Part shown: piece by piece, positions 1-64,000 of the stretch | Numbering within the stretch: position 1 is the first letter of the stretch | How the letters are laid out: each line of letters opens with the position of its first letter | NCBI RefSeq assembly: GCF_015277875.1 | Contig: NZ_CP063814.1 | Location: 558,001 to 622,000, forward strand | Direction: 5' to 3' | DNA: 64,000 nucleotides | From: Microbacterium luteum | Lineage (GTDB): Bacteria; Actinomycetota; Actinomycetes; Actinomycetales; Microbacteriaceae | The notes under the pieces: model-generated | What the model saw: the letters and a program-made list of their open reading frames with translations, nothing else | Told to the model about the DNA's origin: nothing | Database searches by the model: none | Translations under genes and position numbers: made by a program

Positions 1-189
1 GAGGTCCGCGCTCTCAACCTCGCCCACAAACCGGGTGGAGCCCGGCTCGACACCGGTCAACGACGACGCATTGGGAATGATGTCGCGTTCCGTCTGCTCG
101 ACCTTGAACTCTGGAAGAGGCGCGGCTGCGCAGGACGACAGCATGAGCGACACGGACAGCAGAACGAAAACCTTCCCGGGTAGTCGCAT
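1..189 (-). CDS. Lipoprotein, N-terminal part (runs off the window)
   Basis: This is the first 63 codons of a minus-strand gene whose 3' part lies left of the window. The protein starts with a Met-Arg-Leu segment, a hydrophobic stretch and the lipobox LSSC at about residues 16-19, so it should be exported and anchored by a diacylglyceryl-Cys. The mature part is polar, with no domain I recognise in the visible piece. Start chosen at the ATG directly before the signal peptide. Function unknown. Confidence 0.75.
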   Translation of the reverse strand, partial: MRLPGKVFVLLSVSLMLSSCAAAPLPEFKVEQTERDIIPNASSLTGVEPGSTRFVGEVESADL

Positions 190-398
190 GTCCGCAACCT
201 ATCAGTTGCTTCGCCTGATCCTGTGCCGCGCGCAGATCTCGCCGGCGGGTTGGCCCGCGATCGCGGCATGTGCGGCCACCGTGGCACTCGCCTCGGCCGT
301 GCTCATTCCTCCGCGGCAACCCGTTCAACGGTCGGTTCCTCCGCGCGGGCGCGTGCGCGACAGCCTTAGTGGAGGCGCATGCCCCAGAGGGGCTGCTG

Positions 399-656
399 TC
401 AGCTCCGTCGCTGCTGCGGGCCGCTCCCGCGTCGCCGCCGGCGTAGCCACACGATGCTGTAGACGAGGAGTGCGAGGAAGGCGGCGACCGAGAACACCAC
501 CCAGCTCGCGCGCTTGGATCCACATGCGAGCGGTGCGGGGCTGCTGCCGCGCTCGGTGCCGCCTCCGAAGCTCTCCAGGCCGCGCACTCCGCAAACGGTG
601 TCGTGCGGTGGTTCGATGAACTCGCACGCGACGCCAGCGACGAATAGGCGGCCCAC
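399..656 (-). CDS. Small putative membrane protein
   Basis: An 85-residue frame starting at GTG; a TTG lies one codon upstream. The C-terminal half has one clear membrane helix (about residues 50-70) followed by an Arg cluster, which suggests a cytoplasmic C-terminus. The N-terminal half holds three Cys residues and no known motif. No good ribosome binding site is visible, so the start and the reality of the gene are uncertain. Function unknown. Confidence 0.4.
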   Translation of the reverse strand: MGRLFVAGVACEFIEPPHDTVCGVRGLESFGGGTERGSSPAPLACGSKRASWVVFSVAAFLALLVYSIVWLRRRRRGSGPQQRRS

Positions 657-859
657 CAACGTGTGTTCAGAGGCGCGGCGACGCCCATGCTCGACGCGGC
701 CCTACCGCCACGGAGGCCGCGTGAGGCCGCGACAAGTGGGGAGCGTGGAGGCCACCGCGTTCGGTGCGATCTATGTCGATCACCTGGCCACGAATCGAAG
801 AATAGAGGCAGTGAGCAGTCCCGCGCCTCGCAGATCGAGTCTTTCCGGCTTGGGGTGGG

Positions 860-1183
860 TCACTGCTGCGTGTGAGTGAGCGGTGTGACGGCGGAGGCCC
901 ACACCCACGCTTTCAGTTCCTTGCCTCCGATGAGGAAGCGGATCGCGCACGCATCCGCCGTCCATCGGCATACCTCTGCGTCGACGAGCGCGGGCGTTCC
1001 GCCGAAGCGGACCCAGGCGCGAGCTGGTTTCGGTTGAGGGTCGATTGTCACAGGGGCGGAGTCAAGTTGCAGTTCCTCGGGGGAGAGGGACTGCAAGGGG
1101 CCGGCTTCGGCAGCGATGCGTTCCAGAATGCGGGCGTCCATCCGTCGGTCGACGCTCGCTGCATATCGCCTACTCGTCCCCAC
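860..1183 (-). CDS. Hypothetical protein, 107 aa
   Basis: The GTG at 1183 is preferred because a GAGAGG ribosome binding site sits about 7 bases upstream and the conserved-looking RRYAASVDRRMD segment begins just after it. The longer frame reaching 1300 adds low-complexity residues. The central part (AWVRFGGTPALVDAEV) and the C-terminal RAWVWAS-like segment resemble small uncharacterised actinobacterial proteins I have seen, but I cannot name the family. No signal peptide or membrane helix. Function unknown. Confidence 0.65.
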   Translation of the reverse strand: MGTSRRYAASVDRRMDARILERIAAEAGPLQSLSPEELQLDSAPVTIDPQPKPARAWVRFGGTPALVDAEVCRWTADACAIRFLIGGKELKAWVWASAVTPLTHTQQ

Positions 1184-1335
1184 GGTGATACCTCTCGACC
1201 ACGACCAGCATAATCGCGTTCGAATAAATGTTCTATGCGGTGGCGAGCGTTCTGGCGTGGGGCGCTTGTTCGTGAAGGGAGTTGCCTGTGAGTAACTCAC
1301 TCGCCGCGCTGGTCGTTTCGCTTACTGTGGCGCGC

Positions 1336-1460
1336 ATGATCCATGACGACGGGTACAGCGTTGCGGCGACCCCGCAGTGCCCTCCTGTGCGACGTTGCTG
1401 CGCCCTGGGTCGGTCGGGTACTGGTGCGCGACGTGCGAGATCGTCGTGATCGGCGTCTGA
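1336..1460 (+). pseudogene. Small zinc-ribbon protein, frameshifted
   Basis: Read from the ATG at 1336, the frame is sensible up to TPQC (codon 1378-1380). One missing base within 1381-1382 then shifts it. The next frame continues as a CxxC (Ser between, Cys at 1386-1388) and a second pair, WCATC, ending at TGA 1458-1460. Restoring one base gives about 42 residues with a CPSC...CATC zinc ribbon. A GTG at 1288 with a GAAGGGAG site upstream could be an earlier start. Family and function unknown; the loss could also be a sequencing error. Confidence 0.4.
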
Positions 1461-1495
1461 GGAGCACGCTGCGGCCAGGCTTGGCGGGGGACCGG

Positions 1496-2209
1496 TCAGC
1501 GCCAGGTTAGGTGGTGCAGGCGCATTGCTCGTTGGAGGTCTGTGTCGGTGGGGTTGACGAGCTGGGCGTGGGTGTGGAGCAGGTTTCGGCCGTGGGGGTT
1601 GTCGCCGGGTCGCTCGTAGATGGCCCACAGTGCGAGGTCGTCGCCGTGGCGGGAGCCGAAGTAGACACCGTCGTATGCCGGCTCGCCATCGGTGTTCGTT
1701 GTTTCGTATAGGTCGACGGTCAGTCGGTGTGTGAGGTCGCGGGGGTAGGCGCGTTTGAGTGCGGCGGCATCGAAGTCGTCGAATCCGAGTTTGAGGGCGT
1801 GGTCGAGGTATGTCGGTCGCAGGGCGGCGACGGTGCTCGAGTCCCGCACGTTGACGTAGGAGCCCTGTAAGTGCGCGGTGGCGGTCATGCGTCCGTGCAT
1901 CCACTCACGCGGGATCGAGCCCGCAGTCGGCACGGGGAAGTGAGCCGCATCTTCAGGGTCTTCGTCGATCCCTGCGAGGAGATCACTGCCGTCGGCGTGC
2001 CGGTCGGGGCGCGCGTAGGCGAGCGTTTCCACGAACGCGCCAAAGAGCGTCTCAGCCGCGTAGGTGGTTCGAAATGCGACGTTGGGGTCGTCCCAGCGGG
2101 CTTTGCCGGCGTATGGAGGGTCGATCCATGCCCAGGGGTCGGGTGCGCGGCCGACGCGATACACGGTCGCGCCGGCCGGGTCGATCACCGTGAGGTCGGG
2201 TGAGGCCAT
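1496..2209 (-). CDS. RES-domain toxin
   Basis: A 237-residue protein with the layout of RES-domain toxins: an Arg in the YRVGRAP segment near residue 20, a Glu in the AAETLFGAFVETLA helix near residue 60, and a Ser in the GVYFGSRHGDDLALW segment near residue 180. These are the Arg, Glu and Ser that name the family. Characterised RES toxins such as MbcT degrade NAD+, so growth arrest by NAD+ depletion is the expected activity. The gene starts inside the stop codon of the Xre-type partner (TGATG, 1-base overlap), typical of toxin-antitoxin operons. Slightly longer than many RES proteins; no export signal. Confidence 0.85.
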   Translation of the reverse strand: MASPDLTVIDPAGATVYRVGRAPDPWAWIDPPYAGKARWDDPNVAFRTTYAAETLFGAFVETLAYARPDRHADGSDLLAGIDEDPEDAAHFPVPTAGSIPREWMHGRMTATAHLQGSYVNVRDSSTVAALRPTYLDHALKLGFDDFDAAALKRAYPRDLTHRLTVDLYETTNTDGEPAYDGVYFGSRHGDDLALWAIYERPGDNPHGRNLLHTHAQLVNPTDTDLQRAMRLHHLTWR

Positions 2210-2595
2210 CAGGCGCCGACGAACCCTTTCGCGGCGGCGAGGACTTTGCTCATCGCGTCCTCGCTGTTGTCCTCGTGGAGCACGCGGGCGGGGGAGCGGT
2301 CGCCGAGCTGGGGGTTCATTCCCTGGAACCAGGTCGCTGCGACACCGTCGCCTTCGCTCAGATCGATGAGATGTGCGACCTGATGTGCCAGGCGCAACCT
2401 GCGCGCTGTATTGGTCGCCGGGGTGCGTTCCCCGTCAGCCCACGCGCGGACCGCGCGAGTCTCTGTCACGTTCGCGATGTATGCCACGAGTTTTGCTCCC
2501 AACCTGACCCGCAGGTCAGCAACGATCTGCGGTGTCGACTGGCGGATCGAGTCGTTGTAGGCCGTCAGCTTGTTGGCCTCAATGGTGGCGGACAT
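2209..2595 (-). CDS. Xre/MbcA/ParS-type antitoxin
   Basis: A 128-residue protein just upstream of the RES toxin, which it overlaps by one base. The N-terminal half has an Xre-like helix-turn-helix region (residues 20-65, with VTETRAVRAWADGERTP) and the C-terminal half carries a segment like the toxin-binding domain (GATWFQG-like, then NPQLGDRSPARVL). The pattern 'NPxLGxxxPxxxL' is typical of the MbcA/ParS/Xre antitoxin group. It should neutralise the RES toxin and repress the operon. Start chosen at the ATG at 2595 because residues encoded upstream are low complexity. Confidence 0.85.
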   Translation of the reverse strand: MSATIEANKLTAYNDSIRQSTPQIVADLRVRLGAKLVAYIANVTETRAVRAWADGERTPATNTARRLRLAHQVAHLIDLSEGDGVAATWFQGMNPQLGDRSPARVLHEDNSEDAMSKVLAAAKGFVGA

Positions 2596-2709
2596 GGCTC
2601 CACGATACCAGCGACACCAATAGAAAAAGCAGTCAAAATAACATCCCAGATCACACGGATGAGTACGTAACCTGCTGCTTGTTGTGCGCGCCTGCTGAGG
2701 TGAGATCGA

Positions 2710-2733
2710 CACCCCGGCCACCAGGCCGGGGTG
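2710..2733. other. Strong hairpin in the 2.6-3.0 kb non-coding stretch
   Basis: CCCCGGCC (2712-2719), loop ACCA, GGCCGGGG (2724-2731) is a perfect 8-bp stem, extended to 10 bp by the flanking CA/TG. No T-tract follows on either strand. The 440-bp stretch 2596-3033 holds no convincing gene. It separates the leftward antitoxin from the rightward DUF4192 remnant, so the hairpin could be a leader structure, an operator or a remnant terminator. Confidence 0.45.
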
Positions 2734-3033
2734 CCACGTCGGCGACGGAGACCGGCGGGCCGGCACGGAGGCCGTCCTTTGGTCGGGCGCTGACGCGCCC
2801 GCCAGTGATGTTCTCGCCCTGTGCGGGTCGTTGCTCTGCCGTGGAGCCTTCGCATCGTACGGTCGCCCGTGCTGCGCACAAGCCGCTCCGCGAACGCGGT
2901 CGCTTCGATCCCTTATTTCGCCCGCGCATTCTCGCCTGCGCGCCCTGACGGGTTGCGCTACGCCCGTTCTCCCTGCTCGGCACATTCGTGCCTCCACGGC
3001 AGAACAACGGGGGAGGGGAAAGGAACCGAGACC

Positions 3034-3219
3034 ATGAGCATGATCGTCAAGGCCACCAGTGCAGGCGCGTTTCTGAGCATGATTCCGGGAGTGCTGGGGT
3101 ACGCGCCCGTGCGGTCGCTGGTGCTGGTGCCGTTCGTTCAGGGCCGCACCGTTGGAGCGATGCGCGCGGACATGCCGCCGGTCGATGCCCTACGCCGTAC
3201 TCAGCCGCGCACGGGATGA
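3034..3219 (+). pseudogene. DUF4192 gene, 5' stub
   Basis: The first 50 or so residues (MSMIVKATSAGAFLSMIP, then GYAPVRSLVLVPF and GAMRADMPP) match the usual start of DUF4192 proteins, which are common on actinobacterial plasmids and islands and normally several hundred residues long. After MPPVDA the frame becomes unrelated and stops at 3217-3219. A good GGGGAGGGG site precedes the ATG. From about 3185 the next frame carries lasso B2 sequence, so the gene was cut by a deletion or recombination joining two loci. Function of the family is unknown. Confidence 0.75.
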
Positions 3220-3481
3220 GGCCCCCACAATCAGCACGACCTGTCGTGGAAGTTCCGCTTGCCTCGTCCGCTCGACAGCGGTTGCGCTCCTCTGCCGGTT
3301 GCGCGGTTCGTGGGCAGACTGGTGCGTCGGTGTGATGGCCGAGCCCCCGTTTCAGGCCCACGCCTGGGCCGAAGCCGAAGGACGAATCGTCGACGAAGCA
3401 GGTGAACGCGACGAGCTCAGGGAACTCTTCCGTGTCGAGATTCCGACCAGACCCCGTCCGACGAGAGCTGAAGGGAGGTGA
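3185..3481 (+). pseudogene. Lasso-peptide B2 leader protease, C-terminal part
   Basis: From about codon 10 this frame has the features of lasso-peptide B2 transglutaminase-like proteases: a Cys-containing ACLVRSTAVALLCRLRG helix, then WCVGV and PPFQAHAWAEAEGRIV. The Cys in ACLVRS and the His in AHAW match the catalytic Cys and His of the family. In a normal cluster B2 removes the leader peptide together with the B1 recognition protein. Here roughly the first third is missing and replaced by the DUF4192 stub. The ATG at 3185 could still allow translation of a shortened protein. The intact precursor gene follows 6 bases downstream. Confidence 0.7.
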
Positions 3482-3487
3482 GAGAAG

Positions 3488-3607
3488 ATGCAAACAACGT
3501 ATGTCGCTCCGACTGTGACGCCGATGGGTAGCTTCCAGCAGGAGACCGGTGTGTTCCTGGCCTGGAGTCTCGAGGTGATCCCACCGATCGGTGACTGGAC
3601 GCCTTGA
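3488..3607 (+). CDS. Lasso-peptide precursor (39 aa)
   Basis: The encoded peptide has the actinobacterial lasso leader pattern YxxPxxxxxGxF...TG (Tyr5, Pro8, Gly14, Phe16, Thr20). Thr at the penultimate leader position predicts cleavage after Gly21, giving the core VFLAWSLEVIPPIGDWTP. A lactam between the amine of Val1 and Glu8 would give an 8-residue ring; cleavage one residue earlier would give Gly1-Glu9. A GGGAGGTGAGAGAAG stretch just upstream provides a ribosome binding site. It directly follows the B2 remnant, but no cyclase (C) or B1 gene is present in the window, so the peptide may be an orphan or rely on genes elsewhere. Too short for ordinary gene finders. Confidence 0.7.
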   Translation: MQTTYVAPTVTPMGSFQQETGVFLAWSLEVIPPIGDWTP

Positions 3608-3639
3608 GTCCCGATCACCACCACGCAATTATCAGGTGT

Positions 3640-3677
3640 CGCCTGCTGTTCGAATGACAGAACCGACAGCAGGCGAC
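3640..3677. terminator. Hairpin after the lasso precursor
   Basis: TCGCCTGCTGT (3640-3650) and ACAGCAGGCGA (3667-3677) form a perfect 11-bp stem with a 16-base loop, 33 bases after the precursor stop. There is no T-tract, so it may be a terminator or transcript-stabilising stem. An operator for the GntR regulator that starts at 3734 is the alternative. Confidence 0.5.
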
Positions 3678-3733
3678 CTCTCAGCAATCGAAGCGTTGAT
3701 CTGCAAGAAGCGCGTACAGGGGAAGGTGACGGG

Positions 3734-4147
3734 GTGATCAGCGAACAGCGTCCGATAGCCGCGACCGTCTGCCGCGATCTCGAAGACAGGATCCTCTCCG
3801 AGACTCTGAGCGCCGGAGAGCAAGTGCCATCGTGGGGGGCGTTGTCGACGGAATACGGCATCTCATCTTCAACAGCCGCTGCAGCAACGAACAGACTCAC
3901 GCGCAGAGGACTACTCGAAAGGCGGAGAGGCATCGGGCTCTTCGTGTCCCCGGCAGCGCGGGAGGAGATCGTCCGGGAACGGAGCGCCTCATTCGACGAG
4001 AAGTACGTGGCACCACTGCTGGAGGAGGCGCGCCGGCTGGGCTACAGCGTGGACGACCTTCTCGCGCTGCTGGACGGGCGAGCCTGGGAGGCCGGTTCGC
4101 CGCCTGAAACGGCGGGCGAGCCGAGCGGCCATCGTTACGGTCGTTAG
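3734..4147 (+). CDS. GntR-family transcriptional regulator
   Basis: A 137-residue protein with an N-terminal winged helix-turn-helix of the GntR type: LEDRILSETLSAGEQVPSWG, ALSTEYGISSSTAAAATNRL, then the wing LLERRRGIGLFV (residues 15-80). The short C-terminal helical part fits the YtrA subgroup, which often controls ABC transporters. The GTG start has GGAAGG upstream. It is convergent with the ABC transporter pair at 4387-6509, so regulation of that pair is plausible but not shown. Confidence 0.85.
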   Translation: MISEQRPIAATVCRDLEDRILSETLSAGEQVPSWGALSTEYGISSSTAAAATNRLTRRGLLERRRGIGLFVSPAAREEIVRERSASFDEKYVAPLLEEARRLGYSVDDLLALLDGRAWEAGSPPETAGEPSGHRYGR

Positions 4148-4386
4148 GGCATCGATGTAGCGATTTCGAGAACGATCGTTTCCGGGAGGAGCGCAGTGCG
4201 ACCGGATCTCGGTGCTCAGAAACGTGTGCCAGATCGAAAACCGCCAACGGCACAAACGGTTTCGGTACGGAGTTTCGAGACGTCGTTCAGTGAGCGGTAG
4301 TAGCGCGCGCGGGTCGGATGCGAAGTCGCGCGTCGCGCCCGACTCGGCAAGTCTGTCGCTGGCGGCGTTCGTTCCCTTGAGACGAA

Positions 4387-5883
4387 TCACGTTCGCTGGC
4401 GCCACCGTGCGACGACGAGCCCGACGAGAGTAATAGCGACACCGATTAGCAGAACGGGCGACTCGAACGCCAGGGCCGCCGCGGCGCCTGCAAACGCTAT
4501 GAGCAACACGGCATCCAGAGCCCAGATCATCCGCACCGCTGCGCCGAGGTCGCCAACCGGCGTCGGGATCGGCGCCAATAGCGTCGGCGGGAGTGGGCCT
4601 TTCAGTGCATTGCCAACGCGAGCCATCAGGGTGAGTACTCCAAGCGCCAGCGAACTGAGAATCGGCGCGAAGGCGCTCATCCCGGTGACAAACGAGCACA
4701 CGACAACAACCGTAAGGAGCACGACGACCGTCACAGCCAAGGGAAAGAGTGCATGGTTGGCGAGCAGATGCTCGTCGCTGATCCCGTACAGCGGGAAGTC
4801 TGCCGCGACACTCGCGGCGTGCCGGATGCCGTCCGTGAATGGGCCGAGGCCGCCGAACAAGGTCAGGCCGGCTGCGGCCCCAAGCGCCCAGCCTGGCATC
4901 GCGGGTGCGAAAGCGAGCGTGATGAGCGTCCCGGCGGTGGCGAGGGCGATGACGCCGACGACGAGCCGACCCGGTGTGCGGACAGCCCCGATCGCGTCAC
5001 GGATCAGGAACACCGCCGACCGACGCCGGATCGCTCGGACGGCGCGGAGGCGGCGGCGGCCCGCGTGGGGCTCCCCCTGGTAGATCGTTACGGCAGAGCT
5101 AAACTCCATGCCGGTCGCATAGGTGGCCGCGGACTCCCACCGCGCGGCCTGCGCCATCAGCTCGGCGAGACCGAGCCGATTCAGCAGCACCGGCACCGCG
5201 GCGACGAGGGCGGCCGTCAGCGCCGTCAGCGCGACGAGGGTGTGGGGCGAGCCGCTGCCGGGATATGCGAGCCCAACCCACCCCCAAGGGGTGAACGGCT
5301 GCATGAACGGGACGGCAGCGGTGAACGCGGCAAGCGCGAGGACACCGAGTGCAACCGGCACCGCAGCGCGCGGGAACACTTGTCCGGCGAGCCAGGCAAC
5401 GGTGGCGACGATGCCAACGAGCGCGCCGACCGCGGCAAACATCGCCGTGCTGAGCGGATCGGCCAGGCCATTACTCGTCAGACTGCCGCCGACCAGCCCG
5501 GCAGCGAACGTGGCCAGTCCGGTCACGAGTGCGCCAGCGCGCAGCACAGGCCCGCGGAACGTGTCAGATCTCGGTAGGTCGCTGGTAGCGAGAGCGTGGG
5601 TCGGAAACGGGGGCAATACGGCGGGGCCACGGTCTCGGCCCAGGATGAGCGCTCCCGCCCACAGGCCCGCAGCGGTGAGCACCGTGACTCCCGGAGCGGC
5701 GGTCGAGGCGAGCACCGCGATCCCTTCCGCGCTCGTCAGGCTCAACCACACGGCGCGCGCGATCGGCGTCACCGCCACCACGGCGACCATGAAGACCATG
5801 TAGGCGGCGTATGCGCGATCGGTGCCAGTGCGGACGTTACGCGAACGCCACACCCGTATCGCTGCTGTTGCGCGGCCGGTCAT
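4387..5883 (-). CDS. ABC transporter permease-like membrane protein
   Basis: A 498-residue, Ala/Val-rich polytopic protein with about 12 predicted helices in two blocks separated by a charged loop (around residues 230-295). It starts inside the stop of the ATPase gene upstream (ATGA overlap), so the two form one transcription and translation unit. No substrate-binding protein or extra domain is nearby. The topology fits an exporter of the ABC-2/YtrC-like kind. Export of a peptide such as the lasso product at 3.5 kb is a guess from proximity only. Confidence 0.75.
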   Translation of the reverse strand: MTGRATAAIRVWRSRNVRTGTDRAYAAYMVFMVAVVAVTPIARAVWLSLTSAEGIAVLASTAAPGVTVLTAAGLWAGALILGRDRGPAVLPPFPTHALATSDLPRSDTFRGPVLRAGALVTGLATFAAGLVGGSLTSNGLADPLSTAMFAAVGALVGIVATVAWLAGQVFPRAAVPVALGVLALAAFTAAVPFMQPFTPWGWVGLAYPGSGSPHTLVALTALTAALVAAVPVLLNRLGLAELMAQAARWESAATYATGMEFSSAVTIYQGEPHAGRRRLRAVRAIRRRSAVFLIRDAIGAVRTPGRLVVGVIALATAGTLITLAFAPAMPGWALGAAAGLTLFGGLGPFTDGIRHAASVAADFPLYGISDEHLLANHALFPLAVTVVVLLTVVVVCSFVTGMSAFAPILSSLALGVLTLMARVGNALKGPLPPTLLAPIPTPVGDLGAAVRMIWALDAVLLIAFAGAAAALAFESPVLLIGVAITLVGLVVARWRQRT

Positions 5884-6509
5884 GCCGCCCCATTCAAGTC
5901 GAGCGTGTGATCGGCCAGCCCGTCCGCGATGACCTGACTGTGTGTGGCGATCACCAATGTCGCGCCCTGGCCGCGCCTCGCGTCCAGTACGTCAATCACC
6001 GACTGCACATGCTCCGGATCCAGACGCTGTTCCGGCTCATCGAGAATCAGCACCTCAAATGGTCGGGCCAGCACCAGCGCGATGCCAAACAACTGCGCCT
6101 GCCCAGACGACAGCTCGTGAGGGAACCGCTCCCCGAGCGCGGCCAAACCCAACTCTGCGACCACCCCACGTGCAAGCTCTGACGCCGAAGCCGGCTCATC
6201 CAGCCACGTCGTGGCAACCAATAGGACGTGATCGAACACGGTGAGGTCGGGAGCCATCGGCGGCAGACCGATCATCGACGCGACGCGCCGACGGAACCCA
6301 CTGTCACGCTGCACGACGGCAGCTCCACCAATCCGCACCACCCCGCTCGACGGTTTACGCGCACCGGCCAGCACTCGCAGCAACGTCGACTTGCCGGTCC
6401 CGTTCCTTCCGCGCACCACCAGCGCCTCGCCCCGATTCGCCACTACCGAGACGGGAGCGAGGAGCGTCACGTCACCCGCCGTAACGCCGACCTCATATAC
6501 CTCGATCAT
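5880..6509 (-). CDS. ABC transporter ATP-binding protein
   Basis: A 209-residue single ABC domain: Walker A GRNGTGKS near residues 34-41, signature LSSGQ, Walker B VLILDEP and switch His in ATHS are all present. The ATG at 6509 is preferred over the longer open frame because GGAGAGG lies 8 bases upstream and the ABC fold begins directly after it. It should energise the membrane protein encoded immediately downstream. Small for an ABC ATPase, lacking any C-terminal extension, as in export-type two-gene transporters. Confidence 0.85.
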   Translation of the reverse strand: MIEVYEVGVTAGDVTLLAPVSVVANRGEALVVRGRNGTGKSTLLRVLAGARKPSSGVVRIGGAAVVQRDSGFRRRVASMIGLPPMAPDLTVFDHVLLVATTWLDEPASASELARGVVAELGLAALGERFPHELSSGQAQLFGIALVLARPFEVLILDEPEQRLDPEHVQSVIDVLDARRGQGATLVIATHSQVIADGLADHTLDLNGAA

Positions 6510-6902
6510 GTATCCATCCTCTCCAACCCGAAGAAGCTCTACAGAGCGATTCGCGCTGGGCGAGTGCGCGATGGCCGGCGGCGGAGCTGGCTTGCAGCGT
6601 CCTAGTGAAATCGTCTGCCGGCGTCGCCAGCGATGTCCTAGGCATGACCGCTGCCGAGTCTCCGTCCGGTTGTAGGTTTCCACAATCGCTCGAAACTGAT
6701 CGTCTACGGCACAGTCATCGCTCGCGTCGCGGGAGCTGTGAGCGGCTTCGCTCAATGTAGTCCTCTCTCGCAGCGGTCAGTATCGTGACCCGCGTTCCCG
6801 CAACCGATCTGTTTACGGATGGTGGTGGGCGCCGCAGAAGGTGCACGCGCAGGTGAACCCGCGCGGCTGAGGTGTGCTCACAGGCGAGTGTGTGAAGACT
6901 GG
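6510..6902. other. Non-coding stretch between the ABC operon and the IS remnant
   Basis: I see no convincing gene in these 390 bases. The ATPase frame stays open leftward from 6755, but the extra residues are basic, low complexity and lack a ribosome binding site. The right part probably contains the deletion junction that removed the rest of the IS256 transposase. Confidence 0.4.
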
Positions 6903-7415
6903 TCAGAGAGCGTCGGCGGCGACGAACGTGAACGGGCCGGCGTCATCGAGCGGGCGGTGCCGGAACTGCTCGACGTGCTCGTCGAGCTCAGCCGCAATCC
7001 GGGAGACCTGCGACTTCGACAGGGAGTGGATCCCGAGGGTCTTGACGAGCTTGTCCATCCGACGCGTGCTCACACCGGCGAGGTAGCAGTCGGCGACGAC
7101 GGTGATCATCGCTGTCTCGGCGCGCTTGCGGCGCTCGAGCAGCCAGTCCGGGAAATACGTCCCCTGCCGGAGCTTCGGGATCTGGACGTCGATCGTGCCG
7201 ACACGGGTGTCCAGATCACGGTGCCGATACCCGTTGCGCTGGGTCATGCGGTCGGGGCTGCGCTGCCCCCATTCGGCGCCGATGACGGCATCCGCGTCAG
7301 CAGACAGCAGCGCGTTGATCATGGTCTGCAGCAAACTGCGCATCAGATCCGGCGACGCGTCGGACAGGGCTTCAGCGAGCACGCTCGCAGGGTCGACAAT
7401 ATGAGGTGCGGTCAT
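6903..7415 (-). mobile_element. IS256-family transposase, truncated after 170 codons
   Basis: The N-terminal 170 residues of an IS256 (mutator-type) transposase: GAEWGQRSPDRMTQRNGYR, then RVGTIDVQIPKLRQGTYFP and the GVSTRRMDKLVKTLGI segment are typical. Full-length members have about 400-430 residues. Here the frame ends just after VAADAL, before most of the catalytic DDE region, so it cannot be active. The upstream end of the element is still recognisable at 7512-7532. Confidence 0.85.
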
Positions 7416-7511
7416 CGTGATGATTCCGTTCGAGTGGGATGTGAGAGTTTCCTCGAAGGATCACACGGTGACCGCGCTCACGTCATGAACGACGAGCTTG
7501 GCCACCGCGCG

Positions 7512-7532
7512 CTACACCACTATGCGGGACTC
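7512..7532. repeat. Terminal inverted repeat of the IS256 remnant
   Basis: On the minus strand this reads GAGTCCCGCATAGTGGTGTA, the usual style of IS256-family ends in actinobacteria. It lies about 100 bases upstream of the truncated transposase start. The opposite end is missing, in line with a deletion. Confidence 0.5.
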
Positions 7533-7805
7533 AACTGAACCGAGGCGAAGTTGCCACGGACGACTTGCCCGATTTACGGGTCGGGGGAGCGGCCGTCTGT
7601 GCATAGTTTGCGTATCCTTCGTCCGGTCGTTCGGATGTTCAGGCGCTAGCGCAGCTGACTGAAGAATCCTTGCGTTGATTTGCCGGGCGCGTCCGAACGC
7701 CGGTCCCTTGCCGCGCGTGAGCCGGTTGTTGTAGGGACGGTCGACTCCGCGGCACCGATCTCGCATCGCGCAGTTCGGATTGCGAGGTCGCGCTATCGTC
7801 GCCTC

Positions 7806-8003
7806 ATGACCTCGCGCAGGCTCGGCATCGTGTTGATCATCCTCGCGTCTGCGGCGTTCTTGGCGGGGGCGTACTGCTGGCTCATACCGGACGACTTCTG
7901 GTGGCGACTCGCGGGGGTGATTCTGGTCCCGATCGCGATCCCCGGGTTCATCAGCGGAGGGCGGCTGCTCAAGAGACCCGACCGGCCGGATGCGACGGGC
8001 TGA
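7806..8003 (+). CDS. Small membrane protein, 65 aa
   Basis: Two hydrophobic helices (about residues 7-27 and 35-54) joined by a short loop with Trp and Asp residues, then a basic tail. The ATG at 7806 was chosen because the hydrophobic part starts soon after; the longer frame upstream is Arg-rich and unlike protein. Family unknown. One of many small membrane proteins in this accessory region. Confidence 0.55.
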   Translation: MTSRRLGIVLIILASAAFLAGAYCWLIPDDFWWRLAGVILVPIAIPGFISGGRLLKRPDRPDATG

Positions 8004-8175
8004 GAAAACGCCGTTCTGTCACGGGGCGACATAGTCTCCTACGGCCGAGGAGCGATGCGGCAGCTCCGCGACGAGCTTGCCCGAGTGACGGTCGGTCAGT
8101 GCAACATACGCCCGCCCGCGGCGCGGCCGGAGTCACGCATGGCTACTACGGTGAGCGGCGTGCGAGACTCCCCTC

Positions 8176-8595
8176 ATGAAGCGCACGCTCGCCGCGTCCG
8201 TCGGACTGGTTGCGGTCTCGCTGGCGGTTGGTGGCTGCTCCGGTGCCGGTGCCGGTGCCGGCGCCGTGCAGGAGGCTCGGGGAACCACTGCGATGGTCGC
8301 GAGCGAGCCGTCGAGCGTAGCCATGGAGGCGCTGATTTCAGGAACCCTGACGCTGACCGACACGGGTTGCTTCGCGGTGACGTCTGGTGGAATGACCTAC
8401 CCACTGCAATTCCCGTTCGGCAGCCAGATCGGCGACGACGGCACCGAGGTCACGGTTCCCGGGTTGCTGCCCCTTCACGTTGGCGATGAGATCTCGGGCG
8501 GCGGTGGGTACCTGCATCTCACTGAAGTGGATCCCGCATGCATCGCCGACAACGAGTACGACGAGTACGCGGTCTGGCAGACCTTGGACGAATAG
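8176..8595 (+). CDS. Putative lipoprotein, 139 aa
   Basis: Starts with MKRTLAAS, a hydrophobic segment and the lipobox AVGGC at about residues 17-21, followed by a Gly/Ala-rich linker. The mature domain (residues 50-139) holds two Cys residues and a GTLTLTDTGCFAV segment that suggests a small beta-rich fold. Predicted outer-face lipoprotein of the cytoplasmic membrane. No named family recognised. Confidence 0.7.
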   Translation: MKRTLAASVGLVAVSLAVGGCSGAGAGAGAVQEARGTTAMVASEPSSVAMEALISGTLTLTDTGCFAVTSGGMTYPLQFPFGSQIGDDGTEVTVPGLLPLHVGDEISGGGGYLHLTEVDPACIADNEYDEYAVWQTLDE

Positions 8596-8618
8596 CGCGG
8601 ATGCCGGTCACTCACCGC

Positions 8619-8936
8619 TCAACGTGGCCGATCTTGCGGTTCGATGTTCTTCTTCGCGATGTGGTGATTGATCAGGAGTTGGACCGCGACGGTGGGGAGG
8701 TACGCAGCCACGATCAGGAAGCCCGCAACCCATCCCCACCCAGTTGCTGACCCCCACATGATGGCACCAAGTGTGATCGTCGCCGTGCCTGCACCGGTCA
8801 GCGCACGCGTCGGCAGGGGCACCTGTTTCCAGGCGAAGTAGGGAAGGGGACGCCGATGGTGCCACACGAGGACGCCGGCGACCCACGCCACCGACCCGGC
8901 GATCACCATTGCCAGCCACAGTCCGGAGAGATCCAT
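8619..8936 (-). CDS. Membrane protein, 105 aa
   Basis: Three predicted helices (about residues 5-25, 45-62 and 67-88), with a basic loop HHRRP between the first two and a polar C-terminal tail. No signal peptide beyond the first helix and no motif linking it to a function. It is convergent with the lipoprotein gene ending at 8595. Confidence 0.6.
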   Translation of the reverse strand: MDLSGLWLAMVIAGSVAWVAGVLVWHHRRPLPYFAWKQVPLPTRALTGAGTATITLGAIMWGSATGWGWVAGFLIVAAYLPTVAVQLLINHHIAKKNIEPQDRPR

Positions 8937-8996
8937 CGGTTCACCCTAGAGCGTTCACGGCCCGCAAGCACCCAAGAAATCGCTATCCGGGCGCTG

Positions 8997-9674
8997 TCAT
9001 GCGCGGACCTCGGTGACGAGCGAGAGCATGTCGCGTAGTGCACCTCGGAGGATGGGCAGTCGGGCCAGCGGCAGCACGGTCCCCAACAGCTTGAGACCGC
9101 GCTCGAGCAGCGTCCGTGTGCGGCGCTGGCCTTCGGAGGTGTCGTATACCCAGAAGAGCGCGAGCAGCAGGTGTGCGAGCACGAGTGCGCGGGGGAGGAG
9201 TGCACGGATGTCGTCGGGCAGTCCAGCGGGTGCGGCGCCTTCGACGGCCTGTGCGAACAGTCCCTGGACGACCTCGAAGGAGTCAGCGGATTCGGCCGAC
9301 AACGGGTTGATCGGTGATCGTGGCGAGACCGCGGCCGAGAGGAACTCACCGGCGTGAGCGTGATACGGCATCAGCTGGTCGATTCCGGTCGCGTAGACGA
9401 TGGCTAGCCGGTCGATGAGTCGAGTCTCCGTTTCCAGCAGGCGTTCGGCGGCGGCGCGGTGCGCGTGCTGCACATCGAGGTACAGCTCCTGAATGAGGTG
9501 GTTCTTCGAGGGGAAGTGGTAGTTCGTCGCTCCCACAGAAATCCCGAGTTCGTCCGCGATCTTCCGGATCGTCGTTGCGTCGTACCCGTTCTCCCGGAAG
9601 GACGCGAGCGCGGCGGTGCGGATACGCTCGCGGGTGCGCTCGCCCTTGGTTCCAAGTTCGGCGCTACGCGGCAT
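8997..9674 (-). CDS. TetR-family transcriptional regulator
   Basis: A 225-residue TetR protein. The N-terminal helix-turn-helix (residues 13-58) includes ERTRERIRTAALASFRENGY, TTIRKIADELGISVGATNYH and FPSKNHLI, all typical. The C-terminal ligand domain is mostly helical and unclassified. It overlaps the end of the epimerase-like gene by 11 bases, forming an operon. A 14-bp palindrome directly upstream of that operon (10725-10738) is the likely operator, so the operon is probably autoregulated. Confidence 0.9.
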   Translation of the reverse strand: MPRSAELGTKGERTRERIRTAALASFRENGYDATTIRKIADELGISVGATNYHFPSKNHLIQELYLDVQHAHRAAAERLLETETRLIDRLAIVYATGIDQLMPYHAHAGEFLSAAVSPRSPINPLSAESADSFEVVQGLFAQAVEGAAPAGLPDDIRALLPRALVLAHLLLALFWVYDTSEGQRRTRTLLERGLKLLGTVLPLARLPILRGALRDMLSLVTEVRA

Positions 9675-10704
9675 GGCTCGCGGTCTTCTCTGTCCTGGCC
9701 GCCCCCGGTGTTGTCGTGTTGACCCGGCGAGTGTGGACGTCCGTGAGCGCCTCGTCCAGGTCGGGGTGCGAAAAGGTGAATCCGGCGTCGGTGAGCGCCT
9801 GCGGGATGACCCACCGGCTCTTCAGGACGAGTTCGGGCTCGGTGGAGATTGCCCACATCGCGAGTTCCAGCATCCATCGAAGACTCGGCAGGCCGACCCG
9901 GCGGCCGACGACCCGCCGGAGCGTTCGCATGAGCGCGCGGTTGTCGGACGACTGCGGCGACGCGATGTTGATCGGGCCGGAGAGATCCTCCTCATCCCGG
10001 ATGAAGCGAATGGCGGCGACGACATCGTCGATGTGGACCCAGCTGAATTTCTGGCGTCCGTGAGTGCGGTGCCACGGTGCACGGTCGCTCCCGGTGGGGT
10101 GGTCGCCGATTCCACGGTAGCGGCGGTGTGGCGGGCGCCAGCCGTCGAACTGGGTTCCACCGAGGCCCCACCGCGTAAGCGTGAACAGCATGCGTGTGGC
10201 AGGTCCGTCGCCGACGACAATCGCCATCCGAAGCGACACCCGGCGCGTGGCGGGGAGCGAGTCCGCGTACAGCTCGCGTTCCCAAGACGTCGCGACATCG
10301 ACGGAGAACCCTGAGCCGAGTTCCCCGCTGTCCTCTGTGTTCGCATGGTCCATCGCGTGCCGATAGATCGTCGCTGTCGACGCGTTCATCCAGACCCGCG
10401 GGGGATGGTCCGCGTGCGCGATCGCCTCCCGTAGCGCACGGGTGGTCTGCACGCGCGAGGCGAGTATTTCGTCGCGGTTTCGGTCGGTGTAGCGGCAGTT
10501 CACGGACTTCCCCGCGAAGTTCACGACCACGTCGGCCCCATCCACCGCCTGGCCGAGGGCATCGGGATCATCCCACCTGACAGGCGCGTTGCGGCCGATG
10601 AATCTCACCTCATATCCGTCCTCGACAAATGCGTCAGCAATTGCGCTCCCGATGAACCCGCTCGCACCAGCAAGGACGACCACTGGCTCCTGATCCTTGG
10701 TCAT
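9664..10704 (-). CDS. NAD(P)-dependent epimerase, DUF1731/YfcH type
   Basis: A 346-residue extended short-chain dehydrogenase/epimerase. The N-terminal Rossmann motif is GASGFIGSAI (about residues 14-23), followed by DVVVNFAGKSVNCRYT and a conserved WMNASTATIYRH-like catalytic region. The C-terminal part (PSLRWMLELAMWAISTEPELVLKSRWV, here only cited in pieces) is the DUF1731 signature of the TIGR01777 family. Substrate is unknown in this family. The ATG at 10704 fits the Rossmann start; ATGs at 10719 and 10722 are alternatives. First gene of a two-gene operon with tetR. Confidence 0.88.
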   Translation of the reverse strand: MTKDQEPVVVLAGASGFIGSAIADAFVEDGYEVRFIGRNAPVRWDDPDALGQAVDGADVVVNFAGKSVNCRYTDRNRDEILASRVQTTRALREAIAHADHPPRVWMNASTATIYRHAMDHANTEDSGELGSGFSVDVATSWERELYADSLPATRRVSLRMAIVVGDGPATRMLFTLTRWGLGGTQFDGWRPPHRRYRGIGDHPTGSDRAPWHRTHGRQKFSWVHIDDVVAAIRFIRDEEDLSGPINIASPQSSDNRALMRTLRRVVGRRVGLPSLRWMLELAMWAISTEPELVLKSRWVIPQALTDAGFTFSHPDLDEALTDVHTRRVNTTTPGAARTEKTASHAA

Positions 10705-10724
10705 GCGATCACCGTACATCATTA

Positions 10725-10738
10725 CTGAACATGTTCAG
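10725..10738. promoter_or_regulatory. Palindromic operator for the TetR regulator
   Basis: CTGAACATGTTCAG is a perfect 14-bp palindrome located 21 bases upstream of the epimerase start and overlapping the expected promoter. Its size and symmetry fit a TetR dimer site. Binding by the TetR protein encoded in the operon is inferred from position. Confidence 0.7.
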
Positions 10739-10739
10739 G

Positions 10740-11009
10740 AAACAAGAGTGCGCCGTCGATCAGCGCGCCTCACGGTCGTGAGGCTGGGTGACGTCACGCT
10801 CGATGAAGTGGGAACCAATGCTGAGGCCGGTCCTGGGCGAGTAGAGCGGCGTCCGTCGATTGAGCTCCGAATCCGCCTAGGCAGTTTGCTGAAGTGGCGC
10901 TTAGCGCAGCTTCCTCACCGCTCCGCTTCGCACCTTCCGTCGGAGCGAATCCCGCGTCTCCTTTTCCGCTCCGCAGTCACAACCTGTGGGTCGCGGCGCG
11001 GCGGATCCG
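10740..11009. other. Stretch without a recognisable gene
   Basis: Open frames here are Arg/Ser-rich and look like out-of-frame readings. The right end probably contains the decayed tail of the response-regulator/PepSY remnant. Confidence 0.35.
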
Positions 11010-11364
11010 CAGAAGGTGACTGCGGAGCAGGTCGACTCATCGTCATCGTCGGTGGCCGCATCCGAAGCGACGACCGAGCCCGAGAACTCGTGGTTATCGT
11101 CGCGATCGGTCTCGATCGACGTGACCGTGCCCGCGCCTCCGACCGCAGCGATCGCGGCGGCGACGATGTCGGCAATGAGCGAGGTGGCCAGCGCCGGATC
11201 GGCGTCATCACGTCGAGCACCAAAACGTCGTAGTCCTGCTCGCGGGCGTGCCACAACGCGTCTACGCGGATGCGGGCGACGTCGACGGTCATCGCTTCCG
11301 CCTCGAGGCCGCGCCGGATGCCCTCTGCTCACCTCACCTCGTCGTCGTCGAGCAGCACGCGCAT
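11010..11364 (-). pseudogene. Remnant of a response regulator and a PepSY-type protein
   Basis: From the ATG at 11364 the frame reads MRVLLDDDEVR, then a stop (TGA), then AEGIRRGLEAEAMTVDVAR and VDALWHAREQDYDVLVLDVM. This is the start of an OmpR-type receiver domain with the acidic cluster and phosphoacceptor Asp region. After about 11210 the sequence moves to another frame, encoding AAIAAVGGAGTVTSIETDRD, which resembles a PepSY-like small protein. Two-component genes and PepSY proteins are often neighbours in actinobacteria, so a deletion probably fused them. Not functional. Confidence 0.6.
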
Positions 11365-11429
11365 GGGTCGAATCTGCCGGGTGCGCGCTGTCGCCGTGCT
11401 GAACGGATGGTGGCGTCTATGCTCCAGCC

Positions 11430-11648
11430 ATGGAATTCCTCGTCATCTACATCCTCGTGCCTCTTCTGCTCACCGCCGCCGGCTTCGTGATCACCTACTT
11501 CATCATCAAAGCCGCCGTGATCAATGGGCAGCGGCACGCACGCCGCGAAGCGTACGTCGAGGACTTCCTGCCCGAGCAGGCCACCTGGCTATCTGGGCGC
11601 CAGCGCGAGGAGCTCAAAGCGCATGCGGCCCGTCTCGGCCGCGTCTGA
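11430..11648 (+). CDS. Small membrane protein, 72 aa
   Basis: One long hydrophobic N-terminal helix (residues 3-30), then a charged helical tail with many Arg and Glu residues. Type-I-like single-pass topology with a cytoplasmic tail is likely. No family recognised. Coding looks real from the amphipathic C-terminal part. Confidence 0.6.
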   Translation: MEFLVIYILVPLLLTAAGFVITYFIIKAAVINGQRHARREAYVEDFLPEQATWLSGRQREELKAHAARLGRV

Positions 11649-11751
11649 CGAGGGCTCTTGCCCGACCTGTGACCGCGTGTCCTGCGCGACGCCCCGGCGA
11701 AGTCGCTCCACCCTGTCGCATCCGAGCAATCGGTGAGCGGTAGCCTGCCGT

Positions 11752-11937
11752 TCAGCGGCGCCGCTCGTGGATAAGAGCGGCAGCCGCGACAGCAAATGAA
11801 CCGATCGAGAAGACAACACCAAGGAAGACCAGACCCGACCCCCACGCAACGGCCGCGCCCGCGGTAAAGCACGCCAGAAGGACGAGCGTTGCCCATACCG
11901 GGAACTTGGCTCTCGTCGTTTTACTCACGCTGAGCAC
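11752..11937 (-). CDS. Small membrane protein, 61 aa
   Basis: Two short hydrophobic helices (about residues 13-32 and 36-55) ending in HERRR. ATG start at 11937; the ribosome binding site is weak. Family unknown; could also be an unrelated open frame. Confidence 0.45.
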   Translation of the reverse strand: MLSVSKTTRAKFPVWATLVLLACFTAGAAVAWGSGLVFLGVVFSIGSFAVAAAALIHERRR

Positions 11938-12138
11938 TCTACTTCCGAGAGTCTGTTCATCCCGGGGGCCCCTACGGCGCAGGAATCGGCACTGAATCCG
12001 AGATCTGTCGCGGTGAGGCGCCTTCGCGCGAACCGGATTCCCATGCGGGCCGCGCGCGTTGACGGGGCGTCCGAGTGCATTGGAGACGGATGCACCGGTG
12101 CGTCAAAGCGGTACAACATCGACCCGTAGTGTGGCGGT

Positions 12139-12378
12139 GTGAGCGACGAGCACAACCCATTGATCCCTGTCGGCTACGACATCGTCTGGTCGATCGTGAC
12201 CGTGCTCGTCATCGCGCTCACAGTCGTTGCGCTTGTGACGCTCGCACGATCGGCCCGGCGGCTCACTACGGCGCAAGCGTTGATCTGGAATCTCGTCGTT
12301 CTTCTCGTACCACTCCTGGGTCCGGTCGCTTGGCTGACAATCGGTCGTCGAGCCGTGCGCGTGAACTCGACCACCTGA
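12139..12378 (+). CDS. Small membrane protein with PLD nuclease N-terminal-like domain
   Basis: A 79-residue protein starting at GTG. Two membrane helices (about residues 12-36 and 46-66) with ALIWNLVVLLVPLLGPVAWL and the following IGRRAV match the PLDc_N pattern seen in small actinobacterial membrane proteins. The domain alone has no known enzymatic activity. Standalone gene, divergent from the gene at 11752-11937. Confidence 0.6.
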   Translation: MSDEHNPLIPVGYDIVWSIVTVLVIALTVVALVTLARSARRLTTAQALIWNLVVLLVPLLGPVAWLTIGRRAVRVNSTT

Positions 12379-12492
12379 TCCCGGGGCACCGCTGCAACAA
12401 CATCCCCATCCGAGCGGTGACCGATAGCGGGACGGCGACGTGCATTCCGATCCCGAACGAGCGGTGCTTAGGCCAGCTCTGGGGGTGGGGAC

Positions 12493-13083
12493 TCATCCCA
12501 TCCCGGGCGCCCCGTACTGGGCTCCGTCGGGGAGCTCGGGGCAGGAGGCATCGGCGGTCTGGGCTGCGATCTCTGCTCGCACGGCAATGCCGCCGGAGAC
12601 GGTTCGGAGGGTATACACGATTCCCTCCTGGGCGCCCATTTCGGGGATGTAGCCGAGGAGCATCCCGTCGCTGTTCATGCTGTCGGGCCGGTGGTCTCCC
12701 CATACGGAGATGAGGCTACCGGCGGGGTTTGCGTCGAGCCAGTCGGCGGTCTCGCCGAGGGTGGCGTCGGGGACCAACCAGAACGCCTCGAGCTCGGAGA
12801 TCGGCCCGCATGGCCAGCCGGTGTATGAGTAGAACGAGGCGACATCCGATGAGGCAGATATCGTGCCCGGTGGGAGGGAGATGTCGTCCAGCCAGGCCTG
12901 GGCCTGCGCGCGCGCCTGCTCGTCGTCGCTTCCCGATGCGATGACGCCGGAGGGGGATGGCGTCGATTCCGGCGTGATTTCAACTGCCGGCGCGGGCGAA
13001 CCCGCAGGCGTCGGAGAGGTCGCGCATCCGGTCAGGGCGAGGGCGGCAAGAACCGCTGCGGCGAAGGTGAGGCGGTGACGCAT
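12493..13083 (-). CDS. Putative lipoprotein, 196 aa
   Basis: Signal peptide MRHRLTFAAAVLAALALTGC with the lipobox ALTGC, then a Pro/Ser/Thr-rich linker to about residue 50. The mature domain has Cys residues near positions 92 and 180 that could form a disulfide, with a WPCGPISELEAFW segment. Expected on the outer face of the membrane. No named family recognised. Confidence 0.75.
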   Translation of the reverse strand: MRHRLTFAAAVLAALALTGCATSPTPAGSPAPAVEITPESTPSPSGVIASGSDDEQARAQAQAWLDDISLPPGTISASSDVASFYSYTGWPCGPISELEAFWLVPDATLGETADWLDANPAGSLISVWGDHRPDSMNSDGMLLGYIPEMGAQEGIVYTLRTVSGGIAVRAEIAAQTADASCPELPDGAQYGAPGMG

Positions 13084-13279
13084 CCGCCCACTCTAGAGGT
13101 ACCTGCTCACGTGGTTCGCCGCGGGCCTGAGACCCCGTCCTGCTCATCGGTGTGTCATGTCGATCCTCATACGGGCATCGGTCGCATGCGGGGCCGTCGC
13201 GCGCATCGCTCTGTTCTCGTTCGATGGGCGAGCGTGAAGGAGGATGTAACGGGTTGAGGAGGTGCGGACAGTACAGGGT

Positions 13280-13861
13280 ATGGATGCGGTGGATCGGTCG
13301 GAGCAGGCGCTGTGGGAGCGTGGTGTCGCCGGTGATGGTGATGCGTTCGGGCTGATCTTCGATCTCCACCGTGATCGTGTGTTCCGGCATGCGTACCGGA
13401 TCCTCCAGGACGTGCACGATGCTGAGGACGCGACCGCGGTCGCGTTCCTGGAGCTGTGGCGTCGGCGGCATCGGGTGCGGCGGGTCGACGGGTCGCCTCT
13501 GCCGTGGCTGCTGGTCACGACCACGAACACGTGCCGGAACCTCGACCGCGCGAAACGACGATACGGTGCGCTGTTGGAGGGGCTGCCGCACGGGTCGCCA
13601 GCACGGTCCGCGGAGGACATCGTCCTTGACCAGCTCACCGACGACGAGGTCCTCGCCGCGGCGCTGGGCATGCTCGGGCGGACGGACGCGGAACTGTTCG
13701 CGCTGGTCGCGCTCGAGCACTACTCGATCACGGACGCCGCCGCCGCGGTCGGCATCTCGCCAGGTGCGGCCCGCACCCGCATGCACCGCGCCCGTCACGC
13801 ACTGAAGCGCGAACTCGGGCATCAGACTCTCGCCAGCTACCTCTCCCAGGAGGCGACATGA
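13280..13861 (+). CDS. ECF-type RNA polymerase sigma factor
   Basis: A sigma-70 protein of the small extracytoplasmic type, 193 residues. Region 2 is present (FDLHRDRVFRHAYRILQD, then AEDATAVAFLELW), and region 4 carries the helix-turn-helix (SITDAAAAVGISPGAARTRM). The ATG at 13280 is used; an in-frame GTG at 13262 is possible. Its stop overlaps the start of the next gene (ATGA), which encodes a single-pass membrane protein that is probably its regulator or main target. Confidence 0.88.
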   Translation: MDAVDRSEQALWERGVAGDGDAFGLIFDLHRDRVFRHAYRILQDVHDAEDATAVAFLELWRRRHRVRRVDGSPLPWLLVTTTNTCRNLDRAKRRYGALLEGLPHGSPARSAEDIVLDQLTDDEVLAAALGMLGRTDAELFALVALEHYSITDAAAAVGISPGAARTRMHRARHALKRELGHQTLASYLSQEAT

Positions 13862-14622
13862 ACACCACACGCATGAGCCCCGAGTTCGCCACCGCGTTCC
13901 GGGCCCGACTGGTCGACCACGTCACCACGACTGCCCAGCCGCGGCGTCGCGGGCGTGTCCTGCTCACCGGCGGGGTGGCGTTGACCTTGGCCCTCGGCGG
14001 AACCGCCGCGGCCGCCGCCACCGGGCTGCTCCCCCTCCCGGGCGGGACCATGACCACCGACCTGTCCGCGGCTGTATCGGGGACCTTCGCCGGCACCGGC
14101 GCCTTGCCACTCGGGGAGCGACCGGCCGATGCGACCGGCGTCGCCGTGTCGCTGACCTGCCTGACACCCGGCACCTTCACCTTTGACGACGGCGCGTCCG
14201 TGACATGCACCACCATCGACGACACCACACGCCCCACCACCTACACGGTCCCCGTCGACGCGATCACCGGAAACCAGGTCACGATCGCAACCACGGCAGA
14301 TGCGGTGTGGTCGCTGACCGCGACGTGGGTGCACGCGGAGACCACCGCCTGGGCGGTCAACGACAACGGCTTCACGTACGGGGTGATCAACGACAACGGC
14401 GAACCCGATCTGATCGCCGTGATGACCACCGACAATCAGCCCGGTTACGTCTGGCAAAGCGACCTGAACGACGCCAACGGGACCACCGCCGCCGACTCAT
14501 TCACCTCACCCGAAGACGCCCTCCGCTGGCAAGCGCAGAACGCCGGGACCGTGCATCACATCCCCGTCTACGAGTCCGACGGCACCACACAAATCGGCGT
14601 CTTCCAAGTCGGCGGCAACTAA
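13858..14622 (+). CDS. Single-pass membrane protein coupled to the sigma factor
   Basis: A 254-residue protein with a short cytoplasmic N-terminus, one membrane helix (about residues 37-57) and a Thr-rich extracytoplasmic domain with two Cys residues. The 4-base overlap with the ECF sigma gene and this topology suggest a membrane partner, possibly an anti-sigma factor. It lacks the recognisable zinc-binding HxxxCxxC motif of many anti-sigma factors, so the role is inferred from context only. Confidence 0.65.
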   Translation: MNTTRMSPEFATAFRARLVDHVTTTAQPRRRGRVLLTGGVALTLALGGTAAAAATGLLPLPGGTMTTDLSAAVSGTFAGTGALPLGERPADATGVAVSLTCLTPGTFTFDDGASVTCTTIDDTTRPTTYTVPVDAITGNQVTIATTADAVWSLTATWVHAETTAWAVNDNGFTYGVINDNGEPDLIAVMTTDNQPGYVWQSDLNDANGTTAADSFTSPEDALRWQAQNAGTVHHIPVYESDGTTQIGVFQVGGN

Positions 14623-14799
14623 CCGAGCCGGAAGCGAGCAAAGGCCGACGATCGATCCTCAACCGGGCGGTACTGGGCCGCATGCATCGTCAAGCGTTGG
14701 ATTGGCGTGCGGTCCTCGGGGCTAGACCGCAGGCGGCTGCCGTCAGTTGCAGTCATTGAGACAGGTGGCCGGGATCGCGTCGTGATACGCGAAGCGTGT

Positions 14800-15789
14800 C
14801 TACATCTTCGCGGCAGCCTTCGGGCGTCCAAGGTCACGCACAAAACCGAGTTCGAGCAAGTACTCGTGGATGGTTGCGATTCCGTTAGTCGTGTCCTGCT
14901 CATACCGCTCGGCGAATGGGAACAGGAAGCTGGTGTTCTGCCCAGCTGCCTCACACCAGTAGTACCAAGCGAAGCCAAGGACCTGCGGCTTCGTGCCGAC
15001 CGCGGTCAGGTAGACGTGGTCAAGGTCCCCCAATGCGACGACCTTCGCCGCGATGACCTGCGCCGTTGCGAACGGGTTGTTCGCTGGCGCGAAGGATCGC
15101 GTTGCGGGCCGGTAGTCCCGTATCGACTCGCGAGCGTTCTCCAGCTTCAGGACACTCTCCTGATACATATGCGGTTGCAAGCTCGGCAGCCCCAGCAGGA
15201 TCACATGCTCAGCGTTGGGTTTGTCATCCGCGACAGCTTTGACCAGTCCGTGGTCGTATCCAGCGCCGATGATGAGCGCGTCGCGAGGGCTGGGGCGGTT
15301 GGTATGGGCACCTTCCATCCCGGGGATGAGCCCTACCCGAGCGACCGGCCCTCTGGTGAATCGCGTGCGCTCACCCTGAACGTAGGACTCTGGATCGGAG
15401 TAGTAGACCGTGACTTCGTCGACTCCTGCCCGCTTCAGCGCGAACGGCAGCATGGCGATGTGTGGGCGCATCATCCCGGTGATGTCGATGGCAACTCGCA
15501 TCCCTGCCAGTGCGGTCGCACCGCCAAGATGGTGGAGCACCTCCGCCCACGACTCCGCCGGGGCGATGGCCTGCGACGCGTTGACGAGCTCACCGTCGGG
15601 AAGTTCGTCACTGGTGTAGGCGTACTCCTCATGGGCGATCCACACCTTCCGCGTCGCGTTGACCGCGTCCGCGAGGAGTTGAACTCGTCTCGAGCTGTTG
15701 AACGAGGAGAGGAACAGGTCGTAATGCTGCGCGGGCAACTGCGCCAACGTGATCTTCGCCCGCCGGAACGCGGAGTATTCGATGCTCAT
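14800..15789 (-). CDS. Rossmann-like protein of the six-gene island
   Basis: A 329-residue soluble protein, last of four coupled minus-strand genes; its ATG overlaps the ATPase stop by one base. Strand-helix alternation suggests a Rossmannoid fold: YDLFLSSF near residue 23, AIDITGMMRPH at 100-110, VTVYYSDPESY at 116-126, LIIGAGYDHGLV at 162-173 and LGLPSLQPHMYQE at 189-201. The DITGxxR loop resembles the LTGGTK-type loop of CARF-related DUF1887 proteins, but this is a visual likeness only. No Walker motif, membrane helix or obvious nuclease triad. I propose a sensor or effector role in the island; family not identified. Confidence 0.75.
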   Translation of the reverse strand: MSIEYSAFRRAKITLAQLPAQHYDLFLSSFNSSRRVQLLADAVNATRKVWIAHEEYAYTSDELPDGELVNASQAIAPAESWAEVLHHLGGATALAGMRVAIDITGMMRPHIAMLPFALKRAGVDEVTVYYSDPESYVQGERTRFTRGPVARVGLIPGMEGAHTNRPSPRDALIIGAGYDHGLVKAVADDKPNAEHVILLGLPSLQPHMYQESVLKLENARESIRDYRPATRSFAPANNPFATAQVIAAKVVALGDLDHVYLTAVGTKPQVLGFAWYYWCEAAGQNTSFLFPFAERYEQDTTNGIATIHEYLLELGFVRDLGRPKAAAKM

Positions 15790-17765
15790 CAGAACAGCGG
15801 GTCTCGGGTGTCGATTGAACGACCGAATGGAGCGTTCAGCGCGAGTTCCAGGGATTCACGTGCACGGGAGAAGGAGAGCTCCGATACGGCGGGGCTGAAG
15901 ATCGCTTCGATGGTCTCGCTGCTGAACGTCGCGTCCCCGCGCCGGCCGGGCTTCAACCCCCACAAAGGTGTCAGCATCGGGTGAAGCTGGAACTTCCGAT
16001 GCTGTGAGCCGTGATTGCGAGCGGCTCGACCTCCAATCACTTCAACGAGAAGGCCATGGTCAAGGCACCGTTCCAGGACGCTCAGAGCGTCCTCTGACAC
16101 TCCCGTCAGCGGCGATGAGAATGTCGTGATGTCGATCTCGCTCGGTTTGTCCGAATACCGGATCGATTGCAGGTAGACGCCGAGCCGTCTCACCGCGATC
16201 TCGCATTCCTCGCCTTCGGTGCCGAGCGGTTTCGCGTCGGCGAGATACCACCGTGCTGCGTCGAGCACTCCTTCACTGAGCGCCCGTTCCGAAATGGGAA
16301 CGGCTCCGCTGAACACGTCCTCACCGTGGAAGTCCGCCCAATGCGACACGTACTTGAGGATCATGAGGAGGCTGCGCGGGAGGAATCCGGACATGCCGAC
16401 GAGTTCACCGAAACCGGCATACGCGGTGCGCCGGTTCGCTTCCTTGTAGATCTGGGCGACCGCGTCGCTCTTGCGCTGCTTGAAGAAGTTCGCAAGCTCT
16501 CTGCTCTCGCGGCCCTCGATGAGTGGTTCCACCCACACGCGAGCCCTCGATGCGGTCTCGGCAGACGGTGTCTGTCCGCTGGCCCAGTGTTGGTAGAACT
16601 TAAGAACCGCCAGCTTCTCCAGTAGCGGGTAGTCGGGCAGGGCGACTGCGGCGCACACGTCATCGGCGACGGCGGCGGAACGCGCGCGTTGGGTCGCGGT
16701 ACGCAGCCGCGTGAGGTAGGGACGTTCGTGCGGCGCGTACTTCTCAAGGACGGCTCCGAGGCGCTTGCTGAAGAACCGATCGTCGGATTCGAACGACAGG
16801 CGACCTATCCAGGTCTCCGCCTCTCCGGCGCTGAGTTCGAACTCTCGCAACCGCACGCTGATCAACTCGCGGCAGAACGCCTCATACGCTTTGGGGTCGC
16901 GCGCGTACGTGTCCTCAATCGTGTAGATCTCGTACTCGCTGCCCTTCTTGTTCTCCTCACCCGCGCTCAATGTCCTGTGCGTCTTGATACCCCAGCTTCG
17001 ACCACCGACCAGGAACGTCGCCGGTGCTTCCTTCTCACGGATCAGGGTGTTGAAGTAGATCTGCTGGTCATAGGCGAGGTTCTCGTACTCGTCGGCGAGG
17101 AACGTCACCCGGATCCCCTCAAAACCCGGGAGCCTGCTCACGGCCTGGCAGACCCGGAAGACGAGCTCGCCCGGGTTGGAGCGGATGTTGATGTCCAGCC
17201 GGCCGGTGTGAGCGGCGTTGTTGATGACCCAGTCGAGATCGCCTCGGATCGCGGACAGCCGTGCCAGCGCGTCCGACAGCGAGCGCCCCGCCCCGACGCT
17301 CTCCTCAGCCGACAACTGAATGGTGCCCGCGACCGCGTCGAACACGTCGGCCACATCTACCTCCGCCCAGCTCTCGGACTCCCCTACATCCCGCACCGTG
17401 GCGATGAGCAGTTCGGACAGCCACAGGTCCATGTAGTACGCGAACGCGGACGACCAGATGTCCGCGCTCTGTCCTTTTCCGACGAACCGGCTGCCGTTGA
17501 GGCCGCTGCATCGGAAGTACACGCCGAGGTAGCCGTCAGCTTGGATCTCGGCGAGCGGTCTGGTACCTCGCGCTTTCTGCAGCGGAAACGAGAAGTGCCG
17601 CATCAGGTGCGTACGACCGCCGCCCTTGACCCCAGTGAGAAACTGCGGCATCGGGCTGGCGGGGTCGGCGATAGCGCGCTCACGGCCGGCGAACGCGACG
17701 TAGGTCCGTTCGATCTGCGGGTCGTTGAGGTCGACCGCTTTCGTCACCTCGAACGGGCTACGCAT
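15789..17765 (-). CDS. ORC/CDC6-like AAA ATPase with altered P-loop
   Basis: A 658-residue STAND/ORC-CDC6-like ATPase. The P-loop region is GVKGGGRT (residues 45-52), with Arg51 where Lys is expected. Walker B is VTFLADEYENL (220-230, Asp225 and Glu226), and a sensor-like LVGGRSWGIKT follows at 252-262. The C-terminal 300 residues are helical, with probable winged-helix character near the end. The ATG at 17765 overlaps the phosphoribosyltransferase gene by 8 bases. I recall PRTase proteins paired with ORC-CDC6 ATPases being proposed as bacterial conflict systems. Here it probably senses DNA or switches the effectors; ATP hydrolysis may be weak. Confidence 0.8.
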   Translation of the reverse strand: MRSPFEVTKAVDLNDPQIERTYVAFAGRERAIADPASPMPQFLTGVKGGGRTHLMRHFSFPLQKARGTRPLAEIQADGYLGVYFRCSGLNGSRFVGKGQSADIWSSAFAYYMDLWLSELLIATVRDVGESESWAEVDVADVFDAVAGTIQLSAEESVGAGRSLSDALARLSAIRGDLDWVINNAAHTGRLDINIRSNPGELVFRVCQAVSRLPGFEGIRVTFLADEYENLAYDQQIYFNTLIREKEAPATFLVGGRSWGIKTHRTLSAGEENKKGSEYEIYTIEDTYARDPKAYEAFCRELISVRLREFELSAGEAETWIGRLSFESDDRFFSKRLGAVLEKYAPHERPYLTRLRTATQRARSAAVADDVCAAVALPDYPLLEKLAVLKFYQHWASGQTPSAETASRARVWVEPLIEGRESRELANFFKQRKSDAVAQIYKEANRRTAYAGFGELVGMSGFLPRSLLMILKYVSHWADFHGEDVFSGAVPISERALSEGVLDAARWYLADAKPLGTEGEECEIAVRRLGVYLQSIRYSDKPSEIDITTFSSPLTGVSEDALSVLERCLDHGLLVEVIGGRAARNHGSQHRKFQLHPMLTPLWGLKPGRRGDATFSSETIEAIFSPAVSELSFSRARESLELALNAPFGRSIDTRDPLF

Positions 17766-18747
17766 CACTCCCCAGCTCCTTCTTGTAGCGGCGGAACACC
17801 GGCTCCCACGCCACGACACTGTCGTTGACCCAGAAGATGGGCAGGGTGTGGTCGGGAACGTTGTGGTGCAGGCCCAGCATCAACTGGCCGTCCCCGAAGC
17901 CGAAGCAGTTTCCCGGCGCCAGGTCAGCACCGTAGCGCTCAGCGACCATGCGCCCGATGTCTCGCTCGATCCCCGGCGGAGGGTCCGAGTACACGTGGGA
18001 CTCCTCGCTGAAGGTGAGCTGCGACTGGTTCAGTTCATGGACGGCTTCCACCCGGTCAAAGCCCAGGTCGCGGACCGCGTCCAGTCCTTTCGGCTTCGCG
18101 AACATCGTGAGGTACCAGATCTCAACATCCTGGCCGCTGCGGGTCGCGGCTGCGCGGAGAAGCTCAACGAAGTCCACGTTGTGTTGCACCGCTTGAGTGC
18201 CAGTGCCGAGCACATCGTCGATGAACACCACGCGTCGAAGCTCGGGGTCCGCGATCCGGAACTCATTGTCATCGCTCGAGTGGGAAAGGATCTGGTAGGG
18301 GTTCGGGAACAGTTCCTTGTCGAGGGTGTTGTCCTGGCGGAAGTAGTAGAGCAGGTGCGTTCCGCTCTCGGACGGGTTGCCGACGCCCAGAAACCTGGTG
18401 CGTGCCAGCTGCGCCTCGTACTCGGCCTGGAGGTACTCCGCATCAGAGCGTCCGCCCGCGTCGGCCCGAATGCGCTGGATGATCTCGTACCGGAAGAGGT
18501 CTCGGTACATCGCCGTGAGCAGCTCCCGTACTTCACGCAACCCGAAGTACGTGAAGTGGGACAGCAGGTGAGCTGCGTGGGATTGCTCCACCCGAACGGA
18601 GACATTCTCGGTCTTGCCGGTGAAGTTCTCCAGCCACCGGTTCACATCGGGGACCGTGCCGTTTCCTTCCCACAGCACTTCGGACAGCACTTTGATACGT
18701 CGGCGGACGCCTGCTTCGTCCTCGTCTGCACCACCCAGTTCAAGCAT
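17758..18747 (-). CDS. Phosphoribosyltransferase-like protein (PRTase-CE type)
   Basis: A 329-residue protein with a clear PRPP-binding loop VVFIDDVLGTGT (residues 173-184), the hallmark of type I phosphoribosyltransferases. The N-terminal 165 residues are helical and not part of ordinary nucleotide-salvage enzymes. The C-terminal part includes GLHHNVPDHTLPIFW, a segment I associate with this conflict-system group. It overlaps the methyltransferase gene by 8 bases and the ATPase gene by 8 bases, so the proteins are probably made together. It may modify a nucleotide or nucleic acid using PRPP, or only bind a nucleotide; substrate unknown. Confidence 0.82.
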   Translation of the reverse strand: MLELGGADEDEAGVRRRIKVLSEVLWEGNGTVPDVNRWLENFTGKTENVSVRVEQSHAAHLLSHFTYFGLREVRELLTAMYRDLFRYEIIQRIRADAGGRSDAEYLQAEYEAQLARTRFLGVGNPSESGTHLLYYFRQDNTLDKELFPNPYQILSHSSDDNEFRIADPELRRVVFIDDVLGTGTQAVQHNVDFVELLRAAATRSGQDVEIWYLTMFAKPKGLDAVRDLGFDRVEAVHELNQSQLTFSEESHVYSDPPPGIERDIGRMVAERYGADLAPGNCFGFGDGQLMLGLHHNVPDHTLPIFWVNDSVVAWEPVFRRYKKELGSDA

Positions 18748-20068
18748 CTGGATTCACCTCGAAGACGTCGATGTGCTCTGCGGGCGACGGCGTCCCGTTG
18801 CGCCGGGCGGTCAGCAGTGTCCGGCCACGGATCGGGTCGCGCACAGACAGCGTCCGCTGGTAGCCCAGACACTGCACGATCTCCGCGAGATGCTGGCTTG
18901 TGTGCAGAGTGCTCCCTACGACGCTGTTTGTACCGGTCACGAGAGCGATCCGCTTCACGCCCGTGGTGCGTGCGTTCGTGAACGCCGCCTGCATGTCGAC
19001 GAAGTACGTCAGGTAGATGGCTGCCCGGCGTGCGTCCTTCCTGCCGATGCCTTCGAGGAGGCCGCGGAGGCTCGGGCTCCACACGTCGGCGGTCGTCAGT
19101 GTCGCATCCTTCGCGGAGAGATGTTCGCGGCCGATGTTGCCATGCTCTATGTGTACGGTCCGTCCCGTTGGCGCGTGCCCCAACCAGCCCGCCTCCAGAC
19201 TCGTGCTCCGCACGTACTTCTGCGCCGCGCCATACGGGGGGCTTGAGAGCAGCAGGGTGGTGCGTGCCTCCTCTGGCGAGGGCCACATGTCGAGATCGCG
19301 CGCGTCGCCAGTCCACACGTGCGCGGGTGGACGGCGCCGCGGCAGCCGCTCGAGCTTCGCCACCATCGCCGTCGCCTCGGCACCCCACGCCTCCCACACA
19401 TCCGAGGCGGTCGCGGCCGCGTTCCTCTGCGTGCGCACCGGGACGGGAATCCGCGGGTCGGTTGTCGCGACGCGCCGCGCCGTCAGCACCAGACACAGCA
19501 TCGCCACTTCCCGATCGGCGGCGGATAGGTCAGCGGCCTCCGAAATGACGGTGAGGAGCCTTCCCAACGCCGAAAGCGCCTGCGGCGCGTACCAGCGACC
19601 AAGCGCGGTCGACGGGATCGTGGGACGGCGGCACCGTTTCGCTGCCGCGAGGACCTCATCAAGCCGCGTCTCTGCGTCGCCAACCTCCTCCGCGCGCACT
19701 TTGACACGGCTGACGAGTGCCGCGACGGGGTTCTGTTCCACGCCGATGGACGCGATGCCCCGAAGCTGCGCTTCGAGCAGGACGGTACCCGAGCCGACGA
19801 ACGGGTCGAAGACCAAGTCGACGCCGTCGACTATCGCATCGGTCGCGAGCAGGAATCTCGGAATGTGACGCAGGAGTCGCGCAGGGTACGGGTACAGCCC
19901 GTGGGTGTACTCGTTCGCCGGAAGCACACCCACCAGCTGTCGAAAACTCACATCGAGCGACTCGCCCGAATATCTGCGCGCCAGGTCGGCGTATTCGCGT
20001 GAGTAGTGACGTGAGGTGACGTGGGTGGGCGGTGGCACGGCCTCAGCGGACACGAGGTCACTCGACAC
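18740..20068 (-). CDS. DNA amino-methyltransferase
   Basis: A 442-residue protein. THGLYPYPARLLRHIPRFLL (55-74) resembles the H-YPAKF-IP lead-in of beta-class DNA methyltransferases. The SAM motif DPFVGSGT lies at 88-95 and the catalytic SPPYG at 276-280, so methylation of an exocyclic amino group (N4-cytosine or N6-adenine) is expected. It starts at GTG 20068 and is first of the four-gene minus-strand operon. No restriction endonuclease with a recognisable motif is adjacent. It may mark host DNA for the neighbouring ATPase/PRTase module. Confidence 0.87.
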   Translation of the reverse strand: MSSDLVSAEAVPPPTHVTSRHYSREYADLARRYSGESLDVSFRQLVGVLPANEYTHGLYPYPARLLRHIPRFLLATDAIVDGVDLVFDPFVGSGTVLLEAQLRGIASIGVEQNPVAALVSRVKVRAEEVGDAETRLDEVLAAAKRCRRPTIPSTALGRWYAPQALSALGRLLTVISEAADLSAADREVAMLCLVLTARRVATTDPRIPVPVRTQRNAAATASDVWEAWGAEATAMVAKLERLPRRRPPAHVWTGDARDLDMWPSPEEARTTLLLSSPPYGAAQKYVRSTSLEAGWLGHAPTGRTVHIEHGNIGREHLSAKDATLTTADVWSPSLRGLLEGIGRKDARRAAIYLTYFVDMQAAFTNARTTGVKRIALVTGTNSVVGSTLHTSQHLAEIVQCLGYQRTLSVRDPIRGRTLLTARRNGTPSPAEHIDVFEVNPDA

Positions 20069-20256
20069 TGCTAACCCTGCCCGTCACGTCTTTACGGCTC
20101 ACTCTCGATTACGGTACAGCGCCCACGCCCCGGGACGTGCTATTGCCGCCGACGCACCCCGGATCATCTGCTCGTTTGATCCGCCGCAGGGTATGATTCA
20201 CAGCCCGAAGCCGATAGGCTTAAGGCCTCCTACACGCCGCCCTGGAGGGGATCTCG
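20069..20256. promoter_or_regulatory. Divergent promoter region of the six-gene island
   Basis: The only intergenic stretch of the island, separating the four leftward genes from the two rightward ones. A TATGAT box at 20192-20197 could be the -10 of the rightward promoter; I see no matching -35. A CTGGAGGGG site lies just before the ATG at 20257. Leftward signals are not obvious. Confidence 0.45.
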
Positions 20257-20499
20257 ATGACACTTGTTGCCGACCGCGTTGCAGACTCACGAACCCAACA
20301 GTTGAAGGCACTCATCGAAATCCTCGTCGACGTCGTCAAGGCGCACGGCGGGACGGTGTCGCAGCGTGAAGCGATGCGTGAGGCGGCAACGAAGGCCGAG
20401 ATGTCGGTTTCCGAGATGCCGTACATCGTCAACTCTGCCGTCGCCGACCATCGGATAACCGCGGACCTGCGGTCTGGGAAGTTGGAACTTGTAGTCTGA
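20257..20499 (+). CDS. Small helical protein upstream of the dGTPase
   Basis: An 80-residue protein with a good GGAGGGG ribosome binding site. It is mostly helical (residues 5-60) and ends in a short beta hairpin (ITADLRSGKLELVV), a layout compatible with a small winged-helix fold. It lies four bases from the dGTPase-like gene, so the two are cotranscribed. It could be a DNA-binding regulator or an inhibitor of the hydrolase; no family recognised. Confidence 0.7.
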   Translation: MTLVADRVADSRTQQLKALIEILVDVVKAHGGTVSQREAMREAATKAEMSVSEMPYIVNSAVADHRITADLRSGKLELVV

Positions 20500-20503
20500 G
20501 TCG

Positions 20504-22051
20504 GTGGCAGTTGAGAACCCGCCGGACGCTCTAGTCAAACTTGCCGACGGATCGTGGGTTCTGCCGCGCACCCGCGAGCAACGCTACGGCCGACGGGAAG
20601 TGTCCCGACCGAGCGCCCGGGATCACCGCACGGAAACCGAACGCGACCGGGGCCGACTGGGCTACTCGGCGTACCTGCGACGCCTCGCCGGCGTGACCCA
20701 GGTCGTCTCGCCCGAGCTCGCGTCCGCACAGATGCACAGTCGCTCATCGCACACCCACAAGGTGGCCATGATCGCGCGAGAGATTGCAGACCATGTGACA
20801 CGCAGTGCCGATGAGAACGGCGCCTGGCGGGCAGTCATCGCCGCTGCGGGCGGCCTAGACATCGCCGCCTGTGAGGCCGCCGGACTTGCACACGACATCG
20901 GCCACCCCCCGTTCGGCCATGCCGGTGAGGACGCGCTGGACGCCTACCTGGAACTCAAGGACGTCGAGGACGGATTCGAAGGGAACGCGCAGACGTTCCG
21001 AACCGTGACACGTCTTGACCGCAACAAGGGCACCACCGTCTACGGGCTGAACCTGACGAACGTCACGCTGGCGGCGGTACTCAAGTACCCGTATGCGAAG
21101 CGCAAGCCGTACAAGGACGGGAAGAACCGAAAGTTCGGGGCCTACCTCGACGATGCCGACCAGCTCCGGTACGTGCGCGCTGCAGTCCTCGACCTCGGAG
21201 AGGCCGGGGAGGACCACGGGCGGCAAACGCTGGAAGCCTCCATCATGGACCTCGCCGACGATGTCGCCTACGCCATCCACGACCTGGAGGACTTCCTCGC
21301 AGCCGGTCTCATCGATGTCGGCCTGGTCCTCGACGACATCAATGCCGCGCTCGACGACGCCGGCATCGTTCAAGACATGCGCGAGAAGGCAGACTTCCGC
21401 AGCGCCAACTTCAGGAAGACACCAGGGCGGTTCTCCCAGCCCCTGGTGTTCGTCGAAGCGTCAAAGCGGCATCGAGTGGGGTACTCACCCCACTACAACG
21501 ACCGGGACTATGCGGCCGCCCTGCACGATGTGGGCCGCTTCCTCACCCAGCTCGGGGACCCCGACCTTCAGGACTACGCGCAAAATCTGAGGCTGCTGCT
21601 GAAGGATTTCATCACGAAGTTCTTCGACGCCATCGAATTGAACGAGGACCCACCTTACGCCGACGGCCCGTCGGTGTACCTCACGTCGGAAGCCTGGCAT
21701 CAAATGCAGGTGCTGAAATCCATCACGCGCCATTACCTAGTGTCTCGACCCCGCATGGGTTCGATGCAGCGGGCTCAGACGAGGTCCATCGAGATTCTGA
21801 TGGAAGGTCTCGCGGACTGGATCTGTACCGCCCCCGAGGAACACTCTCTCCCGCCGACGCTGCTGAGCATGCTCGCGCGCAACAACGTCGCGGTGCCTAT
21901 CACTCGGCAGTCGACAGACTCCCTCGAGCCTGAGCACTTCCGCGCCCTGTCCGACTATGTGTGCACCATGTCCGACTCCGAGGCCCTCATGCGATCCCAG
22001 TGGCTCGCAGGCACGGAAGTCCCCGGCTCGTTCCGCCTCGCACTGTCCTGA
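20504..22051 (+). CDS. dGTPase-family HD-domain hydrolase
   Basis: A 515-residue protein with dGTP triphosphohydrolase landmarks: ETERDRGRLGYSAYLRRLAG and VTQV (residues 44-66), HSRSSHTHK (78-86), the metal-binding HD in GLAHDIGHPPFGH (127-139, His130-Asp131), GFEGNAQTF (157-165) and SIMDLADDVAYAIHDLED (246-263). Family members remove triphosphate from dNTPs. Depletion of dNTPs by related enzymes is an established anti-phage mechanism. GTG start at 20504. The gene is divergent from the methyltransferase/PRTase/ATPase operon, which suggests a role as an effector rather than housekeeping. Confidence 0.88.
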   Translation: MAVENPPDALVKLADGSWVLPRTREQRYGRREVSRPSARDHRTETERDRGRLGYSAYLRRLAGVTQVVSPELASAQMHSRSSHTHKVAMIAREIADHVTRSADENGAWRAVIAAAGGLDIAACEAAGLAHDIGHPPFGHAGEDALDAYLELKDVEDGFEGNAQTFRTVTRLDRNKGTTVYGLNLTNVTLAAVLKYPYAKRKPYKDGKNRKFGAYLDDADQLRYVRAAVLDLGEAGEDHGRQTLEASIMDLADDVAYAIHDLEDFLAAGLIDVGLVLDDINAALDDAGIVQDMREKADFRSANFRKTPGRFSQPLVFVEASKRHRVGYSPHYNDRDYAAALHDVGRFLTQLGDPDLQDYAQNLRLLLKDFITKFFDAIELNEDPPYADGPSVYLTSEAWHQMQVLKSITRHYLVSRPRMGSMQRAQTRSIEILMEGLADWICTAPEEHSLPPTLLSMLARNNVAVPITRQSTDSLEPEHFRALSDYVCTMSDSEALMRSQWLAGTEVPGSFRLALS

Positions 22052-22616
22052 TGGTTTGGAGATCCAACTTTCTAGGAGACGGGTCGAAGTAGCTGGCGCA
22101 AGGCGAGCACCGGTACTGCGAATGCAAAGCCCGCGCCGGGGCCCGGAGTCTCTGCCGCCAACTCCCGTGGGACTGTTGAGGCGCTGTCCTCGTGGCCGTG
22201 CGAACCCAACAAGTCGCTAACCGGACGGTGATTGGTGCTCTGGGGCGTCACCATCGTCTTCAAAGTCGCCCGGCTCGTCGTCAAGGTGCTCGGGGGCAAT
22301 ATGAGGTTACCGTCGCGCGGTGCGGGAGAGTTCTAGCACGCCGACTTTCGGGCCCGATGACGTTCGTGGACCCTCGGAGAGAGTGCGCGATCAGCGGTCC
22401 GCGATCGCGTTCTCTCTCGCAACCGAAGGCGTTGGCGTCCGAGCCTTGCGACCACGTTCGGAAGGCCGGCCCCTGACGATGCCCGATAAGCGCAGCTCAT
22501 CCGAGACGCCGGATCGCCGGCCTGTTACCCAGAGGACAACGGCTCCAATGCGATGCACGCAGGCACTTTCTGTGAAAGCACTCGTAGGTTAGACATTATT
22601 GGCGTACTCTGAGCGC
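22052..22616. other. Non-coding stretch before the relaxase
   Basis: No convincing gene in 565 bases; short frames lack ribosome binding sites and protein-like composition. It holds the inverted repeat at 22377-22418. Position directly upstream of a relaxase gene makes it the best place for an origin of transfer. Confidence 0.5.
22377..22418. repeat. Imperfect inverted repeat, candidate oriT element
   Basis: GAGAGAGTGCGCGATC (22377-22392) and GATCGCGTTCTCTCTC (22403-22418) pair at 14 of 16 positions around a 10-base spacer. MobF relaxases recognise hairpins beside their nic site, and the element lies 200 bases upstream of the relaxase gene. No nic sequence can be assigned by eye. Confidence 0.45.
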
Positions 22617-25600
22617 ATGCGCGGAGGCCTCGAACGCTGGAAGCGGGGTGTCGAATCGCAGGGGGTTCGGCAGGCGATGGCCTACGCGTTCAAGGGAAGC
22701 TGTGACTCTCACCTCCGCAGCGTCACGGGCATCGAGGCGCTCGCCGCCTATGGTGGAGGAGACGCCGCCTGCGTCACTCGGTTCACCATCGAGGCCGGCG
22801 TCATCACGAGCGACGGACTCGACGCCGGTGAGCTACGCCGTTGGGTCGACGGGCGCGACCCACACACCAACGACGCGCGTGGTCGCGAAATCAGATCACC
22901 GCACGCCGACCTTCTCCTCGATGGCACAATCAATGCTCCGAAGTCATACAGCATCGCCGCGCTGATCAACGACGACCTGGCGACCGAGTTCGAAGCCCTG
23001 CAAAGCCGCCTTCGCACCCAGATCATCACGACCTGGCAGCGAGAGCTGAATGCTCGCCGTGGCGCCGGGGGCAGCATCCGAGAATCGCTTCGCCGCATCG
23101 AAGTGGTCGAACTGCAGCACCGACGGTCGCGGGCGCTCGACCCGCACATCCACCGGCACCTGTGGCTGAACGTCAAGGTGCTCGGCGAGGACGGCAAGTG
23201 GTCGAATGTCGATTCCCGTGTCGCGATGAAGCTCCACACCCTCATCAACGCCGAGGGGGAACTCGCGGCTCGCACCGACCCGGAGTGGATCGACGCACTT
23301 GCGCGAAACGGATACTCCCTCGACGACGCGGGCGAGATCGCCGAACTCGCGCACGCCGTCCGTCCGCTCTCGCGGCGTTCGAACCAGATCGAGGCAAACC
23401 GTGCGAAGTTGCTGCTCGAGTGGCGGTCGGAGCATCCGGGACAGGAGCCCGACCACGACGTACTGCAGCACATCGACCGGCTTGCCTGGGCGAAGAACCG
23501 TCCGAACAAGCCCGGCGTGGTGGATGAGTCCGAGTGGGCGGAGCTCATCCGCGACGAGCTGCGCACGATCGACCCCGACCTGCTGCGGCCGCGGTCCACC
23601 AAGAACCTGCAGGCGGTGGCCATCCAGGATGTCGATCGAGACCTGCTTGCGGCGCGGGCGCTCGTAGACGCCGACTCCCGCTCGGCTGCATGCGGTGGAA
23701 GGTTCAGCGCCTACGACCTGCGAGCGGGCGCAACGCGCGCAGTTGCGGCGTCCGGGGTCGTCGCCTACCGCGACGATCTGCAGGAGCTCATTGACGACGT
23801 CATGGCGCGGGGTCTCGATCACACCGTCGACCTGCTCGGGGCCGAACGCGAGCGGCCGGAGCACATCAAGGGCTTTATGGCCGCCACGACCGCGGGGCTG
23901 AAGGTCGAGCTGGCCGCGCGGTTCGATGCGCTCACGCGGGCGGGGCAGCCGGTGGGTCACGACGACATTGCCGACATCGCTGACCTGGTCCTGGACGCCG
24001 ACGTGACGCTCGACGAAGGTCAAGCGGATGCTGCGGCCGCGATCGCTGGCACGGACCGTCTGGTGTCGGTGACGGGGCCGGCGGGCGCGGGCAAGACAAC
24101 GATGCTCCGCGTCGCGCGTGCCGCGCTGCAGCGGCAGGGACGGCAGCTCGTTGTGGTCGCGCCGACGAAGAAGGCTGCGTCGGTCGCGGGACGGGAGATC
24201 GGCGCGACCGCGTTGAGCCTGCACGCGCTGCTCGCCGACCATGGCTGGCGCTGGGGTCGCGACGAAGCCGGTGCCGAGGTGTGGACGCGGCTGCGGGTCG
24301 GCGATGCGGATCCGCGCACAGGTGGGATGTTCGCTGGGCCGCGTCGGTTCGCGCTGCGGCCGGGTGATCGGGTCGTCGTCGACGAGGCGGGAATGGTGGA
24401 TCTGCACACTGCTTCGGCGCTGGCGGCGGTCGCTGCGGAAACTGGCGCCGGCGTCGCGATGGTCGGCGACCACCTCCAGGCCATGCCGGTCGGCCACGCC
24501 GGCGCGATGGCGTGCATGACCCGCCGCGCTACTGCCGTCGTCGAGCTGACTGCGGTGCATCGCTTCCGCGACCCGGACTATGCCGCGCTCACGCTGCGCA
24601 TGCGGGAACCGGCGTCGCGCGATGATGCGCTCGCCGTTGCGTCCGAGCTCGATGCGCGGGGTTCGATTCGCCGGGTGACGGATGCTGCGCAAGCCAGAGA
24701 CGTGATGGTCGACGCCTGGTTCCGCTGGGCAGCGACGCGCCGACGCGTGGCGCTGGTGACGAGCACGAACGAAGAGGCGGACGCGATCAACGAGGCGATC
24801 CAGGAGCGGCGGGTGGAACTCGGGCAGCTGCACGCTGGCCGACTGGCCATGGGGCAGGGGGAGCAGCGACTGCTCGAGGGGGACGTTGTGCAGACACGGC
24901 TCAATGATCGAGAGGCTGACGTGGAGAACCGAGCGTTGTGGACGATTCGTCGGATTGGTTCTTCGGACATCGTCCTGGTCGCGCTAGGGGACAGTGGCGA
25001 TACGCGGCGAGTGCCGCTCGAGTATGCAGCGGAACATGTGCACTTGGCCTACGCCTCGACCGTGCACGGCATCCAGGGCGAAACGACGGATGCATCGATC
25101 GTTGGCCCCGGCGTCGACGCTTCGGGGCTCTACGTGGGGATGACACGCGGGCGGTTGCACAACGAGGCGATCGCAGTCGGGTGGAGTTCGGATGCCGCGC
25201 AGGAACATGTCGCGGACAGCATGATGCGCGGCGCCCAGGAGGTGAGCATCGACGACTCGGTGCGGGCCGCACGGAATGAGCTTGGACGTGCGGCTCGTGC
25301 TTCGGCGGTTCCACGTAGGGAGAGTGACGCCGCGGGCGTACGCCCTGACCATCCATCGGATGCGGCTCACCGTCGCGAATGGCTAGAGTCCGCCACCGAT
25401 GCCTTGGCCTCACTCGAAGCTCAGATCGCGGGCGAGGCGGCCGTGCACCACGCGCGCGGGTCAGCTGACTCGAAGAGGTGCGAGGCTCTGATGCGTCAAC
25501 GGGATCGAGTCCGTCTCGCTATCGATGAAATCGGTCGGGCTCACGAACGAACGGCCCCAGAGGTGCCAAACCTCGCAGCCCCCCACCGGGACCACGTGCG

Positions 25601-25652
25601 CGCTCCGCATGCGGTGAATCACGCCGTCGACCATGCCTCGCGTGGTCTCTAA
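22617..25652 (+). CDS. MobF-type conjugative relaxase-helicase
   Basis: A 1011-residue TrwC/TraI-like protein. The N-terminal relaxase domain has the three-His metal motif in DPHIHRHLWLN (His167, His169, His171) and a candidate catalytic Tyr23 or Tyr45 nearby. The helicase part has Walker A GPAGAGKT (477-484), a DEAG Walker B near 590 and the late motif STVHGIQGET near 825. It should nick oriT and unwind the transferred strand. ATG 22617 is preferred (MRGG start); TTG 22599 is also in frame. It lies on the strand opposite the T4SS operon, 11 kb away. Confidence 0.92.
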   Translation: MRGGLERWKRGVESQGVRQAMAYAFKGSCDSHLRSVTGIEALAAYGGGDAACVTRFTIEAGVITSDGLDAGELRRWVDGRDPHTNDARGREIRSPHADLLLDGTINAPKSYSIAALINDDLATEFEALQSRLRTQIITTWQRELNARRGAGGSIRESLRRIEVVELQHRRSRALDPHIHRHLWLNVKVLGEDGKWSNVDSRVAMKLHTLINAEGELAARTDPEWIDALARNGYSLDDAGEIAELAHAVRPLSRRSNQIEANRAKLLLEWRSEHPGQEPDHDVLQHIDRLAWAKNRPNKPGVVDESEWAELIRDELRTIDPDLLRPRSTKNLQAVAIQDVDRDLLAARALVDADSRSAACGGRFSAYDLRAGATRAVAASGVVAYRDDLQELIDDVMARGLDHTVDLLGAERERPEHIKGFMAATTAGLKVELAARFDALTRAGQPVGHDDIADIADLVLDADVTLDEGQADAAAAIAGTDRLVSVTGPAGAGKTTMLRVARAALQRQGRQLVVVAPTKKAASVAGREIGATALSLHALLADHGWRWGRDEAGAEVWTRLRVGDADPRTGGMFAGPRRFALRPGDRVVVDEAGMVDLHTASALAAVAAETGAGVAMVGDHLQAMPVGHAGAMACMTRRATAVVELTAVHRFRDPDYAALTLRMREPASRDDALAVASELDARGSIRRVTDAAQARDVMVDAWFRWAATRRRVALVTSTNEEADAINEAIQERRVELGQLHAGRLAMGQGEQRLLEGDVVQTRLNDREADVENRALWTIRRIGSSDIVLVALGDSGDTRRVPLEYAAEHVHLAYASTVHGIQGETTDASIVGPGVDASGLYVGMTRGRLHNEAIAVGWSSDAAQEHVADSMMRGAQEVSIDDSVRAARNELGRAARASAVPRRESDAAGVRPDHPSDAAHRREWLESATDALASLEAQIAGEAAVHHARGSADSKRCEALMRQRDRVRLAIDEIGRAHERTAPEVPNLAAPHRDHVRAPHAVNHAVDHASRGL

Positions 25653-25671
25653 TGTGGGCAGCGAAAGCTTC

Positions 25672-26193
25672 TTATCCGTGGGGTCGAGGGCGAGTGGCTG
25701 CTGAGTGCGCCATCTCTTGGCGGGGGCGCCTTGTGAAGATTGGTTGAAGTGCAAGTGTGGCGACGGCGACCAGCGCGGTGGTCGCCGCGAGGCTGTCTCG
25801 TCCTCCGTACTTGAGCCATCCCAGCACCCCTCCGCTGTAGGGAACATCGCCGAGTTCGCGAACTGCTGGTCCGAACTCCCACGCCGTGTAGGCGGCGATC
25901 ACCAGCGCGAACGTCACGACGGCGAACGCAATATTGGCAGCTGCCGCCGAACCGGGTGTGAGTCGGACCACGCTGATGACGAGCCCGCTGATTGTCACGC
26001 TGCCGACGATCGCCGTGACGGCGAGGATCAGCGCTGGGACGTGCGGGCCGACAACGATCTCGATGTCGTTGGTAACGGGGTGCAGGGCTACTCCGTCGTG
26101 AGCGGCTGATACGCGCATGCTGAGGTATCCGAGAACGAGTACAAATACCGCCCCCGCGACCGCGCCAACTGCTGCCCACGTCAGTTGCCTCAT
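25672..26193 (-). CDS. Membrane protein, 173 aa
   Basis: Four predicted helices (about residues 5-28, 47-70, 85-108 and 140-160) with a short loop GGVLGWLKYGGRDS before the last. The ATG at 26193 begins directly before the first helix; the longer frame upstream is basic and unlike a protein. Convergent with the relaxase, ending 20 bases from its stop. No family recognised. Confidence 0.6.
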   Translation of the reverse strand: MRQLTWAAVGAVAGAVFVLVLGYLSMRVSAAHDGVALHPVTNDIEIVVGPHVPALILAVTAIVGSVTISGLVISVVRLTPGSAAAANIAFAVVTFALVIAAYTAWEFGPAVRELGDVPYSGGVLGWLKYGGRDSLAATTALVAVATLALQPIFTRRPRQEMAHSAATRPRPHG

Positions 26194-26323
26194 GCGGCGC
26201 CACGATACGCAAAGAGTCGCCGCGTCGCGACCGGCGCGCATCCTCCCATCATTGGTGCATGGTTGCGCGGGCTGCATCGGACCGTGATGGGAGCGGGCTG
26301 AGTCGCTTCGGTACGGTTGGGGC

Positions 26324-26815
26324 ATGCTGTGGAGGCGGTACTCGAAAGTGGTCGCCCTCGCGTTTCCGGTCGGTGGTCTCGGTGGGGTGATTCTGGCGTC
26401 GCTCGTCTACTTCGGTGGGAACCCGGACTATCGCAGTCAGGGTGGACTGTCGGCGTTCATGTACCTGGTGGGAGCGGGGGGTCTGCTGGGACTGGGGAGC
26501 GCCGTAGGCGCAGTGCTCGGGGCAACTCTGATTCTGCTCGTATGTGATCGGCGCCTCCAGAGGTCCTCCGGGGCGCGAATTGGACTCGGCGTGGTGGGGT
26601 CGGCGGCCGGGGCTGCTGCAGTGTGGGTGATCGTTGGAGCGATGGACAACGCGCTCGCGCCTACGGGTCGTCCTTGGCTCTCGACTTCGTTGATGGTTTC
26701 AGGCCTGGCCGCTTTGTGCGCCGCTGGGGCCGCCTGGCTGATGATCGGGTTGACTGAGAGACGAGCATCATTGTCACGCCAGGACCGGGAGCGGATCGGC
26801 GCATGGTCGGGCTGA
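26324..26815 (+). CDS. Membrane protein, 163 aa
   Basis: Four hydrophobic helices spread over the whole length, with a conserved-looking YFGGNPDY loop after the first and a charged tail. Overlaps the next membrane protein gene by 13 bases, so both are likely made together. Function unknown. Confidence 0.6.
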   Translation: MLWRRYSKVVALAFPVGGLGGVILASLVYFGGNPDYRSQGGLSAFMYLVGAGGLLGLGSAVGAVLGATLILLVCDRRLQRSSGARIGLGVVGSAAGAAAVWVIVGAMDNALAPTGRPWLSTSLMVSGLAALCAAGAAWLMIGLTERRASLSRQDRERIGAWSG

Positions 26816-27054
26816 TCGCGAGCTTCATCGTCGGCTCCCTGGCCATGGTCGGCGGTGTGCTTATCGTGCGGCACCGCGTGCATCTCTACGAAGGGACTCG
26901 TCGCAGACAGCGGCGGCTGGTGGGCAGGAACGCTGCCGGAGCATTCGAACGACTACAGCGTCCGTTCTGGGTGGGGTTCGTCGGAGTATGGTTCGTCGCC
27001 ATTGGAATTGCGGTCATTGTCAGCGGCGTTATCCGGATTGCCTCTGCCTCCTGA
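26803..27054 (+). CDS. Small membrane protein, 83 aa
   Basis: Two helices (residues 3-22 and 57-79) flank a strongly basic loop (EGTRRRQRRLVGRN). The 13-base overlap with the gene upstream suggests a two-gene unit. No family recognised. Confidence 0.6.
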   Translation: MVGLIASFIVGSLAMVGGVLIVRHRVHLYEGTRRRQRRLVGRNAAGAFERLQRPFWVGFVGVWFVAIGIAVIVSGVIRIASAS

Positions 27055-27126
27055 GGGGCTGTTGTGCGGGTCGCCGGCGTGGAGCTGGATGCCCATGAGT
27101 GGTGGCAAGAACGAAGGTGGCGCTAG

Positions 27127-27246
27127 CTGCCGTGTTCGGTGAGGATGCGAGACAAGGCGAGCGTGGCGTTGAGAACGACGGGAGTGGGCGTGCGCAGTTC
27201 GACCCACCCGTCCGCCCACTGATCCAACAGGCTGAAGCGATGCACT
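27127..27246 (-). other. Possible C-terminal gene fragment
   Basis: One minus-strand frame reads HRFSLLDQWADGWVELRTP and PVVLNATLALSRILTEHGS before a stop. The composition is protein-like, but there is no good start and the upstream frame is closed. It could be the remnant of a larger gene. The rest of 27055-27363 holds only the operator-like repeat at 27317-27342. Confidence 0.3.
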
Positions 27247-27316
27247 TTCGGGGGTCGCCGATGCCGTGACGATTGTCGTCCTGCCGATCGACAGGTCTTG
27301 CCTTCTGTGTCAGTCT

Positions 27317-27342
27317 GATGACACAGTTACTGTACTGTCATC
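27317..27342. promoter_or_regulatory. Candidate operator of the GntR regulator
   Basis: GATGACA (27317-27323) and TGTCATC (27336-27342) form a perfect 7-bp inverted repeat. Inside it a second small palindrome, ACAGTTACTGT, is visible. It lies 22 bases before the membrane-protein start and would overlap the promoter. The GntR protein encoded second in the operon is the likely ligand. Confidence 0.6.
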
Positions 27343-27363
27343 TTGGTACAGGGGGTTCTGGAT

Positions 27364-28305
27364 ATGTCGATACTGACGGTGATGGTCTTCGCTGTGGCAG
27401 CACTGGGAGTGCTGATCGGGGTGGTGATCTTCCGCCGGTCATCCAGCGGGCGTGAATCAGCGTCGTCATTCACGGGTGCGGTGATCGCTGCACTGGTTAT
27501 CGGAGTGGCGCTCGCGGGCGAGTTCCTCGTGTTGGGAAGTGGGAGCTGGCCGTTCAGGTCGATGGGGGCCCCGACTGGCCTTGAGATGGTCTCGTGGCTG
27601 TTCGGTATCCCGGGGGAGTGGCAGTTTGTTGCGCCGCTCATCCTCGGCCTCGTCGGTGTTGCACCGCTTCTTGCTCCGGATACCCGGGGTGTCCGCAGCG
27701 GTGGCGCGACGGTGGCTCGTCGGACGATCCTGTCCTTTGTGCCGCGTGGGTGGGCCGTCACGTGTGGAGTGTTGGCTCTCGTAGCCGTTGGCCTCACCCT
27801 CATCGGCGGTGGGATGTCATCCCCCGATGGAGATGGCCGGTTCACCATGTGGGCGCAGGACGTCGGTGTGGGCGAGGTGGGCACCCTGGTGTACGGGTGG
27901 GCGTACTCGTGGCCGAGTCTGATCGCTCTGGGCGGGCTCATCGGCGCAAGCACCATCGCGCTGGCGATCATCGCGCACCCGCCGCTCGGTGCCGATGAGC
28001 AGAAGGACCGAGCACGCCGCCGCTCACGTAGCCGAGCGGTCGTCGCGACGGCGTCGGGTGGTCTCTTCTTCCATATCGGCGCCGTGCTGATCTTCTTCGC
28101 GAAAACCGCGAGCTTGAAGGCAGGGGTGTTCGTCGATGAGGATGTCGTGCCGGTCTTCCCTCCGTTTGCAGCAGCCGGTCCCTTCATTCTTCTTCTTGGG
28201 GTGGCTGCGATCGTTTCCGGGTTCGCGGTGTGGACCGCATTGTTGCTGACCCACGCCCGCGACGCGGTCGCCGCACGTCAGAGGGTCGCGGCCCGTGCGC
28301 ATTGA
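27364..28305 (+). CDS. Membrane protein of a GntR-controlled operon
   Basis: A 313-residue protein with about seven predicted helices. The ATG at 27364 has AGGGGG upstream and directly precedes the first helix. There is a longer extracytoplasmic loop near residues 150-180 and a basic cytoplasmic loop (KDRARRRSRSR) near residue 220. Its stop overlaps the GntR gene start by 11 bases. In YtrA-type operons such regulators usually control transport or envelope genes; no family recognised here. Confidence 0.7.
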   Translation: MSILTVMVFAVAALGVLIGVVIFRRSSSGRESASSFTGAVIAALVIGVALAGEFLVLGSGSWPFRSMGAPTGLEMVSWLFGIPGEWQFVAPLILGLVGVAPLLAPDTRGVRSGGATVARRTILSFVPRGWAVTCGVLALVAVGLTLIGGGMSSPDGDGRFTMWAQDVGVGEVGTLVYGWAYSWPSLIALGGLIGASTIALAIIAHPPLGADEQKDRARRRSRSRAVVATASGGLFFHIGAVLIFFAKTASLKAGVFVDEDVVPVFPPFAAAGPFILLLGVAAIVSGFAVWTALLLTHARDAVAARQRVAARAH

Positions 28306-28645
28306 ACTGTCCGGTTCTACTCCACCGGCCGATCAGATCGCGGATCAGCTCCGCGGCTCAATCTCTTCCGGGCAGCTCCTTCCGGATGAGCGCCTCCCGT
28401 CGGTCAGGCAGCTTGCCCGGGATTTAGCGGTTGCCCCGGGAACCGTCGCGAAGGCCTACCGCTCCCTGGAGGGCGAGGGTTTCGTCACCGCGCGACCGGG
28501 TGGCGCCACCCGCGTCAGCCCGCACGCGAGTCCAGCGAGCGCGCGAGTACTTAGCGCTGCGCGAGCTCTGTCAGCCGAGTGCGCTCGGGCGGAGCTGTCA
28601 GCGGATGACGCGGTGCGCATCCTTCGCGCCGTCTGGGGCAGCTGA
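28295..28645 (+). CDS. GntR-family regulator, YtrA type
   Basis: A 116-residue protein with a GntR winged helix: PPADQIADQLRGSISSGQL, LPSVRQLARDLAVAPGTVAK and the wing GEGFVTARPGGATRV (residues 10-75). The short helical C-terminus is the YtrA arrangement. GTG start overlaps the end of the membrane-protein gene upstream, so it should be cotranscribed and probably autoregulates through the repeat at 27317-27342. Confidence 0.88.
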   Translation: MRIELSGSTPPADQIADQLRGSISSGQLLPDERLPSVRQLARDLAVAPGTVAKAYRSLEGEGFVTARPGGATRVSPHASPASARVLSAARALSAECARAELSADDAVRILRAVWGS

Positions 28646-28876
28646 GCGGGGCCCTGGCCTGAGATACGCAATCGGAAGCGGCAGACACGATCAGCGTGCG
28701 GTGACTGGTCGCCAGATCTGAATCTGTGGAAACGTGCACGCGTCGGGAACGATCGCGGTCTTGCAACACGCCACTCGACACCGACGGCTGACACCGGCAC
28801 CTGGGATCGGAGTCGCGTGGCGGAGCGATCTGGGGATTGCCGTGAACTGTTGGGGCGGGATCGGACAATACCTGGT

Positions 28877-29467
28877 GTGGGTGTTGATGACGGCGAGATC
28901 ATCGCTCGCTCTGTTGAGGAGCGGGCGGTGTTCGCGGAGATCTATGACCGTCATGAGCGGGTGGTGTTCCGGTATGCGGCGCGGCGGGTGGGGGTCGCGC
29001 ATGCGGATGACATCGTGTCGGAGACGTTTCTCGTCGCGTATGACCGGCGGGAGTCGTTCGATGGGTCGGATGCGCGCCCGTGGTTGTTGGGTATCGCGAC
29101 GCGTCTGATCGGGAAGTTGTCGCGGGAGGAGGCGCGGGCCTGGCGGGGGATGGTCGCTGCTGATCTTGCTCGCGTCGACACGGATGCGTTTGACGCAGCT
29201 GATGATCGGTTGGATGCTGACCGGCTCGCGCGACGGCTGGGGCGCATGCTTGCGCGGTTGCCGGCCGGGGATCGGGACGCGTTGCTGCTGTACACGTTCG
29301 CTGACCTGGACTACGAGGGAGTCGCCTCGTCACTGGGCGTCCCTGTGGGGACGGTTCGGTCTCGGTTGAACAGGGCGAGGCGGAAGCTGCGCGCTGCGTT
29401 GGCGTCGTTGGGAGATGTGGAGAAGAACCATGGACGAGATTTCGTTCCTGCGCCGAGTGCGGACTGA
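28877..29467 (+). CDS. ECF-type RNA polymerase sigma factor
   Basis: A sigma factor of about 196 residues. Region 2 is FAEIYDRHERVVFRYAARRV with ADDIVSETFLVAYDRR, and region 4 contains the helix-turn-helix (LDYEGVASSLGVPVGTVRSR). The GTG at 28877 is chosen because the domain starts soon after; the frame is open back to 28817. It overlaps the CU044_5270-like gene by 38 bases, as is usual for this pair. Confidence 0.87.
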   Translation: MGVDDGEIIARSVEERAVFAEIYDRHERVVFRYAARRVGVAHADDIVSETFLVAYDRRESFDGSDARPWLLGIATRLIGKLSREEARAWRGMVAADLARVDTDAFDAADDRLDADRLARRLGRMLARLPAGDRDALLLYTFADLDYEGVASSLGVPVGTVRSRLNRARRKLRAALASLGDVEKNHGRDFVPAPSAD

Positions 29468-30485
29468 TATCCCCGACCGGTCACCCGAAGCGGTGACCGC
29501 CGGACGTGCGGCCCTGTTCCAGGTCATCAACGACGCGGATCGGAGACCAACGGCATCGCAACGGCCGCAAGTTTCTCTGGGGGGTCGTTGGGTCACCGTG
29601 TCGGCTGTCGCCGGGGTGGCGGCGGTCGTCGGGGTGGTCGCGGTGAGCGTGGTGGGTGTCGGCGGCGGTGAGGGCGCCGATCCTGCGGCGGCGAGTGTGT
29701 TGGAGGACGCGGCGTCAGCCACTTTGCGCTTCGACGACCCCGTCGTCGGGGAGGGGCAGTATCTCCTGGTGGAGTCCGATGGGGTCTCTGTGGGCGCGGG
29801 GTATCTCTCTCAGGAGGTGACCGCGTACTTCCTGGGCGGGGTGCACTCGGAGCTGTACGTCCCGGCAGATATGCAAGAGGACTGGATCTGGGTACAGTGC
29901 GCCGCGGTGCCCGTCGAAACGTTCGGGGACGAGTCCGAGCAACTTGCGGACATCATGACCGGCGACGATGTGGACATGTTCCGACGCGCACCCGGTGGGG
30001 AACTCTACGAGGACGCGAACATCATCGGCAACGTCGACTACGCCACCCTCCCCCGAGACCCCGATGCGTTGCTCGAGCGCATCTACGAGCTGACGACAGC
30101 CCTTGAGGGGGGTCCTGCCGGGAAGTCCCGCGATGGTGCAGCGCTGACCTTCATCGCCGACACGCTGCGGGTCGGCACCGTACCGGCTGACCTTCGGGCC
30201 GCGCTGTACCGGGCCGCGGCGCGTATCCCGGGAGTCACCATCACCGCCGACCAGGCCACACTCAACGGCACGACCGGAATCGCGATCGGGCGGCTCGAGG
30301 CCGAAGGAAACCTGCAGCAGGACATCATCCTCGACTCAGATACCGGTCAGTTCATCGGCGAACGCCAGATCGCCATCGACGGCGACGACATCCTCCCGCC
30401 CGGAACAACCACCGCCTCGACGGCTGTGACCACCCGCATCGTCGACGCTGCACCCGACGACAGCTCCACCTGCAACTCCGAGTGA
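29430..30485 (+). CDS. CU044_5270-like membrane-anchored protein
   Basis: A 351-residue protein with a cytoplasmic N-terminus, one membrane helix (about residues 55-77) and a large extracytoplasmic domain. The segments LPRDPDALLERIYEL and VPADLRAALYRAAARIPGV are typical of CU044_5270 family proteins, which sit beside ECF sigma genes in actinobacteria. A GGAGAAG site precedes the ATG at 29430. It may act as the membrane partner of the sigma factor; direct evidence is lacking. Confidence 0.8.
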   Translation: MDEISFLRRVRTDIPDRSPEAVTAGRAALFQVINDADRRPTASQRPQVSLGGRWVTVSAVAGVAAVVGVVAVSVVGVGGGEGADPAAASVLEDAASATLRFDDPVVGEGQYLLVESDGVSVGAGYLSQEVTAYFLGGVHSELYVPADMQEDWIWVQCAAVPVETFGDESEQLADIMTGDDVDMFRRAPGGELYEDANIIGNVDYATLPRDPDALLERIYELTTALEGGPAGKSRDGAALTFIADTLRVGTVPADLRAALYRAAARIPGVTITADQATLNGTTGIAIGRLEAEGNLQQDIILDSDTGQFIGERQIAIDGDDILPPGTTTASTAVTTRIVDAAPDDSSTCNSE

Positions 30486-30502
30486 CCAAGAGGCCCCACG
30501 CC

Positions 30503-30604
30503 ATGGACTCCATCGCCCTCGCTATCCCCGCACTGCTACTCGTCTTCAGCTGCGTCGGCGCCATCGTCGCAGCGCGTGAAGCACTACGCCGTCGAGAACG
30601 GTGA
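30503..30604 (+). CDS. Possible 33-residue membrane peptide
   Basis: Directly after the CU044_5270-like gene an ATG opens a 34-codon frame. It encodes one hydrophobic helix (about residues 4-24) and an Arg-rich tail (REALRRRER). The spacing and topology are plausible for a small membrane protein of the same transcript. No ribosome binding site stands out. Confidence 0.3.
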   Translation: MDSIALAIPALLLVFSCVGAIVAAREALRRRER

Positions 30605-30791
30605 GGCCGGCATGCGGTGGGTGAGGCGAAATGCGTTCGCTGACGGTCTGAGTGAAACGGTTCGGCATCTGTGACCCCGCTCTGTCGGTATCGTGTCCCC
30701 GCGAGACTCCCACGCCGCAGGGACAGCCACCGCGTTCCCGCAGCACAGATCCATCACCATGTCGCGAGCGGCGGCCGTCGTGGTCGTGGGC

Positions 30792-31394
30792 TTAGTCTCC
30801 GACACTCTCGGGCAGGATGTCTTCCGTCCGAACCGGCGCAACGTCCAATCGTGGGTCCTTGTGTAACTGCTCGAAGATTGGCGCCTCCGCGGCCATGATG
30901 AGTGAATCCGGATAGAGTCGACCGCCCCACGCCAATTGGGTCTCGGAATCCCAGGCGAACTCGGGCACCCGTCTACCTGATTCAACGTCAGCTGGAATCA
31001 GATCAGCTGCGTGGTAGTCCTCACCGTGTACGTGCACAGGCGAGGCGGATGGCGCAACGCCGTATCCCACCCATCGAAGGCATCGAAGCGTCATGTCGCC
31101 GATGGCATCGCGCAGCGCTTCGGCGGTCGAGCTATCGAGCACTCCCATGCACGAGACCAGTTCCCGAACCCTCGCCTCGGTCGCGGCAAGGTGGTGTGTA
31201 GCTTCGAACCAATTCACCGATGCCGGATACTCGTCGACGTCGACGTACCGCGACCACCGCACGGAGTTGCCGTCGCTGTCGATGAAGGGCAGATACACGC
31301 GGAGCATCCGCAGATGTCGGTGTGACGCTGGGATGAATTCGCGAGCGGAGGCGTGCCATCCCGACGGCTCCAGCTCCACTGTCGGCCGCGTCAT
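30792..31394 (-). CDS. Hypothetical soluble protein, 200 aa
   Basis: Soluble, acidic, with Trp-rich segments (SVRWSRYVDVDEYPASVNWFE) and no signal peptide or membrane helix. Codon usage looks coding throughout. Start at ATG 31394. No domain recognised; its neighbours on the other strand give no functional hint. Confidence 0.65.
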   Translation of the reverse strand: MTRPTVELEPSGWHASAREFIPASHRHLRMLRVYLPFIDSDGNSVRWSRYVDVDEYPASVNWFEATHHLAATEARVRELVSCMGVLDSSTAEALRDAIGDMTLRCLRWVGYGVAPSASPVHVHGEDYHAADLIPADVESGRRVPEFAWDSETQLAWGGRLYPDSLIMAAEAPIFEQLHKDPRLDVAPVRTEDILPESVGD

Positions 31395-31577
31395 GCGTCG
31401 ACCGTAGCGAACCCTGCTGCTCGTCGCGTGCGTGCACCTGTCCGCGGAGTTCGATGAAGAAACTCGCGATCACCTTGGGTTGTAGCGACGATCGTGGCGC
31501 TGGAGGCCAATCCGCCGCCGGGTTCTCCCTGAGCCGCTGGTCTAGGGTGGCGGGAGTTGCTTCGGAGGGGGAGCGGG

Positions 31578-32843
31578 ATGGGTCGGCGAGTAACGCTGGG
31601 GCGACATGCGCGGTTTGGATCGCCGTCGGTGTTCAGGCAGCTCTTGAGCCTGCTGGGAATCGCGGTGGCTGTGGTAATGGTCGCTTCGGTGGCGGTTGGT
31701 GCGTACGTGGTGGGCAGTCTTCGCGGGTCGCTGTCTGAAGAAGCTGTGGCGTTGGAGGCAGAAGTTGCTGAACCGCCGTCGTTGGGTCCGTACGAGAGCG
31801 AGTTCACCTTGTTGCTTGTCGGGACGGATGAGTGCGAGGAAGAGCTCCGTGCGCAGCTGGGCGCCCGGTGCGAGGGCGCCGACGCGGGCGGACAGCTCAA
31901 CGACGTGAACATGCTGATGCACGTATCGGCGGAACCGCGCCGGGTGACGGTCGTCTCATTCCCCCGTGATCTCGAGCTGCCGATCCCGTCCTGTGCTAGT
32001 CCGGATGGATCAGTGGTCTCGGCGATGTCGAAGCAGCCGCTGAACTCCGCGTACAGCTATGGCGAGTTGGGGTGTGTCGCCAAGACGATCAGTGATCTGA
32101 CGGGGCAAGAGATCCCGTTTGCGGCAAAGGTGAGTTTCGGCAACGTGGTGAACATCACCGACGCGATCGGCGGGGTGGAGGTGTGCATTGGAAACGGTGG
32201 CATCCGTGATCCCCACACGGGGATCGATCTGCCGGCTGGGATGCACACTGTCCAGGGGTTCGATGCCCTGCAGTTCTTGCGGACTCGCCACGGTGTCGGG
32301 GACGAGAGTGATCTCGCACGGATCGGAAACCAGCAGCAGTACATGTCGCGGCTGGTCCACAAGCTTCGTAGCGATGAGATACTCACGAATCTGCCGGTCG
32401 TCCTCGACCTCGCGAACACGGCCGCACGGAACATCACCCCGAGCGAGAGCCTGACGGATCCGGTACGAATCGTTCAGCTCGCATTGACGTTGAAGGACGT
32501 GCCGTTCGATGACATCACCTTCGTGCAGTACCCGGTTCTGACAGACCCCGACAACGCGAACCATGTCGTTCCCGACCGGGCGGCCGCGTCGGTGTTGTGG
32601 GACGCGCTGGAACGTAACGTTCCCATTGATGTCTCGGGAAAGACCAATTCCAACGGTGGCGTCATTGACGCGAACCCGCAGGAACAGCCCGAGCCGACCC
32701 CTGACTCGACAGCCACACCTCCCACACCGGTGCCCACAGGGACTGGCGCGGCCGAGGACCGCGCCGTGCTGCCAGAGAACATCAATGGTGTCGACGCGAC
32801 AGTCGAAACCTGTTCCGCTGGGAACGTTGCCGCCAATGGCTAG
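31578..32843 (+). CDS. LytR-CpsA-Psr (LCP) family protein
   Basis: A 421-residue protein with an N-terminal membrane helix (about residues 20-48) and an extracytoplasmic LCP domain. Diagnostic segments are VVSFPRDLELPIP, PLNSAYSYG, NVVNITDAIGGVEVCI and DALQFLRTRHGVGDESDLAR. LCP enzymes transfer glycopolymers to peptidoglycan. The last 70 residues form a Pro/Thr-rich tail. The ATG at 31578 has GGAGGGGGAGCGGG upstream. It overlaps the next membrane-protein gene by 8 bases. Presence in the mobile region suggests surface modification as cargo. Confidence 0.9.
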   Translation: MGRRVTLGRHARFGSPSVFRQLLSLLGIAVAVVMVASVAVGAYVVGSLRGSLSEEAVALEAEVAEPPSLGPYESEFTLLLVGTDECEEELRAQLGARCEGADAGGQLNDVNMLMHVSAEPRRVTVVSFPRDLELPIPSCASPDGSVVSAMSKQPLNSAYSYGELGCVAKTISDLTGQEIPFAAKVSFGNVVNITDAIGGVEVCIGNGGIRDPHTGIDLPAGMHTVQGFDALQFLRTRHGVGDESDLARIGNQQQYMSRLVHKLRSDEILTNLPVVLDLANTAARNITPSESLTDPVRIVQLALTLKDVPFDDITFVQYPVLTDPDNANHVVPDRAAASVLWDALERNVPIDVSGKTNSNGGVIDANPQEQPEPTPDSTATPPTPVPTGTGAAEDRAVLPENINGVDATVETCSAGNVAANG

Positions 32844-33270
32844 CCCCACAGAGGTGACGACACGAGGCAGTGCAGTCTTCTTTGTGATGGCCTGGTTCGG
32901 CGTTCTGGCCGGCTTCACGATGCCGGTGTTCCAGAAGTTCAGCGTTGCCGGAAACGCCGGCTATGCATGCCTCACCCACCTGCCGCAAGACTTCCTCGCC
33001 TCATCCACCTCGACCGTTGATGGTGCGCGGCTTCTCGCGGCTCACGAGACTGCTCTCCCAGCAGGACGCTACTGCGAATGGGCCACGGCCACGGGCGAAG
33101 TCGTCTCTTATCAAACAGGATGGGCGACGACGGCGATCGCGGGCGTCGCCACAGCCGGTGTTGTCGTCATGACCATCATGGCCCTCAGGAACGACCGGCC
33201 GAGCTCAACGCCCCTGACCCTCACCCCGGTTGTCCTCACGGCCCTCTGCTGGGTCTGTGTCTGTCTCTGA
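32836..33270 (+). CDS. Membrane protein, 144 aa
   Basis: Starts within the end of the LCP gene (8-base overlap). Three hydrophobic segments (about residues 12-32, 92-115 and 125-143), with two Cys residues in the extracytoplasmic loop (YACLTHL and YCEWATA). The closest relative by eye is the protein at 33409-33846, which shares topology and the loop Cys pair. Function unknown. Confidence 0.6.
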   Translation: MASPTEVTTRGSAVFFVMAWFGVLAGFTMPVFQKFSVAGNAGYACLTHLPQDFLASSTSTVDGARLLAAHETALPAGRYCEWATATGEVVSYQTGWATTAIAGVATAGVVVMTIMALRNDRPSSTPLTLTPVVLTALCWVCVCL

Positions 33271-33408
33271 CGTTGACCCGCGTGGCGTTTACCGCCAGGT
33301 GTGAGCGGCTGGCGGGGATTATGCGCGGAAATAGCCGACGGGCCTGCACCGATTCCGGGACAAGCGCGGTCGTGGGGGCTGTGAGGTCGTCCTGCGGATG
33401 GGGCCCGG

Positions 33409-33846
33409 TCAGCGGATCGCGGCGTGCGCCCAGACCGCTGTCCACCCCAGGGCGAGGAAGAACAAGGCGACCATGGGCAGGAGACGCTGCACCGGTGTGA
33501 GCTGATTCCAGCGAGCTAGAGCGGCGATCGCCGCCACTAAACCCACGATTGTTCCCACGATCGCCAGAGCGGTGGCGTCATCACCTGTCTGAACGGTGAC
33601 GGTTCCGCCGCCTACCGCTTCATAGATGCACGCTCTCCCGATGGGCATGAACGTCACGTCGGCAACGACTTGCGGGGTGCTGCCGAGGACGACAGCGGTG
33701 TCTGGTGCGCTCTCACGAAAGCAGGCTCCATCCCCTCCGCGGGAGTAGCCGTATTGAAGCAAGAAAGCGACCCAGACAGCCGCCTGGCTGACCAAGCTCG
33801 TGATGATGAGCCACGTTGCCTGAGACGCCTGTGTCGCTTTCGTCAT
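33409..33846 (-). CDS. Membrane protein, 145 aa
   Basis: Start at ATG 33846; residues encoded further upstream belong to another frame. Three or four helices, with a periplasmic-side loop between the first two that contains two Cys (GACFRES and GRACIYEAVGGG). The layout mirrors the protein at 32836-33270, so they may be distant paralogues. Function unknown. Confidence 0.6.
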   Translation of the reverse strand: MTKATQASQATWLIITSLVSQAAVWVAFLLQYGYSRGGDGACFRESAPDTAVVLGSTPQVVADVTFMPIGRACIYEAVGGGTVTVQTGDDATALAIVGTIVGLVAAIAALARWNQLTPVQRLLPMVALFFLALGWTAVWAHAAIR

Positions 33847-34033
33847 CTGACTAGTCTTCACACTTCGCCTGTGAGGCCACCGGCCACACGGCCCTTTTTC
33901 GCTCGGCGAACCGCCCAGCAGCGGCCGACCCCACTCCGCGATCGGCCACTGGTGGCCGGAGCCTAGGCAACTCGGATGAGGTACTGGCCGGCTGTCGGTC
34001 CGGCTCTTCGACTCACCCTGGCAGGATGTGGGC

Positions 34034-35089
34034 ATGTCCATAACGGCGAAGCGGGCACCTCGCGACCGCGGCCCGAACGAGCCAGTGCTGGCATCGACGT
34101 GGCATGGCCTCGGGGTTATCGTCATCACCTTCGCTGCGATGGTCCTCGCGGACCTGACCATGTCGTATGTTCTCGTCTTTGCGGCGTTCGGTGCCTTCCT
34201 TGCCCTCCTCATCGTCCCCGTCGTCCTCGCCATCCTCGCGGCCGTCATGGCCGCCGTCGCGAAAGCGTTCACGGGACGCCGGAGGGTGCCCGGAGCCATC
34301 GTCATAGCGGCGCTCCACACCGGGCTCTGCGCGGCGGGGTTCGTTGGCATGGTGGGCGGCAACCTTCGCTCATTCACGCTCGGGGATGATGCGGTTGTGC
34401 ATCTCGCTGTTGCGGGGCTGTGCGCGCTCGGGTTCGGGTTGTTTCTCGGGCCCTGGCCGCTGCGCATCCTCGGAGGTGCGGCTCTGCTCGCCGTCCCCAT
34501 ACTGCTGAGTGCCCTGCCTACCGATGCCGAACGGATAGCTGAGCGAGCGGCGGAGGAAGCTGCACAGGAGAGGGCGGTGGAGGTCGAACGGTACATTGCG
34601 GACGGGACACCCCCGTTCATCACCGAGCTGGAGGGATGGGAGAACGTCTCGGTCCGCCCGACCGGATCATCGGCCGGCACCACGCTGCTCAGCGACGATG
34701 ATGCCTCCGCCACCGTCATGGTGGAGAGGATCGGCAGTGAGGGAGACATGGACCCGGCATACCCTTGCATGCGAATGTCTCGAGGCGATGGGGACAGCCC
34801 AGCCGTGGACGGTGAGCTTCCCGAGTGGTGTGTGAAGACGGACACTGGGTGGGAACGCGCGGACGGACTCGCCGCCGCCTACATGGAGGGCGACCACCTC
34901 GTGATCGTCGAGGCGGCAGCAGAGAACTCGGTGATCGCGACAACCGAAGGCTGGCGATCTGCCACTCCGGAAGAGATCGCGGCGCTGTCGACCACTCTGC
35001 GCCCAATGACCGACATGGAGATCGAACAGTGGGTGCTTCCCGTATACGACTCCGTTCGCACCCTGGACATCGACACCCCTGGCCTTTGA
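34034..35089 (+). CDS. Membrane protein with extracytoplasmic domain
   Basis: A 351-residue protein. The first 160 residues form about five helices, followed by a coiled stretch rich in Glu and Ala (ERIAERAAEEAAQERAVEVE) and a soluble C-terminal domain of about 150 residues with two Cys. AGGA lies 7 bases before the ATG at 34034; a GTG at 34028 is also in frame. No family recognised. Confidence 0.65.
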   Translation: MSITAKRAPRDRGPNEPVLASTWHGLGVIVITFAAMVLADLTMSYVLVFAAFGAFLALLIVPVVLAILAAVMAAVAKAFTGRRRVPGAIVIAALHTGLCAAGFVGMVGGNLRSFTLGDDAVVHLAVAGLCALGFGLFLGPWPLRILGGAALLAVPILLSALPTDAERIAERAAEEAAQERAVEVERYIADGTPPFITELEGWENVSVRPTGSSAGTTLLSDDDASATVMVERIGSEGDMDPAYPCMRMSRGDGDSPAVDGELPEWCVKTDTGWERADGLAAAYMEGDHLVIVEAAAENSVIATTEGWRSATPEEIAALSTTLRPMTDMEIEQWVLPVYDSVRTLDIDTPGL

Positions 35090-35254
35090 CTGCTGGCCGC
35101 GCAGTTGACGTCGTTCTCGGTGAGGATTACGCCAGGCGAGCGATGGTCGACGGTCCAACTCGTATCCCTCGCGGCCGTTCTATGTCTCTCGTGTGAGTTT
35201 GCCCGCGTCTTGGCAGGGAACTGATTCGATGCGTGGGAGGAGAGGGGAACGCTC

Positions 35255-35935
35255 ATGGCATCGACGAGGGATGGCGGAACGAACTGGTTCGCGATCTGGG
35301 TGACGACCGTCGCCGTGGCCGCGGTCCTCGCGGTGACTGTTCTGGTTGTGTGGATGAACAACTCAACATCGACCCCGCAGGCAGCTCCTCAGGCCGCGAT
35401 GGTTGATGGGGACACCGGCGCGATCATGGTCGGCACGGGTGCTGCGGATGTCGAGGTGTACTTCGACTTCTACTGCCCCCACTGCCAGCAGTTCGAGCAG
35501 GTATACGGGCCCGCGATCAGCGGCCACCTGGACCGCGGCGACATCACTCTCCACATGCACCCGGTAGCCCTGGGCACGCTGAACGCCGCATCCGGCACCG
35601 ACTTCTCCCAACGCTCAGCGAGCGCACTGTACTGCGTGGCCGAGACCTCTCCTGAAGCGGCGCACCCGTTCATGGAAGCCGTCTTCGATGCGGCCCCGAC
35701 CGGTCCCGGACTGACCGATAAGGAGCTGATCGAACTGGCGTCGGATGTCGGGGCTACCGACATCACGTCCTGCGTAACCGACCGTAGCTATGTCGACTTC
35801 GTCGACGCGCAGACCGGCAGCCTTCCCGAGAACCCCGATACCGGATCCGTGGGGACACCCGCTCTCCTGGTCAACGGCGAGTATGTCGTGTTGACGGGAG
35901 ACCCCGACGCCGACATCACTGGCCGTATTCCATAG
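35255..35935 (+). CDS. DsbA-like thiol oxidoreductase, membrane anchored
   Basis: A 226-residue protein with an N-terminal membrane anchor (residues 12-34) and a thioredoxin-fold domain. The active site CPHC is at 74-77 in DFYCPHCQQFEQVYG, and the cis-Pro loop is GTPALLVNGEYV near residue 205. It resembles actinobacterial DsbA/thioredoxin_4 proteins that oxidise exported proteins. Several neighbouring exported proteins carry paired Cys and could be substrates; this is inference. Confidence 0.88.
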   Translation: MASTRDGGTNWFAIWVTTVAVAAVLAVTVLVVWMNNSTSTPQAAPQAAMVDGDTGAIMVGTGAADVEVYFDFYCPHCQQFEQVYGPAISGHLDRGDITLHMHPVALGTLNAASGTDFSQRSASALYCVAETSPEAAHPFMEAVFDAAPTGPGLTDKELIELASDVGATDITSCVTDRSYVDFVDAQTGSLPENPDTGSVGTPALLVNGEYVVLTGDPDADITGRIP

Positions 35936-35950
35936 AGGTCTGACGCCGCA

Positions 35951-36322
35951 TTACCCAGGCGAGAACCCGGGCAACCAGGCGATCAACAGGTACGAGGCGA
36001 TAGGCGCGATGGCGAGCAGGACGACGCCTGCGATCGTCCATGCTTGTGTGCGGCGCTGTCCGATCAGCGCCAGCAGCATGGTCGCAACATAGATGACCAC
36101 GACGATTATCGTCGTAACAAGCGCGGTGCCGGCGCGATTGGAAGCGAAGCAGTTCCGTGGGGCGGGATCCACCGCGGGACAAGCCAGTGGCCCCCAGGGG
36201 ACAGCAGCGAACCAGATAAGCGCGATCGTCCCCGCCATCAGCAGCGTCGCCGCGACAATCAGCCCCCAGGAGATGGAAGCGCGGACAACGCGACCCCGGG
36301 TCGCCGCACTGTTCCTCGTCAC
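35951..36322 (-). CDS. Membrane protein, 123 aa
   Basis: Three predicted helices (about residues 17-43, 65-88 and 94-117), with an extracytoplasmic loop carrying two Cys (PLACPAVDPAPRNCFASN). ATG start at 36322. Convergent with the DsbA-like gene, ending 16 bases from its stop. No family recognised. Confidence 0.6.
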   Translation of the reverse strand: MTRNSAATRGRVVRASISWGLIVAATLLMAGTIALIWFAAVPWGPLACPAVDPAPRNCFASNRAGTALVTTIIVVVIYVATMLLALIGQRRTQAWTIAGVVLLAIAPIASYLLIAWLPGFSPG

Positions 36323-36503
36323 AAGCTGACCCTACGAGACACTGGCGCGGAAGTCCCCTATCGCGCCACCGAGTCGAGAGTTGACCATGCGACGTCGATC
36401 ACGCACAGCCCCTCCCGGCGGCGCCGGGCGATTGACACGCAGGCTCCGACGACGCTGACGGCAAACAGGGCGACGGGCAGGACGCACAGTTCAGTACGGG
36501 AAA

Positions 36504-36535
36504 GCGGCGCGGGAGTACGATGATTCCCACGCCGC
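36504..36535 (-). terminator. Hairpin at the end of the conjugation operon
   Basis: GCGGCG...GGGA and TCCC...CGCCGC pair with one mismatch around a 10-base loop, 18 bases after the SSB stop. On the minus strand a CTTTCCC stretch follows. It is the natural end of the long operon that begins at 47257. Confidence 0.55.
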
Positions 36536-36552
36536 TCTCCTGTTGCGATGGG

Positions 36553-37005
36553 TTAGCGAGCGAGCTCGGCACCGGTGTACGAGACCGGTGCTGCTACCGG
36601 CCCCGTAGCGGATCTCTCCGCGGCGGGGCCGTTAGCTTTTGGGGCGCGCTCGACGGCGACGGCGGCGTACTTGAGCGAGGCGCCGACGTTGTCCGCGACG
36701 ATGTCGCGGGTCTCACGGCTCTGGCCTGTCTCCTTGTCGACATAGCTGCCGAACCGGAGGTCGCCGGCGACGATGACGGCGTCGCCCTTGTGGAGCGAGG
36801 TCGCCACGTTGCGTGACTGCTGGTTGAACACGACGACGCGGTGGAACACTGTGCCCGCGTCCTCCCAGCGGTTCGTCGCTTCGTTGAGGCGACGATCGTT
36901 GACGGCGATGGTGAACCGGGCGTACTCATTGCCCGAGTCGCTTGCGCCATGCTCGGGGTCACCGGTGAGGTTGCCCTCGATCGTGACCGGAATCTTGGTC
37001 GTCAT
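36553..37005 (-). CDS. ssb: Single-stranded DNA-binding protein
   Basis: A 150-residue OB-fold protein: IPVTIEGNLTGDPEHG, YARFTIAVNDRR, FHRVVVFNQQSRNVATSL and GDAVIVAGDLRFGSYV are typical SSB blocks. The usual acidic C-terminal tip of chromosomal SSBs is absent (ends in TGAELAR), which is common in plasmid and phage versions. Last gene of the conjugation operon. It would coat the transferred single strand in the recipient or donor. Confidence 0.9.
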   Translation of the reverse strand: MTTKIPVTIEGNLTGDPEHGASDSGNEYARFTIAVNDRRLNEATNRWEDAGTVFHRVVVFNQQSRNVATSLHKGDAVIVAGDLRFGSYVDKETGQSRETRDIVADNVGASLKYAAVAVERAPKANGPAAERSATGPVAAPVSYTGAELAR

Positions 37006-37039
37006 CTTTCTTCCTTCCCTTCAGGAGACACGACGTGTC

Positions 37040-37516
37040 TCAGCTGGCGTGGCTCTGGTCGATCCACGCGTCCCATTCCGCCTCGTCGGTGGCGCCGGCC
37101 CACGATCGCGGCTTCAGCTCGTCGTGCCCACTCGTGCAGCCCGATCCTGCCCGTTGCAGGCGTCCCTTGGCCTGGGCGAGGCGTTCGTGCCACCCGATGG
37201 GGCCGAATCCGGTGTCGTTCGAGTCAAAGGAGGCCTGATGAAGGATGTGCAGTGCGGAAAGCTCCTCGACGAGCTCGCCGTGCTTCCACCAGCACGGCGG
37301 AACGAGGCTGATGGGGAGGTCGTAGCGCACGGTGAACCACTCGACCCATTCCCTCAGCGAGGTCCACGCCGCTCGTGCGTCGGCCGGCGAAAGGTGCCGC
37401 CAGTCGATCGGCGGTACTCCGGTCGGCTCGGCGGGGTGATCGAGGATCGGCGGACCGGCGAGCTGTGCCGCGACCATGGCCTCGATCTCTTCAGGAGTCA
37501 TCTCTCGCTCGTTCAT
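37040..37516 (-). CDS. Hypothetical soluble protein, 158 aa
   Basis: Soluble protein with an acidic N-terminus (MNEREMTPEEIEAMV) and several Trp residues. ATG 37516 overlaps the stop of the HNH gene upstream (ATGA), so it is part of the conjugation operon. No domain recognised. Its position between an HNH protein and SSB suggests a DNA-processing role, without direct support. Confidence 0.7.
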   Translation of the reverse strand: MNEREMTPEEIEAMVAAQLAGPPILDHPAEPTGVPPIDWRHLSPADARAAWTSLREWVEWFTVRYDLPISLVPPCWWKHGELVEELSALHILHQASFDSNDTGFGPIGWHERLAQAKGRLQRAGSGCTSGHDELKPRSWAGATDEAEWDAWIDQSHAS

Positions 37517-37905
37517 GCCGCCTCCTGAACGTGGGACAACTTCCGCCGAAGGATGTTCAGGGCGATCGCCGACGCTGCGCGCCGGCCGCGATGGTGAGCG
37601 AGGACGCGATCGTGCTCGATGATCTGGTGCAGCATCCCGTGGCAATACGGATGCAGCGGCACAAGGTCGGTGTGACGCTCGAACGCTCGCCACGAGTCGC
37701 TGACGAACTGGACGCCGCTATAAGTGACATGGTGCAGTTCGAGCTGATGCTCGGTGGCGGGCAGATCGCATCCCGCGCACCTCAGCGGGCATCCGAGTCG
37801 GTTCTGCTTGCGGAACCATCGGGCGCGGCGCGCCCGCCATGCTGGCGAGGACAGGAACTGCGTCCGGTACGTGTTGCGTGTCCGAGGCTTGCGACGGTTA
37901 CTCAC
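37513..37905 (-). CDS. HNH-like protein
   Basis: A 130-residue basic protein with a possible HNH/zinc centre: CPLRCAGCDLP (CxxxC..C), then LELHHVTYSG and DLVPLHPYCHGMLHQ. The HH and C-H residues fit the metal-binding and catalytic positions of small HNH nucleases. It overlaps the coupling-protein gene upstream and the hypothetical downstream by 4 bases each. A nuclease role in element processing or in entry exclusion is possible; activity not shown. Confidence 0.7.
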   Translation of the reverse strand: MSNRRKPRTRNTYRTQFLSSPAWRARRARWFRKQNRLGCPLRCAGCDLPATEHQLELHHVTYSGVQFVSDSWRAFERHTDLVPLHPYCHGMLHQIIEHDRVLAHHRGRRAASAIALNILRRKLSHVQEAA

Positions 37906-39713
37906 CCCTCACTCACCTCCTCAGGTCCCGGCGTTATCCGTGCGTGGTGTCTTTGGATGAAGACCGCCTGCTGCTCTCGTTCCATGGCGCGTTTAGTGGT
38001 CTGGATGTCGTCCGCATCGCGTCGCTCGTCCCATCCGGTGAGGTCGAGGAGCGTGCTGCGGCGGTTGCGGTAAGCCAGAAGGCCGACGCTCGGCGGCATC
38101 CGTCGAATCTCGTCGACCGACATCAGGGGAAGACGTTCGTGATGTTCGCTGGTGGAGTGCCCTGACTCGCGCGTGGACCACGAGCGCTGTGTGCGCGTCC
38201 TCTGCCGGCTCCCGAGGATGGCTTCGATGTCGCGAAGGTGACTCACGTTCGAAGCGCCGCCGAGAACGACCTTCGCGGTTGCCGCAGCCCAGATCGTCTC
38301 CGCCTCTGCACGCGACCAAGAGGTCTCGGCTTGAGATAGCGCCTGCAGCACGATGAACGTGCAGATGCCGCGCCCGCCACCGTCGGCCATGATGCGCGGG
38401 AGGTTGCCCCACCGGAACATGTTCGCGATCTCATCGAGGATGAGCCCGAGGGGATGCTGCAGCCGCGCGCCCGGAGACGAGACGGCCCGGGCGCGAGCGA
38501 CCTCGACGATGTCGTCGAGCAACGCGCCGATGAAGCCGCCCATGGCTCCCGCGCCCGCCGCGGAGCCGATCAGGTAGAGGGTGTTCGCGTCGTCGAGGAA
38601 CTCCTCCGGATCGAAGACCGGTTCGCCAGGACGCGGTGCGAGGGACTCGCGGATCTGCGGAATCGACAGAGGCGCCACTGCGCCTTGGACACCGAACCAG
38701 ATCGACGAGACGAGCTTGTCGTCGGAGGAGAGTGTCGCGTCGAGGGCGTCGCCCCAGCCGGGTGCGCCGTCGGACCGCAGGATCGACACAGCGCCCTTCC
38801 GCGCGAGAACCGGGCTGGTACCCCACTTGTAGAAGTCGTCGATCGTGCAGTCCCCGACGGCAGCCGCGTGAAGGAGGCGTCCGAGCACCACACCGGCCGC
38901 TTGCGCCCACTCGCCGTTGATCGAGGAAGCGCCGATCGCCGTGCCGGTGATGATGGCGTTGCCTCGCTGTGTCGCGACCAGAGGGTCCTCGCATCCCGCG
39001 AACGGCGAGATCCGCGTCGGATGCCGCACCCCGGTGAGTTCCTGTGGGTCGAAGACGTGCACCTGCCCTCGGCGCTCGCGCATGCGCATGGTGGCGGTGA
39101 GGTTGTCGTTCGTCGTGGATGTCGTGATCAGCGGACCTGACCAGTCGAGGATTGCGGATATCAGCACGCGGAAGCCTTTGCCCGATCGCGGCGGACCTTC
39201 CAGGACGACCGAATCCTCTATCGAGACGAACACCTCGCTGCCGCGTGCACGACCGACGCGCCATCCGACATCGGTCGGCTTCGGGTGACGGATGTCGGGC
39301 CGCAGGTGCGGTGCGCGGCGCAAAACGGCCTTGGCCGAGAGGTCTTGACGAACCTCTGCGGTATTCGCGAAGCCCGGTCGTGCGAGCAGGTCGGCGACGA
39401 ACGCGCGGTCGGATTCCGTGTAGCGGCGGTAGGCGATAACGCCGGCGGCCGTGAGCGCAGCGATCAGCGCGAGGACGACATAGTCCGCGACGATGATGTG
39501 CGCGCGCGGTATCTCGCAGCCCGCCGGCGCTGCGTAGGTGGCCGAATCGCCGCTGAGAGCGAGCCAGAGCCCGGAGAAGAAGTGGTCCGCCGACGGGCGG
39601 GCGCCGCATGCGATCCACGTCACGAACTCGGCCATGAACGAGAACGCGAGGTTGAGGAGGACGGCCATCGCGATCAGGATCGCGATCCCCTTCCCGAGTA
39701 TCCCCTGGCTCAT
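37902..39713 (-). CDS. VirD4/TraG-type coupling protein
   Basis: A 603-residue type IV coupling protein. Two N-terminal helices (about residues 8-30 and 72-95), then a motor domain with Walker A GPPRSGKG (173-180), Walker B GLILDEIANM (near 418) and the late WAAATAKVVLGG segment. It links the relaxosome to the secretion channel. Located after the ParA-like gene with only 12 bases between them. The C-terminal 80 residues are polar and may contact relaxase. Confidence 0.9.
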   Translation of the reverse strand: MSQGILGKGIAILIAMAVLLNLAFSFMAEFVTWIACGARPSADHFFSGLWLALSGDSATYAAPAGCEIPRAHIIVADYVVLALIAALTAAGVIAYRRYTESDRAFVADLLARPGFANTAEVRQDLSAKAVLRRAPHLRPDIRHPKPTDVGWRVGRARGSEVFVSIEDSVVLEGPPRSGKGFRVLISAILDWSGPLITTSTTNDNLTATMRMRERRGQVHVFDPQELTGVRHPTRISPFAGCEDPLVATQRGNAIITGTAIGASSINGEWAQAAGVVLGRLLHAAAVGDCTIDDFYKWGTSPVLARKGAVSILRSDGAPGWGDALDATLSSDDKLVSSIWFGVQGAVAPLSIPQIRESLAPRPGEPVFDPEEFLDDANTLYLIGSAAGAGAMGGFIGALLDDIVEVARARAVSSPGARLQHPLGLILDEIANMFRWGNLPRIMADGGGRGICTFIVLQALSQAETSWSRAEAETIWAAATAKVVLGGASNVSHLRDIEAILGSRQRTRTQRSWSTRESGHSTSEHHERLPLMSVDEIRRMPPSVGLLAYRNRRSTLLDLTGWDERRDADDIQTTKRAMEREQQAVFIQRHHARITPGPEEVSEG

Positions 39714-39725
39714 ATCGTTGTCCCG

Positions 39726-40997
39726 TCAGAGGCCCCGCGCCGCCGACGCGGCGACACGGATCCAGGCGTCGCGCGTCGTTGGACGGAGGCTGTCGAGGCG
39801 CAGCGGACCGGACTTGAGGGCGGGATCGAAGGGGATGCGCTGGACGGCGCGGACGTGACCGGCAAAGCTTTCCGCGATATGCGTTGCGGAGCGCGCACTG
39901 GGCTCTGCTTCGGTGACGACGACCACGGCGTTGTCGGCTAGCCATCGCGACCGTTCGTCTCGTTCGCGAAGCGCATCGAGCAGGAGCGCTGCGGACTCAG
40001 CGGACTCCGGCGAAGCCAGCGTGGGCACGACGAGCTGGTACGACGAGTCGACCATTCGCAACCAGCGATCCGCTGACTCGTCGTTCCCCGAATCGAAGAT
40101 CACGACGCGGTAGTAGCGTGCGGCAACCTGCAGAAGCAGATCGAACTCGGCCGCCTTGATGCGCTGGTGCACGGCAAGCAATTCGGGGTTCGATCGCAGC
40201 ACGTCGTACCGGTCGACCGGCTGGTGGTGAACGAATTGCGAGATGGCCGAGACGCTGGCGCCGGGTGCGAGGAGCTCGGGTGCGGCCGGCAGCAGATCCT
40301 TGATTGTCGTGTCGTAGCTGCCCTGCTCTGTGCGCCAGCCGAGCGTGCCTCGGGTGTCGTTGTTGTCCCACGCCAGGACATTGCCGCCTCCGTGGCGAGC
40401 GAACACTGCTGCGAGCATGGCCGTCGTCATGGTCTTGCCGACCCCGCCCTTGCCGTTTGCGACGGCGATGGTGCGGCATCCGGCCCACTGCTGCGAGACC
40501 ACTCGTTCATTCGCGTTGCGCTCGAGTTCGGCGGGCGAGGGCCCGACTCCGAGACGGGCGAGGAGCACGCGCCATCCCCTGGCCGTCGGCTCATCCGATG
40601 TCGTCTTGATGAAGGAGGGGCGCGGGGTGGGCTCCGGCGCACGTCGTTTGCGGAGCGGCTCATGCCTCGAAGCTTCGCCGCTTGCCTCACCTCCCGGCTC
40701 CGACGGATCCACATGCGATGACTCGTCGACGACCGGTGGGGATGCAGTGGCCCGAGATGAGGCGATCGCGCCATCGGCGGTGATGAGCAGATGGTATTCG
40801 CCCCGGTCTCCTGTCGTGACGAGTTCCATAGGAGTGCCGGTGCGCCGCGCCTCCGCCACGGCACGGCCGACGATGATCTGGCGGATATCACGGGCTGCTG
40901 ACGCGACGAGCGGTTCAACAAGACCTTCCGGTGTTGTGAAGGTTGCTGTGGGGCCGGTGACCGTTGCGAATGCGCGCGGCGTGGTGTCGAGACTCAT
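39726..40997 (-). CDS. ParA/MinD-like ATPase of the conjugation operon
   Basis: A 423-residue protein. Residues 1-165 form an unclassified N-terminal region with a disordered Pro/Glu linker. The C-terminal part is a MinD/ParA ATPase with the deviant Walker A NGKGGVGKTM (171-180, Lys173 and Lys178) and a VVIFDSGNDESADRWL switch region. Start ATG 40997 overlaps the VirB4 stop by 4 bases. Such ATPases in T4SS operons may position the transfer machine or help plasmid-like maintenance; no ParB-like partner is seen. Confidence 0.87.
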   Translation of the reverse strand: MSLDTTPRAFATVTGPTATFTTPEGLVEPLVASAARDIRQIIVGRAVAEARRTGTPMELVTTGDRGEYHLLITADGAIASSRATASPPVVDESSHVDPSEPGGEASGEASRHEPLRKRRAPEPTPRPSFIKTTSDEPTARGWRVLLARLGVGPSPAELERNANERVVSQQWAGCRTIAVANGKGGVGKTMTTAMLAAVFARHGGGNVLAWDNNDTRGTLGWRTEQGSYDTTIKDLLPAAPELLAPGASVSAISQFVHHQPVDRYDVLRSNPELLAVHQRIKAAEFDLLLQVAARYYRVVIFDSGNDESADRWLRMVDSSYQLVVPTLASPESAESAALLLDALRERDERSRWLADNAVVVVTEAEPSARSATHIAESFAGHVRAVQRIPFDPALKSGPLRLDSLRPTTRDAWIRVAASAARGL

Positions 40998-42598
40998 TGC
41001 GGTGTCTCCTTCCAGGTCGGTGACAGCCAGCCGTCGAGGCTGGTGTCGATGGGGGAGTCGTCGGGCCAGAAGCGATCGAGTTCCGCGGTGTCGAACACGT
41101 GCAGAATCTCGCCGCCCTCGTCCTGCTGGAGCGCGCTGTCGGTTGCGAAGAGTTCGTACTCCCACGCGGTCGAGGTCGCGAAGCAGTCGACCGCGTACGC
41201 GTACTGGCCGACATAGGCGAGGAACACTCCCATCCGCAGTCGGCGCGCGTCTTCGACATGGGTCGCGGGGATGTTGAGGCGCTCGCGTAGAGCGGCGGCC
41301 TCTTGGTGGTTGACGCGGAAGATGAACTTGTTCTCGATGTCGCCGACGATCGAGTAGGCGAGGTTGCGTTCCTTCGAGTCGGCGTCGCCGACGGCATCCA
41401 GGTCGCCCATCTTGTGGAGGATGACGATGTTGCTGATGCCGTAGTGCCGCGACAGCTTGAGCCACTGCTGAAACATCTGCAGCGCGGCGAGGGATGTCAT
41501 ATCGCGCCAGCCCTCTTCGCGGATCAGGTATCGGGTGCGCTTGGCCGACCGGTCGGAGACGACCGCCTGAATCCACGCCGTTGTGCACACTTGTGTGAGC
41601 TGGGCGACGAGTTCGCTGCGTGAGAAGAGCTCGCTGGTGTCGACCACGACGATGGGCGCGTCGGCGTCGAACGCGACGGTCGACTCGTCTTCGAAGAGGC
41701 CGGACAAGTCGCCGTCGGCGAACCGGCGCAGCACGAACCGCGGCTGGACCGCGCCTTCGGCGAGCCGGAAGTCGGTGCCCGCGTCCTCGACGATCGTGCC
41801 GAGCTGCTCGTAGACGCTGCGCAGTGTCGGGTGATCGGCCGTGACCCGGATGCTGCGCTCAAGCGCCTCGTGGATGGCGGCGTGCTCGACCGCCGTCAGC
41901 CGTGTCGAGCCAAGCGCCATTTCGATGAGGGAAACGAGTGTCGTGATGCGGCGCTGCCGCACCATCTTCTCGTCCTGTTCGTCGTCGGCGTCCGTCCGTC
42001 GGGGACCCCGGTCGAGGGGATTGAGCCGAGCCGCACTGCCACCGCCGATCCGGATGACGACACCGCCTGGCACTGCCTCGGCGACCGTCACCCACTCACC
42101 CTTCGGGTCGGAGGGCACGACCGCCTGATGCCCGAACGCGAGCGAGCGGGTGACAAGGGTCTTCACGGTCGCCGACTTTCCGGCGCGGTAGGCGCCGAGC
42201 ACGAGCAGGTTGGTCGAGAAGGTGCCGCGATCGGTCGAATCGGCGTAAGCCTCCCAGGGCGAGAAATGCCAGAGCGCGTCGGCGTTGAGGTCGACGCCGA
42301 CGATAGGTCCGCGGTGACCAAGCCCGGCATCCGCGACGAAGGGATAGATGCCGGCGATCTGTCGTGACGTCGCTTGGTGAGCGGGGATGTTTGGCTGCGC
42401 AAGATTCCAGTACCCGCCCTCTGTCAGCCCGGGGCCGAATGGGCCAGGGACTGCGGCTTCGGGTAGTGCGCGGTCGCGGCGGTGCGTCTTCGGTGGGGGC
42501 TCGTTGTCCTCCGCTCGAGCGATCTCGCGACGGAGGTCGCGCTTCTGGCGCTTCGTCAGGTGGCCGGGCTCGAATACGGCAACGCGGCGGACCATCAC
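40994..42598 (-). CDS. VirB4/TraC-like T4SS ATPase
   Basis: A 534-residue motor protein with Walker A GAYRAGKS (135-142). The expected Walker B region reads RYLIREEGWRDM, with Arg-Glu-Glu in place of Asp-Glu; I have seen the same REEGW pattern in related actinobacterial proteins, so it is probably a family trait. The downstream SRHYGISNIVILHKMGDLDA is also characteristic. The usual N-terminal VirB4 portion seems to be supplied by the SCO6880-like protein, whose gene overlaps by 4 bases. Confidence 0.9.
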   Translation of the reverse strand: MMVRRVAVFEPGHLTKRQKRDLRREIARAEDNEPPPKTHRRDRALPEAAVPGPFGPGLTEGGYWNLAQPNIPAHQATSRQIAGIYPFVADAGLGHRGPIVGVDLNADALWHFSPWEAYADSTDRGTFSTNLLVLGAYRAGKSATVKTLVTRSLAFGHQAVVPSDPKGEWVTVAEAVPGGVVIRIGGGSAARLNPLDRGPRRTDADDEQDEKMVRQRRITTLVSLIEMALGSTRLTAVEHAAIHEALERSIRVTADHPTLRSVYEQLGTIVEDAGTDFRLAEGAVQPRFVLRRFADGDLSGLFEDESTVAFDADAPIVVVDTSELFSRSELVAQLTQVCTTAWIQAVVSDRSAKRTRYLIREEGWRDMTSLAALQMFQQWLKLSRHYGISNIVILHKMGDLDAVGDADSKERNLAYSIVGDIENKFIFRVNHQEAAALRERLNIPATHVEDARRLRMGVFLAYVGQYAYAVDCFATSTAWEYELFATDSALQQDEGGEILHVFDTAELDRFWPDDSPIDTSLDGWLSPTWKETPQ

Positions 42599-44085
42599 TT
42601 CATCCCCAGCCCGATGGGCAGCACGTTGACCATCAGTGCTTCGGCCTGCTGGCAGTAAAGGATCTGCGGTTCCATGCCCGCTCGTGCGAGGGCGTTCCGC
42701 ATCCCGGCGATCGCTTGGTCCAGCTTCTCCTCATCAGGTGCGGTGACCGTCAAGTAGGCGCCGTACCGGAACTCACCGTGCCCGGCCACGATCTCCTCCT
42801 CTCGGCGCTCGAGAGCGTCCCAGTCCGCGGCATCCGCAGCCGACCCGTCCACGCCCCGTTTTGCGCGGAGCCGCTCGTTGCCGCGCCAGATCTTCTTGTC
42901 GTCTTCGATGCGGCGCATCGCCTTCTTGACCGAGACCGGCGTGAGGACGATCGAGAGGATGTGGGTGATCGCCTCGCCAGTGGATGGCATACGCGCGAAG
43001 ACGATGGGTTCGACGAATCCGACCGCGGTGTCGGATCGCGGCCACTCGTGAATCCACATCGTGGTGTGCACGCCGGAGTCGGTGTAGACGATGCCGTTCT
43101 TGCCGCGAGGCTCCTCCAAATACATCGGGCCGATGGCGACCGGGTCGACGCCGGCGTGCTCGTCGTCGCGGTTCTGCACGTTAGGGGCGAACTCAGGGTC
43201 GAACCCGATACGCGTGAGAGCTGCCACATCGCGCGCCGTGAGCCAACGACGCACGCGCATCCGCGCCGCATTGAGGGCGTCCGCGAGGTTTCGCGCCTCG
43301 AGGAGAGCGAGGGCTTTGACAGCATCCTGCCCACCGCCGAGCGCTTTCAGCTGCGGGCCGAGCGCGATGAGATCGAGCGTGAAGGTGAGGTAGTTGCGGT
43401 GTGACACGGCGAAAGGCTCGGACTTGTTAATCACGTCGTCGTAGTTGCGACCGATAGGCGAGCTCGTGTCAAGGCCGCGGCGAAAGACGATCGAGTCGTA
43501 GTGGTCGCGCGCGGCGCGAATGGTCGTCGGCAGAGTACGCTCCTGCAGCACTGCTCTCTTGATTCCCGGGCGCTGTGTGAACGATGCGAGCACCGGTGAC
43601 CACTGCTGCGCGAGGTCGTATCGCTCGGCGACGTCCTTCATCAGGAACCCCTGCACCTCCACCTCGGCCGTCACTGTCACCGACCGGTCGTGCGGGTTGT
43701 AGACGCAGGCGATGCCATCGACGTCCCAGAGTTGGATCGACGCACGGATGCCGGGGAGGTTCAGTGTGCCCGCCAGCTGTACACGTTCGGGTCGGTAGAC
43801 CTGCTTCGTGGCGCCCATCGTGTGTCGCACCTGCTTCATGAGCCACAGGCCGACTTGGCGCGGAGCTGAGTCGCCGTGCACCGTGACGAAAGCGAACGCG
43901 CCGACCGGAAGATAGAGAGGAACGGCGTAGAGGAGCCCGGGAGGACCGAAGCGGTTGACGGCGATCAACACCACGACTGCCGCGACGGTGACGCACGCGA
44001 GCTGCCACGGGTCCATGCCCATCACGACGCCCTGCCGTGAGCGACGGGGGAGCCGCACCGGTCGCGACAGATCCTGAGTCGTCAT
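42595..44085 (-). CDS. SCO6880/PrgI-like T4SS membrane protein
   Basis: A 496-residue protein with two N-terminal helices (about residues 27-45 and 50-68, PrgI-like) and a long cytoplasmic part. QVYRPERVQLAGTLNLPGIR, SVTVTAEVEVQGF and the FAVSHRNYLTF region are characteristic of SCO6880 proteins. They act with a VirB4-type motor at the base of the channel. It is sandwiched in 4-base overlaps between the VirB6-like and VirB4-like genes. Confidence 0.88.
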   Translation of the reverse strand: MTTQDLSRPVRLPRRSRQGVVMGMDPWQLACVTVAAVVVLIAVNRFGPPGLLYAVPLYLPVGAFAFVTVHGDSAPRQVGLWLMKQVRHTMGATKQVYRPERVQLAGTLNLPGIRASIQLWDVDGIACVYNPHDRSVTVTAEVEVQGFLMKDVAERYDLAQQWSPVLASFTQRPGIKRAVLQERTLPTTIRAARDHYDSIVFRRGLDTSSPIGRNYDDVINKSEPFAVSHRNYLTFTLDLIALGPQLKALGGGQDAVKALALLEARNLADALNAARMRVRRWLTARDVAALTRIGFDPEFAPNVQNRDDEHAGVDPVAIGPMYLEEPRGKNGIVYTDSGVHTTMWIHEWPRSDTAVGFVEPIVFARMPSTGEAITHILSIVLTPVSVKKAMRRIEDDKKIWRGNERLRAKRGVDGSAADAADWDALERREEEIVAGHGEFRYGAYLTVTAPDEEKLDQAIAGMRNALARAGMEPQILYCQQAEALMVNVLPIGLGMK

Positions 44086-45587
44086 TGCGCTGTCCTTTCA
44101 GTTCGAGGTCGCGACGGCGTCGCCACGATTGGCTGTGCGGTCGTCGTCGTGCGTGGCGAGGATTGTGTGCTTGCGGTCGGAGGCTTTGTTGTGGGGGCGG
44201 GACCTGATCCGCCGGAAGTGCCGGGGGCGCCGGGACTTCCGGACGAGCCGTTCGTCCCGGCCGGAGGGCGAGCTGCGCCGCCGCTGGGTGCGGAGCCGCT
44301 GGACGTGGACGAGCTACCGGAAGCGCCCGGTCGCGGCGACCGTGACGGAGCCCCGGCCGGGGTGGCCCCGACGCGACTCGGGATCCGAGACACCGACCGA
44401 GCTGCTCCTGAAGCAGCTCGTCCAGCGCTGGACCCCACGCTCGAGCCCACCGAGTCCGCCGCGACGGCACCGACGAAGCTGAACAGGCCGAAGACCGCGA
44501 AAGGCGCGAACGAGACGAGGACGAGGCCGATCAGCAGCGGCCACGATTGCGGATCCCAGATCGTCTTCACCCCGGACAGCCCGTTGATGATGAGCGTGAC
44601 GAATCCGATCGTGAGGGGCTCAGTGAGCAAGAGCACCACGACGGCGGACACGTATCGCACCACCCACTGCGGGCCCACCGCACGGGCGGGGTACAGCATC
44701 CACGCGATAGGCCCGACGGCGATCAGTGCCGCGAGCACGATGTTCCGGAAGGCGAAGACGAGCATCAGCAGCAGCATCCCGAGCATCAGGAGCGCATGGA
44801 TGACAAACGCGAAGAAGTAGTTCGCCTGTCCGCCAGCCCACATGACGGATTGCAGAGTGGCGAAGAGGCCATCCGCTCCGTCGCGATTCATGACGTACCA
44901 GGTGAGGTCGTCGACCGCATTGAGGAGGTGGCCGGTCGCCCAGAGCGTGACCGCTGTGGCGGGAAAGGCGATGAAGCTCCGTACAAGCGCGCCGACGAGT
45001 TCCGCTCGGTCACCGGAGACGATTGCTGCGGCGATCGCCCACACCATCGCGCCGAACAGCACCGCGAGGATCGCCCACTGCCAGAAGGACCATTCTGCTG
45101 TGGCGGCCGTCCAGAGCGTCGACGAGGTGTCAAAGCGCATGTTCTGCGCGACGGTGAACATCATCGATGTCGATGCCAGCGCCATCCCACGCCCGGCGTT
45201 CTCGAATGTGACGCAGACGACGTCGCCGATGGAGCATCCGTACTCAACGAGGAGTGGCTTGCCGCCACTCGCCTTGATCGCCGAAATGTGGGCTTCATCC
45301 GTGGTGCAGACCGTCGCCTTGGCGCCGTCGACAAGGACGTTGATGAAACACTGCTGCGGCTTGATGTCGGCGGTGCTCTGCGGCGTGCAGGTGATCTGCG
45401 CGTCGAGTCGATAGCAGTCGACCGGGTATGCGGGCTCGGACCAGGGCTCTCCGGTGACGGGAGTGGGGTTCGCCGCTGCCGGTGCGATGGAGACGGATGC
45501 TGTTGCCGCGCTCGCCGGTGCCAGCGCAGTCAGTGTCAGCCCGAGGCCGAGCACAGCGCCGACGAGGAGGGAACGCAGAAGGCGCAT
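44082..45587 (-). CDS. VirB6/TrbL-like channel protein
   Basis: A 501-residue protein with a signal sequence (MRLLRSLLVGAVLGLGLTL), an extracytoplasmic region with several Cys, about six central helices (residues 155-370) and a long Ser/Pro/Gly-rich C-terminal tail. This is the layout of VirB6/TrbL proteins in Gram-positive T4SS. The ATG at 45587 overlaps the VirB2-like stop by one base. The low-complexity tail (residues 385-501) is likely disordered. Confidence 0.85.
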   Translation of the reverse strand: MRLLRSLLVGAVLGLGLTLTALAPASAATASVSIAPAAANPTPVTGEPWSEPAYPVDCYRLDAQITCTPQSTADIKPQQCFINVLVDGAKATVCTTDEAHISAIKASGGKPLLVEYGCSIGDVVCVTFENAGRGMALASTSMMFTVAQNMRFDTSSTLWTAATAEWSFWQWAILAVLFGAMVWAIAAAIVSGDRAELVGALVRSFIAFPATAVTLWATGHLLNAVDDLTWYVMNRDGADGLFATLQSVMWAGGQANYFFAFVIHALLMLGMLLLMLVFAFRNIVLAALIAVGPIAWMLYPARAVGPQWVVRYVSAVVVLLLTEPLTIGFVTLIINGLSGVKTIWDPQSWPLLIGLVLVSFAPFAVFGLFSFVGAVAADSVGSSVGSSAGRAASGAARSVSRIPSRVGATPAGAPSRSPRPGASGSSSTSSGSAPSGGAARPPAGTNGSSGSPGAPGTSGGSGPAPTTKPPTASTQSSPRTTTTAQPIVATPSRPRTERTAQ

Positions 45588-45886
45588 CAGAAGCCGAAGT
45601 CGAAGTTGACGAACCATTGGAAGAGGCCGCTCGCAGCGCCCAGAACCGCGGCGGCGATGAAGATCCAGAGGATGTTCTCGCCCGCCCACGTGCGGACGCG
45701 GTCGGAGGCGAGTCCTCGGAAAGCGAGGGCAGCACCCGCGATGATCAGCATGATCAGAACGACGATCATTGCGCCGGCGAGGATATACGACGCGACGACC
45801 TGGAACCCCGCGAAGAAGGGCGCCGAGAAGTCCGGCTCGATGTCAGGGATATCGACTTCCGCCGGTGCTGTGAGTGTGTAGCGCAT
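45587..45886 (-). CDS. VirB2/TrbC-like small membrane protein
   Basis: A 99-residue protein with two helices (about residues 28-56 and 68-90), upstream of the VirB6-like gene. Size, topology and gene order fit a VirB2/TrbC-type pilin-like or channel subunit. There is no cleavable signal sequence of the classic kind, so the assignment rests mainly on context. Confidence 0.7.
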   Translation of the reverse strand: MRYTLTAPAEVDIPDIEPDFSAPFFAGFQVVASYILAGAMIVVLIMLIIAGAALAFRGLASDRVRTWAGENILWIFIAAAVLGAASGLFQWFVNFDFGF

Positions 45887-45906
45887 ACTGCTCTCCTTTA
45901 GTGGCG

Positions 45907-46518
45907 TCACTTGAGGGGAAGGCCGAGGGCGGCCATGAACGGTTGGGGGTCGACGGAGACGCCGTCTTGCAACACCTCGTAGTGGAGATGGCAGCCGAAC
46001 GAGTGGCCCGTGTTGCCTTCGGCGCCGAGGGAGGTCCCGGCGGCCACGGTGTCGCCGCTGGAGACGCGGAGTGAGCCCCACTCCATGTGCCCGTACAGCG
46101 TGATGAGTCCGTCGCCGTGGTCGATGCGCACGGTGTTGCCCCAGCCGGAGAGCGAGCCCGCCGTGATGACGAGGCCCGGGCCGGCTGCGTAGATCGTGGC
46201 GCCGCATCCCTGGGACATGTCGTAGCCCTTGTGGTCAGTTGAGCAGTAGCTGCATCCGATCACCGGGTTGTAGCCGAAGCCGCGCCCCTTGAAGTAGTCC
46301 CCGGCCTGCGGGTAGCCCCAGTCGCCGTTTGCGACCGGGGCTGGTTGAGTTGCGACCTCGGTGGACTCCTGCGCACCGGCGACCGCGAACGGGATCGCGA
46401 TGAGCGGCGTCAGGAGCATCCCGCCGGCGAGGACGAGGAAGAGCAGCATCCCGAGTGCGATCCGGCGCCCGGTCCTCGTGTTTGCGAGGGCTGCAGCGGC
46501 GGCGACCGGGGCTCCCAT
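45907..46518 (-). CDS. M23 (LytM) peptidoglycan endopeptidase of the T4SS
   Basis: A 203-residue protein with one N-terminal helix (about residues 20-47) and a LytM domain. The zinc motifs HKGYDMS (His and Asp) and HLHYEV are intact, with GLITLYGHMEW between. It should cut peptidoglycan cross-bridges to let the channel through the wall. A Cys pair (GCSYCSTD) near residue 90 is unusual and may form a disulfide. It starts one base after the VirB8-like stop. Confidence 0.9.
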   Translation of the reverse strand: MGAPVAAAAALANTRTGRRIALGMLLFLVLAGGMLLTPLIAIPFAVAGAQESTEVATQPAPVANGDWGYPQAGDYFKGRGFGYNPVIGCSYCSTDHKGYDMSQGCGATIYAAGPGLVITAGSLSGWGNTVRIDHGDGLITLYGHMEWGSLRVSSGDTVAAGTSLGAEGNTGHSFGCHLHYEVLQDGVSVDPQPFMAALGLPLK

Positions 46519-46519
46519 G

Positions 46520-47257
46520 TCAGGGCTCGATCGTTCCGGAGAAGAAGCGGACGACCTTGCAGTCGCCTGCCTGCTGCGCCGTGTCCGGAGTCGGCGTCGA
46601 CCCTTCGCCGCACAGGACCTGCACGCTTACTCGCACCAGGTCGTCATAGGTCGTCTCGCCGCCGCTACCGTCGGAGCGGGTGTAGGTCAGCACAACGTCG
46701 GCCGTTCCGATGCGCATGCTGCCGGTGTTGTCGTCCGGAACGTCCGTGTACTCGATGTCGCCGGTGACGGCGGCGACGACGCGTCCGTCCTCGTTTGCGA
46801 GCGAGTCCCATTCCTGTGCGGGGAGCACGACGCTCTGTCGCAGCTCGAGCTGCGACGCCTCCATGTCCGACTGCCGATCCGCTTCCGAGGTGTACCGGGT
46901 GTCAGGCGTGAACCACGTGTCGAGGTACGTGAGCCACTCCGTTCGTGTGCCCAGCTGCGTGTCGAAAGTGGATGCCGCCGCCAACGCCGCGCGGATGTAG
47001 GTATCGGGGTTTGTCGTGATTGGTTCGGGAACCCACCCCTTGGTACTGACTGATGAGTCAACGACGTCGCCTGCGGGTGACGTGGTGGGCCGAGCCGTTG
47101 GTGAGGCGGCGGGTGGAGCGGGCTCCGTCGGAGCCGGCTCGGGAGGTCGTGAAGAGAGCGAGGCGATGACGATTGCCAAGACGCCCAGGAGAAGCACACC
47201 CCCGCCGATGATTGCCCACGTGACACCTCGGCGACTGCGACCGTTCGATGACCTCAT
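46520..47257 (-). CDS. VirB8/TcpC-like T4SS protein
   Basis: A 245-residue bitopic protein: short basic N-terminus, one helix (residues 13-33), Pro/Thr-rich linker and a C-terminal domain of about 170 residues with the helix-plus-sheet pattern of NTF2-like VirB8 and TcpC proteins (STFDTQLGTRTEWLTYLDTW and later VRVSVQVLCGEG). First gene of the eleven-gene operon; its promoter should lie in 47258-47540. Confidence 0.8.
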   Translation of the reverse strand: MRSSNGRSRRGVTWAIIGGGVLLLGVLAIVIASLSSRPPEPAPTEPAPPAASPTARPTTSPAGDVVDSSVSTKGWVPEPITTNPDTYIRAALAAASTFDTQLGTRTEWLTYLDTWFTPDTRYTSEADRQSDMEASQLELRQSVVLPAQEWDSLANEDGRVVAAVTGDIEYTDVPDDNTGSMRIGTADVVLTYTRSDGSGGETTYDDLVRVSVQVLCGEGSTPTPDTAQQAGDCKVVRFFSGTIEP

Positions 47258-47617
47258 CGGCCCTCCTGACCATTCAGGACGGCGATGTGGCTCGAACCGA
47301 TGGGCTTCCGCCGGGCTCGCCGTGGAGGCATCCTATGCTTCAGCAGGGCGCGGCAAAAAGGAGAATCTTCTAATAAAGACGCAGCAGGCATTACCGTACC
47401 GCGGCGGGCGTCAATGCCGGTCGCGGGACGATTCGAGGGGAAGACTACGGGGCCTAGGAAGCTGCCGTCTGTAGGCATTTTGGGGGACACGGCCTGGCTA
47501 GGGCGCGAGGCGCCCGGCTTAGTTTGTGCCGCTCTGCTTGACATGAGGGAAGCATATAACCGTACACTCCGCATGTGAAGCTTTTTCTGAATCGGTCTTC
47601 TGGACGGCCGGGGAGCG
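47258..47617. promoter_or_regulatory. Divergent regulatory region: T4SS operon and winged-helix regulator
   Basis: This 360-base stretch holds no convincing gene. Rightward, TTGACA (47538-47543) and TACACT (47563-47568), 19 bases apart, form a good promoter for the regulator at 47618. Leftward, a TATATG-like box lies opposite the same segment, so the two promoters may overlap and compete, a common control arrangement for transfer genes. Confidence 0.55.
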
Positions 47618-47953
47618 GTGCGTCAAACTGGGCAGGTGCCTCGATACGCCCGCCCCGCGAACAGTGACTACGCGGAGGATCCCATCAACGCGCTCGGGAA
47701 CGTCATGCAGGCCACCATCATTGGTGTCCTGCGAAAGAACCCCGGCCTGACGCGCGCGGAGATCGCCGAGGCGATCGAGCTCCCCAAGATGACGATCGCG
47801 AACGGACTCGAGAAACTGATCGACGCTGGGCTGATCATCGCCGACCCGCCGCGGGAAGTCGCGGTGCGCGGACAGCGGGTCCGGTACACGGTCGACGACG
47901 CGCGAGTCACGGAGATGGTGATGCGGCTCGAGCAGGTGCTCGGGGAGTTCTAG
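47618..47953 (+). CDS. Winged-helix regulator, MarR-like
   Basis: A 111-residue protein with one winged helix-turn-helix: ATIIGVLRKNPGLTRAEIAE, IELPKMTIANGLEKLIDAGL, and the wing IIADPPREVAVRGQRVRYTV. GTG start at 47618, with another GTG at 47636 in frame; the ribosome binding site is poorly spaced for both. It is divergent from the T4SS operon and is the obvious candidate to control it. Confidence 0.8.
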   Translation: MRQTGQVPRYARPANSDYAEDPINALGNVMQATIIGVLRKNPGLTRAEIAEAIELPKMTIANGLEKLIDAGLIIADPPREVAVRGQRVRYTVDDARVTEMVMRLEQVLGEF

Positions 47954-48113
47954 TTCCCGTTCGCCGCATCGCGCCGACGTCAATCCTCGGGGAACAGCGC
48001 TCGCACACACGCGACGGCCGTGCGCTCCGTGCTGCTTGGCCTCTCCTGGTTGGCGGGCGTCAATCGTCGGTGCAAGGTCCGCCAGCGTCCGTCCCTGTAT
48101 GTCGGGCCTGCAG

Positions 48114-48917
48114 CTACGAGTCGAGTGCCGTGAGGGAGTCAGGTTCACCGTCGGCTCGCGGTGTGTAGCTCTCAAACACGGCATAGGCGACGATGCGTTC
48201 TGCGAGGGAGCCGATGGGGCTACAGCTGGTCATGGTGAGGTATCGGCCGCCCGTTGGCACGTCGGGTTTCTGGGGGACGTCGAGGAGGATGTCGACCTGG
48301 GTGGGGACGACGTATTGGTGATTGCGGAAGCGGTAGGTGTACCACCCGTCGCGTGCTTCGATGACGAGCGCGTCTCCGGTCCTGAGTTCGGCGATCCGGT
48401 TGAAGGGGGCTCCGAAAGTAGTGCGGTGGCCGGCGAGAGCGAAATTGCCGACTTGGCCGGGCATCTCAGAGTCGGGGTAGTGCCCGACCCGTACCGTGTC
48501 GAGGGTGCGAGCTCGGGAGGTCCCGCCGGCGATCTCGAAGACGTAATCAGATCCGAACCTGGGGATGCGCATCATCGCGAAAGTCTCCGCGTCCGCCGGC
48601 TGTTCGAGCAGCGGCGGCTCCGCGGGCGTGGGCGTCGCTTCCGTAGGAGTCGGTGGCGCAGTCGGAGTCGGGGGTGTTGATTCTGCAAATTCCTGAGCCC
48701 ACTGCTCGGAGAGTGCTTGCCCGTCCTCCCGGGCTTGGGCGCCGTAGATCATGTCGCCGATCCATAGCTGCCACGCGACGTAGAGCATGGCGATGATGCC
48801 TAGAGTTATGAGGATCTCTCCTGTAACCCCGGCAACGGAGGGAGGTCGACGGCGCGCCGGCGGCGGTGTGCGGTAGTTCGGCCATGGGGCGCCCCGCGGC
48901 GACGGTTGAGTGTCCAC
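48114..48917 (-). CDS. Class E-type sortase
   Basis: A 267-residue protein with an N-terminal helix (about residues 30-52), a Pro/Thr-rich linker and a sortase domain. Catalytic residues are seen as His in LAGHRTTFG, Cys in MTSCSP and Arg in AERIVAYA. GTG start with GGAGGAT 8 bases upstream. Sortases anchor surface proteins to the wall; no LPXTG-type substrate gene is seen next to it, so its substrate may be elsewhere. Confidence 0.9.
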   Translation of the reverse strand: MDTQPSPRGAPWPNYRTPPPARRRPPSVAGVTGEILITLGIIAMLYVAWQLWIGDMIYGAQAREDGQALSEQWAQEFAESTPPTPTAPPTPTEATPTPAEPPLLEQPADAETFAMMRIPRFGSDYVFEIAGGTSRARTLDTVRVGHYPDSEMPGQVGNFALAGHRTTFGAPFNRIAELRTGDALVIEARDGWYTYRFRNHQYVVPTQVDILLDVPQKPDVPTGGRYLTMTSCSPIGSLAERIVAYAVFESYTPRADGEPDSLTALDS

Positions 48918-49093
48918 GTGACCTATCCTCCACCTGATCATTGCTCGGTGGAGCCCGAGATTGCGCGACGAACGCAACTCGTTTGAGCGCCGGACACCCG
49001 AGGCTTCGACGTGCCCGTCGCCCGAAAGTATCGCGATTTCGTCGCGATGGCCGCGACATCTGGGTACTCCGTCGATGTGACGCGGTCGTCGGT

Positions 49094-49666
49094 CTAGATC
49101 AAGCTCATGACTGCCCAGCCGAGTAGCGCGACCGTCAGCGCGATGCCAGCCAGGTTCCAGCTACGGCGAATGAGAGGGTCCCTATCACCGGCGATATCGC
49201 ATTCTGCTTGAAGCGTCTTCACGGCCGCGGAAGTCTCTGCGCCGTCTTCGTGGCCGGGTCGAAGCCGCTCCATGGGGACGACGTTCACTCCACGGTCCAC
49301 TCCCGTCGATGCGTGAGCTGTCGCAACGACGCTGGCGGACCCGGCGAGCATGACAATCGGTTGGACTCTCGCGCTGTCGAGATGGAACGTCGGCGCGTGC
49401 TGACCTGTGACCCGAATGCGGCTGGAGCTGGAGAAGTTGGACGTGCGCAACGGGTTGCGAATCACGTACTCGCCGTTTCGGTACTCAGCCGATGGGTATG
49501 CCCAGAAAAGCCATACGACCCACAGCACGATTGCGGCGGGCGCGAGAATCTCCTCGGGCTGTATGCGCGGCGGGAGAGCGAAGACCGATACCGCGAGGAG
49601 TCCGAAGATGATGGGCAGTGACACGGCAAGGAGCCCTGCGTACGGAAGTCGGATCTGCCAGTGCAT
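49094..49666 (-). CDS. Membrane protein with PH-like domain, 190 aa
   Basis: Two helices near the N-terminus (about residues 8-28 and 37-55), a beta-rich middle starting EYRNGEYVIRNPLRTSNF that resembles a bacterial PH-type domain, and a final helix (170-190). ATG 49666 chosen because the first helix follows. No close functional hint. Confidence 0.6.
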   Translation of the reverse strand: MHWQIRLPYAGLLAVSLPIIFGLLAVSVFALPPRIQPEEILAPAAIVLWVVWLFWAYPSAEYRNGEYVIRNPLRTSNFSSSSRIRVTGQHAPTFHLDSARVQPIVMLAGSASVVATAHASTGVDRGVNVVPMERLRPGHEDGAETSAAVKTLQAECDIAGDRDPLIRRSWNLAGIALTVALLGWAVMSLI

Positions 49667-50196
49667 GTGGGCGGGGCCCTCCCAAGTCGGTCCATTATCG
49701 AGCGTCGTCGACAAGCACTCCACGACCAACCCCATCGTTCATCGTGTCTACCTCAGTCGTTTGAGTTCCAGAGCAGAAGGCGGTAGTTCCAACCTCGCCG
49801 TTCAGCGTCAGATGGACAGTATGCGGCGATGGAATCGACGATTACCGCACCGAACCATCAAATCACCGCCGAGCTAACGACGGACGTACCGCCGGCGACC
49901 AACCCAGCGGCTGCACCCCGGGCAAGAGGTCGCAGTCACCACCGGCGGGGTCGCCGGCACCCGCTGGGTCGGCTTCGCCGGTCGTACCGTTGCGGTGCGC
50001 GCCGGCACTGCGCTCGGCGGGGTGTACAGCATCGTCTCCGACGACAACGGCACCCCCGTCGTCTACGTTCACAACGCTGACTTAGCGGCCCGTCCGTCCC
50101 ACACTCGGCTTCTCTTCATCTCCATAACTCATCGTGATTCCTGTGCGTGGTCGGCGGTGCCAACGCAGGGACTGAGCGTTCAGGGCCAGATTTCAT
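49667..50196. other. Stretch with a short gene fragment
   Basis: Around 49905-50100 one plus-strand frame reads PGQEVAVTTGGVAGTRWVGF and later ALGGVYSIVSDDNGTPVVYV. It is protein-like but has no proper start or end. It is probably the remains of a small secreted or regulatory protein. The rest of the 530 bases shows nothing recognisable. Confidence 0.3.
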
Positions 50197-50424
50197 TCAC
50201 TTGGACCGCGCTCTTCGGAGATATTTCGTTGTCAGCACAAGTGACACGGCCGTAACCGCCAGTCCAGCGGACATCGCGACGATGATGGCGAGAAGGATCC
50301 CGCTGCTCATTTCGACGACGGCTCCCGTGGCGACGGCGATCATCAGCACTAGTACCGCTATCGAGAAGACGAAGCTTGCCGCCCACAAAACTATGCTCCA
50401 CCTACGAAGCTGCGTGATCGACAT
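50197..50424 (-). CDS. Small membrane protein, 75 aa
   Basis: Two long helices (about residues 10-32 and 40-65), a short loop and a basic C-terminus. ATG start. No family recognised. Confidence 0.5.
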   Translation of the reverse strand: MSITQLRRWSIVLWAASFVFSIAVLVLMIAVATGAVVEMSSGILLAIIVAMSAGLAVTAVSLVLTTKYLRRARSK

Positions 50425-50446
50425 AGTGGGCGCTCCTCCAATAGTT

Positions 50447-50653
50447 CTATAGCGTCATTCCGGTGAGGGCGTGAAGATCGAATCGGTCACAACTTGACCT
50501 GTCACTCTTTCGTCCGTCACGGCCGACTTGCCCTTGTAACGCGTCAGGGTATTCGTCGTCGTCCGATCCTGCGCCGAGATAAGACGGAAAGATAGACCAG
50601 AAAAATCGTCGATCGGTGTTGCCGCCACCGAAGTGTTCCTGGGTAGCGCTCAC
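50447..50653 (-). CDS. Small protein of an overlapping pair, 68 aa
   Basis: GTG start overlaps the stop of the short gene upstream (GTGA), which is typical of coupled genes. The protein is polar and acidic in the middle (LGAGSDDDEYPDALQ) with no domain. Support is the overlap and an uninterrupted frame; it may be a chance frame. Confidence 0.3.
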   Translation of the reverse strand: MSATQEHFGGGNTDRRFFWSIFPSYLGAGSDDDEYPDALQGQVGRDGRKSDRSSCDRFDLHALTGMTL

Positions 50654-50823
50654 ACTCCGCCCGACGAGCGCGCGCAGAACGTCCCAACGAACGCACCCAG
50701 GCCCGCGAGGAGGAACAGTCTCACGAGCGCGCGACTGAGTGAGCTCGGGCCGAAGCCGGCCCCAAAGTACGACTCCGCAGAACGCCGCGGGGCGGACGCG
50801 AACAAGCTCGAAGCCAGGGTCAT
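50650..50823 (-). CDS. Small membrane protein of an overlapping pair, 57 aa
   Basis: From the ATG at 50823 the frame encodes a Ser/Ala-rich segment and a hydrophobic helix (LVRLFLLAGLGAFVGTF). The frame is protein-like for 30 codons further upstream (KLFAIAGIGPRVATSLP) but has no start there, so this may be the end of a frameshifted longer gene. Confidence 0.35.
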   Translation of the reverse strand: MTLASSLFASAPRRSAESYFGAGFGPSSLSRALVRLFLLAGLGAFVGTFCARSSGGV

Positions 50824-51112
50824 CGAACCGATACCGGCAGTCGGGAGCGGCAGCGACGTGGCGACACGGGGTCCGATCCCCGCAATAGCGAACAGCTTGG
50901 CGGCATCGAGTAGCGCTAGTCTCCATCAGACCCAGGACGCTTCATTCGGCTTCGGTTCCTGCGTAAGAATCGCGTAAAGACGAACGCCCGCGAGCACTAC
51001 TGAACGACCACGAATGTCAGGCGTCTTCGCGGCTTGACCTGGGCAATTCCCTCCACACGCATATCAAGCGATATGCCCCACCGTGCTCTCCTGCCTGGCG
51101 CAAAGTGCTCAG

Positions 51113-51132
51113 TTGCGTCCCATTTGCGTCCC
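51113..51132. repeat. Direct repeat, copy 1
   Basis: TTGCGTCCCATTTGCGTCCC resembles the sequence at 54903-54922 at 17 of 20 positions, and is itself two copies of TTGCGTCCC. Near att sites such repeats can be integrase arm sites or remains of integrase genes. It lies just before the terminator at 51137. Confidence 0.4.
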
Positions 51133-51136
51133 GAAG

Positions 51137-51163
51137 GCGGAGGGGTGCCATCCCTCCGCTTTT
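51137..51163 (+). terminator. Intrinsic terminator without an obvious gene
   Basis: GCGGAGGG (51137-51144) and CCCTCCGC (51152-51159) form a perfect 8-bp stem followed by TTTT. It would end rightward transcription, but no intact rightward gene precedes it, so it probably outlived a deleted gene. Confidence 0.65.
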
Positions 51164-51273
51164 CATGGAGTGACGCACCTCGAGACCGGGGTGCGATGAA
51201 GGGCCGTAACCACCGATCGCGTATTCAGTCGCTTGTTCCGCCGTTGATCTGTGGACAGCGGGTTGCTATGGAG

Positions 51274-51780
51274 TCAGTGGTCCCCGAGGGTGCTTGGAGC
51301 ACGTTGAACGTTGCGGTGTTCCAGGTAGAGCGTCGGAACGCAGAGGCGGGTGGCGACGCGGCGGTCCACGTCGATGATCAATTCCCCGACGGCGCTCGCG
51401 CTGTCCTTCTCGGCCAGTCGCACGGCGAGTTTGTTGGCGGTTGTCCGCGCGTCGAGCATCCGGTATCGGTCGTGTTGGCGGCCCCAGATCGGCAGATCGA
51501 GCGGGAACGCCAGGCGGACAGCGAACGGGTGGCGGACTACTTCCGCGGACTGGTACGGAGCGAGCACGCCGGATTCGATGCGGACACGTGTTGCGTCCAC
51601 GTAGGACGATTCCTTACCGGTTCCCCGGTCTCTGACAACATAAGACGAGTGGTTCGGTTCAGCGTGAACGTCCCACAGTGACTCGTCGCCACCGAGCTGC
51701 ACGACCGCCTCGCACTGGAACGTCCGCACGAACCGCCAATCGGTCAGGACCGCCACTGCCTGCATGAGCTCCGCGCACAT
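51274..51780 (-). CDS. Hypothetical soluble protein, 168 aa
   Basis: A soluble protein with no signal peptide. The region DWRFVRTFQCEAVVQLGGDE and a later ARTTANKLAVRLAEKDSASAV segment look properly folded, mixed alpha/beta. ATG start at 51780. No family recognised; isolated between debris and a short gene. Confidence 0.6.
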   Translation of the reverse strand: MCAELMQAVAVLTDWRFVRTFQCEAVVQLGGDESLWDVHAEPNHSSYVVRDRGTGKESSYVDATRVRIESGVLAPYQSAEVVRHPFAVRLAFPLDLPIWGRQHDRYRMLDARTTANKLAVRLAEKDSASAVGELIIDVDRRVATRLCVPTLYLEHRNVQRAPSTLGDH

Positions 51781-51872
51781 CGCGCCAACGCTAGCGCGTG
51801 GGAACGCCCATCACCACGCCATTCGATCCCGGATCTGGCCCTCGCCGATCTCTCAGAGCCGCTGGCTTGCGA

Positions 51873-52049
51873 TCAGCGGACGTGCTCGCGAATGACACGA
51901 CAGAGGGAGCGGATGTTCTTCGTCGGCGCGAGTGTCGATGGGTATATCCGACGACGACCGTCGAGGAGCCAGAACGCGACGGTCCTGACAGATCCCACGA
52001 ATGGAAGGGCTCCGACATCGACTCCGACCGCACCAGCGTATCGCTCCAT
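51873..52049 (-). CDS. Small hypothetical protein, 58 aa
   Basis: An ATG at 52049 opens a 59-codon frame. The product (GAVGVDVGALPFVGSVRTVA then FWLLDGRRRIYPSTL) has a protein-like mix of hydrophobic and basic residues and ends IREHVR. Its composition is better than that of the other frames here. No domain recognised. The rest of 51781-52167 shows nothing else. Confidence 0.45.
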   Translation of the reverse strand: MERYAGAVGVDVGALPFVGSVRTVAFWLLDGRRRIYPSTLAPTKNIRSLCRVIREHVR

Positions 52050-52167
52050 CGTGACGCGGGCGATGCACTCGAGCGGCGCGGCTTAGGTGTGCTGCCGCGG
52101 CAGGACCTACCGGAAGGCTGAGCTGTTCCGCTAAACAGACCGCCATGCGGGCGAGTATCGTCACCGC

Positions 52168-52446
52168 ATGCGAGGAATGTCTGTCGGATTGGCGACCGCG
52201 ACGATCGTCTCTGGCGTGCTTCTGCTTGCGGCCGTCATCATGTTCGTCGTGGCAAGTCCGACGGGGACGGCGTCGTTCGGTTGGTTCGCCTACCAGCCGC
52301 TCGCCGGCGCGGCCTACTTCCCTGGTTCGCTTGTCATTCTGACCCCGCTCATGGTGACAGCGATTGTCGTCGGTGTCGTCGGTCTCGTGGGTGTCGCCGC
52401 GATCGGTGGGTACGTGCTCGGTCGACGCCGCCGATCTGCCTCGTAG
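52168..52446 (+). CDS. Small membrane protein, 92 aa
   Basis: Two helices (about residues 7-29 and 58-84) with a hydrophobic loop (FGWFAYQPLAGAAYFPG) and a short RRRR tail. ATG start. A loop of this type occurs in small actinobacterial membrane proteins of unknown role. Confidence 0.6.
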   Translation: MRGMSVGLATATIVSGVLLLAAVIMFVVASPTGTASFGWFAYQPLAGAAYFPGSLVILTPLMVTAIVVGVVGLVGVAAIGGYVLGRRRRSAS

Positions 52447-52527
52447 CGAATCTCCGCTGCGGGTGTCCCCGGCGCGCGTCGGTCAATCACTCCGCGATGT
52501 GTAGGCGTCCTTGGTAGCGTCGGCGGC

Positions 52528-53199
52528 GTGACGGGCTCGCCGACAGACGGAAGCGCCAGAGGCGGCACCGACGGTCGGGTTGTGCATGGCCCGGAGGCGG
52601 CGATCGCCGTGCTTTCAGGGGCGTCTCTGGCATTCATCCTCGCGAAGTTTTCGCTTGGTTTGGCTCGCGAGACGCTCCACTTCAATTGTTCCTGGGGGAT
52701 CGGTGGCGAGTGGGGCGTCGATGGGACGTGGGCGTGCGCCGACGGCATCGGGTACCTGTTCGTCGCTGTGATCCTTGGTGGCATGTCGGCGCTGCTGTGC
52801 CTGGTCGGGCTGCTCACCGCCGTGACGCGGCCGTCGCGTGGGCGGTCGGTCGTGTTCGTCTCATTCGCGGCGGTGTCGCTGGTGTGGGTGGGCTGGTGGA
52901 CCTACTACGCGGCAACCGCGTACACCGGTCCCCGACCCGAGGGCGAAACCGGGATCGGCGTATGGGCGGTCGCCGTGCTTCCCGCGCTCTTGCTCAGTGC
53001 GGTCGGTCTGCTGTCGGCCGGCGTGGGGGCCCTCACTCGGCACCGTTGGTCGCTATGGGTGCTGTGGGGCGCGATCGCCCTCATCGTCGCAGGTACCGTT
53101 GTGCAGCCTGGGATCGGCGTAGCGTCGATGGTTTCCGCCGGCCTCCTGGTCGCGGCTGGGGCCGGCCGACGTGGCTTGGGGGACGGGCTCCGCGGCTGA
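52528..53199 (+). CDS. Membrane protein, 223 aa
   Basis: A cytoplasmic N-terminal tail of about 20 residues, then five predicted helices to the C-terminus. Two Cys in the loop FNCSWGIGGEWG...WACADG could pair outside the membrane. No family recognised. Confidence 0.65.
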   Translation: MTGSPTDGSARGGTDGRVVHGPEAAIAVLSGASLAFILAKFSLGLARETLHFNCSWGIGGEWGVDGTWACADGIGYLFVAVILGGMSALLCLVGLLTAVTRPSRGRSVVFVSFAAVSLVWVGWWTYYAATAYTGPRPEGETGIGVWAVAVLPALLLSAVGLLSAGVGALTRHRWSLWVLWGAIALIVAGTVVQPGIGVASMVSAGLLVAAGAGRRGLGDGLRG

Positions 53200-53266
53200 C
53201 CGTCGGTAGCTGGCAATCGCCTGACTTACCTCCTGCATATTATCGTGACGGGAATATACTCCCGGT

Positions 53267-53638
53267 GTGGATGTCGTTGCGAGGGAAGTGTCGAAGGAAG
53301 TGTCGTTTTGGATCCTGGTCGCCTTATCGGGGGGCCGTAAGCACGGTTACGCGGTGCTTCGGGATGCGGAGTTGTTGAGCGCTGCGCAGGGCGATGCCGT
53401 TGTTCTGAAGGTGCCGACTCTGTATGCGGCGCTTGAGCGGTTGGCGCGGTTGGGGTTGGTCGTCGCGGCGGGTGAGGAGGTGGTCGATGGGCGGGCGCGT
53501 CGATACTTCGAGGTATCCGCCGCGGGGATGGAGGGACTGCAGGCCGAGGTGGGAAGGCTGGAAGCTCGGGCGCGAGCGGCGCGGACGGTGATGGCGACTC
53601 CAGCGGCGGGGGCGGCTGCGGAGAAGGTTCATGCGTAG
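53267..53638 (+). CDS. PadR-family transcriptional regulator
   Basis: A 123-residue PadR protein: FWILVALSGGRKHGYAVLRD, then VPTLYAALERLARLGLVVAA and the wing GRARRYFEVSAAG. The GTG start has no strong ribosome binding site, so the transcript may be nearly leaderless. It overlaps the downstream membrane-protein gene by 8 bases. Such PadR-membrane protein pairs are common in actinobacteria; the partner is probably its target. Confidence 0.88.
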   Translation: MDVVAREVSKEVSFWILVALSGGRKHGYAVLRDAELLSAAQGDAVVLKVPTLYAALERLARLGLVVAAGEEVVDGRARRYFEVSAAGMEGLQAEVGRLEARARAARTVMATPAAGAAAEKVHA

Positions 53639-54437
53639 CGGGTGTGTGGGCAGGTATCGCCGGGCGCTGCGGTGGTACCCACGAGATTGGCGTGTTGCGA
53701 ACGAGGAGGTTGTTCTCGCGACGCTTCTTGACGTGGATGACGCCCGTGGGGTGGCGGGTCCGTCGTCGGCGGAGTTGTGGGAGATCCGCCGTGACGGGTT
53801 GCGTCGCCGGTTCGCGCGCTGGTGCCGCGAGGATGGGCGGCGCCGTGCTTTCGGGTTCGCGGCGATGGCGGCGGGGGTGTGTGTCGTCGGCGTGTACTCG
53901 GTGGCAGGCCTGGTCGCCGCGCACGCCAGCGACGACACGGCTTCGGGCGAGTATGAGGCGGTCGACGCTGTGGCGACGTCCTTCCATGATTATCAGCGAA
54001 CTATTCAGGCGACGCTGGGAGGCTTCGCAGACTGCGTGAGCGAGGCGGGTTTCGCTGCAGTCATCGAGGAGCAGCCGTTCAACGACGGCATTGGCGTCAG
54101 TTTCCCGAACCACGGGTCGCAGGATCAGCAACAGTTCGATTCCGCGACCGATGAGTGTTGGAGGGCCGTGCCTGCGGTGACTGCGCCGTGGGGGGACGCG
54201 GCCTTTCGAAGCGACGCCTACGCGTGGATCTCGGGGCGCTATGACTGCATCGTCGAGGCGGGCTTCATGCTGCCTTCTCGCATGAGTGAGGAGGAGTTCA
54301 CGCGAGACCTGGACGAACGCGGAGTGCCGGGTTGGGACCCGGTCAGCGACGCGGTCGACCGGCTCGGCGGCGAGCACGTCAGTCAAGCAGCGGTGCTCGA
54401 AGCATGCCCCTCCGACATCGACTACACCGAGCAGTAG
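53631..54437 (+). CDS. Single-pass membrane protein coupled to PadR
   Basis: A 268-residue protein with a cytoplasmic N-terminal region containing YRRALRWYPRDWRVANEEVV (residues 9-28), a motif often found in proteins next to PadR regulators. One membrane helix follows at about residues 77-97. The extracytoplasmic domain has four Cys (DCVSEAG, DECWRAV, DCIVEAG and EACPSD), likely two disulfides. Function unknown. Confidence 0.75.
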   Translation: MRSGCVGRYRRALRWYPRDWRVANEEVVLATLLDVDDARGVAGPSSAELWEIRRDGLRRRFARWCREDGRRRAFGFAAMAAGVCVVGVYSVAGLVAAHASDDTASGEYEAVDAVATSFHDYQRTIQATLGGFADCVSEAGFAAVIEEQPFNDGIGVSFPNHGSQDQQQFDSATDECWRAVPAVTAPWGDAAFRSDAYAWISGRYDCIVEAGFMLPSRMSEEEFTRDLDERGVPGWDPVSDAVDRLGGEHVSQAAVLEACPSDIDYTEQ

Positions 54438-54608
54438 GGTCCGCTGCTGTGTGACGCTCGATGGTCAATCCAGACGTGGAACGATGCCTTCGCCGGCGAC
54501 TGCGCGATCCCGACGGAGAAGCATGGCATTGGCGCCGCCTTCGTTTCGTGTTCGAGGACTCAGCTTTCGCTACCGTTAGGAAGACGGGTCAAGATTGGCT
54601 GGGAAAGG

Positions 54609-54842
54609 ATGGCGATGGCTCCGCGTAGCGCGCCGAGGTTCGCTGGCCTCGTCATCGCATCTGCCGGTGTTGTCATCGCTCTAGCGAGCTTGTCGTTCTT
54701 AGTTCTGTTCTCGCCAGAGGACCAGGTTGGACGCTTTCCCGGGCCGATCGGCTTCTGGGCGCCCGCGATGATTCTCCTAGGCGTCGCCGTTGCGGCCGCC
54801 GGCATTGTCATCCAGGTACGGGAGTCCCGGGTGAAGAAGTAG
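54609..54842 (+). CDS. Small membrane protein, 77 aa
   Basis: Two helices (about residues 12-33 and 47-67) with a FPGPIGFW loop and a basic tail. ATG start, weak GGGAAAGG site upstream. Last intact gene before the att-like sequence. Confidence 0.55.
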   Translation: MAMAPRSAPRFAGLVIASAGVVIALASLSFLVLFSPEDQVGRFPGPIGFWAPAMILLGVAVAAAGIVIQVRESRVKK

Positions 54843-54902
54843 TCAGTCCACTGCGCTCCGAGTTGCACCGTGCCCGAGAGCAACCGGCGTCCCTCGCTGA
54901 TC

Positions 54903-54922
54903 GTGCGTCCCAATTGCGTCCA
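54903..54922. repeat. Direct repeat, copy 2
   Basis: GTGCGTCCCAATTGCGTCCA, 17 of 20 bases like the copy at 51113-51132. It lies about 100 bases inside the att-like site. Confidence 0.4.
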
Positions 54923-55025
54923 GTTGATCGCCCGCGAACCCCTCTGAACGCTCAGGTAAGCCGCCGCGAACCCCGTCATATCAACGCAAGCGTCGCTCAA
55001 CGCCAAAGAGCATTCCTCTGAAGAT

Positions 55026-55051
55026 GGGGTTCAAATCCCTCCGTCTCCGCC
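55026..55051 (+). other. att-like 3' end of a tRNA-Ser gene
   Basis: GGGGTTCAAATCCC followed by TCCGTCTCCGCC reads as the T-arm and acceptor strand of a serine tRNA. No 5' half (GGAGAC...) precedes it, so this is not a complete tRNA gene. Mobile elements often integrate into tRNA 3' ends and leave such a copy at one boundary. Here it separates accessory DNA on the left from the chromosome on the right. Confidence 0.7.
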
Positions 55052-55262
55052 GTGTGATGTCTCCGGACATTGTGAACGGATGAACCCCCGGTTTCGGAGG
55101 TTCATCGTGCTTGCGCTGGTGTCCGCGGGTGGGGTCGATGGTGGAGCTGGCGAGGATTTCGCCGCTGCTGCGGGCGCTGATGATGGCGTGGTCGTTGTGG
55201 ATCAGGACGATGATCTCGGTGCGGGCGTGGGCTCTGCGGACGACCACCGCCTCCAGCTGACG
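55052..55262 (-). mobile_element. Transposase remnant, C-terminal end
   Basis: A minus-strand frame reads WRQLEAVVVRRAHARTEIIV, then GEILASSTIDPTRGHQ. These resemble the last 60-70 residues of IS481-like transposases (RAHA...GELL...LDPTRDYQ). A stop closes the frame upstream, so only the tail remains. GATGAACC/GGTTCATC (55079-55086 and 55099-55106) forms a small hairpin within it. It directly abuts the att-like site. Confidence 0.6.
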
Positions 55263-55336
55263 CCACCGAACCGGTCAGGCGTCGTGAAAGAGTTCGCGCT
55301 GCTAGCGTGAGTGCGGAAACGGGTGGGGGAGCGCAC

Positions 55337-56224
55337 ATGTCGGTGGGACTTCTGGCGGTCGTCGACGACATCCTGAGCGCGGCGCTGAAAGCCAGTGCGA
55401 AGACAGCCGGTGTGGTGATCGACGACGCCGCCGTCACCCCGCAGTACGTGCAGGGCATCACGCCGGCGCGCGAGCTGCCCGTGGTGTGGAAGATCGCGCT
55501 CGGGAGCCTCGTCAACAAGTTCGTGATCATCATCCCGATTGCGCTCGTGCTGACGGCGTTCGCGCCCTGGGTGCTCCCGTACCTGTTGATCCTCGGCGGG
55601 GGATTCCTGTGCTTCGAGGGTGCGGAGAAGGTGCTGGAGTGGTTCGGCCTGCACCACGGTCCGGCCGAGGACGGCCCGCGAGACGAGGGCAAGCTCGTTT
55701 TCGGAGCGGTGCGCACCGATCTCATCCTCAGCACCGAGATCATGCTCATCGCCCTCACCAGCCTCGACCCGGGTCTGGATATCTGGATGACCCTTGCCGC
55801 CCTGCTCGTGATCGGGCTCGGGATGACGGCGCTCGTCTACGGCGCGGTCGCGCTGCTGGTCAAGATCGACGACGTCGGCCTGCGCCTGATGAAGAGCTCG
55901 CGTCCCGGAATCCGGCGCACCGGCGCCCGCGTGGTCGCATCCATGCCGACGGTCTTCCGTGTGATCGGCATCATCGGCACCGTCGCGATGCTGTGGGTGG
56001 GCGGACATCTGCTCATCGAGAACCTGGGTGAGACGTTCTGGACCGGACCGTACGACCTCGTGCACGCGGCGACCCATCTCATCGAGGGCGCCGGCGTCGT
56101 CGTGGTGTGGATCGCCGATACGGCGATGTCAGCGGTATTCGCGCTGGCCGTCGGTCTCGTGATCGCCGGCATCGTGCTGGCCGTCTCCCGCCTCCGACGG
56201 CGTGAGCCGGTGCACGCCGACTGA
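55337..56224 (+). CDS. DUF808 membrane protein (YedI-like)
   Basis: A 295-residue protein with the DUF808 start GLLAVVDDILSAALKASAK and conserved DDAAVTPQYVQGITPARELP. Five or six helices follow, with LGGGFLCFEGAEKVLEW between. Inner-membrane protein of unknown function, widespread in bacteria. ATG 55337 has GGGGGAG 5 bases upstream. First intact gene of the ordinary chromosome. Confidence 0.9.
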   Translation: MSVGLLAVVDDILSAALKASAKTAGVVIDDAAVTPQYVQGITPARELPVVWKIALGSLVNKFVIIIPIALVLTAFAPWVLPYLLILGGGFLCFEGAEKVLEWFGLHHGPAEDGPRDEGKLVFGAVRTDLILSTEIMLIALTSLDPGLDIWMTLAALLVIGLGMTALVYGAVALLVKIDDVGLRLMKSSRPGIRRTGARVVASMPTVFRVIGIIGTVAMLWVGGHLLIENLGETFWTGPYDLVHAATHLIEGAGVVVVWIADTAMSAVFALAVGLVIAGIVLAVSRLRRREPVHAD

Positions 56225-56243
56225 GCCCGTCCCGGTGCGTCGG

Positions 56244-57254
56244 CTACACCCGGCGGTACGTGGCGGTGACCGGACAGTCGAACGGGTCGCGGGCGGCGAG
56301 CCCGACGCGGTTGAGGTAGGCGATGACGATCGCGTACGAGCGCCACAGTGTGGTTTCGGTGTAGGGAACGTCGAGCGTGCGGCAGTGCTCTCGCACGATC
56401 TGCCGTGCCTGCGCGAGGTGCGGACGCGGCATGTTGGGGAACAGGTGGTGCTCGACCTGATAGTTCAGTCCACCCATGAGCCAGGTCGCCCACCATCCGC
56501 CGGAGACGTTCCGAGAGGTGCGCACCTGCTTGCTGAAGAAGTCGAGCTTTGCGTCCGGGTCGATCACCGGCATGCCCTTGTGATTCGGTGCGAACGAGGC
56601 GCCCATGTAGACACCGAAGACCGCCAGCTGCACCCCGAGGAAGGCGAAGGCCATTCCGATCGGCAGGAAGATGAACACCGGTGTCCAGATGAGGGCGAAT
56701 CGCGCGAGGAGGAGCGCGATCTCCCACCCGCGATTCTTGACCGGGTCGCGGCCGACCAGGTGACGGAACGCGAGCGCGTGCAGGTTGAGTCCTTCCAACG
56801 TCAGAAGCGGGAAGAACAGCCGCCCCTGGCGACGTGTGATCGCTCGGCGGAGGCCCCGGGCCTGGGCGGCGTCAGTATCGAGGAAGGAGATGGTGTCGAC
56901 GTCGATGTCGGGGTCCTTCCCGACGCGGTTCGGGTTCGCATGGTGGCGCGTGTGCTTGGTCGCCCACCACGAGTAGCTCATGCCCACGACGCCGTTGCCG
57001 AGGATGAGGGCGAGGGTGTCGTTCGCGGGCCCGGTCTTGAGGATCTGACGATGCGCGGCCTCGTGCGCCAGGAAGGCGACCTGTGTGAAGAGGATGCCGA
57101 GGGCTCCGGCGATGAGCAGCTGGAACCAGCTGTCGCCGAGAAGAATGAATCCGGTGATGCAGCCCCCGAGTGCGAGCGCCAGCGCGGTTCCGACGAGGCC
57201 GTAGAACCAGCGGGTTCGAGCGAGGAGCCCGCTCTCGCGCACGACCTGCGACAC
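56244..57254 (-). CDS. Membrane fatty-acid desaturase
   Basis: A 336-residue membrane desaturase with the three His boxes HEAAHRQ, HTRHHANP and QVEHHLFPNMP, which hold the di-iron centre. The membrane helices fit the delta-9/acyl-lipid type. GTG 57254 is the only normal start, but the frame stays open upstream and encodes plausible desaturase residues (RTADFPPIARAYTDVSQ) without ATG, GTG or TTG. The true N-terminus may therefore be longer or use a rare start. Confidence 0.9.
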   Translation of the reverse strand: MSQVVRESGLLARTRWFYGLVGTALALALGGCITGFILLGDSWFQLLIAGALGILFTQVAFLAHEAAHRQILKTGPANDTLALILGNGVVGMSYSWWATKHTRHHANPNRVGKDPDIDVDTISFLDTDAAQARGLRRAITRRQGRLFFPLLTLEGLNLHALAFRHLVGRDPVKNRGWEIALLLARFALIWTPVFIFLPIGMAFAFLGVQLAVFGVYMGASFAPNHKGMPVIDPDAKLDFFSKQVRTSRNVSGGWWATWLMGGLNYQVEHHLFPNMPRPHLAQARQIVREHCRTLDVPYTETTLWRSYAIVIAYLNRVGLAARDPFDCPVTATYRRV

Positions 57255-57511
57255 GTCGGTGTACGCGCGTGCGATCGGGGGGAAGTCGGCGGTGCGGGCG
57301 TACGTCTGCCTGACGGGTCCCAGACGGGATGCAGCGGTGGAGGAGATGGCCCTACCTGCGTTTCGATCGCGACCCTGTCGGCCGATGAAGCCAACGGCGG
57401 TCGCCGAACGCTGAGGGCAACGCTACGGGGTGTCGTATCCGGGCGGCGGAATACGGCGGTACTCCCAGGTGCCGGTCAGGCTCTGCCGACGACACCCGGG
57501 AAGGCGTGCCG

Positions 57512-57715
57512 TCAGAGGGGGCGGATGTTCGCGGCCTGCATGCCCTTGGGCCCGCGCTCCGCGTCGAACTCGACCTTCTGGTCCTCTCGCAGTTCCTTGA
57601 ACCCGTTGCCGGTGATCGCGCTGTAGTGCGCGAACAGGTCGGCGGAACCATCGTCGGGGGCGATGAAGCCGTATCCCTTGTCGGCGTTGAACCATTTCAC
57701 GGTGCCAGTGGCCAT
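57512..57715 (-). CDS. cspA: Cold-shock protein
   Basis: A 67-residue cold-shock domain: [20 protein letters not shown] (RNP1 KGYGFI), DLFAHYSAI (RNP2) and the usual [16 protein letters not shown] end. It binds single-stranded nucleic acid as an RNA chaperone. ATG 57715 has GAAGGAAG upstream. The frame is open for another 146 codons upstream, see the separate entry. Confidence 0.93.
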
Positions 57716-57718
57716 CGT

Positions 57719-58153
57719 GTTCTTCCTTCTCGTGTGCCGGCCGCGTGAGCGGCCGAGGATGTGCGGCCTCCGAGTGAGACCGCGACGGGTGTGGTGGGTG
57801 GTTGTGGGTCGTCGCGTGGGGGGCGCAGCGGATGCGGCGACGGCAGCGCGGGCGAGAGGCTCGCTGGGGTAACGTCCGAGGTCGTCGCCCCGGGCGTTCT
57901 GCGCTTCGTATCGCCCGCCGGACGACGAGGCGACGAATCCGGCGTACTCGCCGGAGCGCGTCGCGACGTGGACGCCATCGTCGGCCTGCGCCCAGGTCAG
58001 GACGGGTGAGGGTGCGTGTGAGGAAAGAGGAGCCGCGAGCGCGGCGGAAGAAGAAGACAAGAGAACTTTCGAAGAGTGCGACGGCCCAGAATCCGATGGA
58101 TCCGCGGACAGAACGTCACCTGCGCTGGTGCGTCGAGGGCGTCGCGAGAACAA
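57719..58153 (-). other. Open frame continuous with the cold-shock gene
   Basis: Upstream of the csp start, in the same frame and without a stop, lies a protein-like stretch ([20 protein letters not shown], then [20 protein letters not shown]) followed by a basic tail that runs into the csp Met. It may be a separate small gene that lost its stop, or a longer csp variant. No good start codon; nearest in frame is a TTG. Confidence 0.35.
57739..57756. promoter_or_regulatory. Perfect hairpin in the csp leader
   Basis: CGGCCGC (57739-57745), loop GTGA, GCGGCCG (57750-57756), about 24 bases upstream of the csp ATG. It may influence mRNA folding or stability with temperature, as known for cold-shock leaders; not shown here. 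Confidence 0.5.
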
Positions 58154-58189
58154 GAAGAGATGCCCGATCGGGAATTTCCATGGTATCAG

Positions 58190-60211
58190 TCACGGAGATG
58201 GTCGGCGCAACACCTTGCCCGGATACGGCTGGGCCCCGCGAAGCGGGCGGTCGATGACCGAGCGAGCCTTGTCCAGTGCCTCGGCGAACTCCGCCTCCGC
58301 CGTGGAGCCGATGATGATGCCCCCGCCAACGTCGAGCCGGTAGTGGCCGTCTGCCCCCCAGAGGGTGCGGATGATCACCGAGAAGTCGGCTTGCCAGGCG
58401 TCGAACCAGCCGAGCGCACCGGCGTAGAGATGCCGATCGCCGGGCTCGACCTCCCGGATCAGCTCCATCGTGCGCCGCTTGGGCGCCCCGGTCATGGACC
58501 CGGCGGGAAAGACCGCGCGAAGCGCATCGACCGGTGTCGTTCGCTCTTCCAGGTCACCTTCGACGACCGTGACGAGCTGGTGCACCCCGCGGTAGGACTC
58601 CACGCCCATGAGCTGGGTGACGGCGACCGATCCGCCTCGGCACACCCGGCCGAGGTCGTTGCGGACGAGGTCTGTGATCATCAGGTTCTCGCGGCGGAAC
58701 TTCTCATCCGTAGCCAGGCGCCATCGCGCGAGGGCGTCGCGCTCGGGATCCGGGTCGCGGGGGAGCGTGCCCTTGATGGGGCGCACCTCCGCACGGCCGT
58801 CTGCTCCCACGCGCAGCATCCGCTCCGGGGAGGCCGACAGAACGATGTGCTCGTCGTGCCGCAGATATGCGGCGTAGGGCGCGGGGCTACGCGCCCGCAT
58901 CGCGAGGTAGTGATCGAGCGGGTCTCCCGGGATCGTGTAGCGCAGCGGGAAGGTGAGGACGGCCTCGTATGTGTCGCCCGCCCGCAGGGCTTCGTCGAGA
59001 CGGTCGAACGCCTCCACGTACGCAGCCCACGGCGAGTCCGTCTCCGCGACGATCGGTCCGAGTTCGGTTCCGGGATGCCGGGCCTCCGTGGCCGCATCCA
59101 GAAGCGCCCGCACGCCGTCTGATCGTGCCACCGAACCCGCGCCGTAGCGCACCGTGCGCTCGAAGTGATCGAAGACCACGACGCGATCGATGCGCAGGAA
59201 GAAGCCGTCTGCCGGGGAACCCACCTGCGTCGATTCGATGATCTCCTGGGTGTCGTAGCCGGCGACGCCGACCCAGGATCCCACCGCGGGAGTCTCGGAC
59301 TCCCCGCCGGGACTCTCCCCGCCGAGCTCGCGCAGGCGGCCGAGGAAGTCGCGTCGAGCGACAGCTTGCGCGCCGGGCGTCTCGTGCTCGGGTCCACCGA
59401 CGACCACGCTGGTGTCGTCGTCGTCCAGGTAGCCCATGACGGAGTATCGCCCCGACCATTCGCGGCGATCGGCGCTGTCGAGCCAGAAGGCGCGCCGTCG
59501 TCCGCGAAGCATCAGGGGTGCGAGGTCGACCGGCTCGACCCACCGGGGGTACAGCACCAGCGTTCCCCGATCGGGGGTGCGGGGGGGGTTCGGCGCCGTG
59601 CCAGGGGCATCGGCGCCGTCGAGCGAGACGCCGGCTCGCGTCAGGAAGTTCGCGATCATCCTCGCGCCGTCTTCGGTGAGGATCGATTCCGGGTGGAACT
59701 GCACACCGAGGTGGGGGAGATGCCGGTGCTCGACGGCCATGACGAGGCCGTCGGGCGTGCGCGCCGTCACGCGCAGGACGCCCGGCACGTCGCGGGAGGC
59801 GAGCGAGTGGTAGCGCACGACGTGCACGTCGTCGTGAACGCCCTGGAAGACACCCGTGCCGTCGTGTTCGAGGCGGCTGAGCACGCCGTGGGCCGGTTCG
59901 ACCCGCTCGATGCTGCCGCCGTGCGCTGCGACGAGGCCCTGGTGGCCGAGGCATACGCCGAGGATCGCGCGCTCCCGCCGTCGGAAGAGGGCCAGGCATC
60001 GTCCGAAGTGGGGTTCCGTCAACGGGTGCCCGGGGCCGGGGGAGACGATGATGGCCGCGTACGCGGACTCGTCGTCGACATCGAAGTCGTCGATGGCGAC
60101 GACGTCGGGTCGCATCTCCGTCAGACGGTCGACGAGCTGGACGAGATTGAAGGTGTAGGAATCGTGGTTGTCGACGATCAGGACGGGCGCACGGCCGTCG
60201 TCGCCGGTCAT
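58190..60211 (-). CDS. pabAB: Aminodeoxychorismate synthase, fused PabA-PabB
   Basis: A 673-residue fusion. The N-terminal glutamine amidotransferase has the nucleophile in GVCLGHQ (Cys87) and the FHPE motif (His173, Glu175). The C-terminal chorismate-binding domain carries RPIKGT, where the Lys marks PabB; anthranilate synthases have PIAGT. It makes 4-amino-4-deoxychorismate for folate. Its start overlaps the FdhF-like stop (ATGA), so both are cotranscribed although functionally unrelated. Confidence 0.9.
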   Translation of the reverse strand: MTGDDGRAPVLIVDNHDSYTFNLVQLVDRLTEMRPDVVAIDDFDVDDESAYAAIIVSPGPGHPLTEPHFGRCLALFRRRERAILGVCLGHQGLVAAHGGSIERVEPAHGVLSRLEHDGTGVFQGVHDDVHVVRYHSLASRDVPGVLRVTARTPDGLVMAVEHRHLPHLGVQFHPESILTEDGARMIANFLTRAGVSLDGADAPGTAPNPPRTPDRGTLVLYPRWVEPVDLAPLMLRGRRRAFWLDSADRREWSGRYSVMGYLDDDDTSVVVGGPEHETPGAQAVARRDFLGRLRELGGESPGGESETPAVGSWVGVAGYDTQEIIESTQVGSPADGFFLRIDRVVVFDHFERTVRYGAGSVARSDGVRALLDAATEARHPGTELGPIVAETDSPWAAYVEAFDRLDEALRAGDTYEAVLTFPLRYTIPGDPLDHYLAMRARSPAPYAAYLRHDEHIVLSASPERMLRVGADGRAEVRPIKGTLPRDPDPERDALARWRLATDEKFRRENLMITDLVRNDLGRVCRGGSVAVTQLMGVESYRGVHQLVTVVEGDLEERTTPVDALRAVFPAGSMTGAPKRRTMELIREVEPGDRHLYAGALGWFDAWQADFSVIIRTLWGADGHYRLDVGGGIIIGSTAEAEFAEALDKARSVIDRPLRGAQPYPGKVLRRPSP

Positions 60212-62556
60212 GAGGACGGTGTCGGTGAACTCGCCCGATCCCGAGCCTCGAGGCGGACGATCACCGATTTCGAGGTCGGTGTGTTGCTCACGTCGGCGAC
60301 GGACTCGAGGGGAACCAGCACATTCGTCTCAGGATAGTAGGCCGCGGCATTCCGCCGGGGCGTGGGGTAGGCCACGATGCGGAACGCCTCTGCGCGGCGC
60401 TCGCGCACGGAGCCGTCGGGTGCCGTCCACTCGGAGACGAGATCCACCATGTCTCCGACGGCGAAGCCCATGTCCGCGACATCTTCGGGATGGATGAGAA
60501 CGACGCGTCGGCCGCCGTAGACGCCGCGATAGCGGTCGTCTTTGCCGTAGATCGTGGTGTTGTACTGATCGTGGGACCGGAGCGTCTGCAGCAGGAGGCG
60601 TCCCGGGGGGATGCGGGGGTACTCCAGCGAGTTGGCGGTGAAGCGCGCCTTCCCGTCGACCGTCGCGAACCGGCGACCATCGCGCGGGCCGTTCGGCAGG
60701 AAGAAGCTGCGACCCTTCTGGATGCGTTCCTCGTACTGCTCGAAACCGGGGACGACCTTCGCGATATGCGCACGGATCAGCGCATAGTCGGACTCCATGG
60801 CGCCCCAGTCGGCACGCGGAGTCCCGTTCGATCCGGCGCCATCTGCCTCGAACAGCGCCGCGCACAGCCTCGCGAGGATCGCCACCTCGCTCAGAAGATC
60901 CTTCGACGGGGGCGCGAGCCGGCCGCGCGACGCGTGCACCGCGCCCATCGAGTCCTCCACCGTGACGCGCTGATCGCGACCGCCGCGGCGGTCGCCGTCG
61001 GTGCGGCCGAGCGTGGGAAGGATGAGCGCTCGGCGGCCGGTCACCGCGTGGGACCGGTTGAGCTTGGTGGACACCTGTACCGTCAAGCCCACGCGGGTCA
61101 TCGCCTCCTCGACGACGCCGGTGTCCGGCGTGGCGGAGACGAAGTTGCCACCCATGCACATGAAGACGTCCACGCGCCCGTCGCGCATGGCGCGGATGGC
61201 CTCGACCGTGTCGTACCCGTGCTCACGGGGCGGGGAGAACGAGAACTCCTCGCCCAGCGCGCGAAGGAAATCTTCCGAGGGCTTCTCGTAGATCCCCATG
61301 GTGCGATCGCCCTGCACATTGGAGTGCCCGCGCACGGGGCACACACCGGCGCCGGGGCGGCCGATGTTCCCCTGCAGGAGGAGGACGTTGACGACGTCGC
61401 GCAGCGTCGCGACGGAATGCTTGTGCTGGGTCAGCCCCATCGCCCAGCACACGATCGTCGACCGCGACATGCGCACCGCTTCGCCGACGCGTCGGATCTC
61501 GTCTTCGGCGAGGCCGCTCGCGACCTCCAGGTCGGTCCACGAGACGTCGTCGATGAGCGCACGGAAGGCGTCGATCCCGCTCGTGTGAGCGGCGATGAAC
61601 TCGTGATCGAGGACGCCGCCGGTGGCGCTCTCGGCCTCGAGGAGGTGTTTGGCGATGCCGTGGAAGAGCGCCTGGTCGCCGCCGAGTCGCACCTGGACGA
61701 AATCATCGGCGATGGCCGTGCCGCCGAGGAGCGCCCCGCGAACCGTCTGCGGATTCTCGAAGCGCAGCAGACCCGCCTCCGGGAGCGGGTTGATCGCGAT
61801 GATCCGCGCACCCCGGTGCTTCGCCTTCTCGAGTGCGGAGAGCATCCGAGGGTGATTCGTGCCGGGGTTCTGACCGGCGACGATGAGCAGGTCGGCTTGA
61901 TGGATGTCCTCGATGGAGACGGTTCCCTTGCCGATGCCGATCGTCTCGGTGAGCGCCGAGCCGCTGGACTCGTGGCACATGTTCGAGCAGTCGGGAAGGT
62001 TGTTCGTGCCGATCCCGCGGACCAGGAGCTGATACAGGAAGGCGGCCTCGTTCGAGGTGCGGCCGGACGTGTAGAAGACGGCCCGGTCGGGTTCGTCCAA
62101 CGCAGCAAGGGCGTCGGAGACGATCTCCAGCGCCGCGTCCCAGCTGATGGGGCGGTAGTGGGTGTCTCCCTCCTCCCGGTACACCGGCTCGGTGAGGCGC
62201 CCCTGCTGCCCCAGCCACCAGTCGTCGTGCGCGCGCAGCTCGGCCACGGAGTGATCGGCGAAGAAGTCGGCGCCGACGCGGCGGACGGTGGCTTCTTCGG
62301 CGACCGCCTTCGCGCCGTTCTCGCAGAATTCCGCGAGGTGACGCTTGTCCTCCTCCGGCCACGCGCATCCCGGGCAGTCGAAGCCGTCCTTCTGGTTCAC
62401 CCGCGAAAGCGTGCGCAGCGATCGCACCGTCCCCATCTGCTGCTGCGAGATCTGCAGCGCGTGGAGGACGGCGGGAATCCCCACCGCTTTGCTCTTGCGG
62501 TCGGAGACGCGCAGGCGGGATTCGTCGATGTCGGAGGCAGGAGGCTTCTTCGCCAT
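60208..62556 (-). CDS. FdhF/YdeP-family molybdopterin oxidoreductase
   Basis: A 782-residue protein of the FdhA-like/YdeP family. Landmarks are CPGCAWP near residue 61, YTSGRTSNEAAFLYQL, SNMCHESSG, and the molybdopterin-binding segments LLIVAGQNPGTNHP and VFMCMGGNFVSATP. It should bind a bis-molybdopterin cofactor; the physiological substrate is unknown in this family. ATG 62556 is preferred because the upstream residues are low complexity. No N-terminal Tat signal. Confidence 0.9.
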   Translation of the reverse strand: MAKKPPASDIDESRLRVSDRKSKAVGIPAVLHALQISQQQMGTVRSLRTLSRVNQKDGFDCPGCAWPEEDKRHLAEFCENGAKAVAEEATVRRVGADFFADHSVAELRAHDDWWLGQQGRLTEPVYREEGDTHYRPISWDAALEIVSDALAALDEPDRAVFYTSGRTSNEAAFLYQLLVRGIGTNNLPDCSNMCHESSGSALTETIGIGKGTVSIEDIHQADLLIVAGQNPGTNHPRMLSALEKAKHRGARIIAINPLPEAGLLRFENPQTVRGALLGGTAIADDFVQVRLGGDQALFHGIAKHLLEAESATGGVLDHEFIAAHTSGIDAFRALIDDVSWTDLEVASGLAEDEIRRVGEAVRMSRSTIVCWAMGLTQHKHSVATLRDVVNVLLLQGNIGRPGAGVCPVRGHSNVQGDRTMGIYEKPSEDFLRALGEEFSFSPPREHGYDTVEAIRAMRDGRVDVFMCMGGNFVSATPDTGVVEEAMTRVGLTVQVSTKLNRSHAVTGRRALILPTLGRTDGDRRGGRDQRVTVEDSMGAVHASRGRLAPPSKDLLSEVAILARLCAALFEADGAGSNGTPRADWGAMESDYALIRAHIAKVVPGFEQYEERIQKGRSFFLPNGPRDGRRFATVDGKARFTANSLEYPRIPPGRLLLQTLRSHDQYNTTIYGKDDRYRGVYGGRRVVLIHPEDVADMGFAVGDMVDLVSEWTAPDGSVRERRAEAFRIVAYPTPRRNAAAYYPETNVLVPLESVADVSNTPTSKSVIVRLEARDRASSPTPSS

Positions 62557-62631
62557 GTCGTCATCGTCGCACACGCCCGCAATACCGGGGTGCGTCCCCA
62601 CAGCGCGGGGCTCGTGCCACGGGTGTGCGGG

Positions 62632-63792
62632 TCAGGTCGTGGACGCCAGCGCCTGATCGATGTCGGCGAGCAGGTCGTCGACGCCTTCGATGCCGACCGA
62701 CAGCCGCACCAGGGTCTCGGGCACGGCGAGTTCGGTGCCGCGCACCGAGGCGTGGGTCATCGCGTCTGGGTAGTTCAACAGCGACTCGACGCCGCCCAGC
62801 GACTCGGCGAGGGTGAACAGCTTCGTCGCCTCGGAGAAGGCCCGCGCCTGCGCGCCGGTAGCGAGGTCAAGCGAGACGATCCCCCCGAAGCCCGTCATCT
62901 GGGTCGCTGCGATGTCGTGGCCCGGATGCGAGGGCAGTCCGGGGTAGTGCACCGCGGTCACGCGCGGGTCGTCGACAAGCGCCTCCGCGATGCGCTGGGC
63001 GTTGGTGCTGTGGCGCTCCATGCGGATGCCGAGCGTCTTGATGCCACGCGTGGTGAGCCAGGCATCGAGCGGCCCCGAGACGGCGCCGGCGGCGAACTGC
63101 AGGAACTTCGTCTTCTCGTGGACGTCGGCGTCGGAGGTCATGATCGCGCCGCCGACGACATCCGAGTGCCCGCCGAGGTACTTGGTCGCCGAGTGCACCA
63201 CGACGTCGGCGCCGAGAGCGAGCGGGCGCTGCAGTGCCGGAGTCGCGAAGGTGTTGTCGACGACGAGCAGGGCGCCGACCTCATGGGCGGACCGCGCGAG
63301 CGCGACGATGTCGGTGACCCGCAGCAGCGGGTTGCTCGGCGTCTCCACCCAGACCAGCTTCGGGGTCGTCTCCGACAGCGCCTGCTCGACGGCGCTCGGG
63401 TCGCTGAGGTCGGCGACGCGCACCGTCACGCCCCAGGGGACGAGGATCTTCGAGATCAGGCGATACGTTCCGCCGTAGGCGTCGTTTCCGAGGAGGATCT
63501 CATCGCCCGGGCGCAGCACCCCGCGCAGCAGCGCGTCTTCCGCCGCGAGGCCCGACGCGAAAGACAGGCCGAAGTCGGCGCCCTCGATCGCGGCGAGCTG
63601 CCGCTCCAGCGCCGTGCGGGTGGGGTTGCCGGCGCGCCCGTAGTCGTAGCCGTCGCGCAGGTTGCCGATGCCGTCCTGCACGAACGTCGACGAGAAGTGG
63701 ACCGGGGGGATCACGGCGCCGCTGGTGGCATCCGGCTCCTGACCGGCGTGCACGGCGAGGCTGTTGAAGTCGCGGGCGAGGGGAGAGCTCAT
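62632..63792 (-). CDS. metB: Cystathionine gamma-synthase/lyase
   Basis: A 386-residue PLP enzyme of the Cys/Met metabolism family. The PLP lysine is in [12 protein letters not shown] (Lys204), and [19 protein letters not shown] and VDNTFATP are classic. It makes or cleaves cystathionine. It starts inside the stop of the cystathionine beta-synthase/cysteine synthase gene (ATGA), a typical transsulfuration pair in actinobacteria, so reverse transsulfuration (gamma-lyase) is also possible. Confidence 0.92.
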
Positions 63793-64000
63793 GGGGTGTC
63801 CTCGGGGTCGGTGTCATCGGATGACGGCAGGTGGGCGGCGAGCCACGCGTCGTCGAAGAGCTTGTTGAGATAGCTGCGGCCGCCGTCGGCCAGGAGCACC
63901 ACGACGACGGCCTCTTCCGGAAGGTCGCGCGCGGTGCGGAGGGCGGCGACGACGGCCATGCCGCTCGAGCCGCCGACGAGCAGGCCCTCCTCGGTGGCGA
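63789..64000 (-). CDS. Cystathionine beta-synthase/cysteine synthase, C-terminal part
   Basis: The last 70 codons of a gene running off the right edge. [19 protein letters not shown] is the PLP-phosphate-binding region near the end of the catalytic domain, and [19 protein letters not shown] is the typical end. There are no CBS regulatory domains after it. It is cotranscribed with the metB-like gene, indicating a transsulfuration operon. Confidence 0.88.

Follow-up and report, generated by a model that had tools for sequence, protein, structure and literature searches.

Related systems and their parts

Anti-phage defence by a dGTPase was reportedly described by Tal and colleagues in 2022, and BREX includes a methyltransferase (MTase). 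BREX and other methylation-based exclusion systems also contain an ORC/STAND-type ATPase, according to one account (PMC12839542). In the DprA-PRTase system and in retrons with phosphoribosyltransferase (PRTase) effectors, the PRTase is the presumed effector and acts with a DNA-sensing partner, as another source describes it (PMC9122126). Further relatives include the PRTase-CE (PF24390) and ORC-CDC6-like (PF24389) conflict families, the CARF/SAVED proteins (Csm6, Can1, Cap5), and DS-32 (DefensePredictor; NF053875), which NCBIfam names as PRTase-like and anti-phage; the string DS-32 is absent from the main text of the DefensePredictor paper. The parts of the locus analysed here, which lies in a 64,000-nucleotide stretch of the Microbacterium luteum genome (the window), are catalogued, but not as one system in the literature searched. 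No description of the whole gene set was among the matches listed, and these matches did not mention PRTase-CE, PF24390 or PF24389, a statement that concerns these matches alone.

The window PRTase and ORC proteins score above the Pfam cut-offs of the two conflict families, whereas the MTase and the swappable dNTP enzyme of the locus belong to neither. Gene A has the folds of the CARF/SAVED proteins and fits the PADLOC model CARF6 but carries no fused effector, and neither Cas10 nor CD-NTase is encoded by the six genes. An MTase and an ORC/STAND-type ATPase are shared with BREX, but no BREX component was matched by name in PADLOC among the six proteins (for the MTase, among the best 25 of 41 families). 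The likeness to the DprA-PRTase and retron PRTases lies in the presumed effector role; the partners differ. DS-32 was rejected as the same system, as the window PRTase scores 14.5 against the NF053875 cut-off of 250; the PRTase of locus L049 gave no hit to this model. The window dGTPase likewise falls in the dGTP triphosphohydrolase subfamily, but it remains below the cut-off of the antiphage_dGTPase model (NF041026; 179.6 versus 400), and within its clade it is linked with a core of several genes.

Organization of the locus and its proteins

The six-gene layout of the original prediction agrees with the ORF calls to the base. Four genes lie on the minus strand, encoding a stand-alone tandem-CARF (SAVED-like) protein of 329 aa (gene A, 14800–15789), an ORC-CDC6-like AAA+ ATPase (15789–17765), a PRTase-CE protein with a phosphoribosyltransferase fold (17758–18747), and a DNA amino-methyltransferase (18740–20068). 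The MTase and PRTase ORFs share 8 bases, the PRTase and ORC genes overlap by another 8 when the latter is started at ATG 17765, and the ORC and gene A overlap by 1 base. The longest ORC reading frame spans 15789–17819; the likely start is nevertheless 17765, not 17819, given a length of about 658 aa in the closest relatives. A divergent control region of 188 bp fills the gap between the ORFs (20069–20256), where a search for repeats found short ones only. Beyond it, the plus strand encodes a small protein of 80 aa (20257–20499), with relatives in loci L002 and L003, and, 4 bases downstream, a dGTPase-family HD phosphohydrolase (20504–22051), which occupies the variable position referred to below as the slot. 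Third-position GC is elevated in all six genes. Further along the plus strand, a conjugative element is represented by the gene for its TrwC-type (MobF) relaxase-helicase (22599–25652; PF08751, 110 bits).

The PRTase matches PF24390 with 176 bits (cut-off 27) and retains a PRPP-type loop, FIDDVLGTGTQ, conserved in an alignment of 40 rows, in which D178 is invariant and D177 nearly so; the nearest folds to its model are uracil (UPRT) and orotate (OPRT) PRTases. The ORC protein matches PF24389 with 332 bits (cut-off 27); its Walker B motif is intact, and its Walker A motif, GVKGGGRT, has Arg replacing Lys. Run against PDB sequences, the ORC profile gave no credible match. The MTase was recognized by PADLOC MTase_II, an SPPY motif read by eye, and a weak match to Pfam N6_N4 (26.0 bits, slightly below the cut-off of 26.7). 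The dGTPase contains HD and HD_assoc domains (Pfam) with intact HD motifs, and scores 206.8 bits against TIGR01353 (cut-off 152.35); it is the second copy in its genome, the other being located at G000:C1:1708940. For the small protein, Pfam, PADLOC, and NCBIfam returned weak matches only (best E 0.015).

Gene A had been called Rossmann-like, which holds insofar as CARF domains have a Rossmann fold; as an unspecified fold the label is ruled out by the PADLOC CARF6 match (PDLC01914, 305 bits) and the CARF fold, and tandem-CARF/SAVED-like is the better name. Its folds resemble Csm6, Cap5, and the nuclease structure 6sce, which we take to be Can1, and gene A is a probable nucleotide sensor. Searches of Pfam, PADLOC, and NCBIfam found no messenger synthase and no nuclease among the six proteins, and a Pfam scan of 20 further ORFs of the window gave no Cas10 or CD-NTase either. 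A nuclease partner for the MTase, as in restriction-modification, had no match in the six proteins.

A PRTase-ORC-CARF core across bacteria

The PRTase, ORC, and CARF genes form a core that we found in 66 collected loci from many phyla, falling into two clades. Among the 55 loci collected with the ORC profile, the PRTase adjoins the ORC gene in 55 and the CARF gene in 53, and the two loci without CARF both stop at contig edges. An MTase is present in 64 of the 66 core loci, with a family and usual place that differ between the two clades: a homologue of the window type lies upstream of the PRTase in 38, and another MTase family is found in 26. One of the two loci without MTase (L050) stops at a contig edge. 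The proposed six-gene system recurs as a PRTase-ORC-CARF core plus MTase, but not as six genes everywhere, the dGTPase family being present in 3/66 loci. Seven further cores were found beyond the 66 (L079, L081, L082, L083, L117, L119, and L134); L084, a weak case with no PRTase hit, was left out, as was L080, taken to be the contig of L009 (both 24697 long).

The distribution is patchy: in the family sample, 7 of 398 genomes (the window's own included) were positive, six of them with the full core. PRTase-CE also occurs apart from the core, as 30 of the 33 loci retrieved in samples of two phyla do not have the CARF/ORC core in full. These samples comprise 15 fetched of 20 Bacteroidota genomes above the PF24390 cut-off, G015 not counted, and all Pseudomonadota places except that of L049 itself.

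Different dNTP-pool enzymes beside the core

The window, L002, and L003 each have the dGTPase and the small gene alongside the operon. The check for co-occurrence elsewhere went against the prediction, since only 3/66 core loci carry the dGTPase family, which rules out a universal six-gene system. A clade-level system is not rejected thereby, because outside the clade the dGTPase is replaced by other dNTP-pool enzymes or by nothing recognised. Within the window's clade, a close dGTPase relative could be matched to 17 of the 23 close CARF clusters, and in the reverse direction 19 of 24 close dGTPase clusters found a match; this matching is indirect, resting on equal lengths of the longest contigs and not on sequence read, and its counts leave aside one dGTPase row with 62% identity across 37% of the query. 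Taken together with the three loci above, the cluster matches in the clade support the prediction of a coherent module that resembles a defence system and centres on nucleotides, and the dGTPase is no chance neighbour of the operon in the window's own clade.

The pair of small gene and dGTPase could instead defend independently, next to a four-gene system that is complete without it, within a defence island. The pair is divergently oriented and transcribed as a unit of its own, three further dGTPases from Microbacteriaceae genomes that bear the core are 30–33% identical paralogues with no core or small gene within 15 kb, and among the numerous relatives of 38–50% identity (86 clusters entered) only 2 match an entered core cluster by equally long contigs. 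The close clusters with equally long longest contigs (17/23 and 19/24) argue against such independence, as does L119, where a second, 33%-identical dGTPase adjoins a distant core together with a dUTPase. We consider this reading fairly unlikely. The 100-aa gene preceding the L119 dGTPase shows no similarity to the small gene.

Elsewhere, the place of the dGTPase is filled by ThyX, ThyA, a trimeric dUTPase, an all-alpha dUTPase, or a PRA-PH/MazG-type hydrolase, with both dUTPase and ThyX beside the core in L042. A recognised slot enzyme is present in 33/66 core loci, or 32 after one housekeeping gene was dropped (the ThyA of L008, which is 2.4 kb off, on the opposite strand, and the sole ThyA of its genome); the remaining 33/66 have no recognised slot enzyme. 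Slot enzymes accompany 1/7 further cores and 0/30 PRTase-CE loci without the full core. The slot families gave 35 hits within 3 kb of the core (358 kb) versus 0 in 521 kb further out, counts that are not independent because these families were picked for having been seen beside the core and because loci are related (L002/L003 and L059/L068 are nearly identical). Across 29 genomes, 18 of about 75 slot-family genes lie at the core, compared with about 0.1 expected. On a quick tree of the core, the slot state changes at least 13 times.

Where checked, slot enzymes are mostly extra copies with intact motifs; broken ThyX genes occur in L007 and L059. Since the slot copies are extra in most genomes examined, we rejected the view that the core merely sits beside housekeeping thyA, thyX, or dut. 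Two ThyX are present in each of the genomes of L015, L025, and L053, two ThyA in those of L021 and L024, and a ThyA in addition to the slot ThyX in that of L042, while a further trimeric dUTPase is encoded in the genomes of L012, L030, L042, and L056. The dUTPase_2 slot genomes searched (L035, L039, L045, L049, L051, and L055) each contain one PF08761 gene, the slot one, and also carry a trimeric dUTPase. Exceptions are L019, without any other PF00692 gene, and L010, in which the second ThyX is a short piece; L011, L040, L047, L050, and the plasmid loci fall outside the extra-copy statement.

Possible modes of action

We consider it about an even call that the four genes of the operon make up a mobile defence module which is linked to methylation and works through nucleotides; with its slot, it is a candidate for nucleotide-sensing defence with a swappable dNTP enzyme. 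We infer the following order of events. The MTase would mark resident DNA as self, and the ORC-CDC6-like ATPase, probably with the MTase or PRTase, would detect foreign DNA that is unmarked or in the course of replication. Gating of the response would fall to the tandem-CARF protein on binding a nucleotide ligand, and the PRTase, as effector or signal maker, may act on PRPP or on nucleotides of the pyrimidine type and thereby bring DNA synthesis to a halt. The slot enzyme would adjust the dNTP pool, most likely containing or tuning the effect on the host instead of serving as an indispensable weapon. What the data show are the gene families and folds, the conserved core, the exchange of slot enzyme and MTase, the additional gene copies in the genomes checked, and the location on mobile elements; defence, self-marking, and each catalytic role are inferred. 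Points against this reading are the core loci and further cores that have no recognised slot enzyme, the failure to find a messenger synthase or nuclease in the six proteins, the Walker A Arg of the window ORC protein, and the variety of other adjacent genes. The swappable slot suggests a candidate defence working via DNA building blocks, and a core with an interchangeable MTase and a dNTP-pool enzyme from six families would make three open questions testable: the role of PRTases in defence, which cues stand-alone CARF proteins respond to beyond CRISPR and CBASS, and why defence loci contain enzymes of nucleotide metabolism.

Alternatively, the PRTase may convert a base analogue to a pyrimidine nucleotide whose toxicity comes from a block of thymidylate synthesis or from misincorporation. 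The slot would then hold the producer's resistance gene, which encodes either an additional thymidylate synthase (ThyX, ThyA) or a hydrolase that cleans the dNTP pool (dUTPase, MazG type, dGTPase). The same two resistance routes, thymidylate synthase and dNTP hydrolase, are known for fluoropyrimidine drugs. A single purpose would thereby cover slot enzymes that make dTMP and those that hydrolyse dNTPs; the PRTase model appears nearest to UPRT and OPRT, and the slot enzymes stand beside another copy in most genomes checked. We also counted in favour two 5-FU observations from PMC6071274: dUTPase expression correlates negatively with response to 5-FU therapy, and works cited there connect, by their titles, OPRT level with sensitivity. 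Such an antimetabolite with self-immunity seems unlikely, and so does the related possibility of immunity through thymidylate-branch chemistry, in which unmethylated DNA would lead the PRTase to form a toxic nucleotide or signal while the module carries an interchangeable 'drug-resistance' enzyme.

The slot enzyme might itself be the weapon, which the core would set free or switch on when a phage infects. Defence by dGTPase or dCTP deaminase depletes dNTPs, and the dGTPase, dUTPase, and MazG-type families in the slot hydrolyse dNTPs, the window dGTPase with intact HD motifs. ThyX and ThyA, in contrast, make dTMP, dUTPase removes no canonical dNTP, half of the core loci have no recognised slot enzyme, and the window dGTPase scores under the antiphage_dGTPase cut-off. 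We consider dNTP depletion decidedly unlikely. Highly unlikely is a scheme in which slot enzymes keep dUTP low and host DNA uracil-free because uracil or modified DNA would trigger ORC/MTase recognition or PRTase attack: the two dUTPase families, ThyX, and ThyA each lower dUTP or dUMP, and L042 combines dUTPase with ThyX, but dGTPase does not fit and searches of the six proteins gave no match to a domain that binds uracil.

Genomic surroundings

The PRTase had no match in 50,697 phage records (tblastn, 1e-5), none of 42 stretches hit by the ORC profile in viral contigs is a relative, and megablast of the L051 locus against E. coli genomes gave no match. The core is found on conjugative plasmids and, in the window, with a conjugative element. 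Apart from slot enzymes, a variety of genes adjoin the core (GatB, peptidase, TyrRS, resolvase, HipA, and others), and some plasmid loci have TIR, SIR2, NACHT, and WYL genes among their neighbours.

Gene arrangement and family assignments

An ORF check bore out the whole gene arrangement of the original prediction: the coordinates hold, the operon genes overlap by 8, 8 and 1 bases, the plus-strand pair is 4 bases apart and the divergent region spans 188 bp. Third-position GC is coding-like in all six genes, and the start of the ORC-CDC6-like ATPase gene (15789-17765) was placed at the ATG at 17765, because its closest relatives are about 658 amino acids long. The window ATPase and PRTase correspond to Pfam families PF24389 and PF24390, respectively, gene A (14800-15789, minus strand) is a CARF6 protein in PADLOC, and the methyltransferase, a weak Pfam match to N6_N4_Mtase, is assigned to MTase_II by PADLOC. 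The last gene carries HD and HD_assoc domains (Pfam) and falls into a dGTP triphosphohydrolase subfamily of NCBIfam, with an antiphage_dGTPase score well under the cut-off. In the Walker A motif, lysine is replaced by arginine (GGKGGGRT/GGKGTGRT type) in the ORC genes of the window and of loci L002-L010, L012 and L015, and is kept in those of the other loci compared.

A conserved core with exchangeable methyltransferases

The search of 84,980 species genomes with the ORC ATPase profile relied on two peptide patterns, which gave 205 stretches and, from these, 55 confirmed loci. PRTase adjoins the ATPase in all 55 and CARF in 53, the other two (L012 and L050) stopping at contig edges; one core gene is split in two pieces in L017 and in L030. 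Together with ten plasmid loci and the window, these make up a set of 66, which includes the near-identical pairs L002/L003 and L059/L068; the ORC gene is annotated as two pieces in both members of the latter.

The core tree of the 66 loci, built by a quick method, contains two deep clades. One features the window-type methyltransferase upstream of the PRTase (38/66 loci), and the other a different N6-methyltransferase, mostly located downstream of CARF (26/66). A methyltransferase is absent only from L004 and from L050, which is cut by its contig edge. The methyltransferase is thus exchanged yet retained, which argues that the module may need methylation. L004 is complete but has no methyltransferase match, the only core of this kind; a PLD-helicase-DUF3427 protein follows it (13142-16465). 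In L043 the CARF gene is followed by another ORC-CDC6-like protein, which is shorter and bears a zinc ribbon (12814-14502), and in L025 (13143-16691) by ThyX plus another two methyltransferases of the same family.

dNTP-pool enzymes beside the core

A dNTP-pool enzyme of varying family often adjoins the core (33 of the 66 loci), in a place that we call the slot. Its occupants are ThyX (12), all-alpha dUTPase (10), trimeric dUTPase (5), dGTPase (3), ThyA (3) and PRA-PH (1), with two of them in L042. The ThyA of L008 was rejected as a slot enzyme, being the sole ThyA of its genome and lying 2.4 kb off, which leaves 32 loci. In 27 loci the slot gene overlaps the core, methyltransferase counted in, or lies within 50 bp of it (28 with L025, left out since 195 bp separate its ThyX from CARF). 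Up to 3 kb from the edge of the core (358 kb in total) there are 35 slot-family matches, from 34 genes of which one is split in two, and the 521 kb further away contain none. Non-slot neighbours are diverse, for example GatB, a peptidase, TyrRS, a resolvase and HipA. With L008 scored as none, the slot states require at least 13 changes on the quick-method core tree; ThyX alone, present in both clades, needs five.

The ThyX gene is broken in L007 and L059, and its motifs are intact in all other loci that have it. On the Rhizobium plasmids, the broken ThyX of L059 (4670-5585) has an intact counterpart in the near-identical L068 (4671-5585). ThyA motifs are intact in L021 and L024, and the L008 protein does not match the pattern. 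All five trimeric dUTPases keep the conserved blocks, and dGTPase motifs are intact in the window, in L002 and, up to its contig end, in L003; for all-alpha dUTPases and PRA-PH, the patterns are too loose to discriminate intact proteins from others.

In a whole-genome control, four families were searched in 29 source genomes. At the core lay 18 of about 75 such genes, against about 0.1 expected; we use only this contrast and no probability, because the families were picked after being sighted at the core and the loci are related. In the genomes checked, slot copies are mostly extra to another enzyme of the same genome. As a negative control, the same profiles found a slot enzyme in 0 of 30 loci with a PRTase-CE gene but an incomplete core, drawn from 398 Pseudomonadota and 395 Bacteroidota genomes (16 loci in one set, 14 in the other); of the 16, four show weak matches to the ATPase or to CARF and some are short, and five Bacteroidota places over the cut-off lie outside this control. 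Among seven further cores, only L119 has slot enzymes, a dGTPase (33% identical to that of the window and one of two in its genome) and a dUTPase, both upstream of the core. This frequency is lower than the one in two of the main set, within chance (Fisher p 0.11), and does not differ from the negative control (p 0.19). The distant PRTase-CE/ORC operons L124 (4961-13093), L129 and L130 have no methyltransferase match; next to the L124 operon lie genes for a SIS-HAD hydrolase and a PfkB kinase, as if a sugar or nucleoside metabolite were produced.

Clade-level association of the dGTPase

Within the 66 loci, the dGTPase is restricted to one core-tree branch, comprising the window, L002 and L003. 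Linkage in metagenome protein clusters was judged by equal size of the longest contig. By this measure, 17 of 23 CARF clusters (at least 62% identity) and 15 of 23 ORC clusters (at least 51%) match a dGTPase cluster, and 19 of 24 dGTPase clusters (at least 55%) match CARF or ORC clusters. The distant clusters included in the comparison rarely match (1/63 CARF, 1/51 ORC and 2/86 dGTPase), indicating that dGTPases with 38-50% identity commonly occur with no core linked to them. Core-bearing Microbacteriaceae genomes encode three other dGTPases, paralogues with 30-33% identity that have neither the small gene nor the core nearby. The close dGTPase subfamily is bound to the operon of the window's clade; the proposed six-gene set is real at clade level and does not extend beyond it (dGTPase in 3/66 loci).

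Proposed mechanism and relation to known systems

Most likely, the methyltransferase would mark self DNA, the ORC ATPase survey DNA, the CARF protein gate the response, the PRTase make or consume a nucleotide and the slot enzyme adjust dNTPs. Half of the loci have no recognised slot enzyme, which speaks against this enzyme as the sole putative weapon. It seems unlikely that the module instead makes a pyrimidine nucleotide that is toxic, the slot enzyme serving as built-in resistance. That alternative would accommodate both dTMP-making and dNTP-hydrolysing occupants, and gain of thymidylate synthase leads to fluorouracil resistance. A parallel exists in fluorouracil therapy, where dUTPase counteracts the drug and, according to reference titles, the orotate PRTase level affects sensitivity (PMC6071274).

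The gene families of the module are already named in Pfam and PADLOC. For Ter systems, conflict-system PRTases have been proposed to make nucleotide signals (PMC5512222, PMC7824862); other reports describe a DprA-PRTase pair that guards E. coli against T7 and lambda (PMC9122126), and E. coli systems validated by DefensePredictor with thymidylate synthase and, per a figure legend, with PRTase (PMC13092281). The window PRTase does not match the NCBIfam model for the PRTase of DS-32, one of the DefensePredictor systems. A core combined with an exchangeable methyltransferase and an exchangeable dNTP enzyme was not found described in the accessible parts of the literature searched, which mostly excludes subscription papers and preprints.

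Genomic context

The source genome of the window is a single contig of 3.52 Mb. It encodes a further dGTPase at 1708940, making that of the window a second copy. A TrwC relaxase (22599-25652) follows the putative defence genes, and the gene at 37902-39713 encodes a TraG-type coupling protein, which places the locus in or beside a conjugative element. Just past the 3' end of the operon, 13262-14622 holds a gene that by eye is sigma-factor-like and an overlapping second gene. A RES-domain protein is encoded at 1496-2209 (PF08808, a family that includes toxins).
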